Shown: positions 1 through 64,000 of the stretch, piece by piece
How the letters are laid out: every line of letters begins with the position of its first letter
Position numbering within the stretch: the stretch's first letter is position 1
Origin: Lyngbya sp. CCAP 1446/10
GTDB taxonomy: Bacteria > Cyanobacteriota > Cyanobacteriia > Cyanobacteriales > Microcoleaceae
NCBI RefSeq assembly: GCF_026130175.1
Contig: NZ_JAIGNI010000147.1
Location: 1 to 64,000 of the forward strand
Direction of reading: 5' to 3'
DNA: 64,000 bases
Position numbers and translations under genes: made by a program
The notes under the pieces: generated by a model
What the model saw: the letters and a program-made list of their open reading frames with translations, nothing else
Told to the model about the DNA's origin: nothing
Database searches by the model: none

Positions 1-1
1 C

Positions 2-499
2 TTTCAAAGAATCGCCAAATGCGGCTCATTGGTAAGAGGCTGGAGAAACTATAATCAATTCTGTGATATGACCTCACACGACCTATGGGCACAAGCCTAT
101 TGGACATGGAAATATATCCGCAAACAAGGGAGTTTTGACCGTCAAGGTACAACGGAAGTAATCCATAAGGCATTCCCTATGGTACCTTGGAGAGCTTGTT
201 CCCATAACAATGTGACCGGAAATAAATCCCCGTTCGATGGCGATTTAACCTACTGGGCTAAGAGAGAAAACAAGAATTACTCAGCGATCAACACATCACT
301 TCTGAAGCAACAAAATCATAAATGCAAAGCTTGTGGATTGTCATTTCTCAGTGGCGACAAGGTAGAGCTACATCATGCGGATGGAAACCATAATAATTGG
401 CAGAAATCTAATCTACAGATGCTCCACCGTCAATGTCACCAACACCGGCCTATCCACGGAGAAGCGCGTGTAGCTCGAAATTCCCAAAAGGAAAAGTAG
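2..499 (+). CDS. ltrA: Group II intron maturase, C-terminal part with HNH domain (5' truncated by window)
   Basis: The frame is open from base 2, so the first in-frame start (TTG at 29) is not the real start; this is the C-terminal end of a longer intron-encoded protein. The first part (RGWRNYNQF and the following aromatic-rich stretch) looks like the maturase/thumb (X) domain. The last ~60 residues form an HNH endonuclease: CKACG, then HHADGNHNN, then a final CH pair. Such proteins promote splicing and retrohoming of the intron that encodes them. The stop is followed 11 bp later by a group II domain V-like hairpin, as expected when the ORF lies in domain IV. Reverse-transcriptase motifs would be upstream of the window. 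Whether the intron is active cannot be judged here. Confidence 0.85.
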   Translation, partial: FQRIAKCGSLVRGWRNYNQFCDMTSHDLWAQAYWTWKYIRKQGSFDRQGTTEVIHKAFPMVPWRACSHNNVTGNKSPFDGDLTYWAKRENKNYSAINTSLLKQQNHKCKACGLSFLSGDKVELHHADGNHNNWQKSNLQMLHRQCHQHRPIHGEARVARNSQKEK

Positions 500-510
500 A
501 TATCGACTAG

Positions 511-588
511 GAGCTGTATGCAGTGAAAGCTGCACGTACAGTTCTGAAGGAGAGGTGTCCTGTGGCAACATAGGCATCGACTCTAACC
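511..588 (+). ncRNA. Group II intron 3' end (domains V-VI)
   Basis: The segment 511-544 can fold as a domain V hairpin: GAGCTGTATG pairs with the later CGTACAGTTC around a GTGAAAGC centre, the usual layout in bacterial introns. It is followed by a short purine-rich stretch and an imperfect hairpin ending near CGACTCTAAC, which would be domain VI with the branch-point adenosine and the 3' splice site. The exact 3' boundary (about 588) is inferred from pattern only. Confidence 0.75.
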
Positions 589-710
589 ACAGAGCTTGAG
601 TAAAACTACTTCGGTAGTATCGGGCGATGAAGTGCTAAGCCTAAACCTATCTAATTTCTTTTAGTCTAGGTTTAGAATCCCCTCGCCTTTAGGCATGGGG
701 AGTATGTCAA
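589..710 (+). mobile_element. IS200/IS605-family right end with omega-RNA-like hairpins
   Basis: Immediately after the intron come three hairpins. First, ACTAC-TTCG-GTAGT (605-618), a stable UUCG tetraloop. Second, a perfect 9-bp stem CTAAACCTA (641-649) with TAGGTTTAG (667-675). Third, an imperfect hairpin CCCC...GGGG (679-700) ending in GGGGAGTATGTCAA. The last pattern, GAAT-CCCC-hairpin-GGGGAG-TGTCAA-like, resembles right ends of IS605/TnpB elements, where the region downstream of tnpB also encodes the guide (omega) RNA. No tnpB is visible; if present it lies upstream of the intron, outside the window. Confidence 0.6.
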
Positions 711-848
711 TTTCCTCCTATTTATTGTGGCAATGGCATCTTGGCTGTCTCCAAAAGCCCAGCTTTAACCAGCTTTTCCCCCATCCGGTGAAACTTCCCG
801 CTAAATTAAAGAAGGTAAAAATCATTCACGCCCCACCAAGGAGATCCC

Positions 849-2489
849 ATGCCCCGCGTCAGAGCACCAGAATTCCCCGTAAAATACCCCTGGCTTAACA
901 CCGAGAAACCTTTATCCATTGCATCGTTAAAAGGGCGCGTCGTCCTCCTAGACTTCTGGACGTACTGCTGCATCAACTGCTTGCACGTCCTCCCAGACTT
1001 AAAATACCTCGAACAAAAATATAAAGATTCCCTGACAGTTATCGGCGTGCACTCGGCTAAGTTTGAAAACGAAAAAGAAGTAGAAAATATCCGTCAAGCT
1101 ATCCTCCGCTACGATATTGAACATCCGGTAATTGTAGACAGCGGCATGAAAGTTTGGCAAAGCTACGCTGTTCGCGCTTGGCCGACTTTAATGGTGATCG
1201 ATCCCGAAAGTTATGTCGTCGGCTTTGTTTCCGGCGAGGGCAATAGAGAAGCACTTGACCAGTTAGTTGGCAAGTTAATTACTGAATATAAGGATAAAAA
1301 TGCGATCGCCTTTAAAGAACTTCGTTTCAGTTTAGAAAAACAGCGCAAACCTCTGTCAACTCCCTTGGCTTTTCCCGGTAAAGTGCTGGCATTTGCCATT
1401 ACTTCAACGGAGGCAAAACAGCTTCACCAACATGAGGCGCTTTTGGGCGAAATGACTGAGGACAATCAATCTGTAGATGAAACTGTACTGCCGGGGCCTG
1501 CGAACTCTGTTCAACAAAGCTTGGTCGGTTCTTGCTTGTTTGTTGCAGATTCTGGACACAATCGAATTGTTGTCAGTAGTACCGAAGGTGAGGTGTTGCA
1601 CGTCATTGGTACTGGGAAACCGGGTTTAACTGATGGCAACTTTGAAGAGGCTGAGTTTTTTGCTCCTCAAGGTATGGCTTTTGATGCAGAAAGTCAAATT
1701 CTCTATGTTGCTGATACGGAAAATCACGCTCTCAGAACGATCGACTTTACGACTCAACGGGTGCAAACTGTTGCTGGTACTGGCGAACAAAGTCAGGAAA
1801 TTTCACCTCGTAGTGGCAAGGCTTTAGAGACGCAATTGAATTCGCCTTGGGATTTAGAAAGAGTTGGCGAGCGACTTTTTATCGCTATGGCGGGCTCGCA
1901 CCAAATTTGGGAGATGCAGTTAGATACTGGTACGATCGGCACTTATGCGGGTATTGGTCGAGAATCCTGTGTTGATGGGAATCTGGCAGAATCTGCTTTT
2001 TCGCAGCCCAGCGGCCTGGCTACGGATCGATTGGAGTTGTTTGTGGCTGACAGCGAAATTAGTTCGATTCGGGCTGTTGGTATTGATGAAGATCCAAAGG
2101 TTCGTACTGTCTGCGGTAGTGGTGAATTGTTTGGTTTTGGGGATAAAGATGGCCGCGGTGATGAAGTCAGGTTGCAGCACTGTTTAGGTGTTGAATATGC
2201 TCAAAATTATCTGTGGGTTGCTGATACTTATAATCACAAAATTAAGCGGATTGACCACCGGGGGGGTACCTGTATCACGATGATTGGAGATGGTAAAGCA
2301 GGTTTGGTTGATGCTACGGGTCTCAAGGCTCGATTTTTTGAACCTTCTGGCTTAAGTGCGATCGGGTCTCATTTGTTTGTTGCTGATACGAACAATCATG
2401 CTATTCGGCGAGTTGAGTTGGATACGCTGGAGGTCACAACTTTAGATTTCGCCGATTTGTGCGCGCCGGATGTTTGTCTTCCTGGTTGA
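849..2489 (+). CDS. Thioredoxin-like/NHL-repeat protein (NHLRC2-like)
   Basis: 546 residues. Residues ~1-145 form a thioredoxin-like (TlpA/alkyl-hydroperoxide-reductase type) domain with the active-site run FWTYCCINCLHV; the CxxC is C41-I-N-C44. Residues ~200-535 contain repeated blades of the type LFVADTxNHAIRRV or LYVADTENHALRT, typical of an NHL six-bladed beta-propeller. This order is that of animal NHLRC2 and its bacterial homologues, whose reaction is not settled; a thiol-redox role is inferred. No signal peptide is evident, so it is probably cytoplasmic. The ATG at 849 has a good ribosome site, AAGGAG at 838-843. A B-type hairpin repeat follows the stop. Confidence 0.85.
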   Translation: MPRVRAPEFPVKYPWLNTEKPLSIASLKGRVVLLDFWTYCCINCLHVLPDLKYLEQKYKDSLTVIGVHSAKFENEKEVENIRQAILRYDIEHPVIVDSGMKVWQSYAVRAWPTLMVIDPESYVVGFVSGEGNREALDQLVGKLITEYKDKNAIAFKELRFSLEKQRKPLSTPLAFPGKVLAFAITSTEAKQLHQHEALLGEMTEDNQSVDETVLPGPANSVQQSLVGSCLFVADSGHNRIVVSSTEGEVLHVIGTGKPGLTDGNFEEAEFFAPQGMAFDAESQILYVADTENHALRTIDFTTQRVQTVAGTGEQSQEISPRSGKALETQLNSPWDLERVGERLFIAMAGSHQIWEMQLDTGTIGTYAGIGRESCVDGNLAESAFSQPSGLATDRLELFVADSEISSIRAVGIDEDPKVRTVCGSGELFGFGDKDGRGDEVRLQHCLGVEYAQNYLWVADTYNHKIKRIDHRGGTCITMIGDGKAGLVDATGLKARFFEPSGLSAIGSHLFVADTNNHAIRRVELDTLEVTTLDFADLCAPDVCLPG

Positions 2490-2490
2490 G

Positions 2491-2625
2491 ATCGGACGTA
2501 CGGTTGAAACCGCCCGATCTGAAGAAAATTAATAAGATCGGGTGATTTTAACCCTGCACTCTTCAACCCGCGCACCATCCGGGTTTTGTTTGTGTAGACG
2601 CGGTTTCAACCGCCTGGTCTTCTAA
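2491..2625. repeat. Family B intergenic palindromic repeat, copy 1
   Basis: Begins right after the stop of the NHL protein. Contains CGGTTGAAACCG near the left end and GCGGTTTCAACCGC near the right end, with the shared core CAACCCGCGCACCATCCGGG. Related copies lie near 39661 and 50364; this copy is in the opposite orientation to those two. It separates two convergent genes. Confidence 0.7.
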
Positions 2626-2638
2626 TAATCGCACAAAT

Positions 2639-3442
2639 CTAAAATTCTGAATTGCTCAGCAGCCGCACTATTTTTTCGGTATCGTTCAATTCGCCGACAA
2701 TTCGCCGCACGGGTTTCGGCCAGATTTTAATCAATGTAGGTGTTGCTGAAATCTGATCTGCTTCAGCTTGTTCGGGATGTTTCAAGACATCGATTACTTT
2801 CAATGTGTAGGGGCGATCGAGACATTGCTCTAGGAATTGGTATAAAGTTTCGAGGGTACGTTCGGTGCTGGGGTTGCTCCCGGAAACAAATAGGCGTAAA
2901 ACGTACCCTTGAGTTGGTGGCGGTGGGGTGAGTGCTGTTGGTTTGGTGGGCGGTAAGAGCGGAGATTGCCGGAAGCGGGAGGGAGGTATGATTGTGGAAC
3001 TATGGGAGTCCGATCGACCTTGGGCGACCGGAAATTGTACAACTAAATCGTGATTTTCCCAAAGTTCGGGGAATTGTTCATGATAAGTTGCGATCGCCAT
3101 TGGTTCGCAGATTTCGTCGCTGCGGGCCTCCCAAACCAAGTCCCCAGTGCCAAAAATGGCATTCAGCAGTGTTTGATGTCGCAGCACCAGGGGGTATGCC
3201 TCGGCTGCAACCCGCAACTGTAGATCGCTGCGATCGCGCCAGCAGTCAATGGTTGCCGTATAGCAAGGTATCAGAAAATGTGGCGGTTCCGACAAACCGA
3301 GTATCTCCTGTAGAGCTACGCACAACTGCAAATGCCACTGAGTTTGCTTGCGGGGATCTATGCAATAGATTAAGTCTCCCCCTGGCGTAAATAGTGCAAT
3401 GCCTTTGAAAATTTTCGGCAAAATCGGGCGATCGACCTTCAA
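2639..3442 (-). CDS. KaiB-domain protein with unique N-terminal domain
   Basis: 267 residues. The C-terminal ~88 residues (from Y180, YVLRLFVSGSNPST) match the KaiB/SasA-sensor thioredoxin-like fold, including the ISATPTLIKIWPKPVRRIVG core seen in KaiB-family proteins. The N-terminal ~140 residues are not recognised and are joined by a proline-rich linker (PPTKPTALTPPPPTQ). There is no histidine kinase region, so this is not SasA, and it is longer than KaiB (~100 residues). It may bind a KaiC-like or other partner through its KaiB fold, but that is inference. It is encoded just downstream of pilT on the same strand with an 88-bp gap containing heptamer repeats. Confidence 0.75.
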   Translation of the reverse strand: MKVDRPILPKIFKGIALFTPGGDLIYCIDPRKQTQWHLQLCVALQEILGLSEPPHFLIPCYTATIDCWRDRSDLQLRVAAEAYPLVLRHQTLLNAIFGTGDLVWEARSDEICEPMAIATYHEQFPELWENHDLVVQFPVAQGRSDSHSSTIIPPSRFRQSPLLPPTKPTALTPPPPTQGYVLRLFVSGSNPSTERTLETLYQFLEQCLDRPYTLKVIDVLKHPEQAEADQISATPTLIKIWPKPVRRIVGELNDTEKIVRLLSNSEF

Positions 3443-3460
3443 TAAAGTACACCAATTAAA

Positions 3461-3540
3461 GTTAACAGTTAACGGTTAACAATTAAAAGTTAACTGTTAA
3501 CTGTTAACTCTCGATTTTTAAACTCGATTTTTAAACTCGA
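3461..3540. repeat. Heptamer-like tandem repeats (GTTAACT)n and a 14-bp direct repeat
   Basis: Between the KaiB-domain gene and pilT. Bases 3461-3508 are repeats of GTTAAC(A/T/G). Then CTCGATTTTTAAA is repeated, and the last repeat unit contains the pilT stop codon. This is a cyanobacterial short tandem repeat array. Confidence 0.7.
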
Positions 3541-4790
3541 CCTCGGAGCATCTGAGCCATTTCGTTCGGGAACGGCGAGTTTTCTACAGCAAGTTCTTCG
3601 GTAATCCGACCTTCTTGATAAAGACCATAGAGCGACTTATTCATCGTCGTCATGCCTTCATAAGTATCTTTGATCATGATTTGATTGATTTCCTCATTCT
3701 GCCCTTTCAGAATGTATTCCTTAACCACGTCAGTATTAATCATAACGTCGTGGAAAGCAGCGCGTTTGCCATCTGTGGTTTTGCACAGCAGTTGAGCAAT
3801 AATCGCCACTAGGGATTCGGAAATTGACACCCGTATGGCGTCCTGTTCTTCTGCCCCGAACATATCCAGAATCCGGTTCAGGGTTTTAACCGCACTGTTG
3901 GTGTGCAGGGTTCCTGCAACTAAGTGACCCGTCTGAGAGGCTTTGAGGGCAATTTCCACGGTCTCTCTGTCCCGAATTTCTCCTACTAGCAGCATATCCG
4001 GGTCTTGCCGCAGAGCGCCTTTGAGAGCATTAATAAACTTGAGGGTATGCCTGCCGACTTCCCGGTGCTTGATCAAGGATTTTTTGCTTTCGTGTACGAA
4101 TTCTACCGGGTCTTCGATCGTAATGATGTTGTAGGCTTTATTCTTATTGATGTAATCGATCATCGCGGCCAAGGTGGTAGACTTGCCCGAACCTGTCGGG
4201 CCCGTAACCAAAATCAGCCCTTTGTGGAAGCCACATATTTTCTTAAAGACTTCGGGTAGGTTCAATTCCTCCATTGTCAATATTTTGGCAGGAATTAGCC
4301 GCAGCACCATCGCCGGGCCTGCCAAGGAGTCCATACAACTGATCCGAATGCGGACAAAGCCGAAGTCGAAAGCGCCGTCAAAGTCTAGGTTTTTTTGGAA
4401 AATTTCAATTTCTTCATCGCTCATGCACTCGCTCAGCCAGGCAAAAAATGTATCCAAATCCGTTGGTGGATAGCCAATGTCGCCAATCTCACCGCGCTTG
4501 CGGAAGCGGGGAAATTCGTTTACTCCGAGATGAAGATCCGATACTCCTTCTTCTTTGGCTCGGATGACTAGCTCTTTCAAAGTCGGATTTCCACCGCTGT
4601 TGGAGCTGGGGTTTTTAGGTGTGGCGAAGGATTGGGGCGCTGGTGCTGCGGGCGCTGGTGCTGGCGGTGGGGGGGCCGGCGGCATTCCTGCTGCTCTGGG
4701 AACGCCTGGAGCTGGAGGGCGGGGCAGCCCTGGTGGTGGGGGTGCTCCGGGTAGGGGTGGGCGAGGTGCTGGCGGATGCTGTTGTGTCAT
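3531..4790 (-). CDS. pilT: Type IV pilus retraction ATPase PilT
   Basis: 419 residues from the start chosen at 4790 (MTQQHPP). The frame is open to 4925, and ATG codons at 4865 and 4925 are alternatives. Walker A GPTGSGKST is at ~197-205, followed by an Asp-box (TIEDPVEFVH), Walker B (DPDMLLVGEIRD) and His-box (GHLVAGTLHTNSA): the full set for the PilT/GspE AAA-like motor that depolymerises type IV pili and drives twitching or phototactic movement. Odd: the first ~65 residues are almost pure Pro/Ala/Gly, a low-complexity extension ahead of the normal PilT start (LKELVIRAKE...). Cyanobacteria commonly hold more than one pilT, so paralogue identity is open. Confidence 0.93.
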   Translation of the reverse strand: MTQQHPPAPRPPLPGAPPPPGLPRPPAPGVPRAAGMPPAPPPPAPAPAAPAPQSFATPKNPSSNSGGNPTLKELVIRAKEEGVSDLHLGVNEFPRFRKRGEIGDIGYPPTDLDTFFAWLSECMSDEEIEIFQKNLDFDGAFDFGFVRIRISCMDSLAGPAMVLRLIPAKILTMEELNLPEVFKKICGFHKGLILVTGPTGSGKSTTLAAMIDYINKNKAYNIITIEDPVEFVHESKKSLIKHREVGRHTLKFINALKGALRQDPDMLLVGEIRDRETVEIALKASQTGHLVAGTLHTNSAVKTLNRILDMFGAEEQDAIRVSISESLVAIIAQLLCKTTDGKRAAFHDVMINTDVVKEYILKGQNEEINQIMIKDTYEGMTTMNKSLYGLYQEGRITEELAVENSPFPNEMAQMLRGRV

Positions 4791-5053
4791 ATGCGCTACC
4801 TTGATTTGCTGAGAAGGCTGACTCGAACAGAGGATTTGTGGAAGTTGCACAATGCCGATCGCCATTGTGCCTCTCTTGCACAAAAGCTTGACTCTTTCGA
4901 TCAGTCTATCCCAAAAGAAGAGCACACTGCTGCACCCGTAAGGAAATATTCTGCCCCTTGCAGGATGCGAGTCAAATCGAGCTACTATCGAATATGGATT
5001 TTTGACATGGGAAATATTTTTTTTCCAGCCAATATTTTACATTCGATCTAAAA

Positions 5054-5067
5054 GTATAAATTGATAC
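5054..5067 (+). promoter_or_regulatory. Possible NtcA-type site GTAN8TAC
   Basis: The sequence GTATAAATTGATAC lies 29 bp before the amidase start and fits the NtcA consensus GTA-N8-TAC exactly. No -10 box (TAN3T) is seen at the usual ~22-bp spacing, so chance occurrence in AT-rich DNA is quite possible. Confidence 0.3.
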
Positions 5068-5095
5068 TCAATAAAATTGTTAAGGACTTAAACCG

Positions 5096-6493
5096 ATGAA
5101 TTCTGTCGATCGGGCTTTTACTCCAGCCCTAGAATTAGCGAAGTCGATCCGCGATCGGGAAGTGTCGCCTCTAGAAATTGTCAATCTGTACTTGGAACGG
5201 ATCGATCGATTAAACCATCAGCTTGGTAGTTATTTTACAGTAACGGCCGATCGGGCGATCGAACTAGCGACAGCGCAAACCGAACACCTAGCAGGCTTAA
5301 ACAAGTCAGAGGAATTGCCGCCATTTTTCGGAGTGCCGATCGCGATCAAAGACTTGACACCAGTTGCCGACATTCCCTGTACTTACGGAGTTCAGGCGTT
5401 GCACAGTAACATATCTCCCTACAACGAGTCAGTAGTCTGGCGAATCAAAGCAGCCGGATTTAACATTCTGGGCAAAACAGCAACCTCTCAAATCGGCTCA
5501 TTGCCTTACACCGAGCCCCCAGGTTTCCGGCCCGCGCGCAATCCCTGGAATTTAGGCTACACGCCCGGAGGTTCCAGCGGCGGCTCAGCAGCGGCTGTAG
5601 CGGCGGGTTTATGCGCGATCGCCCAAGGTTCAGACGGCGGCGGTTCGATCCGAGGCCCAGCTTCCGCCTGCGGTTTAGTCGGCATCAAACCCTCGCGCGG
5701 GCGAGTTTCCTGGGCACCAGTCGGAGATTATCTCAGCGGCATTTCTGCCAACGGCCCTCTCGCGCGTACCGTGGCTGACGCGGCCGCACTTTTAGACGTG
5801 ATGTCAGGGTACACAACCGGCGATCCGTACTGGCTACCAGACCCAAATCCCACGTTTCTAGAGGCTGCCAGTGAAAAATTGGGCAAGCTGCGAATTGCTT
5901 TTTCTACCAATATTGCTCCCGTGGGTGAGGCAGCGCCTGTGTGTCAGCAAGCGGTGCTCGATACCGTAAAATTACTGGCAGATTTGGGTCACGATGTCGA
6001 ACCGGGATGCCCTGATTTTACGGGTTTAATCGAACCCTTTACAGTCATTTGGCAGTCTGGGGCGGGTGCAAGCGGCATTCCCAGCAAAGTTTTGGAACCG
6101 ATGAATCGCTGGTTGTTGGAAAGAACTGTTTCTGCTGGAGAATATCTGCGGGCGGTGAATCAAATGCAGGTTATTTCACGGCGGATTGTGGGATTCTTTG
6201 AAAATTTTGATGTCTTAGTTTTGCCAACTTATATGCACTCAACCATTGGCATCGGTGAGTGGGCCGATTTGAGTTGTGAGGAAACTTTGCAGCGGATTAT
6301 TAATTGGGTTGCTCCTTGTCCGCCGTTTAATGCTAGCGGTTTGCCTGCGATCGCACTTCCGGCAATTTTAGATGATAATGGTTTACCCGTGGGCATTCAA
6401 ATTATCGGGCGGCCAGCAGCGGAAGCAACTTTAATTGCTTTGGCGGCACAGATGGAAGCAGCAAAACCTTTCCCGGTTTTGGATTTTCAATAG
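5096..6493 (+). CDS. Amidase-signature enzyme
   Basis: 465 residues, the usual length for amidase-signature proteins (GatA, AmiC, FAAH relatives). The catalytic Ser-cisSer-Lys triad is complete: K85 (PIAIKDL), S160 (GGSSGGSAA) and S184 ([10 protein letters not shown]), with spacings of 75 and 24 as in GatA. It hydrolyses a C-N amide bond; the substrate cannot be read from sequence. It is not next to gatB or gatC, and cyanobacteria keep gatA elsewhere, so a stand-alone amidase is more likely than a tRNA amidotransferase subunit. The ATG at 5096 is preceded by a weak AAGGAC. An NtcA-like palindrome upstream might link it to nitrogen supply. The stop codon sits in the first bases of a family A hairpin. 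Confidence 0.88.
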
Positions 6494-6645
6494 GTTTGTT
6501 GTAAAGACTTTAGTCCTCAAATTTAGATAAGGACTAAAGTCCTCACTACGAACCTGTATGCTTGAACAACGAGCATCAAGTAGGTTTGTAGTCAGGACTT
6601 TAGTCCGCTAGATTTAGATAAGGACTAAAGTCCTGACTACGAACC
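6492..6645. repeat. Two family A hairpin repeats in tandem
   Basis: Copies at 6492-6555 and 6582-6645. Each has arms of the type AGGTTTGTAGTnAGGACTTTAGTCC and GGACTAAAGTCCTnACTACGAACC around a short AT-rich loop. The first overlaps the stop codon of the amidase. The remaining 156 bp up to the antiporter start show no further structure. Confidence 0.85.
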
Positions 6646-6801
6646 GATATTTTGCGAAGAAACCTGGTCAATTCCGGTCAATCGTAGTTATTAACAATAA
6701 AAACTGCAATTTTTCCAAAATCCCTCTTTAGATTGATAAATATTTAGAGTTTTTAAGGAAAAGATGGTAGAATTCTGTGCGAATATGTAGGATAAAAATT
6801 T

Positions 6802-8802
6802 ATGCTAACCGGCCCAATTACCGCTCCAGTTCCCGTCTTTCTTGTTCTTTTAGCAATCATGCTAATCGCCCCTCTCATATTTGAGCGCTTGCGACTACCG
6901 GGAATAGTCGGTTTGATTATTGCAGGCGTAATTGTCGGGCCCAACGGTATTAATTTGCTGGAACGGGACGCTACTATGGTTTTGTTAGGAACCGTAGGAT
7001 TGCTATTTTTGATGTTCCTAGCGGGACTGGAAACTAGCCTTGATGACCTCAAACTAAATGCTGACAAAGCTATCATATTTGGGCTGGCTACTTTTGCCCT
7101 ACCGATGATATTGGGGACTGGAGCAATGCTGCTATTGGGATATAGCTTACTGGCTTCTATTTTAGTCGCTTCTTGTTTAGCTACCCATACCCTTTTAGCC
7201 CTACCGATTCTGACAAAATTGGGATTGATGCGAACTCAGACTATTACTGCGACTTTGGGCGGGACTTTAATTACAAATGTCTTGGGACTGTTGGTGCTTG
7301 CAATTGTTGTTAAAGCTTTCAAAGGAAATCTGACTCTAGAGTTTTGGCTGTTTTTAATTCCTTCTCTTGCTATCTACACTTTTGCTACTTTGTGGGGAGT
7401 TCCCAAAATTGGCCGCTGGTTTTTCAAGAAATTTGGTCACGACGAAAACGCCGAATTTATGTTTGTACTGGCTACGCTGTTCTTGGTTTCTTACGCAGCC
7501 GAAATGATTCAAATTGAGGCAATTATTGGGGCGTTTTTATCGGGAATTGCCATTACTCAAATCATCCCCAAAATGAGTCCGCTGATGAATCGGATTGAGT
7601 TTATTGGGAATACGCTGTTTGTGCCGTTTTTTCTGATTTCTGTGGGGATGTTGATTGATCCGCTAATTTTGGTGAAGCAGCCGCAGTCTTTGTTGGTGGC
7701 GGGGGTGATAATTTTAGCAGAATTGTTGAGCAAGTTTTTGGCAGCTTGGATACCGGGGAAAATCTTTGGTTTTAAGTTTCCGAATATTATGGTAATGTTC
7801 GGTCTTTCTGCTGCTCAAGCTGCTTCTACTTTGGCTGCAATTACGGTTGCTTTTGAGATTAAATTGGTCGATCGCGTAGTGGTGAACGGCATCATTTTCA
7901 TGATTTTAGTAACTTGTGTCGCTTCTCCTTGGATTGTATCTCGGTGGGGTCAACAAATGCAGGAGCCGGAGTCTAGTTTGCCGGCTGTTGCTTCGTCCAA
8001 GCATTCATGGGGAGATCGAGTTTTAGTACCTGTTGCTAACCCGAATACCGAAGATAATTTGCTGCGATTGGCTTTGATTTTAGCTAAAACATCTCAGGGA
8101 ACTTTGCTACCTCTGCATATTTTGTCCGATCGCGGGGAAGCAATTTCGCCGGCACAAAAAACGCAGCAAACTCAACTTTTGAGGGCGGCGGAAACTGTCG
8201 CTAACGCGGCTGATTGTGCGGTGGAACCGATCGCGAGGGTAGATGATGCGATCGATCGCGGAATTCTCCGCAGCGCAACCGAACGCGAGGCTAGTTTAAT
8301 TGTTTGCGGTTGGAAGGGATTTTCCACGACTCGCGACAATTTTTTTGGCAGCATCATTGATAATATAGTGAGGCGATCGCCCGTACCGGTACTGATTGCT
8401 CGATTTCCCCATCCTATCCAGAATACAGCCAGAGTTGTTTTGGCGATAACTGACAGCGATTTGACTCGGTTTGGATTTGCGGAAACAGTGGATATTGCTA
8501 AGAGTTTAGCAGACGAACTTAAGGCGACTTTGCAAGTGCTGTTAGTGGCGACAAAACGCGAACAAGCTAACAAAAGTGCCGTTGAGGTAGAAATTCTTTC
8601 TGAGATACCGATAAATCGGGTGCGGGGAAATTTTGTCAAGCAGGTTTCGCAGCAGTTGCTAGAACATGATTTGCTGATTTTACCCACAATTTATCAGCCG
8701 CAGAATTTGTGGGAACAACCGGGAACTCTTAAAGAACCGGAATTGATCGCCCGCGCTCACCAAGAGCTTTCGATGCTTGTTGTTTATTTCCCCAAATCTT
8801 AA
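6802..8802 (+). CDS. CPA2-type cation:proton antiporter with C-terminal universal stress domain
   Basis: 666 residues. Residues ~1-390 hold about a dozen hydrophobic segments of a Na+/H+ exchanger (CPA2, KefB/NhaS-like) fold, for example GLIIAGVIVGPNG and GAFLSGIAI. From ~395 the chain is soluble and resembles one or two universal-stress-protein modules (DRVLVPVANPNTEDNLLRLA; later SIIDNIVRRSPVPVLIA). It probably exchanges K+ or Na+ for protons at the plasma or thylakoid membrane, with the USP part sensing nucleotide or stress state. It sits alone between repeats. The ion specificity is not predicted. Confidence 0.88.
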   Translation: MLTGPITAPVPVFLVLLAIMLIAPLIFERLRLPGIVGLIIAGVIVGPNGINLLERDATMVLLGTVGLLFLMFLAGLETSLDDLKLNADKAIIFGLATFALPMILGTGAMLLLGYSLLASILVASCLATHTLLALPILTKLGLMRTQTITATLGGTLITNVLGLLVLAIVVKAFKGNLTLEFWLFLIPSLAIYTFATLWGVPKIGRWFFKKFGHDENAEFMFVLATLFLVSYAAEMIQIEAIIGAFLSGIAITQIIPKMSPLMNRIEFIGNTLFVPFFLISVGMLIDPLILVKQPQSLLVAGVIILAELLSKFLAAWIPGKIFGFKFPNIMVMFGLSAAQAASTLAAITVAFEIKLVDRVVVNGIIFMILVTCVASPWIVSRWGQQMQEPESSLPAVASSKHSWGDRVLVPVANPNTEDNLLRLALILAKTSQGTLLPLHILSDRGEAISPAQKTQQTQLLRAAETVANAADCAVEPIARVDDAIDRGILRSATEREASLIVCGWKGFSTTRDNFFGSIIDNIVRRSPVPVLIARFPHPIQNTARVVLAITDSDLTRFGFAETVDIAKSLADELKATLQVLLVATKREQANKSAVEVEILSEIPINRVRGNFVKQVSQQLLEHDLLILPTIYQPQNLWEQPGTLKEPELIARAHQELSMLVVYFPKS

Positions 8803-8805
8803 TTA

Positions 8806-8859
8806 ATATTTTAACCGCAGATCGTCTGATCTACCTGCATTCATCTGCGGTTAAAATAT
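8806..8859. terminator. Perfect 17-bp inverted repeat after the antiporter gene
   Basis: ATATTTTAACCGCAGAT (8806-8822) is repeated in perfect inversion at 8843-8859 with a 20-base loop, starting 4 bp after the stop. The stem is long but ends in an A/T run on both sides, so it may terminate transcription; it may equally be a copy of an interspersed repeat, as ACCGCAGA also occurs near 19880 and 62660. Confidence 0.5.
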
Positions 8860-9281
8860 CAGATAGAGAATCTATTTTGACAGCGGTTTTACTCTCGCTT
8901 GCTGGCTTATCTGAACTGTATTGGATTAGCAGCGACAAGCAAAGTAGACTTGAGTTGCATAAATATTTTATAGAGCCGGTTAAGTGCAGATTTTAAGCTG
9001 ATAAACACTGATGGACGCAGATGCTTTCGATCTTGTGTGCGATTGAGTACAAGAGGTATAGTGCAATGGGATCATCTGTGTTTTGCTTTAAGGTTGTGCG
9101 ATCGTCCTTGTTGGCTTTCGGTTATGGAAGCCCTTCGAGCAAAGCCGATCGCACTAATACAAAAAATTCTACAAAAATTAGATCGCACTTCAACACAATT
9201 TATCGACATCTGGGGCAATTTTTCGGTATCTGAGAGACTTCTGAGAATATAGTGATATAGTTTGTAGTTGAATCAGTAAAA
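8860..9281. other. Intergenic region without recognised gene
   Basis: About 420 bp between the antiporter and hydrolase genes. Two overlapping 70-residue reading frames exist, but they have no family resemblance or ribosome site and are judged spurious. The segment has several GCGATCG-like octamer fragments. The promoter of the downstream hydrolase is presumably in its last 100 bp. Confidence 0.5.
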
Positions 9282-10940
9282 ATGAGCATTAGACCCAATT
9301 TCAAATGGTTTTCGTCAATGGTGAGCGTTTGTAGCGCGATCGCGATCGGCACTTTCAGCAGCGTCACATCCCCTGCAAAAGCCGCAGAAACCGTTGTTGT
9401 CCGCAAAGGCCCTTTAGAATCGTCAATCTCGGTGGCAGATTTGCGCGAACTCGCAAAAACCGGAAAAGTCCCCGACAGACTGCAAGCTTATGCCAATCTG
9501 CTGTCTGAGGCACAGCGCAGTCAAATCTATGGAGCACTGCGAGCGAAAATTCCGCTGAATGTAGTTGGTTTGAGCAACTTGCTAAATACGGGAATCGGGA
9601 CTGCGATTTTGACGGATTTGACAACAGTCATACCGAGGCGCGACGGTGCCGGTGTCCAAGCGCTGCGAGCGGCTTTGGTGTTGGGTGCGAACGCCCCGGA
9701 AGGCTTATCAGTATTGAGTTTCATAGAATCTTATCCGAGTTCGCGGGTAGTCGTGGATCTCGATCGAGCTTTCGCAGTTTTGGGAAATTTGAACGCTGGT
9801 TTTTGGCAAACTCAGAGGTTTATGGCGGCGATCGCACCTCAGTTAGCAGCCACTAAATCCGCGTTTAACCCACCTTTCGACCCTAGCCTACCGGGCCCGA
9901 ATTCGGTGCAGGTATTGAAGCTAGATTTGAACGACAGCGCCCGCAATCGGCGCATTCCGGTTGATGTCTACTGGTCTAAAGCTGCGACTGCTGACAAACC
10001 GACGATCGTCTTTTCTCACGGTATGGGCTCTGTCCGCACGGATTTGCGTTATTTAGCCGAGCATTTAGCGTCTTACGGCTATGTTGTGGCTGCTTTGGAA
10101 CATCCGGGAAGCAACGAAACGAACACCAATGCTGCGATCGCGGGTAAGTCTCGGTTATTAGCTCCTCAAGAGTTTTTAGAGCGTCCCAAAGACATCAGTT
10201 TTGTGCTTGACGAACTAGCAAAATTGAACCAAACGGATGATAACTTACGGGGGAAAATCGCGATCGAGCGATCGATGATCATTGGCTATTCCTTCGGCGG
10301 CGCAACAGCCTTGTCCGTAGCCGGTGCCGAACTGCAATTGAGCGGGCTCAAACAGCGCTGTCAGGGCGATTTGATTGGGTTTAGCTTGGGCGAAGGCATT
10401 CAGTGCGCGGCGGCTGGATTGCCCGAAGAACGGTATCAATTGCGGGATGCGAGGATTAAAAGGGCGATCGTCATGAATCCGACAACATCATTATTATTTG
10501 GAGAAACAGGTTTAAGTGCAATTCAAATTCCCACATTAATAGTAGCAGGTTCTGCCGACAAAACAACACCAGCCTTAGTCGAACAAATTGCCGGATTCCC
10601 CAAAATTCCATCACCCAAATGGCTAGTCGGATTTGTAGGAGGAACCCACTTAAGCGTCAAAGATCCGAGTAAAACCTTAGACCAAGTTGGTAGGCCGAGC
10701 ACAGTAATTACTGGCGATGAAGTTGTCGGCGACCAAGCCGCGAGCATACGCAATTATATTAAAGTTATCAGTCTGGCAATGGCTGCTCAACTAACAGATG
10801 AATCTGACAAATATGCTATTTTTCTAACGCCAGAATACGCACAATTTGCTTCAACAAATGCAATTCCGGTGCGCCTGGTAACAGAAATTTCCCCTGAAAC
10901 TAATGCAGTCGTGCAAACTTTCATCCAGCAGAGTCATTAG
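9282..10940 (+). CDS. Exported alpha/beta hydrolase with DUF1400 domain
   Basis: 552 residues. The N-terminus has a charged start, a hydrophobic run (SMVSVCSAIAIGTFSSV) and an AKA-AE site, consistent with a Sec signal peptide. Residues ~35-170 match the cyanobacterial DUF1400 region (GPLESSISVADLRELAKTGKVP). The rest is an alpha/beta hydrolase of the platelet-activating-factor acetylhydrolase/dienelactone type: oxyanion region FSHGMGSVRTD, nucleophile elbow GYSFGG, later an Asp (VAGSADKTTP) and a His (GGTHLS). It is probably a periplasmic or lumenal lipase or esterase; the substrate is unknown. A heptamer tandem array follows the stop. Confidence 0.87.
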   Translation: MSIRPNFKWFSSMVSVCSAIAIGTFSSVTSPAKAAETVVVRKGPLESSISVADLRELAKTGKVPDRLQAYANLLSEAQRSQIYGALRAKIPLNVVGLSNLLNTGIGTAILTDLTTVIPRRDGAGVQALRAALVLGANAPEGLSVLSFIESYPSSRVVVDLDRAFAVLGNLNAGFWQTQRFMAAIAPQLAATKSAFNPPFDPSLPGPNSVQVLKLDLNDSARNRRIPVDVYWSKAATADKPTIVFSHGMGSVRTDLRYLAEHLASYGYVVAALEHPGSNETNTNAAIAGKSRLLAPQEFLERPKDISFVLDELAKLNQTDDNLRGKIAIERSMIIGYSFGGATALSVAGAELQLSGLKQRCQGDLIGFSLGEGIQCAAAGLPEERYQLRDARIKRAIVMNPTTSLLFGETGLSAIQIPTLIVAGSADKTTPALVEQIAGFPKIPSPKWLVGFVGGTHLSVKDPSKTLDQVGRPSTVITGDEVVGDQAASIRNYIKVISLAMAAQLTDESDKYAIFLTPEYAQFASTNAIPVRLVTEISPETNAVVQTFIQQSH

Positions 10941-11035
10941 TCATTAGTCAATTGACAGTTGACAGTTGACAGTGGGCAGTGGGCAGTTGGCAGTGGGCAG
11001 TTGACAGTTGGCAGTTGGCAGTTGACAGTAGTCAT
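10936..11035. repeat. Heptanucleotide tandem repeats (CAGTTGA/CAGTGGG)n
   Basis: About 100 bp of degenerate 7-bp units (GTCATTA, CAGTTGA, CAGTGGG, CAGTTGG) beginning at the hydrolase stop codon. This is the STRR class frequent in filamentous cyanobacteria. Confidence 0.8.
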
Positions 11036-11071
11036 TAGTTTGTAGGGTACGAAATTCGCACCAGTTGAGTT

Positions 11072-11132
11072 TGTAGGGTGCGCATTGTCGGCTAAATGTG
11101 GCGAGTACCAACTCAAGAACTGCACCCTATGG
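11072..11132. repeat. Family C repeat, copy 1
   Basis: GTAGGGTGCGCA at the left and TGCACCCTA at the right, with the internal string AATGTGGCGA...CCAACTCAAGAA. A second copy with the same interior lies at 11529-11594, so the pair flanks the small gene between them in direct orientation. Confidence 0.65.
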
Positions 11133-11225
11133 TTAGTGAGATTTTTGAGCCGTTGCTGATATTTTTTGTCCGTGCAAGGGCAAAATATAGAAAAGCACTT
11201 TTACAAACTCAACTCCCAAACTGCC

Positions 11226-11450
11226 ATGCCTAAAAAAAATGTTATCCCGCTGTTGATTCTGTTTATAGCCCTGTTTACCCTTTACGGTGACAGTTTAACT
11301 TTTCTCCCCAAACCAATAAGAGATACCAGCGTAGCAAGTAAAAAGTTCTTCGTCGGGTTGTGGCCAAGTTGGTTGAGACCGAGAGATTTCAACGAACAAA
11401 GGGAACGGGATATTGAGAAATTACAAAAAAGTCCTACTCCCAGTCGATAG
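11226..11450 (+). CDS. Small membrane protein, hypothetical
   Basis: 74 residues from the ATG at 11226; the frame is open upstream to a TTG at 11166. A single hydrophobic segment (VIPLLILFIALFTLYGDSL) near the N-terminus is followed by a basic, polar tail ending in a short charged helix (FNEQRERDIEKLQKSP). It looks like a single-pass protein with a cytoplasmic or lumenal tail. I do not recognise the family. No clear ribosome site. It is flanked by two direct copies of a family C repeat and followed by a GAAGGAA heptamer array, so it sits in a repeat-rich interval. Confidence 0.55.
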   Translation: MPKKNVIPLLILFIALFTLYGDSLTFLPKPIRDTSVASKKFFVGLWPSWLRPRDFNEQRERDIEKLQKSPTPSR

Positions 11451-11458
11451 TTTTGCAA

Positions 11459-11513
11459 GAAGGAAGAAGGAAGAAGGAAGAAGGAAGAAGGAAGAAGGAA
11501 GAAGGAAGAAGGG
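11459..11513. repeat. Heptamer array (GAAGGAA)n
   Basis: Seven or more near-perfect copies of GAAGGAA directly after the small membrane protein gene. Confidence 0.9.
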
Positions 11514-11528
11514 AGCATCTCAGTTATT

Positions 11529-11594
11529 GTAGGGTGCGTCAGGTCTGAATGTGGCGACCACCTACTCAAGAATTTTCTTCCTGACGCACCCTAC
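11529..11594. repeat. Family C repeat, copy 2, with perfect 15-bp inverted arms
   Basis: GTAGGGTGCGTCAGG (11529-11543) and its exact reverse complement (11580-11594). The interior matches the copy at 11072. It lies 56 bp from the end of ilvC, which runs in the opposite direction, and could end transcription from both sides. Confidence 0.75.
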
Positions 11595-11650
11595 GGTTAG
11601 TTAGCACTTGAGATTTTGGATTGGACTAAAAATCTCAAATCTCAAATTGA

Positions 11651-12649
11651 TTAACCGTGCTTTTTCAACCAGCTAAACATGGCGCGCAATTCTTTACCAA
11701 CTTCTTCAATCGGATGCTCTGCTTCCTGACGGCGCATGGAGGTAAAACCAGGTTTCCCGGCTTGGTTTTCGAGAACGAATTCGCGGGCAAATTGGCCGGA
11801 TTGAATTTCGCTGAGAATTTTCCGCATTTCGGCGCGGGTGTCATCGGTGACGATGCGGGGGCCGCGAGTTAAGTCGCCGTATTCTGCGGTATTGGAGATG
11901 CTATCGCGCATTTTGGCGAGGCCTCCTTCTACTACTAAGTCAACGATAAGTTTAACTTCGTGCAAACATTCAAAATAAGCTAATTCTGGTTGATATCCAG
12001 CGTCAACTAAGGTTTCAAATCCAGCTTTAATTAAGGCGCTCAAACCGCCGCACAAAACTACTTGTTCGCCAAAAAGATCGGTTTCTGTTTCTTCGCGGAA
12101 AGTGGTTTCTAGGATGCCGGCTCTGGTGCCGCCAATACCTTTAGCATAGGCCATTGCCCGATCGCGCGCTTGACCGGAAGCATCTTGATATACTGCAAAC
12201 AAACTCGGAACACCTTCCCCTTGTTCGTAAGTCCGGCGCACCAAATGTCCGGGGCCTTTGGGGGCTACCATTACTACGTCTACGTCGGCTGGGGGCACAA
12301 CTTGGCCGAAGTGAATGTTAAAACCGTGAGCAAATGCTAAAACATTTCCTGCTGAAAGGTTCGGTTCGATTTGTTCTTTGTAAATAGTTTTTTGAACTTC
12401 ATCGGGCAATAAAATCATGATGAAGTCAGCGGCGGCGGCGGCTTTGTCTACCGGGTGAACGGTTAAACCCGCCTCGGTTGCTTTGGCGGCAGACTTGCTA
12501 CCGGGATACAAACCGACAATGACTTTCATGCCGCTGTCTTTGAGGTTGAGGGCGTGGGCGTGTCCTTGGGAACCGTAGCCGATGATAGCAATCGTTTTGT
12601 TGGCTAAGAGGTCTAGGTTAGCGTCGGTGTCGTAATACATACGGGCCAT
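11651..12649 (-). CDS. ilvC: Ketol-acid reductoisomerase (NADP+)
   Basis: 332 residues from the ATG at 12649, which has AGGAGA 8 bp upstream; the frame is open to 12700. The Rossmann motif [19 protein letters not shown], the [14 protein letters not shown] loop and the metal-binding acidic run [13 protein letters not shown] are those of class I (short) KARI. It converts acetolactate to dihydroxyisovalerate in valine/leucine biosynthesis and acetohydroxybutyrate to the isoleucine precursor, using NADPH and Mg2+. It is monocistronic here, with a family C palindrome after the stop. Identification is secure. Confidence 0.97.
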
Positions 12650-12865
12650 AGTGCTTGTCTCCTGAGATGCAAATTTGGTGATTGACTGCAAAACTCTCAT
12701 TTTATCAAAGTAGGGTGCTTTTTTTTGGAGAATTTTACAGATTAAAATTTGGATGGGGGAAAATCAAGGGCGATCGCGCTGAATTTAGCAGGTTTTGTTG
12801 CGGAGTCCAATATAATTGTCAATAACCTGCTGTGCTGTTGAAAAAAAATAACTAACTTTTTTCAA

Positions 12866-13255
12866 ATGAAAATAAAAGCAATACATCATGTAGCGATTAT
12901 TTGCTCAGATTACGAAGCATCAAAAAAGTTTTATGTAGAAGTATTGGGATGTTCGATTATCACAGAAACTTTCCGCAGCGAAAGGAATTCTTACAAACTA
13001 GATTTGCAAGTCGGAAACAGCAGCGCGATGATTGAGCTGTTCTCATTTCCCCATCCTCCCGCAAGAGTGAACAATCCTGAAGCTTGCGGTTTAAGACATT
13101 TAGCTTTTGCAGTTGAGGACATAGAAGCATCAGTTGCTTACTTAAAATCCCAACAAGTAGAAGTAGAAGAAATTCGCCTTGACGAAATTACAGAAAAACG
13201 CTTTACATTTTTCAGAGATCCCGACAACTTACCGTTAGAAATCTATGAAATTTAA
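12866..13255 (+). CDS. VOC/glyoxalase-like protein, YaeR family
   Basis: 129 residues. A single vicinal-oxygen-chelate domain: HHVAIICSDYEASKKFY at the start, ELFSFPHPPAR in the middle, CGLRHLAFAV, and the end FFRDPDNLPLEIYE. These strings match E. coli YaeR closely. The metal-ligand positions (early His, mid Glu, second His, final Glu) are present, so it should bind a divalent metal. The family's substrate is unsettled; being a glyoxalase relative does not prove lactoylglutathione activity. The start has an A/T-rich leader and no clear ribosome site. Confidence 0.88.
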   Translation: MKIKAIHHVAIICSDYEASKKFYVEVLGCSIITETFRSERNSYKLDLQVGNSSAMIELFSFPHPPARVNNPEACGLRHLAFAVEDIEASVAYLKSQQVEVEEIRLDEITEKRFTFFRDPDNLPLEIYEI

Positions 13256-13335
13256 AGAGTATCCGATTTTATAAAACAGCTATTAAGTCAACCTGTGTGC
13301 AGTGTACACTACAAGCTAAAATCTAAAATTGTATA

Positions 13336-14625
13336 ATGGACTATCTCGCTAGAAATATAATCACGATCGCATTACCTGCTTTAATGTTATTGATCGCCAT
13401 AGTAGCTACAGGTAAAACAGGTGATGCAGCCGTCTGGTCTGGTTTGAGGAAAGTAGGCGCTTCCTTTGGTGTGCTCAGCGGTTTAAGTGTGTTGGTAATT
13501 GCAGGATTTGTTGCCAATTATTTTAGTTATTTTGTGGTAGATAGCTTGCTGGTGAGGTCTTATCTAAAGCGGCGAGATTTGGAACAGCCAGAAGAATTGG
13601 TAATAGAAATTGACAAATTGCCGATTACCAACGACCTCAAAATTAAGCTTAAATGGGCAGTGCTGCACAGCAATAGCAAAATCATTGGCTTGAAGTACAT
13701 ATTTTTGAAATGGTTTATTCTGGCAGCAATTGTAGATTCAGTATTGTCAATCGCAGGTTACTTAGGAGAATTTAACCTACTTTTTGAATTAAATTCTCAT
13801 TTTAAACTACAATATATGTTAATCGGTATATCTATTTTTATATTCTTCGCTCTGGTGCGCTCAAAAAAAATCTGGTTGCTGGTGAGCGCATTTTGTATAA
13901 TCATTAATTTGGCAGAAATTGTTCCTTGGTATTTTCCAGCGCCAGCATTAGCAGGAGCGGCTCCCGGACAAAACTTGCGGATTTTGCATTCAAATGTTTT
14001 AACGAGTAATCAGCGATATGCTGATGTGATCTCACTGGTCAAAAGAGAACAGCCTGATATCGCGGTTTTTGTGGAAGTTAGCACAGTTTGGGCGAAGAAG
14101 TTAGCCGTTTTAAGCGAGATGTTCCCTTACTCTTCCAACCTGCAAGAATCGGAGAGATTTGGCAGTGCAATCTACAGCAAGCTGCCTTTAGAAAACGCCT
14201 CTGTTAAAGCTTTTTCACAGCAAAGAAAGAGCTTATCTGCGGATGTTAAATTTCAAGGTAAAACTATTTCTTTGATTCTTGTTCATCCGACTGTGCCGAT
14301 CAAACAGCAGAGTTTTATCGATCGCAATCAACAGCTAGCAGCCATCGGCGAGTATGCAGCCCAAGTCAAAAATCCGCTGATTGTGGTTGGGGATTTCAAT
14401 ACCACAATGTGGTCGCCGTTCTACAAAAATATGGTAAAAACTGGAAAACTGCACAATGCGCGATCGGGCTTTGGCATTTTACCGACTTGGCCGACTTTTA
14501 TGCCGCTGGCTTATATTCCGATCGATCATTTCTTAGTCAGCAAAGAAATTGGTGTTTTGAATATTCATACAGGCCCAAAAGTCGGTTCTGATCATTTGCC
14601 GTTAATTACAGATTTGGTGATTTAA
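13336..14625 (+). CDS. Membrane-anchored endonuclease/exonuclease/phosphatase-family protein
   Basis: 429 residues. The first ~200 residues contain four or more hydrophobic segments (IITIALPALMLLIAIVATG; VLSGLSVLVIAGFVANYFSYFVV; MLIGISIFIFFALV) interrupted by a soluble part. The C-terminal half is an EEP fold: LRILHSNVLTSNQ, QPDIAVFVEVS, VVGDFNTTMWSPFY and GSDHLPLITDL, so the catalytic Glu, Asp-Asn and final Asp-His are all present. In related membrane proteins the domain faces the periplasm and cleaves a phosphodiester or lipid headgroup; that is an inference here. It follows the VOC gene by 80 bp on the same strand. Confidence 0.85.
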   Translation: MDYLARNIITIALPALMLLIAIVATGKTGDAAVWSGLRKVGASFGVLSGLSVLVIAGFVANYFSYFVVDSLLVRSYLKRRDLEQPEELVIEIDKLPITNDLKIKLKWAVLHSNSKIIGLKYIFLKWFILAAIVDSVLSIAGYLGEFNLLFELNSHFKLQYMLIGISIFIFFALVRSKKIWLLVSAFCIIINLAEIVPWYFPAPALAGAAPGQNLRILHSNVLTSNQRYADVISLVKREQPDIAVFVEVSTVWAKKLAVLSEMFPYSSNLQESERFGSAIYSKLPLENASVKAFSQQRKSLSADVKFQGKTISLILVHPTVPIKQQSFIDRNQQLAAIGEYAAQVKNPLIVVGDFNTTMWSPFYKNMVKTGKLHNARSGFGILPTWPTFMPLAYIPIDHFLVSKEIGVLNIHTGPKVGSDHLPLITDLVI

Positions 14626-14686
14626 AGGCAGGATGCGATCGGCCATAACCTATGCTAATAATCCAAGCTGGCCGTCTGCTAATAAT

Positions 14687-15235
14687 TCACCCTCGAAAAA
14701 TGAAAGCATCCAGCGAATAGGCACCAGGCCCTAAAACTGCGATCGCCATCAGCATCAAACAGTACATAAAGGCTTTCTCCCAGCTTGGCGGTTCGCCCTT
14801 GCCATTTGGCCCTTCATACTGCCCTTGGGGAATTAAATAGGGATCGCTAGCAACAAAAGGCAACCCTTTGGATAAATCTAAATAAATCGCGAATAGCATA
14901 GAACCGAGAATCGGCAAACTTGCTAATAGTGTGAGAAATCCCAGAATCAGACAAACTCCGCCAGCCAACATGGAAGCTGCTGAGAGAAAGCACAGAAACA
15001 GCGGCATTTTCATAGCATCAGACCACACTCGAAGATGTGTTATTTTTGGGTAGCCGTGCAGCATAAATAGCGCGCCGACACCAACTCTCAGTAATAAAAG
15101 TGCCCAGCCGAGAATGCCGATCGGATAGACGGGATTGAGTGAACTGAGCAGTTTTAAACTTAGTTCTGGTAGAGGAGATGAAACTTGAGCGAACAGCAGC
15201 GCGATCGCCACACCCATAGCAAATTTATAAATCAT
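14687..15235 (-). CDS. DoxX-like membrane protein
   Basis: 182 residues from the ATG at 15235 (MIYKFAMGV). The frame is open to 15307, but the extra part lies in a repeat and looks non-native. Four hydrophobic segments follow the DoxX pattern, with LLLRVGVGALFMLHGYPKI (DoxX motif with a conserved glycine and HG) in the middle. DoxX proteins are small integral membrane proteins linked to redox or thiosulfate:quinone systems, but function in cyanobacteria is unknown. A hydrophilic loop (~135-155) is rich in Gly, Pro and Glu. It stands alone. Confidence 0.75.
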   Translation of the reverse strand: MIYKFAMGVAIALLFAQVSSPLPELSLKLLSSLNPVYPIGILGWALLLLRVGVGALFMLHGYPKITHLRVWSDAMKMPLFLCFLSAASMLAGGVCLILGFLTLLASLPILGSMLFAIYLDLSKGLPFVASDPYLIPQGQYEGPNGKGEPPSWEKAFMYCLMLMAIAVLGPGAYSLDAFIFRG

Positions 15236-15277
15236 TTTGTGGTTTCCAATCCATCGATATCTTTCCAACTCGACATC

Positions 15278-15343
15278 AGTTCGTTCGTAGTGCGGACTTA
15301 AGTCCACTTTCAGTTCGTTTGTAGTGCGGACTTAAGTCCGCTT
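15278..15343. repeat. Two half-copies of a family A-related repeat in tandem
   Basis: The unit GTTCGTTTGTAGTGCGGACTT-AAGTCC occurs twice in direct order (15278-15311 and 15312-15343). Each includes the palindrome GGACTTAAGTCC. It lies just upstream of the DoxX-like gene. Confidence 0.7.
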
Positions 15344-15430
15344 TCCTGCGGAGAACCTGCATTCCGCACGCGCGATCCTTAGATTAGTTAAATAGCCGGC
15401 GATTACAAGCTTTTCCCTTGTCCTTGATAC

Positions 15431-16333
15431 TTATTGCACCCCGCGAGTGTTGAGATCGATCGCATATAAAGATGTGCCAGCAGCGATCCAGAGGCGATCG
15501 CGTTTTTTCCCCCCAAAAGTCAGGTTAGCGCAAGTCTCCGGCACCAGAATTTTCCCCAAACGAGTACCGTCGGGCGCGTACACCTGCACGCTATCTTTGG
15601 AAGTCGTAAAAATATTGCCGTGTTCGTCTGTTCGCAACCCGTCGGGTTCACCGGGTTCGATGACTGCGAACACCCGGCCATTGTCCAAATCGCGATCGCC
15701 CACAACATCATAGGCGCTGATGTGGTGATACCCTTGGGGCATATTGAAGGCAGAACTGTCCGACACGTATAAGATGCGTTCGTCTGGACTGAAGGCGAGG
15801 CCGTTGGGGCGCAACATATCCGTCACCACCGCATCGATCGCACCAGTCACCGGATCGAAGCGGTACACAAAACATCCAGGCTGTTCCTGTTCGCCGCCGT
15901 ATCCTTGGTTGGGCTGGGTGAGGCCGTAGGGGGGGTCAGTGAACCAGATCGTGCCGTCACTCTTGACTACCAAGTCATTGGGGCTGTTGAGGCGCTTTCC
16001 TCGGTAGCGATCGACCAACACCTGCCATTCGCCGCCGTGTTCGCGCCGGACGATCGCGCGCAAACCCGACGAACAGGAGACGAGACGACCTTCGTGATCG
16101 CGGTAATTGCCACTTTGATAGTCTGACGGGTCGCGCAAAACGCTCATTCCCTCACGGGGACTCCAACGCAGCAAGCGGTTGCCGTGAGCGTCGCTCCACA
16201 CCACGCTATCATCTTCATGGAAATAAACCGGGCCTTCGCTCCAGACGGCACCGCTGACAACTTTCTGGAGTGAAGCATCAGGGCGCAGCAGCGGTTTCAG
16301 GCGATCGTCATAAATACTGATGGCTTCAGGCAT
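15431..16333 (-). CDS. SMP-30/gluconolactonase/LRE-family lactonase
   Basis: 300 residues from the ATG at 16333 (MPEAISIYDDRL); an in-frame ATG at 16360 is possible. It has the SMP-30 six-bladed propeller signatures: metal Glu in WSEGPVYF, Asn-Asp in LNSPNDLVVKSDG, and the Asp in LYVSDSS. WFTDPPYGL is a typical family string. These enzymes open sugar lactones with Ca2+ or Zn2+. No signal peptide. It is divergent from the Yellow-like/fasciclin/GMC cluster, whose first member is also a propeller protein. Confidence 0.88.
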   Translation of the reverse strand: MPEAISIYDDRLKPLLRPDASLQKVVSGAVWSEGPVYFHEDDSVVWSDAHGNRLLRWSPREGMSVLRDPSDYQSGNYRDHEGRLVSCSSGLRAIVRREHGGEWQVLVDRYRGKRLNSPNDLVVKSDGTIWFTDPPYGLTQPNQGYGGEQEQPGCFVYRFDPVTGAIDAVVTDMLRPNGLAFSPDERILYVSDSSAFNMPQGYHHISAYDVVGDRDLDNGRVFAVIEPGEPDGLRTDEHGNIFTTSKDSVQVYAPDGTRLGKILVPETCANLTFGGKKRDRLWIAAGTSLYAIDLNTRGVQ

Positions 16334-16594
16334 TAGTATTCTATACCATTTAATACTCATTTATATAGTTAGATAAGGATGAGTAATCCACATATCTATC
16401 TTGAGATATAAATTACAACTAAGCCATTAGATAGATAAATGTTTGAATTGTAAATTGTTACTTTTAACGCATTGAATTATTCATAAAACAGTTGAGTTTT
16501 GTTGATAAATAACAGGCTCGACCTGTCGGAGAGGGAATGAAACTTTGATTTTTTGGTTATTTGAATCGTGGCTATTCTCAAGAGGATGGGTGCA

Positions 16595-17743
16595 ATGGTG
16601 AACTTGGCCACTACCCAATCTGTTGCTGCTGTACCTTCACTGCCTACCGACAAATCCGCTGGTAATCTAGAACTCGTGGCGCTGTTCGAGGATGCGATGC
16701 CGATCGGTGTTGCGGTATCCAAGCAAGGGCGAATTTTCATCAGCTACCCGCGGCTGGTTGACGATGTAGAATTCACTGTTGCCGAACTCAAGCAGCCACA
16801 GGAAAAAAACGGTAATCCCGTTCCCTACCCGAATGCAGAAATCCACAAGTTAGATTTAGCTTCGCCCTCAGAAAAGTTGCTGTGCGTTCAAGGGATGACC
16901 ATCGACGCGCGCGATCGCCTGTGGCTGCTAGATCACGCAAAAATTAAGCAAAATTCAGTCCCCTCCGGCGGCCCGAAACTGATGGGAATTGACCTGGAGG
17001 GCGATCGAATTGTCAAGAAAATTCTCTTTCCCGAATCCATCGCCTCAGCCAATTCTACCCTCAATGATGTGCGCGTCGATTTGCGCTGGGGAGAGGATGG
17101 AATTGCATTTATTACCGACTCATCGGAAGAAGGCCCGAACGGCATTGTTGTCGTGGATTTAGCAACGGGAAACAGTTGGCGCAAACTCAACGATCATCCT
17201 TCAACTAAACCAATTCCCGGCTTTTTACCAGTAGTCGAAGGTCAACCGATGATGGTGCGACATCCAGGTAAACCGCCCAAGCACATCCACACCGGTAGCG
17301 ATGGCATTGCCCTCAGCGGTGACGGTCAAAGACTGTTCTATTGTCCCCTAGCAAGTCGGCACCTTTACAGTGTTAGCATTGAAGCATTAGTTAATCAAAA
17401 TATGCCTGATGAAGAAGTTGCCGCCACAGTCATCGATCACGGTGAAAAAGGTGCTTCTGGCGGCATGGTTTCCGATGCAAAAAATCGCCTTTATGTGACT
17501 AACTACGAAAACAATTCGATTTTGCGCCGCCTCCCTGATGGTACGTGGGAAACAGTCGCCCACGATGCGCGAATGCTGTGGCCGAATTGCCTGTTTGTGG
17601 CGCAAGACGACTATCTCTACTTTACGGTAGATCAGTGGAATCGGAATCCCAGCTATCATAATGGAGAAGACTTGCGCGAGAAACCTTATAGCCTATTTCG
17701 CATCCGAATTGATGCAGGGCAAGTGTTGCTAGATCGCAGCTAA
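16595..17743 (+). CDS. Major royal jelly/Yellow-family propeller protein
   Basis: 382 residues from the ATG at 16595, supported by AAGAGG at 16580-16585. Upstream starts (GTG 16568, ATG 16586) lack a ribosome site. Family strings: PIGVAVSKQGRIFISYPR, DARDRLWLLDHA, LNDVRVDLRWGEDGIAFITDSS, MLWPNCLFVAQDDYLYFT. This matches the bacterial MRJP/Yellow family, also annotated as L-dopachrome tautomerase-related. The N-terminal hydrophobic stretch is short, so export is uncertain. The reaction is not known for bacterial members. It heads a run of three co-directional genes with a fasciclin protein and a GMC oxidoreductase. Confidence 0.88.
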   Translation: MVNLATTQSVAAVPSLPTDKSAGNLELVALFEDAMPIGVAVSKQGRIFISYPRLVDDVEFTVAELKQPQEKNGNPVPYPNAEIHKLDLASPSEKLLCVQGMTIDARDRLWLLDHAKIKQNSVPSGGPKLMGIDLEGDRIVKKILFPESIASANSTLNDVRVDLRWGEDGIAFITDSSEEGPNGIVVVDLATGNSWRKLNDHPSTKPIPGFLPVVEGQPMMVRHPGKPPKHIHTGSDGIALSGDGQRLFYCPLASRHLYSVSIEALVNQNMPDEEVAATVIDHGEKGASGGMVSDAKNRLYVTNYENNSILRRLPDGTWETVAHDARMLWPNCLFVAQDDYLYFTVDQWNRNPSYHNGEDLREKPYSLFRIRIDAGQVLLDRS

Positions 17744-17805
17744 AATCACGTTGGCAATTTCAACTTTCAGTGCAAAATTACCTGTAAATATTAAGGATAA
17801 TCACA

Positions 17806-18237
17806 ATGCCAGATGTTGTAGATACTGCAATCAATGCCGGATGCTTCGATACTTTAGTCACAGCTCTGAATGTTGCTGGCTTGGCAGAAGGTTTAAAAGA
17901 GAAAGGCCCGTTTACCGTGTTTGCACCAACTGATGAAGCGTTTTCTAAACTGCCATCGGGAACTGTAGAAGCTTTGCTGGAAAATATCCCGCAGTTGATT
18001 AAAGTTTTAACCTATCATGTGATTCCCAAGCAGAAAATCACAGCAGCAGAAATTGGCAAAACTAATTCCGTCACCACCTCCGAAGGTTCAACGTTGAAGA
18101 TTGATACTTCTGATGGAGTTAAGATAAACGATGCTAAGGTAGTCACGCCAGATGTGGAAGCAGATAACGGTGTAATCCACATCATTGACACTGTTTTGAT
18201 TCCTGAATCTTTGGGTAAGATTGAACCAGTGAGCTAA
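17806..18237 (+). CDS. Fasciclin (FAS1) domain protein
   Basis: 143 residues, one FAS1 domain: the first conserved box GPFTVFAPTDEAFSKLP, the central YHVIPKQKI and the second box NGVIHIIDTVLIP are all present. There is no signal peptide, unlike many secreted FAS1 proteins. FAS1 modules mediate adhesion or protein contacts. It is 62 bp after the Yellow-like gene and 45 bp before the GMC gene on the same strand, so co-transcription is likely. AAGGATAA upstream of the ATG at 17806 supplies a ribosome site. Confidence 0.92.
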   Translation: MPDVVDTAINAGCFDTLVTALNVAGLAEGLKEKGPFTVFAPTDEAFSKLPSGTVEALLENIPQLIKVLTYHVIPKQKITAAEIGKTNSVTTSEGSTLKIDTSDGVKINDAKVVTPDVEADNGVIHIIDTVLIPESLGKIEPVS

Positions 18238-18282
18238 GGTAAAATTATTCTCAAACCAGCACAATTTGGTAAAGACTTGGCA

Positions 18283-19857
18283 ATGGTAAATTCGGCGAAC
18301 CACTACGATATCATTATTATTGGCACGGGAGCGGGCGGAGGTACGCTTGCTCACCGTCTCGCACCGACTGGTAAAAAGATTTTGGTGTTAGAAAGAGGCG
18401 ACTTTTTGCCCAGGGAAAAAGCAAATTGGAGTGCGCTGGAAGTTTATCAAAAAGAGCGCTATCACACGGACGAGCGCTGGTACGATAGGGAAGAAAAGGA
18501 GTTTCGACCCCAGACTGGCTATTGGGTTGGCGGCAATACAAAAGTGTATGGTGCGGCTCTTTTGCGGCTGCGGGAACGAGATTTCGATCGCGTAATTCAC
18601 AAACAAGGATTTTCTCCAGAATGGCCGCTCAAATACGCAGATTTTGAGCCTTATTACACGCAAGCTGAAGCACTCTATGACGTTCATGGAGCGCGAGGAA
18701 CCGATCCAACTGAACCGCCGTGCAGCCAACCTTATGCTTATCCTCCTGTGAGCCACGAACCGGATATGCAGTTACTCGCCGATGATATTCGATCGCTCGG
18801 TTACAATCCGTTTAATTTGCCTTTAGGATTAAAGCTGAATGAAGCCGATCGCACAAACAGCCCTTGCATTCGCTGCGATACCTTTGACGGCTATCCTTGT
18901 TTAGTAGGTGCGAAAGCCGATGCAGAGGTGAATGCGATTCGCCCAACCCGCGAAAAATATGACAATTTCACCCTAATAACTAATGCCAAAGTCTTGAGGC
19001 TGCATACTAGCAAATCCGGGCGAGAAGTGACGGGGGTAGAAACCGAAATTTTAGGGGAACGACAGCAATTTACAGGCGATATTGTGGTGGTTTCCTGCGG
19101 TGCAATTAATTCGGCTGTGTTGTTACTGCAATCTGCTAACGAACAGCACCCCAAAGGATTAGGAAATAGTTCCGATCAGGTGGGCAGAAATTTAATGAAA
19201 CACCTAGCAACCGCTTTAGTTTCGATGCACCTAGAAGTGAATCAAGCTAACTTTCAAAAAACCATTGCTATCAATGATTATTATTGGGGAGAGCCGGATT
19301 TTCCTTATCCAATGGGGATGATACAAAATACAGGCAATGTGTTAGCTGATATGCTGCCGGCTGAGGCTCCGGCGCTGATGGCTCCGCTGGTAAAATTGGT
19401 TCCTAAATACGAGCGGGATTTGATTGCTGAGCGATCGGTTGGTTGGTGGTTGCAAACAGAAGATTTGCCAGATTCAAACAATCGCGTTCGGGTGGCGGGC
19501 GATCGCATTTACTTGGATTATACGCCTAATAATGTCGAAGCGGGCGATCGGCTAATTCACCGCTGGACATCTGTCCTCAAATCCCTCAACCGTTCAGCCA
19601 AGCACGTTATTCCCTTTAGCCTGTATCCCCGCGCCGAGATGCCGCTACAATCAATCGGCCATCAATGCGGCACTTGTCGGTTTGGTACAGACTCCAAAAC
19701 CTCAGTCCTCGACTTGAATTGTCGCACCCACGATGTGGATAATCTCTACGTTGTGGATGGTAGTTTTTTCCCTTCCAATTCTGGCGTTAACCCGACGCTG
19801 ACAATTATGGCAAATGCGCTGCGAGTTGGCGATCGCATCGCTGAGCGGCTCAAATAA
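18283..19857 (+). CDS. GMC-family FAD-dependent oxidoreductase
   Basis: 524 residues from the ATG at 18283; a TTG two codons earlier is less likely. FAD-binding DIIIIGTGAGGGTLAHRLAP at the N-terminus, TGYWVGGNTKVYGAALLRLR (GMC signature 1 region), VVSCGAINSAVLLLQSA (signature 2) and the C-terminal VDGSFFPSNSGVNPTLTIMANALR block are all present. Members oxidise alcohols, sugars or choline with FAD. HQCGTCRFGTD supplies the catalytic-region His/Cys. It lacks a signal peptide. As the last gene of the cluster, it may act on the same metabolite as the Yellow-like protein; this is only a context-based guess. Confidence 0.92.
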   Translation: MVNSANHYDIIIIGTGAGGGTLAHRLAPTGKKILVLERGDFLPREKANWSALEVYQKERYHTDERWYDREEKEFRPQTGYWVGGNTKVYGAALLRLRERDFDRVIHKQGFSPEWPLKYADFEPYYTQAEALYDVHGARGTDPTEPPCSQPYAYPPVSHEPDMQLLADDIRSLGYNPFNLPLGLKLNEADRTNSPCIRCDTFDGYPCLVGAKADAEVNAIRPTREKYDNFTLITNAKVLRLHTSKSGREVTGVETEILGERQQFTGDIVVVSCGAINSAVLLLQSANEQHPKGLGNSSDQVGRNLMKHLATALVSMHLEVNQANFQKTIAINDYYWGEPDFPYPMGMIQNTGNVLADMLPAEAPALMAPLVKLVPKYERDLIAERSVGWWLQTEDLPDSNNRVRVAGDRIYLDYTPNNVEAGDRLIHRWTSVLKSLNRSAKHVIPFSLYPRAEMPLQSIGHQCGTCRFGTDSKTSVLDLNCRTHDVDNLYVVDGSFFPSNSGVNPTLTIMANALRVGDRIAERLK

Positions 19858-19877
19858 ATTCCGGTTGTATCGGAATG

Positions 19878-20009
19878 ATTTAACCGCAGAGAACGCAGAG
19901 GGCACAGAGAGAGAAGAAATATGTATGATTCTGATGCTGACGGAATTGATATCAAATAAACTCTTTTTGTCCCTTGAGAAGGAAAGGACTAAAGTCCTCA
20001 CTACGAACC
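19878..20009. repeat. Repeat remnants: ACCGCAGAG-type and half of a family A hairpin
   Basis: TTAACCGCAGAGAACGCAGAGGGCACAGAG at about 19880 is an interspersed repeat also seen at 62660. Bases 19986-20009 are the right arm only of a family A repeat (GGACTAAAGTCCTCACTACG...), so this copy is truncated. Confidence 0.65.
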
Positions 20010-20052
20010 AATTAAGAAGAGATTGAAAACTAGCAAAATTTTTGAGGAAATA

Positions 20053-20397
20053 ATGGCAATGAATGATCCTAAACAGCAGAATGAAAACGATCAAGAACCA
20101 TCAGAAACATTTGAATCTCACCCGATCGCCACAGGATTAGGCGCAGTCGGTGGCGGTGTAGCCGGTGCGGCCATTGGTAATTCTGTTGGGGGAAAGTTTG
20201 GTGCTGCAATTGGTAGCATCGCAGGGGCGATCGCGGGGGGAATTGCCGGCAATGCGGTGGCTGATGTTGCTTCAGAGGCGATCGCCGAAATTCAGCCTGC
20301 GATCGGGTTAGGTTTAGGCGCTAATGCTGAGCCAATTGAATTGCCAAAACACTACACTTGGGAAGAATTACAAGCACTATCAAAACCGCAAGGGTAG
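20053..20397 (+). CDS. Glycine-zipper membrane-associated protein, hypothetical
   Basis: 114 residues from the ATG at 20053, with GAGGAA just upstream. An acidic N-terminus (QQNENDQEPSETFESH) precedes a Gly/Ala zipper (GLGAVGGGVAGAAIGNSVGG through AIAGGIAGNAVADVAS), then a short tail HYTWEELQALSKPQG. Such zippers insert into or pack against membranes, as in GlsB/YmgG-like or outer-membrane lipoproteins, but there is no lipobox here. The family is common in cyanobacteria with no assigned function. It converges on the oxidase subunit III gene, leaving a 20-bp gap. Confidence 0.7.
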   Translation: MAMNDPKQQNENDQEPSETFESHPIATGLGAVGGGVAGAAIGNSVGGKFGAAIGSIAGAIAGGIAGNAVADVASEAIAEIQPAIGLGLGANAEPIELPKHYTWEELQALSKPQG

Positions 20398-20417
20398 GGT
20401 TTTGGCAAAAAATAGAA

Positions 20418-21014
20418 CTACCACAGATAAACTAGCGAAAACAAAACAATCCAAATCACATCAACAAAGTGCCAAAACAAAGAAGCTGCACTCACCCCGA
20501 AGTGACCGGCATTGTAATTGCCAGGAATGAAAGAACGGACAAGCATAATTAGCTGCAAGATAATCCCGACAAAAACGTGCAAACCGTGAAACCCAGTCAG
20601 TAGATAAAATGTCGCGCCGAACAACCCTGTAGTCAGCCCAAAAGATAGGTGGTTCCACTCGATCGCCTGATTAACTAAAAAGTAAGTTCCCATCAAGGAT
20701 GCCGTCAGCCACAGCAAGCGAAATAAACCCACTTTCCGGCGATCGAGGGCCCGTTCGGCAAAGTAAATGACAAAACTGCTCGAAACCAGTACCGCCGTGC
20801 TAATCGCAGGTTTAAGCACCTCTAATTTCGGGACACCAGCAGGGAGCCAGTTAGGAGTTGTCTGCCGCAAGATAATGTAGGCGGCGAAAAAACTGAGGAA
20901 GACCATACTCTCGGAAAGCAAGAATGCGGTAAAGCCAAACATCCGCTTTTTGTGATCTTCAGAATTTTCGTTGCTTGCTTGGGGCGATCGGCCTGAATGC
21001 GTAGGATTTGCCAT
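20418..21014 (-). CDS. ctaE: Terminal oxidase subunit III (ARTO type)
   Basis: 198 residues with five hydrophobic segments and the subunit III strings FGFTAFLLSESMVFLSFFAAY, TGFHGLHVFVG and ASLFWHFVDVIWIVLFSLVYLW. Subunit III stabilises the heme-copper oxidase core and supports proton uptake. It is the last gene of the oxidase cluster on this strand. The gap to subunit I is unusually long (481 bp) and filled by a four-copy repeat array. The ARTO label comes from subunit II, not from this protein. Confidence 0.93.
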   Translation of the reverse strand: MANPTHSGRSPQASNENSEDHKKRMFGFTAFLLSESMVFLSFFAAYIILRQTTPNWLPAGVPKLEVLKPAISTAVLVSSSFVIYFAERALDRRKVGLFRLLWLTASLMGTYFLVNQAIEWNHLSFGLTTGLFGATFYLLTGFHGLHVFVGIILQLIMLVRSFIPGNYNAGHFGVSAASLFWHFVDVIWIVLFSLVYLW

Positions 21015-21035
21015 AAGTAAAGAAATTATTAGTCA

Positions 21036-21430
21036 TTAGTCATCAGCATTTTGTAGGGGCGGGTTTAGCAGAAGATATCTGATACTTATGACTAAATAAA
21101 TGGCAAAACCCGCCTCTCAGTCATCAGTCATTAGTCATCAGCATTTTGTAGGGGCGGGTTTAGCAGAAGATATCTGATACTTATGACTAAATAAATGGCA
21201 AAACCCGCCCTCATCTCATCAGTCATCAGTCATTAGTCATCAGCATTTTGTAGGGGCGGGTTTAGCAGAGAATATTTGATACTTATGACTAAATAAATGG
21301 CAAAACCCGCCCTCATCTCATCAGTCATTAGCAATTAGTCATCAGCATTTTGTAGGGGCGGGTTTAGAAGAGGATATCTGATACTTATGACTAAATAAAT
21401 GACAAAACCCGCCCTCATCTCATCAGTCAT
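21036..21430. repeat. Four-copy ~100-bp tandem repeat between oxidase subunit genes
   Basis: The marker TAGGGGCGGGTTTAG recurs at 21054, 21149, 21251 and 21353, giving periods of 95, 102 and 102 bp. Each unit has GGGGCGGGTTT at the left and AAACCCGCCC at the right, so each can fold as a hairpin, and units are joined by GTCATTAGTCATCAGC heptamer-like linkers. There is no coding sequence in this 480-bp gap. Confidence 0.9.
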
Positions 21431-21495
21431 TCAAGCTTGAAAATATCTGCGTTAATCTGTGTTTATCCGCCTGAAATCAGCGGTTGAAATTGCAG

Positions 21496-23169
21496 CTATT
21501 CTTGAGTAGAAGCCTGGGTAATGCGATCGGGAGAATCGACATAGTGGTAGGGCGGCAAAGTCACAATCGGAATCTGGGCAAAATTCTCAACAGGCGGCGG
21601 CGAAGAAACAGTCCACTCCAACCCCGTAGCGTGCCAAGGATTGTTAGTTGCTTTCGGGCCCTGCAGCGCGGAAACCACCATATTGACGATAAAAGGTAGC
21701 GTCGATACGCCCAGTAGAAATCCCCCCAAACTGGCAAGGACATTCAAGCCTTGGTATTGCGGATCGTAGGAAGCAACCCGGCGCACCATCCCTTGCAAGC
21801 CCAACGGGTGCATCGGAAAGAAAGTCAGATTAGCCCCGATAAAAGTCAGCCAGAAGTGGATTTTGCCCCAGCCCTCGGCGTACATCCGCCCAGTCATCTT
21901 GGGAAACCAGTAGTAAATTGCTCCAAAAATCGCAATTGTGATGGTGTTGAACACAATGTAGTGGAAGTGGCCGACTATAAAATAAGTATTATTTACGTGC
22001 AGATTAAAAGGCACGGCCCCCAGCATAACGCCCGTGATGCCACCGAACAGAAACATGACTACGCCACCCAAGGCAAACAGCATCGGCGTTTCCAGGTGCA
22101 GCTTTCCGCCCCAAACGGTAGCAGTCCAAGCGAATACCTTAACGCCAGTCGGCACGGCGACTAACATGGTGGAGAACATGAACAGCATCCGCATCCAGCC
22201 GGGAGTGCCGCTGGCGAACATATGGTGTACCCAAACGAAGATGCTGAGTAGAGAAATTGCAAAGGATGCGATCGCTACGGATTTATAGCCAAACAAAGGG
22301 TTGCGGGAAAAAGCCGGCAAAATTTCCGAGAAGATACCGAAGGCCGGCAGCGCCATCACGTAAACTGCGGGGTGCGAGTAAAACCAGAATAAGTGCTGGT
22401 AGAGAATCGGGCTACCTTCGTTAAAAGGATCGAAAAAGGTTGTCCCCAAGGCTAAATCGAACAACATCAGCACCGCAGCCGCAGTCAGGGCTGGCAGGCA
22501 AAAAAGTTGCAGCAACTGGGCGCTCAAAACCGTCCACACAAAGATTGGCATTCGGAACCAAGTCATGCCCGGTGCTCTCATTCTGACGATCGTCGTTACG
22601 AAGTTAATTCCCCCCATAATCGACGAGATTCCCAGCAGCGCCACACTCACCAGCCAGATAAATTGGCCGTTGATTAAATCGCCTGACGGGTTCTGGATGC
22701 TGACCGGCGGGTAAGACCACCAGCCGGCCTGGGCGGTGCCGCTGGGCAGCAAGAAGCTGGAAATCAGCAGGATGCCTGCGGGGGGAATTATCCAGAAGGA
22801 GAGGGCATTGAGGAGGGGAAACGCCATGTCCCGCGCCCCGATCATCAGCGGTATCAGGTAGTTGCCTAGACCCACCATGCAGGGGAAAACCCACAGGAAG
22901 ATCATTATTGTCCCGTGCATGGTGAATAAGCCATTGTACAGCGGGCGATCGACTAGATTTAATGCTGGAGACATCAGTTCGGCGCGCATAATCATCGAGA
23001 ATAAACCCGCGATTAAAAAGAAGATAAAAGCAGTAATTAGGTACTGAATGCCGATAACTTTGTGATCTTTGCTGAAGCTGATGTAGCGCCGCCAATTAAT
23101 CGGATTTTCGCTGCGATCGCTTTCAATCTCGCCACCGTTGGCTATGTTTTCAATCGAGTTATTTGTCAT
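21496..23169 (-). CDS. ctaD: Terminal oxidase subunit I (heme-copper, A2-type)
   Basis: 557 residues, about 12 membrane segments. Conserved core: MHGTIMIFLWVFPCMVGLGNY, HLFWFYSHPAVYVMALPAFG, FVWVHHMFASG and YFIVGHFHYIVF supply the heme and CuB histidines (HP..., HH, HFH). In the helix VI motif the D-channel glutamate of HPEVY is replaced (HPAVY) and preceded by YS, the pattern described for A2-type heme-copper oxidases. It reduces O2 to water and pumps protons. Encoded between subunits II and III. Because subunit II lacks CuA, the donor is probably a quinol rather than cytochrome c. Confidence 0.95.
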   Translation of the reverse strand: MTNNSIENIANGGEIESDRSENPINWRRYISFSKDHKVIGIQYLITAFIFFLIAGLFSMIMRAELMSPALNLVDRPLYNGLFTMHGTIMIFLWVFPCMVGLGNYLIPLMIGARDMAFPLLNALSFWIIPPAGILLISSFLLPSGTAQAGWWSYPPVSIQNPSGDLINGQFIWLVSVALLGISSIMGGINFVTTIVRMRAPGMTWFRMPIFVWTVLSAQLLQLFCLPALTAAAVLMLFDLALGTTFFDPFNEGSPILYQHLFWFYSHPAVYVMALPAFGIFSEILPAFSRNPLFGYKSVAIASFAISLLSIFVWVHHMFASGTPGWMRMLFMFSTMLVAVPTGVKVFAWTATVWGGKLHLETPMLFALGGVVMFLFGGITGVMLGAVPFNLHVNNTYFIVGHFHYIVFNTITIAIFGAIYYWFPKMTGRMYAEGWGKIHFWLTFIGANLTFFPMHPLGLQGMVRRVASYDPQYQGLNVLASLGGFLLGVSTLPFIVNMVVSALQGPKATNNPWHATGLEWTVSSPPPVENFAQIPIVTLPPYHYVDSPDRITQASTQE

Positions 23170-23260
23170 TTTTCAGTTGTTAGTTATTAATCGAGAGAAA
23201 ATTCTGTTTTTTGCCGAATAGTTCGATTAGTTGGGAGCATCTGGTGTTTTGCATTTATAT

Positions 23261-23410
23261 ATCAATACGGTTCACTTAACATATTTATGCCCCGGAGATC
23301 CCCCTAAATCCCCCTTAAGAAGGGGGACTTTGAGGGCATTCTTGTCCCACCCCCTACTCCCCTTTTTAAGGGGGGTTAGGGGGGATCTGTCTTAAGTGAA
23401 GCGTATTGAT
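23261..23410. mobile_element. MITE-like element with terminal inverted repeats
   Basis: A 150-bp non-coding element. Terminal inverted repeats ATCAATACGGTTCACTTAA (23261-23279) and TTAAGTGAAGCGTATTGAT (23392-23410) match at 18 of 19 positions. Flanks carry the direct repeat TTATAT (23255-23260 and 23411-23416), a likely target-site duplication. Inside is a second C/G-rich hairpin (ATCCCCCTAAATCCCCCTTAA against TTAAGGGGGGTTAGGGGGGAT). It sits between oxidase subunits II and I. The parent transposase family is not identified. Confidence 0.8.
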
Positions 23411-23481
23411 TTATATATAATAGTGCGATCGTCCTCGCTCGCGTATTGTAGAACTTATTGCAATGCAGGAGATGCTCCCGA

Positions 23482-24399
23482 TCAGTTGGGATGATTCACC
23501 ACAGGAGGCGCAGCCGGTTTCACAGTTGGCCAGAAGCTGCCTTTGGCGTTCTGCACTTGCTTTGTGTGTTCGGAAACCGCCCGATTGCTTGCAGGAGTTG
23601 GCGATTGCTTCGCAGCTTTGGTCAGCCAGCGATCGTAAGCTGCGGGGGATTCAACGTACACATCCGCATCCATCAGGGCAAAGTAAGTGCCGCTGAATTG
23701 AGAATCTCTCAACCGATATTTGCCTTCTCGGATCGGCGCAAACACAAAATTAATACTGCGGTTGGGAATGATATCTTGTTTGATGCGGAATTCAGGAACG
23801 TAGAAACCGTGAATAACATCCAGTGATTGCAATGTCAGCCGCACGTTTTGATTAACTGGTAGGTGCAATTCTGTACTGGTAACATTCTGGCGCGGATAGC
23901 GGAAAGACCAAGACCACTGTTTAGCAATTACCTCAATCTCTTCAGCAACTGGTTTAGGATTATTGTTGTTTTCCGTGGGTTTGCTGGCGGCATAAACAGG
24001 TTCTTCTAGAGCCAGGTGCAAGTGGGCGATCGGCGTCAAACCTTGGATGTTGATTTTTTGATAAATCATGTAGCTTTGAGCGGCAATCCACGTCACTAAC
24101 AACACCGGAACAACTACCCAAAGTATCTCAATTTTCCAATTTCCCCTCGCAGGATGACCGTGGCTGAAGTCTCCTTTCTGGACGCGGGAAGTGAGAATAG
24201 AATAGAGGATAATGGCAACAATTCCCACAAAAATAAACGTTCCGATAGACACCAAGAAGCTAAACAGATTGTCAACTTGTTGGGCTTCTGCTGTTCCCTG
24301 ACTGGGCATCCAAGTATAGGCCTGTTGTCCCACCCAGTGGCTGGCTATCATATCTAAGGCGATCGCGATCGCCAATAGCAAGCTCATGAAAACTTTCAT
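23482..24399 (-). CDS. ctaC: Terminal oxidase subunit II lacking the CuA site (ARTO)
   Basis: 305 residues: an N-terminal hydrophobic segment, a second membrane helix (~50-70), a basic loop and a cupredoxin domain (~155-250). In cytochrome c oxidases CuA is held by His, then Cys-x-Glu-x-Cys-x3-His-x2-Met 35 residues later. Here H197 and M243 remain, but the other positions are D232, Q234, S236 and F240, at exactly the expected spacing. CuA therefore cannot form, as in quinol oxidases and the cyanobacterial alternative respiratory terminal oxidase. The C-terminal ~50 residues are Pro/Ala/Lys rich. It follows two DUF2231 genes on the same strand. Confidence 0.93.
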   Translation of the reverse strand: MKVFMSLLLAIAIALDMIASHWVGQQAYTWMPSQGTAEAQQVDNLFSFLVSIGTFIFVGIVAIILYSILTSRVQKGDFSHGHPARGNWKIEILWVVVPVLLVTWIAAQSYMIYQKINIQGLTPIAHLHLALEEPVYAASKPTENNNNPKPVAEEIEVIAKQWSWSFRYPRQNVTSTELHLPVNQNVRLTLQSLDVIHGFYVPEFRIKQDIIPNRSINFVFAPIREGKYRLRDSQFSGTYFALMDADVYVESPAAYDRWLTKAAKQSPTPASNRAVSEHTKQVQNAKGSFWPTVKPAAPPVVNHPN

Positions 24400-24460
24400 A
24401 AAATTCCTGCTGTTTGAAAAGATGCGTATTGTAACTGAAAACTCTAATTTATTTACCTAT

Positions 24461-25078
24461 TTACTGGAGTGCAGAACTAGGATTTAATCCCTGTCGGAGC
24501 AAACCCGCAGCCGTATTGTGAATGCCAAACTGGTCTCCCATGTGTGCTCCCAGCGTCCCGTGAACAAATAGTAAACCCAGCATGACAACCCCTGCTAGCA
24601 AATAGCTCCACTGCACTTGTCTGCTGGCTTCTTTGCGCCAACGGTAGCGCTGAAACCCCCTCCACACGGTCAGGGCCACGATCGCCCCCAAGAGCAAAAC
24701 TCCGCCCAAACCGTGCAATAGCATCGTCGGCGCAGCACCCAATCCCCACGCACTCTTGACATTCGCCGGGGGGTCTGCGAGCAGAATCTCGAAAAATCCG
24801 GCTGCTACAGTAAAAAATGTGACGATCGCACTTGCCACCAAATTGTACCAGCCCACATCATAAAAGCCCGATCGCAGCGCAGGGACAGCCAAAAACTTCA
24901 AAATCGGTCTTTCTAAGGGAAAAAGATTTCCTGCTATATCAAACAAGATGGCAATTATAAACAAACCAAGGGTAAAATGCACCAAATTCGGATGAATTGG
25001 CACTTCGTAGGGCAGTCTATTTGCACCTAGCTTGAACCCCAATTGATCGACAAGTTGCTGCACAAGTTGCGAATTCAT
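24461..25078 (-). CDS. DUF2231 membrane protein (oxidase cluster)
   Basis: 205 residues with four or five hydrophobic segments. The DUF2231 hallmark, HPNLVHFTLGLF, is near the N-terminus, and further histidines occur in or near membrane segments (MLLHGLGGV, LLFVHGTLGAHMG). Its start overlaps the stop of the preceding DUF2231 gene by 4 bp (ATGA type), so the two are translationally coupled, and subunit II follows 61 bp downstream. Similar pairs precede the ARTO genes in other filamentous cyanobacteria, from memory. The conserved intramembrane histidines could bind heme or copper; this is speculation. Confidence 0.85.
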   Translation of the reverse strand: MNSQLVQQLVDQLGFKLGANRLPYEVPIHPNLVHFTLGLFIIAILFDIAGNLFPLERPILKFLAVPALRSGFYDVGWYNLVASAIVTFFTVAAGFFEILLADPPANVKSAWGLGAAPTMLLHGLGGVLLLGAIVALTVWRGFQRYRWRKEASRQVQWSYLLAGVVMLGLLFVHGTLGAHMGDQFGIHNTAAGLLRQGLNPSSALQ

Positions 25079-25569
25079 TGCAAAATCCCTCTTTTCGTCG
25101 CTTCAACGATCGGCTCTACGTGCAACCCGTAAACCCAAACCAGCCGAGTTCCCAGATATGTTTGAAATAAAACCAAGCAGCTCAAAAAAGTTGTCGCCCC
25201 CAGATAAGCCGGCGGTACTTTCAAGGGATTGCGCCTGCGAATTACAAAGCGCCAACCCATAATTCCCGCCAGAATTGCCGCCAGTGACCATCCCGTAATC
25301 GTGTGCAAATTCAGTATCGGCTTAACCACCTCGTAAGGTTGCGACAAACCAGCTTCAAACTGACCGAACATCACAGCTAGGAAAATGGAAACTGTCGCCA
25401 CAAACAAGTTCCAGAAACTCACCTCAAACAAGCGGTGATTGCGAGTGAAATATCCCACAACGTCGCAGAAAAACGAGAAAATTACCATCGCAATTACAAA
25501 GTGGACAAGAATCGGATGGAGCGGATCTGGGTAAGGTAGATTTTCGCTATTTAGAGGTAGAGTAGGCAT
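25075..25569 (-). CDS. DUF2231 membrane protein, first gene of the oxidase cluster
   Basis: 164 residues, four hydrophobic segments. HPILVHFVIAMVIFSFF is the DUF2231 signature. Further histidines are in LNLHTITGWSL and VYGLHVEP. It overlaps the next DUF2231 gene by 4 bp and is probably the 5' gene of a five-gene unit ending with subunit III. The role may be assembly, cofactor insertion or an extra subunit of the oxidase; the sequence alone does not decide. Upstream lie two family A repeats. Confidence 0.85.
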   Translation of the reverse strand: MPTLPLNSENLPYPDPLHPILVHFVIAMVIFSFFCDVVGYFTRNHRLFEVSFWNLFVATVSIFLAVMFGQFEAGLSQPYEVVKPILNLHTITGWSLAAILAGIMGWRFVIRRRNPLKVPPAYLGATTFLSCLVLFQTYLGTRLVWVYGLHVEPIVEATKRGILQ

Positions 25570-25637
25570 TGCTTTGTCCTTACGGAATCAATGAATTATA
25601 TCATGTCCAATCAATTACCAAATATCAACAATTCACA

Positions 25638-25815
25638 GGTTCGTAGTGAGGACTTTAGTCCGCAATCAGAAGGACTAAAGTCCTCACTACGAACCAATCT
25701 TGTCTTTATGGTTAGAGCGCAATACAGGTTTGTAGTGAGGACTTTAGTCCGCAATCAGAAGGACTAAAGTCCTCACTACAAACCAATTTTGTCTTTATGG
25801 TTAGAACGCAATTCG
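25638..25815. repeat. 89-bp tandem duplication, each unit with a family A hairpin
   Basis: Hairpins at 25638-25695 and 25727-25784 have arms GGTT(C/T)GTAGTGAGGACTTTAGTCC and their complement around CAATCAGAA. The spacer AA-TTGTCTTTATGGTTAGA-CGCAAT is duplicated too, so the unit is about 89 bp and the copies are nearly identical. The gap lies between the oxidase cluster and the glycosidase gene; both are on the minus strand. Confidence 0.9.
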
Positions 25816-25875
25816 GTTTGCTAAAAATTTCAATTTTCATATCTATAGATCCCTTTAACCAAAACATTGTCAATT

Positions 25876-28506
25876 TCATGGTTTGTCACTCACTTGCTGG
25901 ATCAGTTTCGCCACCACAGCAGTCCATCCCGTCTGGTGCGACGCGCCCAATCCTGCACCGTTGTCGCCGTGAAAGTATTCGTGAAACAAAATCAAATCGT
26001 GCCAGTGAGGATCGTTTTGAAACTTTTCCAAACCGCCATAGACTGGTCTTTTACCATCTTTACCTCTGAGAAAAATGCTATTGAGCCTCTGCTCTAATTG
26101 CAAGGCAACTTCCCATAAATTCATCATAACTCCAGAACCCGTAGGAAATTCTACTTTGAAGTCATCACCGAAATAATGGTAATATTTTTGCAAGGATTCA
26201 ATTAATAAGAAATTTAACGGAAACCAAATCGGGCCGCGCCAGTTTGAGTTGCCACCAAATTGCTCAGTTGTAGACTCGGCAGGCTCATAGTCTACCTGAT
26301 ATTTAATGCCATCCCACTCAAAGATAAACGGATGTTCTAAATGATAGCGAGAGAGGGAGCGGATGCCGTAAGGTGAGAGAAATTCATTTTCATCTAGCAG
26401 CCTTTTGAGGACGCGCTGCAATTTTTCGGGGGTGGTAATTGAAAGCAGCCTGCGCTCACCGACTCCGGGAATTTCCATACAAGCAATATTCTTTGCTAGT
26501 TCTGGGCGGTTCTTGAGAAACCAATCGATTTGCTCTTTGAATCCTGGGACAGTTTGTAATAAGTCAGCTTCCAGGGTATCGACAGCAAATAAAAGCGTCA
26601 TCCCCACCATTGAGCGGACTTTTAGCAAGGAACATTCACCGTCTGGCTGAGACAGGGCATCGTAATAAAACCCATCTTCCTCATCCCACAAACCGATTTT
26701 TTGGGAACCGACATGGTTGACAGCATCGGCTATGTGAAGGAAGTGTTCAAAAAATTTGATCGCCATGTCTGAGTAAACTTGATCTTCGCGGGCAAGTTCT
26801 AAGGCGATTGCTAACATATTTAACGAAAACATTCCCATCCATGCAGTACCATCTGCTTGTTCCAAATGGCCGCCAGTTGGCAAGGGTTTGCTGCGGTCAA
26901 ATACTCCAATATTATCTAAGCCTAAAAAGCCACCTTGAAACAAATTTGCACCTTGCGGATCTTTGCGGTTTACCCACCAAATAAAGTTCAGCAACATTCT
27001 GTGAAACATCCGTTCGAGGAAGTCGCGATCGCCTTTACCTACTCGCTTTTCTTCAATTTTATAAACTCGCCATGCCGCCCAAGCTTGCACTGGCGGGTTA
27101 ACATCTCCAAATGCCCATTCATAGGCCGGAATTTGACCGTTTGGGTGCATATACCACTGGCGAGTTAGCTGTAGTAATTGGCGCTTGGCAAAGTCAGGAT
27201 CGATTAAGGCGATCGGTATGCAGTGAAATGCCAAATCCCAGGCCGCAAACCAAGGATATTCCCATGTATCTGGCATGGAAATGACTTCTTCGGCATAGAA
27301 GTTTCGCCAGTCAGAATTGCGACCATTTAAACGCTGCGCCGGCGGTGTTGGTTCTGCTGGATCACCTCGCAACCAAGTGCAAACATCGTAGGCGTAAAAC
27401 TGTTTAGTCCACAATAAGCCAGCAAAGGCTTGACGCTGTACGTTGCGGACATCTTCCTCAAGATTTGGAGTTAGGGATTCGTAAAATTCATCGGCTTCTT
27501 TTTGCCTTTGAATGAAGGTGTCTGCAAACTCTTGGTTAAAAGGAGTGTCGGTATAAACATCAGTAAATCTGAGTTGAATAACTGCGGTTTCTCCTGGCTC
27601 AATTTTTAGGTGATAGCGGGCGGCAGCTTTAGTGCCAATTTGAGCGGGATTGATAGCTTCTTGGTGATTGTGAACGATTAATTCGTGGAAAGCATCTTTA
27701 ACATAAGGTGAGGTATTGGCGACACCGTACAGGCGCTGTAGGTTGGTTTCATTTTCAGTAAATAACAGGGGAGGATTGTCTTGACAAAATAGCCAGCGAT
27801 CGCCATATTTTGGATGGTTAGCTTTGATAACTCCATCGCCCGATCGAGCCACATACGCTGATTTTTTGCTATCAGTCCAAGACCAAGTATTGCGAAACCA
27901 TAAAGTCGGCAATAAGTCAAGGATTGCTGTTTCTGCACCTCGGTTAGTAGCGCTGATGCGAATGCAAATATCTTCTGGGGATGCTTTGGCGTATTCAGCA
28001 ACGATGTCGAAATAGCGATCGCCCTCAAAAATTCCCGTATCCATCAACTCATATTCTGGCTGACATTTGTCGCGTCTGGCATTTTCCTCAACCAACAAAG
28101 TATAAGGATATTCCTGCTGCGGGTATTTGTACAGCCAGCGCATATAAGAATGAGTTGGCGTATTGTCTAAATAAAAGTAGTATTCTTTGACATCTTCTCC
28201 GTGATTTCCTTGACTGTTGGTAAGTCCAAATAAACGCTCTTTCAAAATCGGATCTCGGCCGTTCCACATTGCTAGGGCGAAGCAAATTTGACCGTGGCGA
28301 TCGCAAAATCCGCCTAATCCATCTTCACCCCAGCGGTAGGCGCGCGATCGCGCCACATCGTGAGGGAAATACTCCCAAGCCTCACCGTTTGGCGAATAAT
28401 CTTCGCGGACTGTTCCCCACTGGCGATCGCTTAAATAAGAACCCCAGCGGTTCCAGTGCGCTTTCATTTCGCTGTTTTCTTGAATTCGTTCCTGTTCAGC
28501 ATCCAT
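25876..28506 (-). CDS. GH63/MGH1-like glucosidase
   Basis: 876 residues, a full-length member of the large bacterial glycosidase family with an (alpha/alpha)6 barrel (MGH1-like, GH63 clan). Typical strings: [19 protein letters not shown] and [23 protein letters not shown] at the start; [43 protein letters not shown] and [15 protein letters not shown] later. It has no signal peptide, so it is probably cytosolic. Members act on glucosyl-glycerate, mannosyl-glycerate or alpha-glucosides; a role in compatible-solute or trehalose-like sugar turnover is plausible. It is followed by an SDR of the glucose-dehydrogenase type on the same strand. Confidence 0.88.
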
Positions 28507-28545
28507 TGCAGTTATCCGAGAATATTTCTGATTGCATAATTTCGA

Positions 28546-29358
28546 TTAGCCTCCTGCTGCAAACCCTGGATACAATGTCATGCCGCCATCCACAAATAGC
28601 GTTGCACCGCAGACATAATCCGAGTCATCAGAAGCCAGCCAAACAGCAGTTTTAGCGATATCTTCCACTTCCCCAACTCGACCGTAAGGAATCAGTTTTA
28701 ATAACTTTGCTTCTGCTTCTGGTGTGTTCCATGCTGATGTATTGATGGGGGTTTTTATAGCCCCTGGCGCAATACTATTAACTCGAATTCTATGGGGTGC
28801 AAGTTCTTGGGCAATACTCCGCATCATCATATTTATACCGCCTTTACTAGCAGCATAGTTGACGTGACCCGCCCAAGGAATTACCTCATGTACTGAACTC
28901 ATGCAAATAATTTTGCCCGCCGCCGCAGAAATATGAGGTTGTACGCCCCGCCGCATAAATTCTTTGGCAGCTTCGCGAGCACACAAAAACTGTCCGGTTA
29001 GGTTGATTCCAATGACTAGGTTCCATTGGTCGAGTGTCATGTCTACCAAGGGCGAATCTTTTTGCAGACCTGCGTTATTAACCAGGATGTCGATCGTACC
29101 AAATTCCTCGATCGCCTGATGGAACATAGCCTTAACTTCGTCTTCTTTGCTAACGTCGGCACCAATGGCGATCGCTTCTGCACCCCCGGCTTTGATATCC
29201 TCGACAATTTTCTGCGCGTCTTCAGCTTCCGAGTGGTAATTGACTGCAACAGATGCGCCTGCTAGAGCTAAAGCACGGGCGATCGCTTCGCCGATACCAG
29301 AACTTCCGCCCGTTACCAGAGCTTTTTGGCCTTTAAGAAGCTCAGGGGAAAAGCTCAT
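28546..29358 (-). CDS. SDR-family dehydrogenase (glucose 1-dehydrogenase-like)
   Basis: 270 residues, classical short-chain dehydrogenase. Cofactor motif TGGSSGIG at 16-23, NNAG at 94-97, catalytic S155, Y168 and K172. The end (YVCGATLFVDGGMTLYPGF) is that of Bacillus-type glucose 1-dehydrogenases. It would oxidise a sugar or polyol with NAD(P)+. It precedes the GH63-like glycosidase by 39 bp on the same strand, so the two are likely co-transcribed and could act in sequence: glucose released, then oxidised. Substrate is inferred from similarity only. Confidence 0.9.
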   Translation of the reverse strand: MSFSPELLKGQKALVTGGSSGIGEAIARALALAGASVAVNYHSEAEDAQKIVEDIKAGGAEAIAIGADVSKEDEVKAMFHQAIEEFGTIDILVNNAGLQKDSPLVDMTLDQWNLVIGINLTGQFLCAREAAKEFMRRGVQPHISAAAGKIICMSSVHEVIPWAGHVNYAASKGGINMMMRSIAQELAPHRIRVNSIAPGAIKTPINTSAWNTPEAEAKLLKLIPYGRVGEVEDIAKTAVWLASDDSDYVCGATLFVDGGMTLYPGFAAGG

Positions 29359-29813
29359 ATTTTTTCTCCGTCATTTTGAAAATTTATTAGACATTTATTA
29401 TATAGACTCTATTTGTCAAATTGATAACAAACTTTTGTCAAATTTGTAATAAAAATAGCTACTATAAGAAATTGCTTTAGTTCAAACTCTTGCTAATTAT
29501 AGCGTCTAGTCATTTTAAACAAAAATTTATTTATGCCTTAAGAAGTATATAGTTTAAAATTATGTCTTTCTTAAGGCAGATACCTTTGAATAACTATTAC
29601 CTCTAATATCATGTCCTGTCGATTAACCGCAGTAAGATTAGTTCCTATTGCGGAGTTGGGTTCTCCACAGGGAGCTTGCTGGAGGGCGGACTGCAAACCT
29701 TTTTTGCGATCGTAATCGACCAAAGGCGATCTAAGTTGAAGTTAGTTAGAATCAAGCAGCATTTTTGTATAATAATTAGTACATCAAGAAAATTATCAAA
29801 TTTAACAAACAGT
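29359..29813. other. Divergent intergenic region between SDR and NDH-2 genes
   Basis: About 455 bp of AT-rich DNA between two divergent genes; it must contain both promoters. I see no interspersed repeat, no tRNA and no credible ORF. A GGTTCTCCACAGGGAGC-type imperfect palindrome lies near 29660. Confidence 0.45.
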
Positions 29814-31178
29814 ATGATGAACAACACAATCTATCAAACTGTAATTGTAGGTGGCGGCTTTGCTGGACTATTTACAGCTTTGCACTTGAGCCACCAACAC
29901 TACCCCCGTTCTGTAATTTTGATCGAAAAAGAGGATCGCTTTTCCTTTAAGCCGTTACTTTACGAATATTTTAGTGGCGAGATGGGTGCAGAAGAAGTTT
30001 GGCCGCGCTATGAGGAATTGCTAAAAGGTAGCGGTGTAATTTTTGTTAAAGATGCCGTTCAATCGATTGATTTGCAACAGCGGTTAGTCAAAGTAACATC
30101 GGGAGATTCCTACAATTACAGCAATTTAGTTTTGGCGTTAGGTAGCGTTACAGGATATTTTGGCGTTGAGGGCGCGCGAGAAAATGCGTTCCCTCTTCGT
30201 ACCGGAGAAGATGCGATCGCCATTGACAAACACCTGCGCGACTGCTTGCAACAAGCTCTTCAGATTCAAGATGCAGAAAAGCGGCGCAAATTCCTGACTG
30301 TCACCGTCATAGGTGCTGGAGCTTCCGGTGTGGAAATGGCAGGTACATTAGGCGATTTACTGCCTAATTGGTATGCTGCTATGGGTGGCAATGCAGAGGA
30401 AGTGCGGGTCGTTTTAGTCAATCACGGCGAGCAAATCCTTGATAACGATATTAATAGTCACCTGCGCGAAATTGCGAAAAATGCTCTGCAAAAACGCACT
30501 GTACCCGTAGAATTTATTATGGAGGCAAAAGCGACTGCTATTCGCCCCAACGAAGTAGAATATCAGCGCCACGGACAGGCGGAAACTTTATCAACAGCTA
30601 CAGTAATTTGGACTACAGGAACTAACATTAATTCGCTGATTAAAGGTTTAGAGATTTCTGAGGCAAGCCGAGACAAACACGGTCGCCCTTTAGTGAACCC
30701 TACACTACAATTGCTGGATTTTCCTGAAGTTTTTGCTGGGGGAGATTGTGCAGCAGTGCAAGGCAATTCTTTACCTCCAACCGCTCAAGTTGCTTATCAG
30801 CAGGGAGCTGCAATCGCTCACAATTTGAATGCTCTGGCTTTGGGAAATGAGCTAAAACCTGCGGAAGTTAATCTGCGGGGAACGCTGTTAAAGCTGGGGA
30901 TAGAAGAAAGTGTGGCTAACATTTACAATAGCTTTGAAGTTACCGGAGAGGTAGGTCATTTAATCCGCCAAGGTACTTATTTAGAGTTATTGCCCACTCC
31001 TGTTCATAATTTAAAAGTAACAGAGGAATGGCTGAAGGATGAAATTTTCCATCGCCACTTGCACCCGATTCACACTGCTGATGTGGTTAAATGGGTTGGC
31101 GGTGCTGTAGTGGGGGTTGTCGTGGCTAGAAAATTGATGCAAATGTTAGGAGATAGCAAGGACAATACAGATAGTTAA
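29814..31178 (+). CDS. ndbA: Type II NADH dehydrogenase (NDH-2)
   Basis: 454 residues from the ATG at 29814 (ATG 29817 is equivalent); the frame is open upstream but without family sequence. First dinucleotide fold VIVGGGFAGLFTALHLS (FAD), second VTVIGAGASGVEMAGTLGD (NADH), and GGDCAAVQGNSLPPTAQVAYQQG near the end are diagnostic. The C-terminal region (AVVGVVVARKLMQML) is a short amphipathic or hydrophobic anchor. It passes electrons from NADH to plastoquinone without pumping protons. Cyanobacteria carry several (ndbA/B/C) and the paralogue here is not certain. It is divergent from the SDR gene, separated by a 455-bp AT-rich gap. Confidence 0.88.
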   Translation: MMNNTIYQTVIVGGGFAGLFTALHLSHQHYPRSVILIEKEDRFSFKPLLYEYFSGEMGAEEVWPRYEELLKGSGVIFVKDAVQSIDLQQRLVKVTSGDSYNYSNLVLALGSVTGYFGVEGARENAFPLRTGEDAIAIDKHLRDCLQQALQIQDAEKRRKFLTVTVIGAGASGVEMAGTLGDLLPNWYAAMGGNAEEVRVVLVNHGEQILDNDINSHLREIAKNALQKRTVPVEFIMEAKATAIRPNEVEYQRHGQAETLSTATVIWTTGTNINSLIKGLEISEASRDKHGRPLVNPTLQLLDFPEVFAGGDCAAVQGNSLPPTAQVAYQQGAAIAHNLNALALGNELKPAEVNLRGTLLKLGIEESVANIYNSFEVTGEVGHLIRQGTYLELLPTPVHNLKVTEEWLKDEIFHRHLHPIHTADVVKWVGGAVVGVVVARKLMQMLGDSKDNTDS

Positions 31179-31252
31179 TGGCTAAATCTTAGCAATATTT
31201 TGAAATAGCTTAGTTAGTGAAATCCTGTCCGGTCGATTACCATAACAAACAT

Positions 31253-31382
31253 GGTTCGTAGTGCGGACTTCAGTCCGCTTTCATGGAACGGACTGAAGTC
31301 CGTACTACGAACGGGAGCGCGATCGGGCTTTTGCGGTGGGTACGATCGCATTTGGGGCGTATGCAAGTCCTCACTACGAACG
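31253..31382. repeat. Family A hairpin (variant) plus a half copy
   Basis: Bases 31253-31312: GGTTCGTAGTGCGGACTTCAGTCCG with complementary CGGACTGAAGTCCGTACTACGAAC. The stem differs from other copies by compensating changes (CTTCAG with CTGAAG). A right half (AGTCCTCACTACGAAC) lies at 31365-31382. Confidence 0.8.
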
Positions 31383-31388
31383 GGAATA

Positions 31389-32387
31389 TTAGTGGCTGTG
31401 GCGATCGCCCTCAGCGACAGGAGATGTCAGTAAGATTGCGTGTCCGTCAGGATCTTTGACGAGGCAACTTTGGCGGGAAAAACTGGAATTATCTCCAAAT
31501 TGCACAAGTCCCGGTGAGACGAACTCAACTTTATTTTCCTGCAACTTTTCTAATAGTTGCTCAAGATCGTTAACCATTAGTTCGACTTGCATATGAGCAA
31601 GATCGCAACTTTTCCAATCCCTCGGTATGGGGCGGCCTTTTGGAGTAACTAAATAGTCTAATAGTTCAATTCCTAAACCGCCTTGAATCGGCCGCAATGC
31701 GGTGATTTTGACTTTAGCTTCTGGCAAATTATCGAGGCGAACTTGGGTTTCGCCTTGGTTGAGGCTGCCTCCCTTAACTTGCATTCCCAGTAAGTCGCGG
31801 TAAAAGTGGAGACTTTGCTCGGTGTTGCTAATCGCGATCGCGCTATGATCGATTCCTAAAAAGCAGCGATCGCCCTTTTGATGCCACTTTTCTTGTCCTT
31901 TGTCCTCCGGGAACCAAATTAGCTCTAAATTGTGGCCGTCAATGTCTTTAAATTTAAAAGCTCGCACGCCAGCAGCTTCTTGATTTTCCGGCGGTATTGT
32001 TTGGGGTGCAGTGGAGATGGGGTGAATGGGAAAAGAGCGCAGGTGTGCAAAAGCGCGATCGATGTCACTGACTGCAATTGCCAAATGTTGAAACCACAAA
32101 TCATTACTTTGGGAATCTTTGGGGATGGGTTTTCCCTCAACGTTCAGATATTCCATCAACTCAATTTGTTCATCTCCAAGCTGCAAAGTAACAATGCGGA
32201 TTTTTGCCCCGTCAACACCTTCGATCTCGCTGTATTTTTGCCCTTCAACCGTAATATCCGAAACAAATTCAAAGCAAAGCGCTTTGGTATAAAACTCCTG
32301 GGAGCGATCGGCATTTGTCACCGTCAATGCAATAGCTCGAATTTTCTGCACTTGTAGAGGAGAATTATTCATAAACTTTAGAGTCAT
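31389..32387 (-). CDS. Two-domain VOC/glyoxalase-like protein
   Basis: 332 residues: two tandem vicinal-oxygen-chelate units. Unit 1 (~15-160) begins VQKIRAIALTVTNADRSQEFY and ends DGHNLELIWFPEDKG; unit 2 (~175-325) begins GIDHSAIAISNTEQSLHFYRDLLG and ends DPDGHAILLTSP. Metal-ligand positions differ: unit 2 keeps an early His (GIDHSA), unit 1 has Ala-Leu there. ORF start at 32387 or the Met five codons later. Resembles extradiol dioxygenase/glyoxalase relatives; no reaction can be assigned. Downstream are family A hairpin repeats. Confidence 0.82.
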   Translation of the reverse strand: MTLKFMNNSPLQVQKIRAIALTVTNADRSQEFYTKALCFEFVSDITVEGQKYSEIEGVDGAKIRIVTLQLGDEQIELMEYLNVEGKPIPKDSQSNDLWFQHLAIAVSDIDRAFAHLRSFPIHPISTAPQTIPPENQEAAGVRAFKFKDIDGHNLELIWFPEDKGQEKWHQKGDRCFLGIDHSAIAISNTEQSLHFYRDLLGMQVKGGSLNQGETQVRLDNLPEAKVKITALRPIQGGLGIELLDYLVTPKGRPIPRDWKSCDLAHMQVELMVNDLEQLLEKLQENKVEFVSPGLVQFGDNSSFSRQSCLVKDPDGHAILLTSPVAEGDRHSH

Positions 32388-32764
32388 TTATCTCAATTTC
32401 ACGCCGATCCGAAGATTGCAGCCAGATGCGAAAAAACTTGGGGAAAATTTCCTAATACCTCGCCGCTCGACCCCGCTTGTTCGGCCTCAAATTTTAATTA
32501 TTTCTCACAGCCTAGCATTTTAAATACAACAATAGCATTATGTCCTTGGAAAGATGCGATCGCCCTGCTGCCTCCCTAGGATTGTAAGAGTTGAAAGCTT
32601 AGAGTGCACAGATTGTCTGGTAGATATAGCAATCCTAAATCAGTTGTATAATTATTGTAGGGGCAACCCCTCGTGGTTGCGCTCTTTACGCTTGCAGCGA
32701 ATTGAAGCCGTCGCACCGAAAGGTATTGCTGCGGGCGATCGATATCCGGCTCCGCAAATGGCAG
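32388..32764. other. Intergenic region with repeat fragments
   Basis: Contains GTAGGGGCAACCCCT-CGTGGTTGC (about 32657) and a GAAAGGTATTGCTGCGGGCGATCGATATCC-like segment similar to one at 37300. Both resemble interspersed cyanobacterial repeats. A 73-residue frame here is judged spurious. Confidence 0.5.
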
Positions 32765-34441
32765 CTATAACCTGACTTGTATGGTTGCCAATTCTTGCTC
32801 TAAGTTCTCCGTTAAAGTATTTAATAACTGTAATTGATGCTGCTGGACATTAACTTTTAATGGCTCTTGGCTGTCTTGAAAACAGATAACTTTGGCGGCG
32901 ATTTCCTTGTAGTGTTGCAGCATCGAAAAAGTATCTGTACTGAAGCGGGCAAGATAGTTTTTAGCAGCATCATTGCAAATTTCTGCGACTTGATTGAGAT
33001 AAGCTTCTGAGGATTCAGGCGGCTTTTCATACCCAGTTCTTTTGTTCAAAATATAGCTAGCACCGCCGACTACTGCGGCTCCCACAGGCCCGCCCAACAG
33101 CCAACCTAAGCCGGTGGCGATCGCCACTGGAGTCACTTCGCTGTCGATCGACCTTTTAGCAGCCGGAGCTGGCGGTGGCTCTGGTAAAGCGATTTGCGGG
33201 GCTGGTGGAAATGCGATCAAAAGGGCGATCGGCTGTTCTTTGTCAAAGAACTCGCAAGCTTTATTTACCCATTCTGCGATGGTTTGCTGCTGATTTAAGA
33301 CCTCTCGCTGAAATTTTATCTTCCACGCATCAAAACTGCCTTCCTGAAGCGACAGAGCCATTTCAGATTGATATCGCTGCAAAAATGTGGGTTGATAAAG
33401 CCAAATCTCGAAGTCAGAAACGCTGGCTTGAAAGCCTTTTGAAATCAGTTTTTCAGCTTTTTGTTTAATTTCTATTCTGTCTTTTTGCTTTTGTTGAGCT
33501 GCTGCTATTTCGGCGGCGACAGTTTCAGATTTAGCTCGCAGAGATTGACAAATCTTAATAGCTATGGCTTCTATTCTGGGCAACTTAACTGCTAGTTGTT
33601 CCTGTTGAGCTACTACAATACTTTGCAAAGCCGATTCAAACGTGGCAATTCCTGTAGTTTGAGCCGCCGCTACATCGCCTTTTAATCTCGCCCTCAACGC
33701 GGGTAAAGCATCGACGCGGTAAATATTGCTGATGTTGTTCGGCAAGTTGGAGCGAAAACTTTCGGCAACAAACAACAATCGATTGTATACTTGTTTTTGG
33801 TCGTCTGGTTCGAGTAGATTGATAAAGTTGGCAACAAAAACGACTGTGTTGATGTTGCGATCGCTCAACCAGTCTCTCAAGTTCTCCCGTTCGCCCAAAG
33901 TCATCAATTTTCGAGCGTCCAAAACCTGCACCACTAAATCAGCAGTGAGCAATTTATCCCTAACCAAGTTATCCTGTTCTTGGCGATCGTTAGTTCCCGG
34001 CAAATCCAGCAATTCCACGCCCGTTTTTAGGAATGGGTGGGGACAGTACACATTCACGGCTGCCACATCATCCCGCATTTGCCTAGCGTCGTCGAGGATG
34101 GCGTAGCGTTTCAACACATCCGTCCCCGGTTCGCTGACTTCTGTACCGTCTTTGAGCGTGATTTTTGCGTGCAATTCATCGCCGTAGTTGACATAAATGG
34201 CGGCACCTGTAGTTGGCACAAGGTCGATCGGCAAAGCACGATTTCCCAGCAAAGCATTCAGCAAAGTTGACTTGCCGTAATTAAACGGGCCGAAGACAGC
34301 GATTTGAAAAGTTGGTTTGGCAAGATAGTCGCAGATTGAGGTTGTATCTCGGTAAAGTTGGGAGTTTTTATCTAGTTCGAGAATGCCGAGTGCTGACTTG
34401 AGATTGTTAGTTAGATCTTGATAAGTTTCGGGTTGTTGCAT
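32765..34441 (-). CDS. Dynamin-like GTPase (second of a pair)
   Basis: 558 residues. G1 GPFNYGKS at 51-58, switch Thr in VPTTGAAIYV, G3 DLPGTNDRQ, and a G4-like region VVFVANFINLL, in which the usual Lys-Asp specificity is degenerate. After the GTPase there are long helices (~290-420), a Pro-rich spacer, a hydrophobic paddle-like segment (VAIATGLGWLLGGPVGAAVVGGASYIL), then a final helix. This is the layout of bacterial dynamins that tubulate or fuse membranes. It lies 124 bp downstream of a BDLP1 orthologue on the same strand. In other bacteria adjacent dynamins often form hetero-complexes (DynA/DynB, LeoA/B/C type), so partnership is likely. Confidence 0.87.
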   Translation of the reverse strand: MQQPETYQDLTNNLKSALGILELDKNSQLYRDTTSICDYLAKPTFQIAVFGPFNYGKSTLLNALLGNRALPIDLVPTTGAAIYVNYGDELHAKITLKDGTEVSEPGTDVLKRYAILDDARQMRDDVAAVNVYCPHPFLKTGVELLDLPGTNDRQEQDNLVRDKLLTADLVVQVLDARKLMTLGERENLRDWLSDRNINTVVFVANFINLLEPDDQKQVYNRLLFVAESFRSNLPNNISNIYRVDALPALRARLKGDVAAAQTTGIATFESALQSIVVAQQEQLAVKLPRIEAIAIKICQSLRAKSETVAAEIAAAQQKQKDRIEIKQKAEKLISKGFQASVSDFEIWLYQPTFLQRYQSEMALSLQEGSFDAWKIKFQREVLNQQQTIAEWVNKACEFFDKEQPIALLIAFPPAPQIALPEPPPAPAAKRSIDSEVTPVAIATGLGWLLGGPVGAAVVGGASYILNKRTGYEKPPESSEAYLNQVAEICNDAAKNYLARFSTDTFSMLQHYKEIAAKVICFQDSQEPLKVNVQQHQLQLLNTLTENLEQELATIQVRL

Positions 34442-34565
34442 ATTTTTTCAAGCTATTATAACATTTAAATTTAAGTTTTGCGGCGGGCAAGATGCCCACC
34501 CCACAAGAGTTGAGTTTGTAGGGTGTGCACTGCGCACCGGTTAACTTTGAACGATTAGGAAAAAT

Positions 34566-36644
34566 TTAACTAGCGGATGCTAAGAAACATTGATAAACCG
34601 ATTCAATACTCTGCGACTCGGCAGAAACATCAGCCTCCAATTTTTCCAACCGCTCAGATTCAGCCTGACAATTAATCTCGCGAGATTGCTTTTGTTCTAG
34701 CAAATTATCCAATTCAGCTTTCCGAGAGTTAATATCATCATTCATGCGATCGCCCACTTCGCGTCCATAAACATCAAAACACTCTTTCACAGCATCATGA
34801 ATCGGCTGCCACTGCTGCTCGGCCACCTGTGGCAGATATTTCACCAACTCTTTTTTCGCCGCTTTCACCAACTGTTTATGAGCTCCATCTGCTTGCAAAA
34901 CCCCAATACCCATTCCCAACAAAGCCAAATACAGCGGCCCCAAAACAATCCCCGTAAAACTAGCAAAAATCGTACTAACGCCCAACACAGTAATTAAGTT
35001 GAGCAGGATATTTTTCCAGTCAAAACCCGCTCCTGCCATTGCTACGCCTGCCAGGTTTCCTGTCGTTAACGAAAACAATCCCATCGCCCATTTTGCCCAA
35101 GCTGGTGAGTTATCTTCGTTCGAGTTGCTGACTGGCGTGGGGATTGTTTGCCCGGTCAGTTTTTCGGTAATTTTTTCAGTTACTTTTGTGTAAGATGCTC
35201 CGTAATTTGCTGCACTTTGTGACAACTGCGAAAATGCTGAATTCATCTCTTGTTCAGCGGTGAGAGTCCAAGCTGCTAGTTTGTCGTTGATGTACTGCTC
35301 GAATGCTCGTTTGAGCGATGCTTCAAAGGCTTCTCGCTTGTCTTGGCTGAAGAAATCCAGAAATCTCAGTTCCGGTTGATACCGCAAAAAGTCGGTTTCA
35401 AAGGTATGTTCTAAGTTGAGAACGTAGGCGCGGAAAGAATCTGCGATCGCCCGCGATTTACTATCTCTAACTCGGCTAATTTCTTGTTGAAATTCATCGC
35501 GAATCTGAGTCAGCTTCTTAAACTCCGGTTCAACTGAATTAATCTTATCCTTCAACTCATTGACATCGCGATCGAGCAATGGTAAGCGCCGTCCAACAGC
35601 TTCGCGGACGCGAGCAGAAATTTGACGCGCCAAAGTCCTCGCCGGACGCAATTCCGAAATCGCCCTTTCTTGGGTCAAAAATGTATTCAGTGCCGCCATA
35701 AACTCAGGAAAACCAGTTCCTGCCAAATCTGCATCCTGATTTTTGATCCGCAACCTGAGCGCCTTAATTGAGGTAATTGGAAACACTCGCTCGTCGTAAA
35801 TATCGTGTCCTTCTGTTAAACAATATTCAGCCAAATTAGCTTTGAAAACCCTCCCCAGTTTCTGTTCTGCTTCTGCCATTTCTTCAGCATCATCCGGGTC
35901 AATCAAACTTTCCCGCACCTGATCCCAAGCATTGATTAGAAAGAAAATGCTCAAGCCGCGGCCTTTGATGTAATTTTCTAGATAACGTCTTTCGCCCATT
36001 GTACAAGGCTGAGTTGCCCTGAGTACGAACAAAATAGCGTGGCAGTTGTTGATGTAACCGAGAGATAATTCGTTGCGGGCTTCTGTGTCGTTCAGTCCGG
36101 GACTGTCTACTATTTCTATGCCTTTTTCTAGCAAAGGTAAGGGATATTCTACTACGGCGCAGTCGATATCTGGAAATGCTGGTTTCTTTTCTGATTCTAG
36201 GCGTTTTGCTTCGGCGGGATCAATTGTGTAGTCATGTTTAAAACTTTTAAAATCGAGCTGTTTGGGGCTTTTGCCGTCGTTGAAATAAACGGTGACTTTT
36301 TTTTCGGAACCGTAGCGCAAAATTGTCAGCAAAGCCGTACAGGGATTGACATCGCTGGGGAGCAAGTTTTCGCCGATTAAGGCATTTAGAAAAGTGCTTT
36401 TGCCGCGTTTCATGTCGCCTAATACTAGCAGCCGGAAAACTCCTTGACGCAAGTTTTTGCTGGCGAGATTGATGTCGGCGTTGTCTGTTTCTAAGCCGAG
36501 TTTTCCTGATGCTTCGGTTCCTGCTACTTCCGATCGCTCGATGGCTGTGGCGATGTTGCTGAGGCGATCGGCAATTTCTCGGCGCACTGCGGATACTCGC
36601 TCTAAATCGTTGAGAAAGCTGCTAGTTTCTACTTTGAGGTTCAT
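34566..36644 (-). CDS. Bacterial dynamin-like protein, BDLP1 orthologue
   Basis: 692 residues from the ATG at 36644 (MNLKVETSSF); the frame is open 40 codons further, but the chosen start gives the length and N-terminus of Nostoc punctiforme BDLP1 (693 residues). P-loop GDMKRGKS at 76-83, switch T103 (NPCTALLTIL), G3 DSPGLNDTEARN, G4-like LINAWDQV. The strings AKWAMGLFSL, GNLAGVAMAGAGFDWKNILLN and the following hydrophobic segments are the membrane paddle. The Nostoc protein binds lipid and forms GTP-dependent helical coats around tubules at the cell membrane or thylakoids. The match is strong by eye. Confidence 0.93.
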   Translation of the reverse strand: MNLKVETSSFLNDLERVSAVRREIADRLSNIATAIERSEVAGTEASGKLGLETDNADINLASKNLRQGVFRLLVLGDMKRGKSTFLNALIGENLLPSDVNPCTALLTILRYGSEKKVTVYFNDGKSPKQLDFKSFKHDYTIDPAEAKRLESEKKPAFPDIDCAVVEYPLPLLEKGIEIVDSPGLNDTEARNELSLGYINNCHAILFVLRATQPCTMGERRYLENYIKGRGLSIFFLINAWDQVRESLIDPDDAEEMAEAEQKLGRVFKANLAEYCLTEGHDIYDERVFPITSIKALRLRIKNQDADLAGTGFPEFMAALNTFLTQERAISELRPARTLARQISARVREAVGRRLPLLDRDVNELKDKINSVEPEFKKLTQIRDEFQQEISRVRDSKSRAIADSFRAYVLNLEHTFETDFLRYQPELRFLDFFSQDKREAFEASLKRAFEQYINDKLAAWTLTAEQEMNSAFSQLSQSAANYGASYTKVTEKITEKLTGQTIPTPVSNSNEDNSPAWAKWAMGLFSLTTGNLAGVAMAGAGFDWKNILLNLITVLGVSTIFASFTGIVLGPLYLALLGMGIGVLQADGAHKQLVKAAKKELVKYLPQVAEQQWQPIHDAVKECFDVYGREVGDRMNDDINSRKAELDNLLEQKQSREINCQAESERLEKLEADVSAESQSIESVYQCFLASAS

Positions 36645-36784
36645 GGTTATTTTCTGATTGTTTACTACTGGGGTATTTCCAAACAAAATAATTTTGTCAT
36701 GGTTTATGTAAAATTGGTTTGATGCGTTATTGATAGCAATAAGGTGCGCAGTGCAAACCTGCAATAACTACAATACCCTGCCAG

Positions 36785-37123
36785 TTATTTTTTAGAGTTC
36801 TTATCTTCAAACAATATTTTGTAACCAATCAAAGCAATTGCTCCAACCAGTACCGCAGTTCCCAGCCAAGATGCTACGCGAATCGCAACCAGCGCGACAA
36901 TTGCCAGACCTGTAAATTGAGTGATTGCTATAATTTTTCGACGCCATATTTTAAGTTTTGCCTGAGGATCGCTATCTGGTTCTTCGTACTTTCTCGTTAT
37001 ATGTTCTGGCACCGATTTTTCGATTTCTGCTTCTAGTTCGCGAAGTCGAAGTTCTTGTTCTCGTTTTCTAAGTTGTTGTTCTTTGTGTCGGAGTTCTCTG
37101 GCTTTTTCATCTGGATCATTCAT
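36785..37123 (-). CDS. Small coiled-coil membrane protein, hypothetical
   Basis: 112 residues. The first ~40 residues are a highly charged coiled coil (ELRHKEQQLRKREQELRLRE); a linker (PEHITRKYEEPDSDPQ) follows; residues ~68-105 form one or two hydrophobic helices (IAITQFTGLAIVALVAIRVA, WLGTAVLVGAIALIGYKILF). It may be a membrane-anchored adaptor. I do not recognise the family. It lies 140 bp upstream of BDLP1 on the same strand, so it may be part of the dynamin transcription unit. Confidence 0.7.
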   Translation of the reverse strand: MNDPDEKARELRHKEQQLRKREQELRLRELEAEIEKSVPEHITRKYEEPDSDPQAKLKIWRRKIIAITQFTGLAIVALVAIRVASWLGTAVLVGAIALIGYKILFEDKNSKK

Positions 37124-37239
37124 AGATTTGACCGTTTTTTATGTGGAAATATGTGTTGTTGATTGTCAATATTGCAGAGAGATAAGTTCTTTACGATTCT
37201 AACTCACATTGTCAGCGGTGTCGAGAAATGTTAAAAAAT

Positions 37240-37325
37240 GTCAAAAAGGACGATTCCCTACGGGATAGCTACGCTTGACGCTCTTTTCGGCCGATCGCCC
37301 AAACGCATTGCTGCGAAATCAATAT
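37240..37325. repeat. Interspersed repeat fragment (CTACGGGATAGCTACGC type)
   Basis: CCCTACGGGATAGCTACGCTTGACGCTC followed by a CGATCGCCC-AA-CGCATTGCTGCGAAATC-AATATCC segment. It resembles a known cyanobacterial interspersed repeat; a spurious 61-residue frame crosses it. A related fragment is at ~32700. Confidence 0.5.
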
Positions 37326-37846
37326 CCTTCGGGGCCGATGGTAGTGCGATCGCACTCAGCGTCGGACAAATCCACCAAGCGCGATCGAAAGAAGTTGCAG
37401 CCAGCCAATTGAGCTTTGGTTAACTTTGCTTTCTCCAAATTAGTTCGACTCAAATCGGCATATCTCAAATCGGCATTGCTCAAATCTGCATTGTACAAAT
37501 CCGCACCTTGTAAATTCGCTTTTTGCAAATTAGCACCTTGTAAATTGGCGTGGCGTAAATTTGCTCTTGATAAATTAGCTCCCCTCAAATTAGCTTCCGA
37601 CAAGTTGGCTTGATAAAGTTGAATATCGCCTAATTCAGCATCCTGCAACTGAGTTTTGTAAAGATTGGCTTGAGTCAGATTTCCGTAGGGCAAATAAGTT
37701 CGCCTCAAAACGCTACCAGAAAGGTTTATTTCTGCCAGATCTGCTTGAAACAAGTTATCTCCACTTAAGTCTACTGCGTCAAAATTTCGCTTGCCTTCAG
37801 AATACTGAGCGAGCAATTGCTCAGCGCTTAGCTTTTGCATTTTCAT
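37319..37846 (-). CDS. Pentapeptide-repeat protein
   Basis: 175 residues. About 22 A(N/D)L-X-X pentapeptides between residues ~25 and 150 (for example ANLSEANLRGANLSRANLR), forming a right-handed quadrilateral beta-helix. The N-terminal cap (MKMQKLSAEQLLAQYSEGKRNF) is the usual one in cyanobacterial members, and the C-terminal cap LDCDR-type motif is present (AECDRTTIGPEGY). Function is unknown for nearly all such proteins. The gene is on the same strand as the dynamin cluster but separated by a repeat, so linkage is weak. Confidence 0.9.
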   Translation of the reverse strand: MKMQKLSAEQLLAQYSEGKRNFDAVDLSGDNLFQADLAEINLSGSVLRRTYLPYGNLTQANLYKTQLQDAELGDIQLYQANLSEANLRGANLSRANLRHANLQGANLQKANLQGADLYNADLSNADLRYADLSRTNLEKAKLTKAQLAGCNFFRSRLVDLSDAECDRTTIGPEGY

Positions 37847-38068
37847 CCCTTTATTAAGTCAGCTATACCAGCCAATCTATAACGATAATTGATGGTTATT
37901 ATTTTGCGTATTTATACTTAGGCACTTCTCATGTTAAGCTTGTGTAACAACGATCGCATTTTTTCTAAGATTTTTTTTATATTTGTAAATTTCTGCGTTG
38001 CTAGACCATGCTTGCCGTCAGTAATGTCAAGATCGATCGACAAACCAAAGCCCATCCTCTACTGAAAT

Positions 38069-39607
38069 ATGCCAGAACTTCCCATTTCCATTGCTCAGCA
38101 CTACCACGAACGGACGAAATACGATCCTGAAACCATTGCTGCCAAAAGCAGACAGCTAGATTGGACAGAGCAACCCGTACCCTTCAAAGAATATAAAATT
38201 GGAGCGTATTTTGACCTCAAGCCTCACCTAAAAGACCCCTCAGATGATCCAAATGCCGCTCCCGATGCCGGTTGGTGGCATCGGTTGTCTAGCTTGTTGC
38301 TGTGCAGCTACGGGCTGACGGCGAAGGTGCAGACGGTAGATGAAAGCTACCTGTATTTGCGATCGGCACCGTCGGCGGGCGGGCTCTACCCAGCAGAAGT
38401 TTATTTAATCTCCCGTGGCACGCCACATTTGCCGGCGGGGCTCTACAATTATCAGTGTAGAACTCATACGCTGGTTCATTTTTGGGACAGTCAAGTTTGG
38501 CCGGCGTTGCAAACAGCTTGTTTTGGATCGCCAGTGCTAGAAAATACCCAATTGGCGATCGCAATTACGACTGTTTTCTTCCGTTCTTCTTGGCGTTACG
38601 AAGACCGAGCTTATCGACGAATTTTCCTAGACACTGGTCATTTATTGAGCAATATCGAGTTAGCTTGCGCCGTCAACGATTACCGACCTCACCTGATTGG
38701 AGGATTTGCCGACGAAGCTATCAATCAATTACTGTACATCGACTCGGAACAAGAAGGAGCGATCTGTTTAGTTGCTTTAGCCGACTTGCTAGATATCGAC
38801 CAAAACTTGCCAAAATTCAAAACAGCTTTGCCTGGAAACACCACGACAGATTACCCGCAGATTTCCGAAGGTCAACTCTTAGGATACCTCCATAAAGCGA
38901 CAGAGTTAGAATCAGATCCTACCGGACTTGATGGGTGGAAATTCGATGAAAGTGAAGGCGATTTAGACGATAAATACAACTTTCCGTTTTGTACTAAAGT
39001 TTCGACGGTAACTCCTTCGATTCCTTGGGGAGTCAACCTGGAAGGTTTAGAAAATACAATGCTCAAAAGGCGTTCTACCCGTGCTTATACAGGTGCTTCT
39101 TTGAGCTTGGGTGAACTGCTGGCAATGCTGGATTTTACTTACCAGCCGCAGCACTATATCGACCAAGGATTAGACGGTTATCCCGACTATTTCGATCTGA
39201 GTTTGATCGAGACTTTTATTGCTGTTTCGGGAGTGAATGGGTTGGAAGAAGGTTGTTATTATTACGCTCCGAAAGCTCAAGAATTGCGGCAAATTCGGTT
39301 TAAAAATTTCCGCAGGGAGCTACATTTTTTGTGTTTGGGGCAAGATTTGGGCAGAGATGCGGGGGCGCTGTTGTTTCATACGGCGGATTTGAACAGGGCT
39401 GTAGCAAAATATGGCGATCGGGCTTACCGATATTTGCACATGGATGCCGGTCATTTGGGCCAGAGATTGAATTTAGCAGCGGTTCAACTGCGTTTGGGTG
39501 TCAGCGGTATTGCGGGCTTTTTTGACGATCGCGTGAATGACGTTCTCGGTATTCCTACGAGTGAGGCCGTGCTTTATATTACAACGCTGGGAAGACCGCG
39601 ATCGTAA
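38069..39607 (+). CDS. SagB/ThcOx-type oxidoreductase with two nitroreductase-like modules
   Basis: 512 residues. Module 1 (~80-240): RSAPSAGGLYPAEVYLIS, YRRIFLDTGHLLSNIELAC. Module 2 (~320-510): MLKRRSTRAYTGASLSLGELLAMLDF, YLHMDAGHLGQRLNLAAVQL. Both match the SagB-like FMN-binding dehydrogenase group in which azoline rings of RiPP peptides are oxidised. However, no cyclodehydratase (YcaO), precursor peptide or transporter is nearby, and such doubled stand-alone proteins are frequent in cyanobacteria. Its substrate is therefore unknown. The gene is divergent from the pentapeptide protein. An FMN cofactor is inferred. Confidence 0.87.
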   Translation: MPELPISIAQHYHERTKYDPETIAAKSRQLDWTEQPVPFKEYKIGAYFDLKPHLKDPSDDPNAAPDAGWWHRLSSLLLCSYGLTAKVQTVDESYLYLRSAPSAGGLYPAEVYLISRGTPHLPAGLYNYQCRTHTLVHFWDSQVWPALQTACFGSPVLENTQLAIAITTVFFRSSWRYEDRAYRRIFLDTGHLLSNIELACAVNDYRPHLIGGFADEAINQLLYIDSEQEGAICLVALADLLDIDQNLPKFKTALPGNTTTDYPQISEGQLLGYLHKATELESDPTGLDGWKFDESEGDLDDKYNFPFCTKVSTVTPSIPWGVNLEGLENTMLKRRSTRAYTGASLSLGELLAMLDFTYQPQHYIDQGLDGYPDYFDLSLIETFIAVSGVNGLEEGCYYYAPKAQELRQIRFKNFRRELHFLCLGQDLGRDAGALLFHTADLNRAVAKYGDRAYRYLHMDAGHLGQRLNLAAVQLRLGVSGIAGFFDDRVNDVLGIPTSEAVLYITTLGRPRS

Positions 39608-39660
39608 CTCGTTCTAGTAAATATAATATTCGTTAAATGAAATAATCCACATAAAACTGA

Positions 39661-39800
39661 GCGGTTGAAACCGCGTCTACACAAACAAAACCCGGATGGT
39701 GCGCGGGTTGAAGATAAGAAGACCGGGCGCTTAAAATTACCTGTTTTCTTTAGTCCGCGTCGGCGGACTTAGTTTTTGTAGGCGCGGTTTTAACCGTATG
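39661..39800. repeat. Family B repeat, copy 2
   Basis: Starts GCGGTTGAAACCGCGTCTAC, core CCCGGATGGTGCGCGGG, ends with GGCGCGGTTTTAACCG. It also carries a nested hairpin AGTCCGCGTCGGCGGACT. It overlaps the space between the SagB-like and mnmE genes, which are convergent. Confidence 0.75.
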
Positions 39801-39806
39801 TCTGAT

Positions 39807-41192
39807 CTATTTCCCAATACAAAACCTGCTAAATATTCTGTCCAGCACTGATTCTGTCACTTCTTCCCCCGTAACTTCCCCCAATGCTTGAATTGCGCCG
39901 CGCAAATCTATTGTCCAAAAATCGAAAGGCAATTTATTTTTAATAGTATCCGTGCATTGTTCCAGAGAAATTTTGGCTCTAGTTAAGGCTGCTGCTTGTC
40001 GCTGGTTGATTGCAAAATCCGAGTTTGCTGCTTGCAAATTCCCCCCGCTGACAGCATCTAAGATTGCTGTTTCTAAGTCTTCTATGCCTCGATCGAGGGC
40101 GGCGGCTGCGGTGACTATCGGGTGAATTTCAGAGGTAAAAGGCAATTCTGGGATTGTTTTTACTAGGTCAATTTTGTTGATAATTATAATTAGCTGGCGG
40201 TGTTTTACTTGTTCGTAAATTTCCCAATCGCCTGGTGTCCAACCAGATTCTGCGTCAATTGTCAATAATACTAAATCGGCTTGTTTTGCTGCGGCGCGCG
40301 ATCGCTCAACGCCGATTTTTTCTACCTTGTCCTCCGTCTCCCGAATGCCCGCAGTATCGAGTACCTGCACCGGAATGCCGCCCACAACTAGCTGCGATTC
40401 TACCACATCCCGCGTCGTTCCGGGCAAATCTGTGACGATCGCCCGATCGCTCTTACTCCACGCATTCAACAAACTCGACTTTCCCACATTCGGCCGACCG
40501 ACAATCGCCACTTTCAAACCAGTTCTCAACAATTCACCGCGATCTGCCGTCGTTAAAATTCTTGACAATTCGCTCAAAATGTGATTTATTTCCAAACAAG
40601 TTTGACCTTCATCTAAAGGTGGCAAATCTTCCTCAAAATCAATTCTCGCCTCAATTTCTGCCAACACATCCAAACAAATTGCTCTTAACTTGCGAATTGG
40701 TTGAGCTAATTTTCCCTGCAAACCAGCTAAAGCACTTTGCGCGGCTGCCGGCGATTGGGCTCCCACCAAATCCGAGATACTTTCAGCTTGAGTTAAATCT
40801 AGTCTTCCATTCAAAAAAGCCCTGAGCGAAAACTCTCCCGGCTGCGCCAATCTCGCGCCATTTTCCAAACACAACTGCAAGACTTGCTGCACCGCCATAA
40901 TGCCACCGTGACAGTGAAATTCCACCACATCTTCGCGGGTAAAAGAACGTGGTGCTTTCATGATTAACAGCAAGGCTTCATCGACTAATTCTTGAGTTTT
41001 GGGGCGGCGGATGTGACCGTAAAGAATGCGGTGAGACTCCCAAATTTGCCGTCCTGGGGCGCGAAACAGGGTTTCGGCAATTTTTAAGGCTGCGGAACCT
41101 GAAACTCGCACAATGCCGACGCTGCCTTGTTGCGGTACTATGGCAGTGGCGATCGCTGCGATCGTTCCTCCTTTTGTTAGGGATTCAGACAT
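39807..41192 (-). CDS. mnmE: tRNA modification GTPase MnmE
   Basis: 461 residues, full length. Order: N-terminal THF-binding domain ([24 protein letters not shown]), helical domain, G domain with G1 GRPNVGKSS, switch T (DLPGTTRD), G3 DTAGIRE and G4 NKID, and the C-terminal CIGK that is essential for catalysis. With MnmG it installs cmnm5U at the wobble position of tRNAs. The family's usual partner gene is not adjacent. Upstream is a GC-rich hairpin and a CTGTCAA heptamer array. Identification is secure. Confidence 0.97.
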
Positions 41193-41326
41193 TTTTATTG
41201 TTCACACATTCAAAAGTTATACAGATCTCATTGACAGGATAAACAATTTTAGCGAGGTTTTTCCAAGATATTAAAAGAGCGTGCCCGCCCTGCTTGACTT
41301 CGCTCGCGAATCCGTTACCGAGGCAC

Positions 41327-41434
41327 AGGGGATTTAAGCCCCCACCTTTAGGTGGATTGTTTTTAGGCAGGGGCTTAAATCCCCTGCCTAAAAACTTCAC
41401 TGTCAACTGTCAACTGTCAACTGTCAACTGTTAA
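41327..41434. repeat. Perfect 16-bp inverted repeat followed by (CTGTCAA)n
   Basis: AGGGGATTTAAGCCCC (41327-41342) and its exact complement (41370-41385), with a smaller nested hairpin CCACCTTTAGGTGG between. CTGTCAA heptamers follow at 41399-41434. It lies in the 374-bp divergent gap between mnmE and the pseudokinase gene. Confidence 0.8.
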
Positions 41435-41566
41435 CGAGGCTTGCAGAACAGCCCTCGCCCGGAAAGCCCCATTCACGGCCTGCTCGAACTTAAATTAGTC
41501 AGCAACATCTTTTTGCTATCCTGGTTTCATGCGATAATCGAACATTAACAGGGCAGAGGGCATAGC

Positions 41567-43762
41567 ATGATTGGTCAACTTCTAGACAGACGTTACCGCA
41601 TCATTAAAGTCACAGACTCAAGTGAAGTGGGAAAAACTTATGTAGCAGCAGATACTCACCGTCCCGGATATCCGCAATGCACGGTTAGAGAAATGCGGCT
41701 TCTCGGCACAAGTTCGCAAACTCCAGAATTAGTCAAAATTATATTTCAAAGAAATGCAGAAATAATTGAAAAATTGGGTAAACACGACAAAATCCCCGAA
41801 TTACTGGCGTATTTTGAGGAAAATCAAAGTTTATACTTAATTGAAGAATTTATTGCGGGTCAACCTTTAAGCGAAGAACTGATACCCAGTGAACCTTGGG
41901 CAGAAGAGAAAGTAATTGCTCTGCTATCATCCATATTAGAAGTTTTGGTGTTTATACACGATAACGGGTTCATTCATCGCAGAATTCAACCAGATAGAGT
42001 GATCCGGCGCGAGTCAGATGACAAATTTGTGTTGATTGACTTTAGCTTAGACAAAGAAATTAACCCGGAACTCGCTAATTGTCATTTGTTGGCGCCAACC
42101 TCCCCGAACTCTGTTAAAAAGCCTTTGGGAAAAAAACAGGAGTTGGCTGCTGAAATATTATATGTGCCGATCGAGCAATCGATCGGCAACCCCCGTTACA
42201 ATAGCGACATTTACGCTCTAGGTACGATCGCCCAGCTTGCGGTGACGGGACTCTCGCCCGATGAACTGAGTGCCTTAAAAAACCAAGGCGAAATTCCCTG
42301 GCGCGATCGGGCGACTTGTTCGGCGACCCTAGCAGATATGATCGATCGCATGGTGGACTCCGACTGCGAGGAACGTTATCAAGATGCCACCGAAGTGTTG
42401 ACCGACCTCAAGCAAATCGCCGTAAAATACGATTTTGAGCCGTCGCCAGCCACGATCATCAGGAAGGCTACGAGTCAACGGCCGAGACAGCGCCCAACCA
42501 GACTGTTGGTGTTCGCTGCAATACCGGCAGCTTTAATTTTGATAGCAGTCATAATTTACTTTTGGCAGAGTCAAAATCCGGCGAGGGCAAAAGAATTGTT
42601 GGCCAGGGGCGCTACCAAGGCGCAGCAAGGTGACAAAACAGGTGCGATCGCCGATTATACTCAAGCGATCGCCCTGAATGCCAGTGATGCCGAAACTTTC
42701 TACAAGCGGGCTAATACTCGTTATGATATGGGCGCGACAGAGCAAGCAATACAGGATTACACCCAAGCAATTAAAGTTAATCCCAGCTTCACCAAAGCCA
42801 TATACAATCGAGCTCTGGCGCGCCGCGACACCGGCGACAAGCGGGGGGCATTGGAAGATCTTACCCAAGTATTGCGGCTCAATCCTAACGACGGCGAGGC
42901 CTACTACCAGCGGGGTTTAGCCTACTACGATTTGGCAGACTACCGCACGGCAATTGAAGACTACACTCAAGCAATTCGGCTTAATCCCAACGATGCGACA
43001 GCATACAGCAATCGGGGTTTAGCTCGATCGGCATCGGGCGACAAAACCGGAGCAATGGCGGATTTTACCCAGGCGATTCAAATTAGCCCCAAGGAAGCTG
43101 GGGTTTACTACAGTCGCGGTCGATCGAGATTTAATCTGGCAGATTATCAAGGAGCGATGGAAGATTACAGTAGGGCGATCGAATTGGAACCAGACCAAGC
43201 TGATGCTTATACTAATCGGTGCAGCGCTTACTTAAATTTGGCAACCTACGACAAAGCGATTGAAGATTGCAGCCGAGCAATTCGCCTCGATCCCAAAGAT
43301 GAAGCAGCTTACAACAACCGCTGCATTGCTCATCTGAATTTAAAACAATTTCAAAAGGCTACCGAAGATTGCAGTTTGACGATCGGACTCAACAGCAACA
43401 ATCCCAAGGCGTACAGCAATCGAGGATTAGCTCGATCGGCTTCGGGAGACAAGCAGGGGGCTGTGGAAGATTTTACTCAAGCAATTCGGCTTAATCCCAG
43501 TGATGCCATAGCTTACAGCAATCGCGGTACTCTGTACTCAGGACTAAAAAATTACCCTTTAGCGGTTGAGGATTTCGCTCATTCGCTACGGATCAACCCC
43601 AACAATGCTAGCGCTTTTTACAGCCGAGGCCTTGTCCGTCGCCAACTCAAAGATCGGGCTGGGGCGATCGAGGATTTTCAGAAAGCTGCAACCCTGTTTT
43701 TAGAACAAGGAAGAGCCGATGGTTTTCAAAACGCACAAGCACAAATCAACGACCCTAAATAA
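41567..43762 (+). CDS. Pseudokinase-TPR protein
   Basis: 731 residues. Residues ~1-290 align by eye with the kinase domain of the next gene, but catalytic residues are changed: the VAIK-type Lys is R41 (VREM), HRD is H137-R138-R139 and the magnesium-binding Asn is R144, and DFG is D158-F159-S160. The glycine-rich loop is altered (VTDSSEVGKTYVA). After a hydrophobic membrane helix (FAAIPAALILIAVIIYFW) come about ten TPR units (for example AYSNRGLARSASGDKTGAM). Phosphotransfer is unlikely; it may act as scaffold or regulator of its active neighbour. The 221-bp gap to that neighbour is filled with heptamer repeats. Confidence 0.85.
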   Translation: MIGQLLDRRYRIIKVTDSSEVGKTYVAADTHRPGYPQCTVREMRLLGTSSQTPELVKIIFQRNAEIIEKLGKHDKIPELLAYFEENQSLYLIEEFIAGQPLSEELIPSEPWAEEKVIALLSSILEVLVFIHDNGFIHRRIQPDRVIRRESDDKFVLIDFSLDKEINPELANCHLLAPTSPNSVKKPLGKKQELAAEILYVPIEQSIGNPRYNSDIYALGTIAQLAVTGLSPDELSALKNQGEIPWRDRATCSATLADMIDRMVDSDCEERYQDATEVLTDLKQIAVKYDFEPSPATIIRKATSQRPRQRPTRLLVFAAIPAALILIAVIIYFWQSQNPARAKELLARGATKAQQGDKTGAIADYTQAIALNASDAETFYKRANTRYDMGATEQAIQDYTQAIKVNPSFTKAIYNRALARRDTGDKRGALEDLTQVLRLNPNDGEAYYQRGLAYYDLADYRTAIEDYTQAIRLNPNDATAYSNRGLARSASGDKTGAMADFTQAIQISPKEAGVYYSRGRSRFNLADYQGAMEDYSRAIELEPDQADAYTNRCSAYLNLATYDKAIEDCSRAIRLDPKDEAAYNNRCIAHLNLKQFQKATEDCSLTIGLNSNNPKAYSNRGLARSASGDKQGAVEDFTQAIRLNPSDAIAYSNRGTLYSGLKNYPLAVEDFAHSLRINPNNASAFYSRGLVRRQLKDRAGAIEDFQKAATLFLEQGRADGFQNAQAQINDPK

Positions 43763-43764
43763 AC

Positions 43765-43840
43765 TATTAGTCATCAGTTATTAGTCATCAGTCATCAGTC
43801 ATCAGTCATCAGTCATTAGTCAACTGTCATTAGTCATTAG
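43765..43840. repeat. Heptamer array (GTCATCA/GTCATTA)n
   Basis: About 10 copies of GTCATCA or GTCATTA between the pseudokinase and kinase genes. A GTAGGAAA sequence follows at about 43841, ahead of the ATG at 43849. Confidence 0.85.
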
Positions 43841-43896
43841 GTAGGAAAATGAATAACCAACAAGGAAGAAGAAAGAAGTCAAAATCACCCACTACC

Positions 43897-43980
43897 AATT
43901 CCCAATTCCCAATCCCCAATTCCCAATTCCCAATCCCCAATCCCCAATTCCCAATTCCCAATTCCCAATTCCCAATTATT
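43897..43980. repeat. In-frame heptamer array (CCCAATT)n at the start of a kinase gene
   Basis: Twelve or so copies of CCCAAT(T/C)C-type units, multiples of 7 bp. Read in frame from the ATG at 43849 they code repeats of NSQFPIP. Translation might therefore start at 43849 and pass through the array, or at 43984 after it. Confidence 0.85.
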
Positions 43981-43983
43981 GAT

Positions 43984-46179
43984 ATGAACATGGTTGGTCA
44001 ACTTTTAGACAGGCGTTATCGCGTAGTGCAAATTCTCAGTTCGGGAGCTTTCGGACAAACTTATTTGGCTGTCGATACTCGCCGTCCGGGCCACCCTCAA
44101 TGTGTAGTCAAACAGCTTCGGCCTCCCAGCAACACTTCCACAGTTCTCAAAACAGCTTACCGCTTATTTAAACAAGAAGCAGAAATATTAGAAAAACTGG
44201 GAAAACACGATCAAATTCCCTTTTTACTCGCTTATTTTGAAGAAAATAATCAATTCTACCTCGTAGAAGAATTTGTACCCGGACACGCCCTAAATCGGGA
44301 AATTGTGGCCGGTCAACCTTGGCGGGAAGAGCGAGTGCTGTTGCTATTGGAAGAAGTGTTACAACTTCTGGCTTTTGTACACTCTCAGGGAGTGATTCAC
44401 CGCGATGTTAATCCCTCCAACTTAATCCGCCGTAAACCAGACGGCAAATTAGTTTTAATTGACTTCGGCTCAGTTAAAGAAGTTGCTAATCATGTCAGCG
44501 ACTACGATACAGAATTTCCGCGCACCATTGCGACTGGGACTCCGGCTTATATGCCGATCGAACAATTTCAAGGCAACCCACAATTTAGCAGTGACCTTTA
44601 TGCAGTGGGGATGATGGCCATCCAAGCTATCACGGGTTTGCCCGGTACGGATTTGCCAAAATTGCAAGATCCGAATCCTTCTCACACCGGGGAAATTGTT
44701 TGGCGCAACCGAACTCAATGTTCTCCGGTATTGGCAAATATAATCGACAAAATGGTCTGCCACCAATTTAGCAAACGCTATCTATCGGCTGAGGAAATTT
44801 TGGCAGCTCTCAGCAAGTTGAGACACCGCCCAGACGCGGGAAATACGACTCAAAACAAAAAAAAATCTCCGTCGAGCTTACTGTCTTCTAATAATTTTGG
44901 GTTACGGTTGGGGACTCGGTTTTGGTGGCTGATATTTGCTGGCTGTGGGGCGATTGCTCTGGTATTTTTGTTTAATTATTGTAGCCGCCCGAATCCAATC
45001 AAAGCTAAGGAATATTACGAAAAGGGAGTAGCAAGCTCTCGAAATCAAGATGCGGCGGCCGCTTTGCAAGCCTTTGATAAATCTATTCAATTAAACCCTA
45101 AAAATGCTGAGAGTTTTTATCAGCGGGGTAATGCTAATTATGACCTCAAAAAATATCAAGAAGCAATTGCCGATTATGGTCAGACTATCGCTCTCAATCC
45201 TAAATATTTCAAGGCTTATTTTAACCGGGCTCTTGCCCGTCGTGATTTCAACGACAAGCGCGGAGCAATTGAGGATTACACTCAGGTTTTGAAGCTCCAG
45301 CCCAACGATATTAATACATATTATGAAAGAGGAGTTACTTATTTAGAAATACAAGATTACAAGACGGCTATTCAGGATTTTACCGAAGTAATTCGATTGC
45401 AGCCGAACATGGTTAAAGCTTATCATTCGCGGGGGATTGCTCGCGCTGGTAACAGCGATTTACAGGGGGCGATTGGAGATTATACAGAAGCAATTAAACT
45501 GGATGCTCAGAATGTTGATGCTTTTTACAGTCGGGGGAGAGCTCGCTTTCACCTAGGAGATTATCAGGGAGCATTGGCGGATTATACTCAGGTAATTGCG
45601 ATCGATCCCAAGAGTGGAGATGCTTACGCGAATCGTTGCAGTACGCAGTTAAATTTGGGAGCTTATCAAGCCGCAATTGACGATTGCACTCAAGCAATTG
45701 CGCTGAGCGATGAAGATGGGGTTCCCTATAACAATCGCTGTATTGCTTATATAAATTTGAAGGATTATCCGAAAGCAATTGCCGATTGCACTCAAGCGGT
45801 GACAGTGAATCCCAAGGATTATAATGCTTTCAGCAACCGGGGTTTGGCTCGCAACGCAGCGGGCGACAGCCAAGGGGCGATCGCAGATTTTACCGCAGCA
45901 ATCGGGCTGAATCCCAACGATGCTGAAGCTTACGCCAATCGGGCCAAGGTTTACCAGCAGTTAAATAATTACAATAGTGCGATCGGCGATTACGTGCAAG
46001 CCATTCGGATCAATCCAAATTATGCTGGTGCTTACTACGGTAGAGGAATGGTTAGGCGATCGTTAGGAGACAAAGCAGGAGCGATTAGCGACTTAGAAAA
46101 AGCGGGCAAAATCTTTCTCGATCAAGGACTTACTGGCGGTTATAAAGACACACAATTTGAGATTGAAAAGCTCAAATAG
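43984..46179 (+). CDS. Ser/Thr protein kinase with TPR tail (active-site intact)
   Basis: 731 residues from 43984 ([12 protein letters not shown]), chosen because its paralogue starts [10 protein letters not shown]. The frame is open to an ATG at 43849 with a GGTAGGA ribosome-like site, which would add 45 residues coded by heptamer repeats. Kinase motifs are intact: [11 protein letters not shown], Lys in [29 protein letters not shown] and [11 protein letters not shown] membrane helix ([19 protein letters not shown]) precedes about ten TPRs in the C-terminal half. Hanks-type kinases of this layout are frequent in filamentous cyanobacteria. The stop is followed by a GGTGCGCA hairpin. Confidence 0.93.
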
Positions 46180-46189
46180 TTATTCGTAG

Positions 46190-46206
46190 GGTGCGCATTG
46201 CGCACC
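46190..46206. terminator. Hairpin GGTGCGCA-T-TGCGCACC between convergent genes
   Basis: Perfect 8-bp stem with a single-base centre, 10 bp after the kinase stop and 15 bp before the selO stop (convergent). It could serve as a bidirectional terminator. There is no clear U tract. The same core is at 47720. Confidence 0.5.
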
Positions 46207-46220
46207 TTGCAAAATTACCG

Positions 46221-47648
46221 TTAAGAGTCTTGAATTCGCTTAACCAAATCATAAAAAGGTTGCCAATTATCCTCAAGAGCGATCGGTTCCCAAACAGCCT
46301 CAATCGTAGGTCTCAACAGCGATTGTTCAGGATTGTGCTTCCGCAACCTTTGGGCCATTTTGTCCATATCGTCCGCCGACAAACTTTGCAAAACGTGACA
46401 ATAAAACTCCCGCCAAGGTGCTAACAACTCCCCAGGTTCCGCGTCACTAAAAATTTGATTGACATCATCTCGCCAAGTGCGATCGAACTGTCTGCGCAAT
46501 TGCCAAAAGAAATCATGATAATCAACTTGAGACTCCGCCAACATCTTAATTGTCAACTTCAAAAGCTCATCACCATCCGCCTCTGGCAAATCTTCAAATC
46601 CCAATTTATTCAGCATCAACTGACGGTAAGCAACATTATAATACTCACCAAACTTTGCCAAAGCAGCATCCATATCAGCTTGAGAAATCGCGGCTGCTAG
46701 CGGTTGCTGAAGCTTCTCCAAATTCCCCTTGCAAACAAACGGTTGATTGCCGTAACAATAAAGACCATAATGGTCAAAATAAGCTGCCGTAAATTCCGGT
46801 TTATAAGTTGGTATAAAAGCAAAAGGCCCATAATCAAAACTTTCACCAGTAATCGACATATTATCAGTATTCAGCACCGCGTGGCAAAAACCTGCCGCCA
46901 TCCACTGAGCGACCAATTCAGCTACTCGCTTGACTAAATCCGCATAAAATAGTGCATACTTTTCTTCTGAAGAAGCACCAGAATTGCTAGCTGCTAAATG
47001 CAGTTCAGGATAGTAATATTCAATTACAAAATCTAAAAGTTTTTTAATTAAGTCCGGGCGGCGGATATAATTTAGCCTTTCAAAAGTGCCAAACCTAATG
47101 TGAGATTCACTAAAACGAACCATTACAGACGATCGCGTCGGAGAAGGTTCGTCACCTCGCCACAAAGCATCGCCGGTTTCAACTAAACTAAAACAGCGAG
47201 ATGTCCGAACTCCCAATCGCTGCAAAGCTTCAGCAGCTAAAACTTCGCGAATTCCCCCTTTGAGAGTGAGTCTACCATCAGCACTGCGCGAGTAGGGAGT
47301 GCGACCAGAACCTTTAGTGCCGAAGTCATAAAGTCTGCCGTCAGTGCCGCGAACTTGGCCGTATAAAAAGCCTCTACCGTCGCCTAAATTGGGGTTGTAT
47401 TCGTTGAATTGATAGCCGTGGTAGCGGAGTGCGAGAAATGGACGCACGCAGTGAAATTTGCCGAATGCTTGGATGAAATGCTCGTCGGTTACTTCTGAGG
47501 GGTCTAAACCCAATGTCGGTAATAATTGGTCGTTGCGGAAGCGGAGGATGTGCTGGGGAAAATCGGCCGCCGGGACTTCATCAAAGTAGTCGCCGCCGAG
47601 GGATTCGAGGGCGGGCTCGTAGTTGAGGGAAAGTAAGGGATTTGACAT
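46221..47648 (-). CDS. selO: SelO/YdiU-family protein adenylyltransferase
   Basis: 475 residues. Pseudokinase-fold strings of the family: [41 protein letters not shown]-like ([15 protein letters not shown]), [13 protein letters not shown], and the phosphate-binding region [10 protein letters not shown]. SelO transfers AMP to Ser/Thr/Tyr of target proteins during redox stress. The bacterial protein lacks the C-terminal selenocysteine of animal SelO, as here. Found between convergent and tandem genes with hairpins on both sides; no operon is evident. Confidence 0.93.
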
Positions 47649-47719
47649 TTGTCTATTTTATGTTGAAAATGGCGATCGATCCAAATATTTTAGCTGATTG
47701 TCGTTCTATATATGCGTAA

Positions 47720-47736
47720 GGTGCGCAGTGCGCACC
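47720..47736. terminator. Hairpin GGTGCGCA-G-TGCGCACC
   Basis: Between the ppx-like gene and selO, both on the minus strand, so it would end ppx transcripts or be a mobile repeat copy. It is 22 bp after the ppx stop in the direction of transcription. Confidence 0.45.
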
Positions 47737-47758
47737 CTACAGTTGCTCTGGCTGGTAT

Positions 47759-49375
47759 TTAAACTCCAACCAGACTCGGTTCTAAAGTTGCCACTAATTT
47801 GAGATTGTACTCATCTTCAAAACATGGCTTTTTATAATCCAAACTCCACATTTCCAGAGCGCAATCGTCCGCGGGGTTGAGCGGTTGCAGCCGCAAGTGA
47901 AACTCTCGCACTTCCGGGCGGTGTTCGCATTTGAAATCAGCAATAGCGCCAATCTGCCGCCTATCCAAAGCCACAGCCAACCGCAGAAAAGGATGCAGTT
48001 TACTCACTACTTCTCGGTATCTTTTCGGGAGAATTTGAAAATTTTCATGCTTCTTTTTGGGAGGATTTTTGCGGTGATATCGAGCTAGATTAGCAATTAC
48101 TTCAATCTCTGTTTCAGTGTATCCCAATAACTCACCATTGCGAATTAAATAGTAAGAATGCTTGTGGTGCGCCGAATGACTGACGTACAAACCGGAGTTG
48201 TGCAGAATCGCCGCCGCCCACAGCAACTCGCGTTCTTCAGTTCCCCAATTGTGTAAAATTCCTTGGGTTTGGTCAAACAAATTCAGCGCAAATTCTGCGG
48301 TTCTTTCGCTTTGTTCTAAGTTAACTTGATATTTTGCAGCCATGTGTAGAACGCTGCGCTGGCGGATTGAACCTTGATAGCGCAAGCGGTTTTCAATCAA
48401 ACCTCGGCTCAGCATCCAGTCAACAATGACGCCTTCTCTCAAAGATCGATCGCACACAGTGAGCGATTCCATCCCTAATAGTGCCATCGCCTCCTGCAAA
48501 ATCAAAGCGCCGGCGAGAATAATTTCCGCCCGTTTATCAGACATTCCGGGAATTGCCAGCCTTTCCGAGTAAGAAAGTTTGCGAAAGCGATTGACTAAAT
48601 CGCGCAAATCTTTTAAACTTAATTGATAGCCCGCCAGCGGACTCGGAACTGTTCCCAGCTTTTCGCGAGCGTTAATTGCAGCCAGAGTTTCGATGGTTCC
48701 AGCAGTGCCAATCAAGCGCAGAGTTTCGCCAGCCTTGAATTGCGATCGCAATTCGTCGATCGGTCTTTCCAGCGAAATCCGAATATAAGCTTGCAAATAG
48801 GCAAACTCCTCCTTGCTAATCGGGTCAGTTTTGACAAATTCTCCAGTCAGGCGTACAGCACCAATTTTGGTACTGGTGAGACAGCGCGGTTCAGAACTAT
48901 CTCCTAAGATCAACTCAGTAGAACCGCCGCCAATATCAATAATTACCTGGGACTGATTGTTAAATTCCATTCCCGAAAGTACGCCGAGATAAATTCTCCG
49001 CGCTTCTTCTTGACCGGAAATTAAGCTAACATTTAGGTCTAATTCGTCAGCAACTTGTTTGAGAAACTCGCGCCCGTTAGGGGCTTCTCGAACCGCACTC
49101 GTAGCTACAGCAATGACTTGTTCAGCATTAAAAGTTTTAGCAATATCTTGAAAACGGCGCAAAGTTGCGATCGCCCTTTGCATAACTTCAGACTTCAAAC
49201 ACCCTGTTTTAGCCTCGCAATCGCCCAATCGAACCGTATCTTTTTCTCTAGCAATAATCGTAAACGCGGGCAATTTCGGATCGATCCGCGCCACCACCAT
49301 GTGAAACGAGTTAGTACCCATATCAATAGCGGCAATAATGCGATTTGACTCCGCAGAAGCAAGTGAATTAACCAT
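47759..49375 (-). CDS. ppx: Exopolyphosphatase / guanosine pentaphosphatase family (Ppx/GppA)
   Basis: 538 residues. N-terminal actin-like domains: AAIDMGTNSFHMVVARI (phosphate-1), IDIGGGSTELILGDSS (phosphate-2 loop), and catalytic Glu in SGQEEARRIYLGVL. The C-terminal ~190 residues are an HD-like helical domain (LHNSGLYVSHSAHHKHSYYLIRN), as in the longer cyanobacterial and E. coli-type enzymes. It hydrolyses polyphosphate ends or pppGpp; sequence does not settle which. The start at 49375 is divergent from the UbiA-type prenyltransferase gene, 95 bp away, so they share a promoter region. Confidence 0.95.
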   Translation of the reverse strand: MVNSLASAESNRIIAAIDMGTNSFHMVVARIDPKLPAFTIIAREKDTVRLGDCEAKTGCLKSEVMQRAIATLRRFQDIAKTFNAEQVIAVATSAVREAPNGREFLKQVADELDLNVSLISGQEEARRIYLGVLSGMEFNNQSQVIIDIGGGSTELILGDSSEPRCLTSTKIGAVRLTGEFVKTDPISKEEFAYLQAYIRISLERPIDELRSQFKAGETLRLIGTAGTIETLAAINAREKLGTVPSPLAGYQLSLKDLRDLVNRFRKLSYSERLAIPGMSDKRAEIILAGALILQEAMALLGMESLTVCDRSLREGVIVDWMLSRGLIENRLRYQGSIRQRSVLHMAAKYQVNLEQSERTAEFALNLFDQTQGILHNWGTEERELLWAAAILHNSGLYVSHSAHHKHSYYLIRNGELLGYTETEIEVIANLARYHRKNPPKKKHENFQILPKRYREVVSKLHPFLRLAVALDRRQIGAIADFKCEHRPEVREFHLRLQPLNPADDCALEMWSLDYKKPCFEDEYNLKLVATLEPSLVGV

Positions 49376-49470
49376 AGGAGTGTATCGGGGTTGACAGATA
49401 TTTTTAATTATTCCATGAATTTACTGAGCCATCGGCTTAAAATATTAAGAATCTCCAATCTAGAATTAAA

Positions 49471-50355
49471 ATGCTTATAGAGCCCGATCGCCCAACCGAA
49501 TCCAAATTACTAACCATCGTAAAGCTTTTGAGGTGGGACAAACCAGCAGGGCGACTAATTTTAATGATTCCAGCCCTCTGGGCCGTCTTTTTAGCAGCCC
49601 ACGGAACGCCGCCCGCAGCATTAGTCGGTGTGATAGTGTTGGGCACCTTAGCCACGAGTGCGGCTGGATGCGTGATTAACGACTTGTGGGATCGCGATAT
49701 CGATCCCGAAGTAGAAAGAACGCGATCGCGCCCCCTAGCATCCCGCGCCCTCACCGTACAAACAGCAATAGGAGTTGCCTTAATTTCCTTAGCAAGCGCC
49801 GCGATTCTGGCATTTTATCTCAATCCTTTAAGCTTCTGGCTCTGCGTTGGAGCCGTACCAGTAATTATCTGCTACCCGCTAGCAAAAAGATTCTTTCCGG
49901 TGCCGCAATTAGTATTATCAATAGCCTGGGGATTTGCAGTATTAATTAGTTGGAGCGCCGCCGTCAATCAATTAGAAATAGCAACTTGGTTGCTGTGGGG
50001 AGCAGTCGTGTTTTGGACAATGGGATTTGACACAGTTTACGCGATGAGCGACAGAGAAGATGACCTGCGTTTGGGCGTAAATTCCAGCGCGATATTTTTC
50101 GGGGATAATGCAGCTAATGCTGTGGGTTTTTTCTTTGTTGGTACGGTCGGTTTGTTAGCAGCAATGGGCATTAATTTGCAGTTGCACGTTGGTTTTTGGA
50201 TAGCGATTAGTGCGGCGGCGATTTTGTGGTTTTTGCAGTACAGTCAACTGCGAAAGGATGATATTCCCACACCTGTTTATGGTCAAATCTTTCGCCAAAA
50301 TGTTTGGGTTGGGTTTGTCATATTGGCGGGGATGATTGTTGGGGATATTTTTTGA
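49471..50355 (+). CDS. ubiA: 4-hydroxybenzoate prenyltransferase (UbiA family)
   Basis: 294 residues, eight to nine hydrophobic segments. First Asp-rich motif NDLWDRDIDPEVERTRSRPL and second DTVYAMSDREDD bind the Mg2+-diphosphate of a polyprenyl donor. The protein has the bacterial/cyanobacterial 4-hydroxybenzoate prenyltransferase length and pattern. In cyanobacteria this enzyme attaches solanesyl diphosphate to 4-hydroxybenzoate in plastoquinone synthesis, a likely but unproven role here. Divergent from ppx. A family B repeat follows. Confidence 0.92.
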   Translation: MLIEPDRPTESKLLTIVKLLRWDKPAGRLILMIPALWAVFLAAHGTPPAALVGVIVLGTLATSAAGCVINDLWDRDIDPEVERTRSRPLASRALTVQTAIGVALISLASAAILAFYLNPLSFWLCVGAVPVIICYPLAKRFFPVPQLVLSIAWGFAVLISWSAAVNQLEIATWLLWGAVVFWTMGFDTVYAMSDREDDLRLGVNSSAIFFGDNAANAVGFFFVGTVGLLAAMGINLQLHVGFWIAISAAAILWFLQYSQLRKDDIPTPVYGQIFRQNVWVGFVILAGMIVGDIF

Positions 50356-50363
50356 GAATACCG

Positions 50364-50440
50364 TGCGGTTGAAACCGCGTCTATACAAACAAAACCCGGA
50401 TGGTGCGCGGGTTGAAGAACAGACGGCGGTTTCAACCGCC
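50364..50440. repeat. Family B repeat, copy 3
   Basis: GCGGTTGAAACCGCGTCTA at the left, core CCCGGATGGTGCGCGGG, and GGCGGTTTCAACCGCC at the right. It is the shortest and cleanest copy. Confidence 0.8.
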
Positions 50441-50502
50441 CTATATCTCTTTCAACGTCATTCTGCATCCCCTAAAAACGGGGATTTTGCCAAGTATTTG
50501 TA

Positions 50503-50757
50503 AAGTTATATTACAAAAACCGAAATTTTGCATAAAAACTCCGACGCACTCCAGATAGATAAGTAGCGGCGCAAGTTCAGCGAGTTTGACCCACACCTTG
50601 TGTGAAGTTATATTACAAAAACCGAAATTTCGCATAAAAACTCCGACGCACTCCAGATAGATAAGTAGCGGCGCAAGTTCAGCGAGTTTGACCCACACCT
50701 TGTGTGAAGTTATATTACAAACCGCATAAAAACTCCGACGCACTCCAGATAGATAAA
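50503..50757. repeat. 102-bp tandem repeat (2.5 units) upstream of the mosaic protease gene
   Basis: Two complete 102-bp units (50503-50604, 50605-50706) and a third, partial one from 50707 that has lost ~12 bp near its start and ends at GATAGATAA. Units begin AAGTTATATTACAAA and contain ACTCCGACGCACTCCAGATA. The partial unit ends 36 bp before the ATG of the large gene, so the array sits in its promoter/leader. A 100-residue minus-strand frame through the array is judged an artefact. Confidence 0.9.
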
Positions 50758-50793
50758 TGTCAGCCCAAATTATCGGATTAATCGAGGTGCACC

Positions 50794-53700
50794 ATGTCTA
50801 CTACTTCTATCGGCAATCTCAACGACAACTATTTCTCGATCGACTTTGCGGGAAAAACTGACCCCATCGATACCTATCGCTTCAATCGACTGAATACAGG
50901 AAGTTTCCGTGTCACCGCCGAAGGTTTCACTTCCGTGGTGGGGATGCAACTGCTTGACAGTGACGGAAAAGTCGTCAAAGACATCGCCACCGACGGCACA
51001 AATTCCGGTACATTTAGCATCGATAATTTGGGTGCAACAAATTATGCACTCAAAATTTCTGCACCTTCGCGCGATACAAATTATCAAGTTAGTTTAACAC
51101 CAGACGGCAAAGTTGACCCGCTGACAGGTTTGGGAGTTGATTCCGGCTTTTTCGCTACAGATTCTACGGGACAAGTTGGCTTTGACTGGTTGCACGACGG
51201 TGGCAATTATCAAGGAGAAGTTGCCATTTTCAGCGTGCAGGGCATGGAGAAATTAACTCCAGGTTCTCAGGAGTTTATCAAAGAAGCGGCAAGACGAGCT
51301 CTGAGCAATTCTACCTTTGGTCACGTAGTAATTTCCGACCCTACAGAAGGCGCAAATCCGCTGTTTGACGGTCTTTTAGGAGAGGACAACTATAACGAAG
51401 GAACCTACAGCGGCCCGAAAACATTTGGGATGAAACCGGGTGAGGCTTTTGCTGTGATGTTGGTGCCGAACGCTACTGTGCAAGATATCTTTAATAAGCC
51501 CAATGCTGGCGGTGACAAACGCCCGCTGCTGTCGTTATCTAGCACTAATCCAGATGATGCTTGGCTGTACGGTCAAATAGCTGATGTTACTGGCACCGGC
51601 AAGGCCTTTGCGATGGAGGATCAGCGGGTTGATACGGGTTCGGATAAAGATTACAACGATTTGGTTTTCAAGTTGACCGGTGCGACTGGTAAGGCTGTGT
51701 CGATCGACAAAGTAATCAATCCGAGTAAGGATTGGACTAAACTCGATGGCGGCAAGAAATTGATCGAGTATGTCACTCCCACACCGCCAGTAGCCACAAC
51801 CCCGCCTGCTGTTTTACCGCCAGTTGAGACAACACCACCAGTTGCTGTTGTACCGCCGGCAACACCGCCAGTAGCGACAACGCCGCCTGCTGTTGTACCG
51901 CCAGTTGAGACAACGCCGCCTGCTGTTGTACCGCCAGTTGCTGTTGTACCGCCAGTTGAGACAACACCACCAGTTGCTGTTGTACCGCCGGCAACACCGC
52001 CAGTTGAGACAACGCCGCCAGTTGCTGTTGTACCGCCAGTTGAGACAACACCACCAGTTGCTGTTGTACCGCCGGCAACACCGCCAGTTGAGACAACGCC
52101 GCCAGTTGCTGTTGTACCGCCAGTTGAGACAACACCGCCAGTTGCTGTTGTACCGCCAGTTGAGACAACACCGCCAGTTGCTGTTGTACCGCCCGCTGTA
52201 CCGCCAGTTGAGACAACACCGCCAGTTGCTGTTGTACCGCCAGTTGAGACAACACCGCCAGTTGAGACAACGCCGCCTGCTGTACCGCCAGTTGCTGTTG
52301 TACCGCCAGTTGAGACAACGCCGCCAGTTGCTGTTGTACCGCCTGTGATGATTACAGGGCCTGTACTAATAAAACCTCCGATCGCCCCAACGACTCCCTC
52401 AGAACCACCTGCGATCGACCCACAACCGCCTGTCACTGAACAATCGCCAGAGACTAAACCGCCTTTTGAAACTATTTTGCCGCCAGCGCCCGATCGCACT
52501 TTTGTGGGCATCATCGATACTGGGTTTGCTGCGAAGAATGCCGATTTGGATTACTCTAAGGTGACGATGGGGCGCGATCGCATCGACAAAGATAGCAACC
52601 CGTTGTTAAATGCTGGAGAAGGAAACGAACACGGCACGTTTAGCTGGGGTTTGGTAAGCGCAATTCAAGGCAATGATAAAGGGATTGATGGCTATAACGA
52701 TCAGGCGAATGTTTACCTAAGTCGGGCGATTGGTTCTGGGGAATGGGATTTAGCTTTAAATGATTTTGTGAGTGAAGCGAAGGGACAAAAGAAGAAGAAT
52801 GCGATCGCCCTGCTTCCCCTCGATTTAACTCAAAAGAATGCTGACGGTAGCATTACTACTCGTTACGAGTTTACAGCGCGAGAGCGGGCTGTGTTGGAAA
52901 ATGCGCGTCAAAGTGGTGTGCTGTTGGTTGTGGCGGCGGGTAATGATGGCGGTGTGATGTCGGTTTTGGGTCAATCTTCTCAGGAGTTTGAGAATATTAT
53001 CACGGTTGGTTCGTCTAATGGAGTTGGGCGATCGGATTATTCGAGTTACGGCTATGGTTTGGATATTTTAGTGCCCGGTGGTTCGATCGACAATCCGACT
53101 TTATCTACGGTTGGTGATGATGTCGGCCAAATGGCGGGAACTTCTGCGTCGGCGGCGATTGCGGCGGGGATGTTGTCTAAGGTTTGGGAAAGCAATCCGG
53201 CTTTGAATGCTTCTCAAGTGATTGATGTTTTGACTGGAAGTGCGATCGATTTGAAGGCGCCCGGATGGGATGAAGAAACGGGTTTTGGGGTGGTGAATTT
53301 CAATAAGGCTGTGGATTTGGCCAAGGAAACCAAGCCACAAAGTTACACCCCTAGTCCTTTCTTGAGTCCGACAACTTGGGGCTTAGAAGGAAAAGTCACG
53401 CCTTGGGAAAGGGCGACTTATGACATAAAGACAGGAAGTTTTACATCGATTATTTGGTCAACTACTGGTGTAAATCTTCGTACTGGGACTAATTTGAGCG
53501 ATAAAAGCGATGTGAATGTGGGATACAAAGGTCAGACTTTCACTTTCGATGCTTGGACTTACGGGGAAGCAGTCAAGGATATCACCACACAAGAGCCAGA
53601 TGCTTTGTGGTTTCGGACAAATTACAACGGCAAATCTTACTGGGTACCGAGTGCATTCACGAATGGCTACCCGCCTGGAAACCCGCCCTTACTACCTCCA

Positions 53701-54885
53701 ACAGAGAATCCCGTTGTTGTGCCGCCCACAGACAATCCCGTTGTCGTGCCGCCCACAGACAATCCCGTTGTCGTGCCGCCCACAGACAATCCCATTGTCG
53801 TGCCGCCCACTTCAATTAATCTCAACGGTCACAACGTCGGCGGCAATTTCTATCCGGTTTTCCAGAATTATCAAGGAACGCTGGGCAATCCCACTTCTGA
53901 TGTCATCAACTATAATGGTGCCAGCTATCAGCTATTTGATAAAGGATCAATTGTTAGCAGTAAAAATGGAACTTTCCCGCTTTATGGTGCGATCCGTCAG
54001 AAATTCTTGAAAACAGGTGGATTGGATGGCTGGTTGGGTGCTCCGAAGAGTGCGGAAAAGGGCCAAGGGGATGGAACGCTAATCCAATACTTTGAGAAGG
54101 GTTACATTTCCTGGAATGGCGTTAAGGCGATCGCTTACAAAGAAGGTACTGCTTTGCCATCTGTATCTGTTCCGTCTATATCCAAGCCTAATCAGCCAAT
54201 CTCTAGCGACGATCGTTGGTGGGATTTGCAGACAGGTGATTCTTTGCTTTATTCTAATCAAGAAGAGCCGAAGAATAACTCTAAGTTATACTCTGAACTT
54301 CAGAAGATTGAACGCAGTCAACAAGTACGTCAAGTGTATGTAGAGCTTTCCAAAGCAATTTTTCAAGGTCGCTTAATCGAATCAGATTCTGGTTATGCTT
54401 ATGACAAAGTATACATCGATAAAGCAGTAGTAGATGGTAAAGTTGGCTGGATTCACACTGGAATAGATATCTCAGCTAAGACAACAGATAATATCTACTC
54501 ACCAGTCGATGGCACAGTTGTTCGAGACATACCTAACTATCATAGTAGTGGCAGGGCTATTGTTGTTCAGGAAAAAGTAGACGGAAAGCCAGTAAATCGT
54601 TTTTGGTGGTATTTACATCTAGCAAGTGGTACAAGTATTGACACAAACGTGAAAGCTAATACAACAAAAATTGGTAATCCTGGGAATATACCAGGTATGT
54701 CTCCTCACCTTCATTTGACTGTTGCAACTATACCAGATGAAAATGCAGCTTTAAATGTCAATAAAGACTGGTACAAAAACTCGCCTGGTGTCACTCAAGA
54801 ACAAGCTTCGATTAATGCAGTTACCGCAAAAACGATGAGTCCTTTACAGGCTTTTTGGGAGGCACAAAAGAAAATTACCAGATAG
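50794..54885 (+). CDS. 1363-residue mosaic protein: PPC-DUF4114-subtilase-SH3-LGFP-M23
   Basis: GAGGTG at 50784-50789 supports this start. Order: ~5-105 PPC-like beta domain (DTYRFNRLNTGSF); ~115-300 DUF4114 (AFAVMLVPNA, DYNDLVFKLTG); ~327-565 repeated PPVETTPP/PPVAVVPP linker; ~568-865 subtilase with complete triad D575 (IIDTGF), H613 (EHGTF), S784 (AGTSAS) and oxyanion N717 (AAGNDG); ~885-960 SH3-like segment; ~965-1005 four DNPVVVPPT repeats; ~1010-1110 LGFP-like repeats (GWLGAPKSAEKG); ~1200-1325 M23 (LytM-like) peptidase with H1221, D1225 and H1305-L-H1307 zinc ligands. No N-terminal signal peptide is visible; export by type I or another route is plausible. The M23 part seems more AT-rich than the rest. 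Likely a surface or secreted enzyme; target unknown. Confidence 0.9.
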   Translation: MSTTSIGNLNDNYFSIDFAGKTDPIDTYRFNRLNTGSFRVTAEGFTSVVGMQLLDSDGKVVKDIATDGTNSGTFSIDNLGATNYALKISAPSRDTNYQVSLTPDGKVDPLTGLGVDSGFFATDSTGQVGFDWLHDGGNYQGEVAIFSVQGMEKLTPGSQEFIKEAARRALSNSTFGHVVISDPTEGANPLFDGLLGEDNYNEGTYSGPKTFGMKPGEAFAVMLVPNATVQDIFNKPNAGGDKRPLLSLSSTNPDDAWLYGQIADVTGTGKAFAMEDQRVDTGSDKDYNDLVFKLTGATGKAVSIDKVINPSKDWTKLDGGKKLIEYVTPTPPVATTPPAVLPPVETTPPVAVVPPATPPVATTPPAVVPPVETTPPAVVPPVAVVPPVETTPPVAVVPPATPPVETTPPVAVVPPVETTPPVAVVPPATPPVETTPPVAVVPPVETTPPVAVVPPVETTPPVAVVPPAVPPVETTPPVAVVPPVETTPPVETTPPAVPPVAVVPPVETTPPVAVVPPVMITGPVLIKPPIAPTTPSEPPAIDPQPPVTEQSPETKPPFETILPPAPDRTFVGIIDTGFAAKNADLDYSKVTMGRDRIDKDSNPLLNAGEGNEHGTFSWGLVSAIQGNDKGIDGYNDQANVYLSRAIGSGEWDLALNDFVSEAKGQKKKNAIALLPLDLTQKNADGSITTRYEFTARERAVLENARQSGVLLVVAAGNDGGVMSVLGQSSQEFENIITVGSSNGVGRSDYSSYGYGLDILVPGGSIDNPTLSTVGDDVGQMAGTSASAAIAAGMLSKVWESNPALNASQVIDVLTGSAIDLKAPGWDEETGFGVVNFNKAVDLAKETKPQSYTPSPFLSPTTWGLEGKVTPWERATYDIKTGSFTSIIWSTTGVNLRTGTNLSDKSDVNVGYKGQTFTFDAWTYGEAVKDITTQEPDALWFRTNYNGKSYWVPSAFTNGYPPGNPPLLPPTENPVVVPPTDNPVVVPPTDNPVVVPPTDNPIVVPPTSINLNGHNVGGNFYPVFQNYQGTLGNPTSDVINYNGASYQLFDKGSIVSSKNGTFPLYGAIRQKFLKTGGLDGWLGAPKSAEKGQGDGTLIQYFEKGYISWNGVKAIAYKEGTALPSVSVPSISKPNQPISSDDRWWDLQTGDSLLYSNQEEPKNNSKLYSELQKIERSQQVRQVYVELSKAIFQGRLIESDSGYAYDKVYIDKAVVDGKVGWIHTGIDISAKTTDNIYSPVDGTVVRDIPNYHSSGRAIVVQEKVDGKPVNRFWWYLHLASGTSIDTNVKANTTKIGNPGNIPGMSPHLHLTVATIPDENAALNVNKDWYKNSPGVTQEQASINAVTAKTMSPLQAFWEAQKKITR

Positions 54886-54979
54886 TTGCATGAGCAATCG
54901 CTATTCTGAAAACAAGAGCGATCGCACTTCTTTGCGGGAAGAGCGATCGCCCGACACTAACTCTCACCAACAATAAAAG

Positions 54980-55018
54980 CGAGATCCCTTTTGCAACTAT
55001 CCGCAAAGGGCGATCGCC
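54980..55018. repeat. Family D hairpin, hybrid copy
   Basis: Left arm GAGATCCCTTTT, central AACTATCCGC, right arm AAAGGGCGATCGCC. The arms belong to two different variants and pair only in the inner AAAGGG part. Confidence 0.75.
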
Positions 55019-55029
55019 CCGATTCCATC

Positions 55030-55038
55030 TGCTATAAT
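55030..55038 (+). promoter_or_regulatory. Candidate extended -10 promoter element
   Basis: TGCTATAAT, a perfect TATAAT with the TGn extension, 35 bp before the ATG at 55074. No -35 box is obvious. Confidence 0.45.
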
Positions 55039-55073
55039 CTTCAGTAATATCTCATTTACCAACAGCCATCGAC

Positions 55074-55346
55074 ATGACCGATGAAGAACTGAAGCAACTA
55101 ATAGAAAGCAACGCTAGAGCAACTCAAGCTATGTTAGATAACATGGCAGAAGCAAGACTCGAACGACAGGAGCTTCGAGACGGAATGGTACAATTGCAAA
55201 ATGCTGTCGTGCAATTGATTAACGTTCAGTCAGGAATTGCTAACTTGCTGACTTCTCTGGATGAAGATCGTCCAACGATGCTGAGAAAGCTCACTACAAT
55301 TGAAAACAAACTCGATCGACTTCTAGGGCAAGAAAATGCTCAGTAA
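55074..55346 (+). CDS. Small coiled-coil protein, hypothetical
   Basis: 90 residues, almost entirely helical: MTDEELKQLIESNARATQAM, a charged middle (RLERQELRDGM), a hydrophobic heptad (VVQLINVQSGIANLLTSL) and a final helix KLTTIENKLDRLLGQ. This looks like a cyanobacterial short coiled-coil protein family that also carries MTDEELKxLIESNA at the start. There is no membrane segment or enzyme motif. An extended -10 element at 55030 supports expression. It opens the small-gene island. Confidence 0.75.
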   Translation: MTDEELKQLIESNARATQAMLDNMAEARLERQELRDGMVQLQNAVVQLINVQSGIANLLTSLDEDRPTMLRKLTTIENKLDRLLGQENAQ

Positions 55347-55353
55347 GTCAAAG

Positions 55354-55511
55354 AGCGAGATCCCTTCTTTAACCAGAGCGAGATCCCTTTTGGAAATATC
55401 CGCAAAGGGATCTCGCCTTTTATTTGAGACGAAAGTGCGATCGCCCTCCACTAACTCTCACCAACAATAAAAGCGAGATCCCTTTTGGAACTATCCGCAA
55501 AGGTATCTCGA
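55354..55511. repeat. Family D hairpins, a half copy and two full copies
   Basis: Half copy GCGAGATCCCTTCT at 55354; full copy at 55379-55417 with arms GCGAGATCCC/GGGATCTCGC; full copy at 55473-55511 with one mismatch (GGTATCTCG). The phrase CTAACTCTCACCAACAATAAAAGC precedes the last copy and the copy at 54980, so that a longer block has been duplicated. Confidence 0.85.
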
Positions 55512-55512
55512 T

Positions 55513-55630
55513 TCTACTTTTCGTTACCCTCAACCAATGGCAAAGACCAGGGTTATTATATGAATTAGAAACCCTCATCCTTCAAGCTGCACATCCTCCC
55601 TACAACGTAAAAATTTCCAGAGAACAATGA
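55513..55630 (+). pseudogene. GIY-YIG nuclease C-terminal remnant
   Basis: The frame reads FVTLNQWQRPGLLYELETLI then LQAAHPPYNVKISREQ and stops at 55630. ELETLILQAAHPPYN resembles the C-terminal end of GIY-YIG nucleases (E-x-LIxxxxPPYN). No GIY-YIG or catalytic Arg is upstream, because a family D repeat cuts the frame. The stop (TGA) overlaps the ATG of the next gene, as in a coupled operon. Assignment rests on one short motif and is tentative. Confidence 0.4.
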
Positions 55631-55872
55631 ATCATACCCTCAACATCCAACACTTACCACCAGAAGCTATTCATTCGCTGATGACTCATTTGCCTGACTA
55701 TGTGAAAGTCGCCCTGATGGAAAAAGCTACGCAACTAGAATGCTCTCTCGAATCTGCGATCGAAATGGCGATCGCTAGTTTTCTAGACTCAGAAGCTTTC
55801 AGCTTTGAAGATTGCCTATTATCGCAACGTCTTCAGGAATCAGAATTGGTAGAATCTCCTCAAAGGAAATAG
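55627..55872 (+). CDS. 81-residue hypothetical protein, copy A
   Basis: All-helical acidic protein (LPPEAIHSLMTHLPDYVKVA, EKATQLECSLESAIEMAIASFLD) with a C-terminal tail QRLQESELVESPQRK. It may be a small ribbon-helix-helix or antitoxin-like protein, as the central ECSLESAIEMAI phrase resembles helix-turn-helix of CopG proteins, but there is no firm family match. It is preceded by a nuclease-like remnant whose stop overlaps its start. An identical protein is coded at 57489. Upstream of the ATG, CAGAGAAC is conserved between both copies. Confidence 0.7.
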   Translation: MNHTLNIQHLPPEAIHSLMTHLPDYVKVALMEKATQLECSLESAIEMAIASFLDSEAFSFEDCLLSQRLQESELVESPQRK

Positions 55873-55903
55873 ATGCGAGATATTTTTAAAGGAGATAAAT
55901 ATC

Positions 55904-56149
55904 ATGTCATCCCCAGAACCAAACCTAGCCGATAACTGGGAATTCACAGAATTATGGGTAGATCCGACAGCATCACCCCCTTACGTCCTAATTTTACTGG
56001 GTGACAATTCAGGTAATAGCTCTATCTACGATCCTGCTCAAAATTATCAGATCGTATTTGCCAGTTCAAGTTATCAAGAAGCTAAACTCTGGCTGTTAGA
56101 AGATGAATACGAACGAGTAGAAAGTCGGCTACAAGTGGAAGCAGCATAA
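55904..56149 (+). CDS. 81-residue acidic hypothetical protein
   Basis: WEFTELWVDPTASPPYVLIL, then IYDPAQNYQIVFASSSYQEA and WLLEDEYERVESRLQVE. It looks like one small alpha/beta domain; similar short proteins of unknown function are common in cyanobacteria. AAAGGAG upstream of the ATG at 55904 gives good support to the start. It follows copy A by 31 bp, so co-transcription is likely. A family D hairpin follows the stop. Confidence 0.7.
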   Translation: MSSPEPNLADNWEFTELWVDPTASPPYVLILLGDNSGNSSIYDPAQNYQIVFASSSYQEAKLWLLEDEYERVESRLQVEAA

Positions 56150-56175
56150 ACCCATTTTTGAGAAAATTGGAAAGT

Positions 56176-56213
56176 GCGAGATCCCTTTTGGAACTATCCG
56201 AAAGAGATCTCGC
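56176..56213. repeat. Family D hairpin
   Basis: GCGAGATCCCTTTT / GAACTATCCG / AAAGAGATCTCGCC; the right arm lacks a few bases, so the stem is imperfect. Confidence 0.7.
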
Positions 56214-56302
56214 CCTTCCATTTTTGCATTCAAGTAACAAAAAATTGCCGATTCATCCAATTATTGCTAGAATAGTCACAAAAAAAATATTCTTATTAAC
56301 CA

Positions 56303-56524
56303 ATGAACGACATCTCTATCTGCTTACCAGAAGACTTACTCACATACATCAATCAAAAAGTGCAAAACCCCAGCGCTTTGATAGAATCACTCTTGCAACA
56401 ATGGCGAAAACAGCAAGAAAACCAAGCTTTAGCAGAAGCTTGCAAGCTAGTTGACGAACTCGATTTAGGATGGGATGAAGAATGGCAAACTCAAGCGATT
56501 ACCGACTGGGAAGTATCTGGATAG
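56303..56524 (+). CDS. Probable orphan ribbon-helix-helix antitoxin
   Basis: 73 residues. MNDISICLPEDLLTYINQKV followed by a hydrophobic helix (PSALIESLLQQWRKQQ) is the N-terminal strand-helix-helix pattern of CopG/MazE-like antitoxins, and the acidic tail (LVDELDLGWDEEWQ) would be the toxin-neutralising part. No toxin gene follows on this strand: the next feature is a family D repeat, then a minus-strand vapC. It may act in trans or be a relic. Confidence 0.6.
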   Translation: MNDISICLPEDLLTYINQKVQNPSALIESLLQQWRKQQENQALAEACKLVDELDLGWDEEWQTQAITDWEVSG

Positions 56525-56539
56525 CTAGATTCGATAGTC

Positions 56540-56576
56540 ATCGCCCTTTTGGAACTATCCGCAAAGGGCGATCGCC
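56540..56576. repeat. Family D hairpin, CGATCG-type arms
   Basis: ATCGCCCTTTTGGAACTATC then CGCAAAGGGCGATCGCC. The stem uses GCGATCGCCC/GGGCGATCGC instead of GAGATCCC/GGGATCTC. Confidence 0.8.
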
Positions 56577-56683
56577 GTGTTATCAAATACCTGCTTTTGG
56601 CAAGTCAATTATATAAGCTGTTTCTACAATTTATGTACTTTAATTTTGAACAACAACCAGCCGTACTTGATGATGCCAAATAC

Positions 56684-57076
56684 TCAATACCAGTCCGCGA
56701 TCGCAAGTCCTGCAACTCTCGAAAACTCCTTGACATTGTGAGTAACAAGAGTTGCTTGAAATGCTAAAGCTGTCCCTGCAATCAAAACATCTATCGGCCC
56801 GATGGGAGTGCCTTGTTGCTCCAATTGAGCGCGGATTGTGGCAGCAGCAACAGCAGAATCGCGATCGAAAGGAACAAGATTAACTCGGCTCAAGAGTTGC
56901 TGAAGTTGTTCAGTGCGTTTTGCGGGTGAAGTAGATTTAGCAATACCAACTTGCAATTCAAACAAGACGATCGTGGAAATACCAATTTCTTGAGGAGGTA
57001 TATTGACAAGGTTTTGAGCAACTTGTCCTTGTCCTTTGAAGTAGTATATTAATGTATTTGTATCCAAAATGTACAT
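56684..57076 (-). CDS. vapC: VapC-type PIN-domain toxin
   Basis: 130 residues. PIN acidic residues: D5 (MYILDTNTLIYYFKG), Glu in ISTIVLFELQVG and Asp in PIGPIDVLIAGTAL, then VTHNVKEFSRVAGL at the C-terminus. It is an endoribonuclease toxin that cleaves RNA (often tRNA). Start ATG 57076 follows directly on the stop of vapB, so the pair is translationally coupled. Intact, with no frameshift. Confidence 0.9.
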   Translation of the reverse strand: MYILDTNTLIYYFKGQGQVAQNLVNIPPQEIGISTIVLFELQVGIAKSTSPAKRTEQLQQLLSRVNLVPFDRDSAVAAATIRAQLEQQGTPIGPIDVLIAGTALAFQATLVTHNVKEFSRVAGLAIADWY

Positions 57077-57328
57077 CTAAAAGCTCTCCCGCAAAATGTC
57101 TTCCCCCGACTCGGTACGAATTTCTTCCAGAGTAGGAAAGTCATCTGCCCATGCTCCAGCGAGGGAATAAATCAATTCCTGCCAAGAAGTTAAAGAATCT
57201 ACTGTATCGGTGGATTGGTTATCATTCAGGTATTTGGCACGAATAAACTCAGCGAAAGTGAGAATTTCGCTAGCTTGGTTTTGGGGAAGGGTTTTGACGA
57301 TCGCGTAGATTTGTTCAAGAACAGTCAT
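57077..57328 (-). CDS. vapB: VapB-type antitoxin (DUF2281)
   Basis: 83 residues: N-terminal MTVLEQIYAIVKTLPQNQA, a helix-rich DUF2281 region (EILTFAEFIRAKYL), then an acidic tail (WADDFPTLEEIRTESGEDIL), the part that usually inhibits the toxin. The stop codon directly precedes the ATG of vapC with no gap. A DUF2281 antitoxin of VapBC type is the most likely class. Confidence 0.85.
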   Translation of the reverse strand: MTVLEQIYAIVKTLPQNQASEILTFAEFIRAKYLNDNQSTDTVDSLTSWQELIYSLAGAWADDFPTLEEIRTESGEDILRESF

Positions 57329-57488
57329 AATTAGATTATAGATAAAGTACAGCTGATCTTTATTTTAGTAATTATAGTTCATTTAGTCGCCATTATTCCA
57401 TCCGCGTCCATCAGGCATCTGTTGCGGTTGCTAAAAAGAGCGCTCTTCTTTTCTCTCCGAGATTCAAATTCAGCTATCCCAGAGAACA

Positions 57489-57734
57489 ATGAATCATACC
57501 CTCAACATCCAACACTTGCCACCAGAAGCTATTCATTCGCTGATGACCCATTTGCCTGACTATGTGAAAGTCGCCCTGATGGAAAAAGCTACGCAGCTAG
57601 AATGCTCTCTCGAATCTGCGATCGAAATGGCGATCGCTAGTTTTCTAGACTCAGAAGCTTTCAGCTTTGAAGATTGCCTATTATCGCAACGTCTTCAGGA
57701 ATCAGAACTGGTAGAATCTCCTCAAAGGAAATAG
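57489..57734 (+). CDS. 81-residue hypothetical protein, copy B
   Basis: Encodes exactly the same 81 residues as copy A at 55627; the two DNA copies differ at four positions, each the third base of a codon and silent (H-L leucine TTA/TTG, T ACT/ACC, Q CAA/CAG, L TTG/CTG). The match extends ~10 bp upstream (CAGAGAACA) and through the stop, but the region upstream and the following 81-residue gene are not duplicated. Copy B is followed by a family D hairpin and lies between vapB and a MazF-like gene, both on the other strand. Confidence 0.7.
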   Translation: MNHTLNIQHLPPEAIHSLMTHLPDYVKVALMEKATQLECSLESAIEMAIASFLDSEAFSFEDCLLSQRLQESELVESPQRK

Positions 57735-57737
57735 GAT

Positions 57738-57772
57738 GCGCCATTTTGGAACTATCCGCAAAGGGCGATCGC
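57738..57772. repeat. Family D hairpin, CGATCG-type right arm
   Basis: GCGCCATTTTGGAACTATCC then GCAAAGGGCGATCGC. It begins 4 bp after the stop of copy B and ends at the stop of the MazF-like gene. The right arm is conserved, the left arm shortened. Confidence 0.7.
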
Positions 57773-58117
57773 TCAATTATTACCTATAATTCCAATCAAT
57801 CCCTCTTTCAAAGACTGGATATCTACATTTTGAAGCCTTCCCAGTTTTTTGATAATCAGTTGTTTCTCAATTGTCGTAATAACAGGCTTAATCATAGAAG
57901 CTTTTAAAAGCCCAGCCCCTCGCCAATCTGCGATCGTGATATCACCGGCTTTCGGGCTACTGCTAACTTGACTGGTTATGCCCATCAGAATGCGATCGGG
58001 ATATTCTGCATTATAGACATCGGAACTAACCACAACGGCTGGACGCTTTTTATTAGTCGTTTGATCGGTAAAAGGAAACGGAACTAAAACCACATCACCA
58101 AAATTATAACTCGTCAT
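57773..58117 (-). CDS. MazF/PemK-type toxin
   Basis: 114 residues from ATG 58117 (MTSYNFGDVVLVPFPFTDQ); an ATG at 58126 is an alternative. The CcdB/MazF fold strings GDVVLVPFPFTDQTTNKKRP-AVVVSSD, ITSQVSSSPKAGDITI and GLLKASMIKPVITTIE match PemK/MazF endoribonucleases. It starts inside the last codons of the upstream antitoxin gene (overlap 14 bp). Together they form a type II toxin-antitoxin module. Confidence 0.88.
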   Translation of the reverse strand: MTSYNFGDVVLVPFPFTDQTTNKKRPAVVVSSDVYNAEYPDRILMGITSQVSSSPKAGDITIADWRGAGLLKASMIKPVITTIEKQLIIKKLGRLQNVDIQSLKEGLIGIIGNN

Positions 58118-58313
58118 ATTCTGCATCCTCTGGGTTATCCCAAATTTTAGCAAAAGCTGCTTCGGAGAGTTTAGTCGCACTATAAGTTAGAAGACTATCG
58201 TCACTTCGAGTTAGAAGGAAGTCGAGGAAATCTTCTAATACCGTAATTTTATCGGGCGGTAAGCTACGAATTTTTTCGATCAGCTTGGTTTCAGGACTTT
58301 TAGCGATACTCAT
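58104..58313 (-). CDS. Antitoxin partner of the MazF-like toxin
   Basis: 69 residues. KLIEKIRSLPPDKITVLEDF and a helix LDFLLTRSDDSLL, then an acidic tail AAFAKIWDNPEDAEYDEL that overlaps the toxin start. The pattern is that of the short antitoxin which precedes MazF-like toxins in cyanobacteria (DUF2281-type). The overlapping gene order gives stronger support than the sequence itself. Confidence 0.8.
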   Translation of the reverse strand: MSIAKSPETKLIEKIRSLPPDKITVLEDFLDFLLTRSDDSLLTYSATKLSEAAFAKIWDNPEDAEYDEL

Positions 58314-58339
58314 CTTCTATCACCTTTTTATTGAAAACA

Positions 58340-58570
58340 CTACACACATTCTTCTAAACCTAATTCTGCCAATTCCTGTAACTCTGTATCTTCTGCATAA
58401 AGTTCCGCATAAAGCATCGCCGATTCTTCTAACTGCTGGGCTTCTAACGCTAACTCCAACCGTTGAATCGCTATTCTCACCAATTCACTAGGATCTTTAA
58501 ATCCATAGTTTTGACAGAGTTCTAAAAATTTGATCTGAGACTCATCTAGTGTAAATGTTTGCTCTTTCAT
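58340..58570 (-). CDS. Short CopG/ParD-like protein, possible third antitoxin
   Basis: 76 residues from ATG 58570 (MKEQTFTLDESQIKFLELCQ); the frame runs on to 58597. Helices FKDPSELVRIAIQRLELAL then EAQQLEESAMLYAELYAEDT and an acidic end suggest a ribbon-helix-helix-like DNA-binding start and an acidic partner-binding tail. It lies 26 bp upstream of the antitoxin above on the same strand, so all three may be one operon. No own toxin is apparent. Confidence 0.6.
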   Translation of the reverse strand: MKEQTFTLDESQIKFLELCQNYGFKDPSELVRIAIQRLELALEAQQLEESAMLYAELYAEDTELQELAELGLEECV

Positions 58571-58709
58571 AGTAACAATACTAGGAACTTTACCCAAGTT
58601 AGTTGTTTAAAAAGCTTTGTTTAGGATGCAAGTATTTTTATGATAACATACCTTCGTCTATCGTGCAAAAAAAATAGCAAATATCAATAACACCATATTA
58701 TCCCAAACT

Positions 58710-59207
58710 ATGAAAAAAACTATCATTGGCATCATGGGCCCAGGCGAAAATGCCACATCAACCGACTTAAAAAACGCCTATAAACTCGGACAACTCATCG
58801 CCGAAACTGGATGGATATTGCTAACGGGCGGCCGAAATGTCGGCGTGATGGATGCCGCCAACAAAGGTGCAAAATCAGCTAACGGTTTAACAATTGGCAT
58901 CCTTCCGGGAAACGATACTCGCGGCATTTCCGAAGCTGTCGATATTGCCATTGTCACCGATATGGGAAACGCCAGAAATAACATTAATATTCTTTCTTCA
59001 GATGTGATAATTGCCTGCGGTACGGGCGCGGGTACAGCTTCGGAAATTGCCCTCGCCCTCAAAGCTCACAAGCAAGTTATTTTGTTAAATCATAGCTTGG
59101 AAAGTCAACTTTTCTTTAAAAATTTAGGCAAAATTAACATTTTTGTGGTACACAATGCTGTAGAGGCTATGAATCAAGCTCGCGAAATCCTAGCAAATCC
59201 CAGATGA
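58710..59207 (+). CDS. TIGR00725/LOG-like (SLOG superfamily) protein
   Basis: 165 residues. GIMGPGENATSTDLKNAYKL and GWILLTGGRNVGVMDAANKGAKSANG form the Rossmann-like nucleotide-binding part, and IIACGTGAGTASEIALALKAHKQ includes the GxGTxxE motif of the LOG/lysine-decarboxylase-like family. Related enzymes remove the base from cytokinin-type nucleotides or bind nucleotide ligands. The role in cyanobacteria is unknown. Its stop overlaps the start of a thioredoxin gene by 4 bp (ATGA). Confidence 0.87.
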   Translation: MKKTIIGIMGPGENATSTDLKNAYKLGQLIAETGWILLTGGRNVGVMDAANKGAKSANGLTIGILPGNDTRGISEAVDIAIVTDMGNARNNINILSSDVIIACGTGAGTASEIALALKAHKQVILLNHSLESQLFFKNLGKINIFVVHNAVEAMNQAREILANPR

Positions 59208-59743
59208 AATTCAAGATGAAAGTAAGCAAATTCAACTTTTGTGCGATCGCAATTTTCCTAACTCTGGGGATTTTCGGCAGTACCAAAGCAGACGGAGGAA
59301 TTGCACAGTTAAGTTTCAGCAACCAATCCACTCAAACTTTAGCACAAACGCCCCCTCCTCCGCCTCCTGCTCCTGTCAAATTGCCTGTCACCGATCAAGA
59401 AAGCCCCCCAATTACTAGCGAATCCGCGCCGGATCAAATAGCTTTAGCAACCCATTTGCAGACTATCAAAGCTAAAATGTACGGTGCTTATTGGTGTCCT
59501 CACTGTCACACGCAACAAGAACTTTTCGGCAAAGAAGCATTTACCGCGATTACTTACATTGAGTGCGATCCCAGGGGGAAAGATGCTCAACCGGATTTGT
59601 GCAAAGCTGCTAAGATTCAAGCTTATCCCACTTGGGAAATTCGGGGAAAATATTACACCGGCAGGCAATCTTTGGAAAAACTTGCTCTTTTATCCGGTTA
59701 TAAAGGCAGCAGCAATTTTGTGCCACAAATTCCCTCTCCTTAA
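59204..59743 (+). CDS. Exported thioredoxin-like protein (VKOR-tail type)
   Basis: 179 residues. N-terminal hydrophobic segment (FNFCAIAIFLTLGIFGSTKA) with a likely signal peptide; a Pro-rich linker; then a thioredoxin-like domain with YWCPHCHTQ (CxxC) and PTWEIRGKYYTGRQ. It resembles the C-terminal thioredoxin tail of cyanobacterial and plant VKOR/LTO1 proteins, here without the VKOR part. A lumenal or periplasmic thiol oxidoreductase is likely. It overlaps the SLOG gene by 4 bp, indicating coupled translation. Confidence 0.85.
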   Translation: MKFKMKVSKFNFCAIAIFLTLGIFGSTKADGGIAQLSFSNQSTQTLAQTPPPPPPAPVKLPVTDQESPPITSESAPDQIALATHLQTIKAKMYGAYWCPHCHTQQELFGKEAFTAITYIECDPRGKDAQPDLCKAAKIQAYPTWEIRGKYYTGRQSLEKLALLSGYKGSSNFVPQIPSP

Positions 59744-59758
59744 ATATATCTAAATTAG

Positions 59759-59846
59759 TGGGCGATCGCACTCGCCCACTAATAAACCGGGTTTTTGAAC
59801 CGAAATTCACGGTTGTGAGCAATTATCTTGGTTAAAAACCCGGTTT
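59759..59846. terminator. Two hairpins after the thioredoxin gene
   Basis: GTGGGCG-ATCGCACT-CGCCCAC (59759-59780) starts 16 bp after the stop and could terminate transcription. Then a perfect 13-bp stem AAACCGGGTTTTT (59784-59796) with its complement (59834-59846), a common cyanobacterial interspersed element. Confidence 0.55.
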
Positions 59847-60028
59847 CTGCCCACCCGTGCGTCTAGGAGTATAACTGTAAGGTGCAGAAACCGCTAAAAA
59901 TATGACTTTTATGAATCGAACTTCTGAATAATATGAATTGACATAACAGGAAGCTGGTTATTTAATTGTAATTAGGCGGACATATCTATTTAATTTTTTG
60001 ATTGGCACTTATTCAGGAGACTGAAACG

Positions 60029-61300
60029 ATGCAATTACAATCCAGCAAAAAACAAATAATTTTTAGCAGTTTGCTGTGCTTCTCGGCAATTGCATTTCCG
60101 GTAGCGAGTCAAGCTATAACAGTACAAGAAGTACCGAATCCCCGCCAAGTAAATCATACTTGGGTAACAGATAGAGCCAATATTCTCAGTGATAGTACGG
60201 AAACTCAGCTAAATCAGATGATTGCGGAGTTGGAGGCAAAAAATGGCTCAGAAATCGCAGTGGTGACAGTGCCTGATACCAAGCCATCGGCGACACCAAA
60301 GGCATTTTCTACAGAATTATTTAACTTTTGGGGAATTGGCAAGAAAGGTAAAAATAACGGAGTTTTATTGTTGATTTCATCTGGAGAACGCCGTGTTCAG
60401 ATTGAGACTGGTTCGGGGATTCAAAGCCTTTTGCCCGATGCGAAAATGGTAAGTATTATTCAAACGGAGATTACGCCCAGATTTAAACAGCAGGACTTTG
60501 ACGGGGGTACATTGGCGGGGACAAAGGCGTTAGTTAATGTTTTACAAACTCCGATCGCAAACGTGCAATCTCAAAACGCGCTGCCCTTGGCTCCCATAGT
60601 ACCATCTCAAGCGCTAACACCGTCGCCAATACCTGCTGAATCACCAGTTATTAGCAATAGTAAGTCCACAGGTGAAGATTCATGGAATTTAATCTATGGC
60701 TTACTAGGGTTGTTATTCATAGCATTCATAGCATTTTTTATACCTTGCTTCATTCTATTCAGGATATTTCGCAGCTTATTTTCTCGGATATCTCGTTACC
60801 GCCACCGCCGTTATCCGCGTAACTACACCAGTAACAATCGCAATTACAGCAGTAACAGCCAAAACTATTACGGTGGGGGTGGCTACTACAGCAGTAACAA
60901 CATCGATTACAGTAGCAGTAGCGACTACAGCATTAACAGTAGCAGCGATGATTGCCGTGGCTACTACAGCACTAATAGCAGCGACTACAGTATGAGCAAC
61001 AGCGACTGCGGAGGTAGCTTTGGTGGTGGCGACTCCAGCGGTGGCGGTGCGGGTGGCGATTACAGCATTAGCAACAGCGACTGCGGAGGTAGCTTTGGTG
61101 GTGGCGACTCCAGCGGTGGCGGTGCGGGTGGCGATTACAGCATTAGCAACAGCGACTGCGGCAGTAGTAGCAGTAGCGATTACAGCAGCAGTAGCAGCAG
61201 CGATTACAGCAGTAGCAGTAGCGACTACAGCAGCAGCAGTAGCGACTACAGCAGCAGCAGTAGCGACTCTAGTAGTGGTGGCGGCGGTGGAGATTGGTAA
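60029..61300 (+). CDS. TPM-domain (YgcG/TM-anchored) protein with Ser/Gly-rich tail
   Basis: 423 residues from ATG 60029, supported by AGGAGA at 60015-60020. Signal peptide-like start (IIFSSLLCFSAIAFPVASQA); TPM domain (~30-170, VTDRANILSDSTETQLNQMI, EIAVVTVPDT, GKNNGVLLLISSGERRVQIE); a hydrophobic segment (~220-245); then a long tail of Ser/Tyr/Asn/Gly repeats (DYSSSSSDYSSSSSD, GGSFGGGDSSGGGAGG) with two 25-residue tandem repeats (DNA 60995-61144). TPM proteins such as plant TLP18.3 and bacterial YgcG act at membranes. Function unknown. Confidence 0.87.
   Translation: MQLQSSKKQIIFSSLLCFSAIAFPVASQAITVQEVPNPRQVNHTWVTDRANILSDSTETQLNQMIAELEAKNGSEIAVVTVPDTKPSATPKAFSTELFNFWGIGKKGKNNGVLLLISSGERRVQIETGSGIQSLLPDAKMVSIIQTEITPRFKQQDFDGGTLAGTKALVNVLQTPIANVQSQNALPLAPIVPSQALTPSPIPAESPVISNSKSTGEDSWNLIYGLLGLLFIAFIAFFIPCFILFRIFRSLFSRISRYRHRRYPRNYTSNNRNYSSNSQNYYGGGGYYSSNNIDYSSSSDYSINSSSDDCRGYYSTNSSDYSMSNSDCGGSFGGGDSSGGGAGGDYSISNSDCGGSFGGGDSSGGGAGGDYSISNSDCGSSSSSDYSSSSSSDYSSSSSDYSSSSSDYSSSSSDSSSGGGGGDW
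60995..61144 (+). repeat. Two 75-bp tandem repeats inside the TPM-protein gene
   Basis: Two complete 75-bp copies (25 codons), each coding for SNSDCGGSFGGGDSS-GGGAGGDYSI. The reading frame is preserved. Copies are identical as far as I can see. Confidence 0.9.
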
Positions 61301-61377
61301 TAGTTCTAAGGTGCTATTCGGCGCACTTTATTCAATTTTGAATTAGATCGTTTTCCCTAGAATGACCACTATCATAT

Positions 61378-61439
61378 AGGTTTGTAGTGAGGACTTTAGT
61401 GCTGTGATGGATGCGGACTAAATTCCTCACTACAAACCT
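61378..61439. repeat. Family A hairpin, degenerate copy
   Basis: AGGTTTGTAGTGAGGACTTTAG with complementary ACTAAATTCCTCACTACAAACCT. The loop and inner stem are changed (GTGCTGTGATGGATGCGG), so it is an older copy. Confidence 0.75.
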
Positions 61440-61455
61440 ATTTTAGGATTGGTTT

Positions 61456-62571
61456 TTAATCACTAAAATACTCTTCAACTATTTTCAAAATCCGGGATGC
61501 TGCTAAACCGTCGCCAAAGGGATTGATTGCCATTGCCATTGCGTCGTAAGCTGTAGAATCACTCAGCAATTCTGCGGCTGCTGTGAAAATTGTATCAGAA
61601 TTTGTACCGACAAGTTTAGCGGTTCCGGCGGCAATTGCTTCTGGTCTTTCTGTGGTTTCTCGCAATACTAAAACTGGCTTGCCCAAACTCGGTGCTTCTT
61701 CTTGCAAGCCGCCGGAATCTGTGAGGATTAAATGACTTCTCTGCATGGCTCCTACTAATTCCGCGTAGTCCAACGGTTCTGTTAAAAAGATTCTGGGATG
61801 GTCGCCTAAAAGAGATTTTAAAGGTTCCCGAACGGTTGGATTTTTGTGCAGTGGTAAGAGTAAGGCTGTATCGGGAAATTTATCTAAGATTTGGATGAAT
61901 GCTCGCGCAATTCCTGCTAAGGGTTTTCCCCAATTTTCGCGGCGGTGGACTGTTGCTAAAATGGTGCGATGTTTGTTCCAATCTAGGTTGGGAATGTTGC
62001 ATTCTGGTTCGCGTTTGGCGACGGATAACAAGGCGTCGATGACTGTGTTGCCTGTCAGGTGAATTCCTCCCAAAACGCCCGATCGCCCTAAATTCTCTGC
62101 AGCCAGCGCTGTCGGAGCAAAATGCAGCTTTGTGAGCTGAGATATCAACCGCCTGTTAGCCTCTTCGGGATAGGGATTGAACAAATCGTCGGTTCGCAAT
62201 CCGGCTTCTACGTGACCTACTGGTATTTTTTGATAAAATGCAGCTAAAGTTGCCGCAAACGCTGTTGTTGTATCGCCCTGAACTAATACGATTTCTGGCT
62301 GCAATTCCTTAAAGCAGGCTTCCAAACCCTGCAAGCTGCGGGATGTAATGTCGGTTAGGGTTTGCTGGTGCTGCATAATTGCTAAATCGCGATCGGCTTT
62401 TAGATCGAACATTCGCATTACTTGCTCGACCATTTCCCGGTGCTGACCGGTTAAAATTACTTGGGTGTCAAAGATTGGTGATTTTTTGAACAGTTGAATT
62501 ACAGCGGCTAGTTTGATCGCTTCTGGGCGAGTTCCTAGGACGATACAAACGCGGTGTGTGGCTTCGGGCAT
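61456..62571 (-). CDS. wecB: UDP-N-acetylglucosamine 2-epimerase (non-hydrolysing)
   Basis: 371 residues. GTRPEAIKLAAVIQ, LTGQHREMVEQVM, VQGDTTTAFAATLA, GHVEAGLRT, EEANRRLISQLT, TVHRRENWG and LTDSGGLQEEAPSLGKPVLV are all family motifs. It converts UDP-GlcNAc to UDP-ManNAc for surface polysaccharide. No other polysaccharide gene is adjacent. The start is preceded by a short gap with a few GGGAA-type bases. Confidence 0.96.
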   Translation of the reverse strand: MPEATHRVCIVLGTRPEAIKLAAVIQLFKKSPIFDTQVILTGQHREMVEQVMRMFDLKADRDLAIMQHQQTLTDITSRSLQGLEACFKELQPEIVLVQGDTTTAFAATLAAFYQKIPVGHVEAGLRTDDLFNPYPEEANRRLISQLTKLHFAPTALAAENLGRSGVLGGIHLTGNTVIDALLSVAKREPECNIPNLDWNKHRTILATVHRRENWGKPLAGIARAFIQILDKFPDTALLLPLHKNPTVREPLKSLLGDHPRIFLTEPLDYAELVGAMQRSHLILTDSGGLQEEAPSLGKPVLVLRETTERPEAIAAGTAKLVGTNSDTIFTAAAELLSDSTAYDAMAMAINPFGDGLAASRILKIVEEYFSD

Positions 62572-62656
62572 GGTAAAATTGGGTAGTTGAGATTTGTGCA
62601 GCTCTTAAAGGCTGGATATTTTATAGCTGGTTTGAATCGTTGGTTAATAAGATTTT

Positions 62657-62695
62657 TTTTTAACCGCAGAGGGCGCAGAGGGCGCAGAGAAGGGA
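62657..62695. repeat. Interspersed ACCGCAGAG repeat
   Basis: TTAACCGCAGAGGGCGCAGAGGGCGCAGAG, a 9-bp periodic repeat that also appears near 19880. It lies between the divergent wecB and rluE-like genes. Confidence 0.7.
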
Positions 62696-62783
62696 GAAAA
62701 TAGAGAGATAAATCAAATATTTTTTGACGATTTTCTATCCTTTCTACTCGGAATTTTGGTACATCTTTATTTGTTAATTGGTC

Positions 62784-63353
62784 ATGCCCTATCGCTACAT
62801 TCTATTTTACAAACCTTACGACGTTTTAACTCAATTCACTGACAATTCAGGGGAAACTAAACGCAGCACTCTTAAAGACTATATTCCGATTCCTGATGTT
62901 TATGCAGTTGGAAGGCTCGATCGCGATAGTGAAGGTTTGTTGCTGTTAACCGATGACGGACAAATGCAGCACCGCCTCAGTGATCCAAAATTCGCTCATC
63001 CCCGCACTTACTTGGTTCAGGTGGAACGGGTTCCAGATGCGGGTGCGATCGCCCTTTTGCAAACTGGTGTCACCATTCAAGATTATCGGACTCGATCGGC
63101 AAAAGTGCAATTATTGTCGGCAGAACCCGAATTGCCACCCCGCGATCCCCCGATTCGAGTTCGCAAAAACATTCCGACAGCTTGGCTGGAAATGACTCTC
63201 ACCGAAGGCCGCAACCGCCAAGTCCGTAAGATGACCGCAGCAGTAGGGTTCCCGACGCTGCGGTTGGTGAGAAGTGCGATCGGGCATTTGCGTCTCGAAG
63301 GCCTCAAACCCGGTGAATGGCGCGAATTAACTCAAGCTGATTTTAGATTTTAG
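62784..63353 (+). CDS. rluE: 23S rRNA pseudouridine synthase, RluE-like
   Basis: 189 residues, one RsuA/RluE-type catalytic domain without an S4 domain. Catalytic Asp in [42 protein letters not shown] is the family C-terminal block. The ATG at 62784 ([15 protein letters not shown]) is the expected start; the open frame begins six bases earlier. RluE modifies 23S rRNA (U2457 in E. coli); the target here is assumed by similarity. Confidence 0.9.
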
Positions 63354-63372
63354 ATTTTAGATTGGGGAATTA

Positions 63373-63432
63373 CAGTAAACAGTTAACCGCCAACAGTTAA
63401 CCGTCAACAGTCAACAGTCAACAGTCAACAAT
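63373..63432. repeat. Heptamer array (CAACAGT/TAACCGC)n
   Basis: AACAGTTAACCGCCAACAGT and multiple copies of CAACAGT up to 63432. It borders the 3' end of the last gene on the minus strand. Confidence 0.8.
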
Positions 63433-63435
63433 CAA

Positions 63436-64000
63436 CTACTTTCTAGCCGGCAAAATAAAACTCTCCTTTCCATCCCGATCTTTTTGCACCTGAGCTCCCA
63501 ACTTGACAAGAGCTTGTTTCGCCCTTAGTCGCACAATTTTGTCCTTTGTTTGAGCATAAACCGTGCTCCAAGCTGCAAACCGCACCGGCACGCTATCGGG
63601 ATCTCGACGCAAAAACTCAGCAGTTCCTCGAAAAATCTGCGCCAATTCGCGGCCTTTCGGGGTTTGTTCCACCCAGTCAGCAGCCATTTCGTGGGAGTGA
63701 ATTGAGTCAGGAATGTCCCCCAACAGCAGCAATTCATCGAGAGCTTTATTTCGCCACACTGTCCACGCTTGCGGATCAATTTGCGGCGAAAGGGCGCTAG
63801 TACCCCGTTCCATTAACTGCACGGCGATTTCGGGTTTTGCTTGATAAAAGGAAACAGCAACTGACAGAAATGGGTAAATTTCCACTCGCCGAGGATCGCG
63901 CCGCGTGATGATGTCAAAATATTCTTGGCTCAGATTGTAGCCGGTCACATCTCGCGCTTCGTCGTCGCCAAAATACTGCAAAAATTTGAGAAATGTCCAA
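63436..64000 (-). CDS. Conserved cyanobacterial protein, partial (5' end beyond window)
   Basis: The open frame reaches the last base on this strand; the visible part is 187 residues. WTFLKFLQYFGDDEARDVTG is followed by LSQEYFDIITRRDPRRVEIY and helical pairs (FLSVAVSFYQAKPEIAVQLM, AWTVWRNKALDELLLLGDI) that look like TPR-type helices. It ends with a basic tail KDRDGKESFILPARK. A TTG at 63981 is an in-frame candidate start, but the homologous frame continues upstream, so it is not used. The family seems conserved among cyanobacteria, function unknown. Confidence 0.7.
   Translation of the reverse strand, partial: WTFLKFLQYFGDDEARDVTGYNLSQEYFDIITRRDPRRVEIYPFLSVAVSFYQAKPEIAVQLMERGTSALSPQIDPQAWTVWRNKALDELLLLGDIPDSIHSHEMAADWVEQTPKGRELAQIFRGTAEFLRRDPDSVPVRFAAWSTVYAQTKDKIVRLRAKQALVKLGAQVQKDRDGKESFILPARK

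Follow-up and report, generated by a model that had tools for sequence, protein, structure and literature searches.

We asked what function could be served by a single polypeptide that combines a subtilase (Peptidase_S8) with an M23-type metallopeptidase, as encoded by one gene within a 64,000-nucleotide stretch of Lyngbya sp. CCAP 1446/10 DNA, here called the window. We consider it fairly probable that this gene represents one allele in a family of polymorphic effectors from filamentous cyanobacteria, in which a conserved delivery chassis carries an exchangeable C-terminal effector, in this case an M23 peptidoglycan endopeptidase.

Two protease sites in one open reading frame

The gene is one uninterrupted open reading frame (ORF) of 1363 aa. 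Its ATG is preceded by GAGGTG and by an in-frame stop 15 bases upstream, so that no signal peptide was missed there, and the protein itself has no signal peptide, as the first-pass annotation had noted, and no hydrophobic stretch near its N-terminus. Disruption of the frame by an assembly error, which had been raised as a possibility, was ruled out because an orthologue with 82% identity to the window protein (G016) is likewise open over its full length. The features of the locus are as follows.

50499..50756, no strand: upstream tandem repeat, period 102, 2.6 copies (repeat analysis)
50794..54885, +: chassis-cargo gene, 1363 aa, without signal peptide
50869..51060, +: PPC-like N-terminal domain, residues 26-89 (Pfam, sub-threshold, E 0.032)
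51430..51681, +: DUF4114, residues 213-296 (Pfam, E 2.9e-19)
51817..52347, +: Pro/Val/Thr-rich repeat linker, about residues 342-518 (composition, repeats)
52498..53289, +: S8 subtilase, residues 569-832, with D575, H613, N717 and S784 (Pfam, alignment)
53377..53673, +: post-S8 segment, about residues 862-960, TTWGxEGxVTPxER motif, then SH3-like stretch (SH3-like by eye from relatives)
53692..53810, +: second Pro-rich linker, with a 27-base tandem repeat at 53701-53810 (repeat analysis)
53881..54030, +: best of two reported LGFP stretches, residues 1030-1079 (Pfam)
54094..54190, +: zone where DNA identity to other-cargo relatives collapses, about residues 1101-1133 (DNA comparison)
54451..54726, +: M23 cargo, residues 1220-1311, with H1221, D1225, H1275, H1305 and H1307 (Pfam, alignment)
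55074..55346, +: first downstream ORF, 90 aa, of no recognised immunity family (homologue behind the G025 gene)

The proline-rich and LGFP-like segments first proposed were found, LGFP as two stretches (Pfam, 7.2e-11). Of the two N-terminal modules that had been named, DUF4114 was confirmed, while PPC stayed below the Pfam cut-off (15.5 bits versus 25.9), as it also did in a paralogue with 65% identity (E 0.00019). Pfam gave no SH3_3 match in the window protein; relatives score for SH3_3 after S8.

Both active sites had been described as intact, and this held. The S8 part (Pfam, 2.1e-25) agrees with its family in profile, catalytic triad (D575, H613, S784) and oxyanion Asn (N717). Across 61 homologous ORF segments these columns were conserved in 59 (D), 60 (H), 60 (N) and 60 (S) cases, with all residues retained in 58 segments; the departures are two ORFs ending or beginning inside S8 (L048, L148) and one degenerate copy (L128). 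The M23 assignment rests on the HxxxD motif, the second His, the HxH motif and the family profile, the window protein alone being barely above the Pfam cut-off (8.8e-7; 29.5 bits versus 28.7). Residues H1221, D1225, H1305 and H1307, together with H1275 as the expected second catalytic His, are invariant in nine aligned relatives, and a profile built from aligned relatives matched solved M23 peptidases at 2e-13, including lysostaphin at 1.5e-12 and zoocin A at 3.8e-7. The structure model of this domain had a mean pLDDT of 75, with the first 40 residues poor. The same three motifs are found in the M23 bacteriocins and endopeptidases lysostaphin, zoocin A and LytM, but here the domain sits at the C-terminal end of an extended S8 chassis that lacks a Sec signal. 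As judged from these residues, the two sites could plausibly cut a protein and a cell-wall peptide.

Exchange of the C-terminal cargo

In-place replacement of the cargo, with conserved DNA on both sides, was seen when close relatives were compared. Two orthologues, G016 with M23 and G017 with a C39-like domain, shared 98-100% DNA identity at codons 51-650 and 82-97% at codons 651-1100 (62% in the Pro-rich linker bin), dropping to 30-54% over the cargo at codons 1101-1350 and returning to 88-96% at codons 1351-1600, beyond the stop (60% in the last bin). In both loci ppx and ubiA stand upstream, and the downstream genes are shared as well. Between G025 and the window, identity was 81-92% for codons 1-350 (N-terminal domains), 80-87% over most of the S8 part with lower values in the linkers, 76-82% around LGFP and 10-48% in the cargo, and then 92-96% from about 230 bases beyond the G025 stop. 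Eleven close orthologues, the window included and two fragments without a C-terminus (L048, L049) not counted, carried M23 in six cases (three divergent forms), a C39-like domain in two, CHAP with a sub-threshold SLT in one and unrecognised cargo in two. The contigs of G025, G026 and G030 match in length the non-MAG records Tychonema LEGE 07203, Microcoleus LEGE 07076 and Tychonema BBK16.

A conserved N-terminal part combined with a C-terminal domain replaced among close relatives is a mark of polymorphic toxins, and judged from these alignments the gene ranks as one allele of such a family, in which the S8 module is conserved and the later part exchangeable. M23 is one among many C-terminal enzymes that can replace each other on the conserved S8 chassis. 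The view of an unusual double protease thereby stands for the two intact sites without a signal peptide and falls for a singular bifunctional enzyme; the architecture is also partly common already, with both domains in one ORF in 20 of 53 homologues, other cyanobacteria among them.

Those 53 ORFs derive from 61, from which L048, truncated by a contig end, and a duplicate of L138 were removed, giving 59, and then six more (L121, L130, L138, L141, L144, L146). Individual scans, limited in part of the set to the last 1000 aa for C-termini longer than that and including an L120 second ORF that runs off its contig, found a wall-lytic domain after S8 in 42 of the 53. This domain was M23 in 20; other cases included CHAP, amidase, SLT, GH19, GH25, GH108 and pesticin, and the 42 include two (L038, L136) where M23 lies under the Pfam cut-off. 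At least 11 different lytic families occur on the chassis. Ten C-termini had no recognised effector. L044, L045, L119 and L147 have beta-rich unrecognised cargo (model mean pLDDT 68), and the C39-like domain may lack activity on wall peptides. Toxin-type C-terminal domains occurred in three of the 53, being a colicin-E3 rRNase (PF09000, 2.4e-10), Ntox44 (2e-16) and a weak CdiA_C (5.2e-5, below cut-off), the last in L148, an ORF that starts within S8, where the surrounding stretch contains an in-frame TAG, so that the gene may be broken. Known toxin families are in this way represented in the family as a whole, not by the window allele. The CdiA_C and Ntox44 versions are composites, M23-CdiA_C and CHAP-Ntox44.

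A wider set (80 of 81 relatives, 76 loci parsed, with the weak, non-cyanobacterial L263-L266 left out) gave 75 ORFs, of which 31 were duplicates and 44 new. Among the latter, the 33 that ended in a stop codon and extended 150 aa or more beyond S8 were scanned over at most the last 800 aa, yielding, counted per family, M23 in 14, CHAP in 8, Amidase_3 in 4, Lipase in 3, GH19 in 3, GH25 in 1 and phage lysozyme in 1. Lectins, chitinase-like and lipase domains occur among family members. Some members have a basic N-terminus in place of PPC-like/DUF4114, and a short N-terminal motif, FILE(P/K/R/E)I(L/Y/V/I)TPS, is found in the family; the letters FILEPI gave only unrelated word matches among the literature matches listed.

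Export and neighbouring genes

A simple hydrophobicity screen for a Sec-like N-terminus was passed by one of 60 ORFs, some of them cut at contig starts. The contractile sheath PF04984 had no match in the window's genome, nor in 24 of 34 chassis-bearing family genomes (a hand-counted overlap of two lists that include many drafts), and contractile injection (eCIS) as the required export route was rejected on these grounds. An 'NPLKAFWELK'-like C-terminal ending was dropped as an export signal, being by eye confined to the M23 subgroup.

No immunity gene was recognised behind the window allele; its 90-aa downstream ORF has a 94% identical homologue behind the G025 gene, whose cargo differs. By eye, none was evident behind most wall-lytic versions or the Ntox44 version either. 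Small downstream genes noted by eye (CopG/MazF-like, GIY-YIG, 81-aa ORFs) were dropped as immunity candidates, as they follow different cargo alike. A DUF6980 gene lies 24 bp behind the rRNase ORF and is a candidate immunity gene. Three of the four order-level genomes with DUF6980 above cut-off had no evident toxin gene in the neighbouring DNA examined, at most 1.5 kb on either side, so that a dedicated immunity family was not established and the proposed role comes down to one adjacency; in two of these three genomes the DUF6980 copies contain a stop. Possible orphan cassettes are an M23+RTX orphan beside the G030 gene and a PASTA-containing 100-aa ORF in G019, with none identified in the window.

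Antibacterial effector, autolysin or exoenzyme

The family displays a common architecture with intact active-site residues and a cargo range consisting mostly of wall hydrolases, with a few intracellular-type toxins and some lipases. This cargo pattern suggests that S8 serves cargo release or maturation, with M23 as the effector. The likeliest reading is an exported antibacterial polymorphic toxin whose subtilase would free the C-terminal enzyme. The chassis would comprise the PPC-like/DUF4114 or basic N-terminus, extended linkers, the subtilase and SH3/LGFP/LysM wall-binding modules. The protein would exit the cell without a Sec signal peptide or contractile sheath, its wall-binding modules might anchor it at the target or at its own surface, S8 would cut its own linkers and the freed M23 could cleave peptide cross-links of neighbouring competitors. 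Alternatively, M23 may open a path for toxins further downstream, as the M23-CdiA_C and CHAP-Ntox44 versions would do.

In the parts of the source covered here, polymorphic toxin systems (Zhang et al. 2012, PMC3482391) resemble this family: their N-terminal part is constant and contains its own releasing peptidase, they have wall- or carbohydrate-binding modules, and recombination exchanges their variable toxin domains at the C-terminus. Among the processing proteases given there for polymorphic toxins that leave by the Sec and PVC routes is subtilisin, and subtilisin-type processing as such is already published. The present family differs from those parts of the description in having no Sec signal or known delivery leader, mostly peptidoglycan hydrolases as recognised cargo and few recognisable immunity genes, and the DUF4114-S8-LGFP chassis was not found in them. 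PVC/eCIS toxins, as far as the description covered here goes, likewise combine a constant protease with C-terminal effectors that vary, and an appreciable fraction of them lacks immunity genes, but their protease is a metallopeptidase, not S8, and the window's genome has no sheath match. Among NCBIfam models, the S8 part scored best against the type VII mycosin subtilases, but its 76.7 bits lie far under the equivalog cut-off of 278.75. Cyanobacterial calpains also place PPC or DUF4114 N-terminal to a peptidase, but theirs is a cysteine protease, with no cargo exchange described in the portion of the source covered (PMC4631099).

House-keeping wall remodelling, where these proteins would be autolysins with which the producer breaks trichomes, releases hormogonia or makes septal passages, activated by S8, is in our judgement unlikely. 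Most recognised cargo does consist of ordinary peptidoglycan hydrolases, with no immunity gene evident beside most of them; the 20 genomes with matches in a phylum sample all belong to the window's class, and the named carriers are mainly genera that we take to be filamentous. A conserved self-function would, however, have little need of 11 or more lytic families carried by the same chassis, or of any rRNase, Ntox44 or lipase cargo, and is hard to square with swaps between near-identical genes or with the finding that the chassis S8 passes E 1e-60 in no more than 34 of the 61 family genomes. Distinctly unlikely is a nutrient-scavenging or predatory exoenzyme, whose S8 and wall hydrolase would digest dead or prey cells and whose cargo would vary with diet instead of conflict. 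The two hydrolases, wall-binding modules, lectins, chitinase-like and lipase domains would suit such a role, but cytosol-acting rRNase, Ntox44 and CdiA_C-type domains fit poorly as digestive enzymes, and the small candidate immunity gene behind the rRNase gene also speaks against it. That the apparent swaps arose when metagenome assembly fused sequences from different strains is barely credible, for although the G016 and G017 contigs match in length records marked MAG, G025, G026 and G030, matching non-MAG records in length, carry C-termini unlike the window's, and C39-like cargo recurs in two genomes and M23 in six.

Returning to the antibacterial effector, a more far-reaching version that we regard as doubtful though conceivable is that filamentous cyanobacteria deliver polymorphic antibacterial effectors through an undescribed system that works without signal peptides, with PPC/DUF4114 or the FILE(P/K/R/E)I(L/Y/V/I)TPS motif as markers. 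An internal subtilase would release a warhead whose wall hydrolase drills the target wall, either as the killer or as the entry module for a nuclease-type toxin behind it.

Cyanobacteria build dense mats, and to our knowledge little is known of their protein weapons. Near-identical genes differing only in the effector at one locus would allow a direct test of strain competition in such mats, and an export route operating without a signal peptide could be traced by following these proteins. In addition, the family provides a natural repertoire of modular wall hydrolases.

Architecture of the window protein and its relatives in the same genome

The gene at window positions 50794-54885 (+) is an intact ORF of 1363 aa, in which the Pfam search recognized the features listed here. 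Of the PPC and DUF4114 modules proposed in the first-pass annotation, DUF4114 was matched and PPC fell under the Pfam cut-off.

Pfam features of the window protein (+ strand, residue numbers)
213-296, DUF4114
569-832, Peptidase_S8 (2.1e-25)
two stretches, LGFP
1220-1311, Peptidase_M23 (barely above cut-off)

The active-site residues named in that annotation, D575, H613, N717 and S784 for S8 and H1221, D1225, H1305 and H1307 for M23, were all correct, and H1275 was added to the M23 set. All five M23 residues were invariant across nine aligned relatives, and the M23 profile matched solved M23 peptidases at 2e-13. The protein indeed carries no signal peptide, as had been claimed, its N-terminus not being hydrophobic and an in-frame stop 15 bases 5' of the ATG excluding a hidden upstream one. 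Immediately 5' of the gene, at window 50499-50756, lies a tandem repeat (period 102, 2.6 copies, 92% matches) that could be regulatory; an ORF read through it has matches upstream of several orthologues.

The 6.75-Mb genome, in which the window is contig C57, holds a second gene with the same chassis, that is, the conserved part with the S8 subtilase. Its 2187-aa product, encoded on contig C97, has the order PPC-like, DUF4114, S8, CHAP, LysM and SleB-type Hydrolase_2. A third relative of 2446 aa has a similar N-terminus (65% identity) together with another S8, a P-domain and beta-propeller repeats. This DUF4114 subtilase (locus L007, 4204-11544, +) is followed by filamentous-haemagglutinin-like, ShlB-like and TPR proteins, these three being named by eye.

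Exchange and range of the C-terminal cargo

The C-terminal cassette is swapped in place between relatives. Close orthologues, as found by searching 61 family genomes, align well with the window protein to residue ~886 or ~1133 and often diverge beyond it. Among the 11 members of this set, including the window protein and two that lack the N-terminus at contig starts, the cargo was M23 in six (three divergent forms), a C39-like peptidase in two, CHAP with a sub-threshold SLT in one and unrecognized in two, for which a beta-rich fold is predicted. The clearest case was given by genomes G016 and G017, with DNA identity at 98-100% over codons 51-650 and 82-97% over codons 651-1100, save for a single bin of 62% within the Pro-rich linker, then down to 30-54% over codons 1101-1350 and at 88-96% beyond the stop (codons 1351-1600), with 60% in the final bin. 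The same identity pattern with different cargo was seen for G025 against the window, the flank identity of 92-96% beginning ~230 bases beyond the stop codon in G025. In G016 and G017, ppx and ubiA lie directly upstream of the chassis gene and several genes are common downstream; both also lie upstream in G036, where the contig ends shortly beyond. For G025, G026 and G030, ubiA was found ~6-7 kb upstream, with common downstream genes, and G032, G028 and G029 had small flanking genes only, within the stretch fetched.

For the wider range of cargo, 61 ORFs gave 59 that were distinct and extended beyond S8, and 53 of these were scanned individually. At least one wall-lytic domain followed S8 in 42 of the 53, counting C39-like domains as well as L038 and L136, though their M23 scores under cut-off. 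M23 was found in 20 ORFs, and the other wall-lytic cargo comprised CHAP, SLT, GH19, GH25, GH108, Amidase_3, Hydrolase_2, Pesticin and a VgrG3-like domain. An E3-type rRNase was the sole recognized cargo in one of the 53, and ten had no recognized domain after S8. Two of the 42 wall-lytic ORFs ended in an extra toxin domain, one with CHAP then Ntox44 and the other (L148) with M23 then a weak CdiA_C; L148 starts within S8, where an in-frame TAG occurs, and this gene may be broken. A second set of 33 C-termini gave M23 (14), CHAP (8), Amidase_3 (4), Lipase (3), GH19 (3) and single matches to GH25, C39-like and phage lysozyme domains. Adjoining the G030 chassis gene, at L041 12171-13289 (-), is an orphan 372-aa M23 protein with RTX calcium-binding repeats, 28.8% identical to the window M23 part over 222 aa.

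Spread, export and immunity

Profile A1, built from 15 S8 segments, matched 34 of the 61 family genomes at E<=1e-60, and 20 of 386 genomes in an evenly drawn phylum sample with at most five candidates scored per genome; weaker matches in that sample were distant and within very long frames. Named carriers include Microcoleus, Tychonema, Oscillatoria, Argonema, Laspinema, Roseofilum, Spirulina, Leptolyngbya, Limnothrix, Okeania and Calothrix, and one chassis gene (L237) is borne on plasmid2 of Calothrix sp. NIES-4105, a possible vehicle for spread. The full S8 catalytic set was present in 58 of 61 segments, which suggests selection on the protease irrespective of cargo. One chassis relative (L128, 5370-10337, -) has two S8 matches, the first with a degenerate triad in which Asp is replaced by Ser and His by Gln.

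With regard to export, the window's genome gave zero matches to a contractile sheath, and a type-1 signal at the C-terminus is unlikely because this is the variable part. Apart from the window protein with its PPC-like N-terminus, many chassis proteins have at their start a basic stretch followed by a short motif, seen by eye, such as FILEPILTPSG or FILEKIVTPSAG. A DNA pattern for FILExIxTPS occurred at 23 places in 21 of the 61 genomes, four of these places (in G000, G058, G059 and G060) being perhaps chance matches, and the reversed pattern matched once. The motif was also present in four proteins of the same genus beyond the S8 set (L180, L181, L182 and L183); the one scanned had no S8 and the remaining three are similar in appearance. 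Following a basic stretch in proteins that lack a signal peptide, it is possibly an unrecognized sorting signal.

A 91-aa DUF6980 gene, a candidate for immunity, lies 24 bp 3' of the rRNase ORF in G024, on the same strand. DUF6980 was above cut-off in only four of 291 order genomes, the other three having no evident adjoining toxin gene within the stretch fetched. The E3-type rRNase (PF09000; L277-L295) was above cut-off in 18 of the 291, mainly as short, stand-alone frames of 80-130 aa that are possibly orphan cassettes or separate toxins. Downstream of the window gene no immunity family was recognized, nor was an immunity gene evident by eye behind most wall-lytic versions or the Ntox44 version, and this scarcity counts against a simple assignment. 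Immunity could possibly be given by altered wall chemistry or unrecognized small genes. At L045 4396-4698 (-), a 100-aa PASTA-domain ORF, whose own tail is toxin-like by eye, lies 840 bp 3' of a chassis gene and is followed by two unknown small genes (133 and 151 aa) with look-alikes behind other chassis genes.

Proposed action and relation to known systems

Considering the observed architecture, active-site residues, exchange and cargo range, we regard the window protein as probably an exported polymorphic effector. It would leave the producing cell and be held by its wall-binding modules, whereupon the subtilase would cut the flexible linkers of its own chain and free the tail, so that M23 could cut the peptide cross-links of a competitor and thereby kill it. 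That the chassis proteins instead serve self-remodelling is rather improbable, and scavenging is more doubtful still.

As for precedents of such an effector, passages of Zhang et al. 2012 (PMC3482391) list subtilisin among the processing proteases of polymorphic toxins using the Sec and PVC routes, and describe PVC metallopeptidase toxins as a constant protease with a variable tail, a notable share of them lacking immunity genes. Cyanobacterial calpain-type proteases with PPC or DUF4114 on the N-terminal side are likewise described in passages of PMC4631099. Among the matches listed in open-licence literature, titles and abstract openings held no description of the chassis, either for polymorphic toxins with subtilases or cyanobacteria, for cyanobacterial peptidoglycan hydrolases with interbacterial competition, or for DUF4114 with cyanobacteria or peptidase. 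A protease with a variable tail is thus a kind of system already known, and the chassis and its bias toward wall hydrolases look new among the matches listed.
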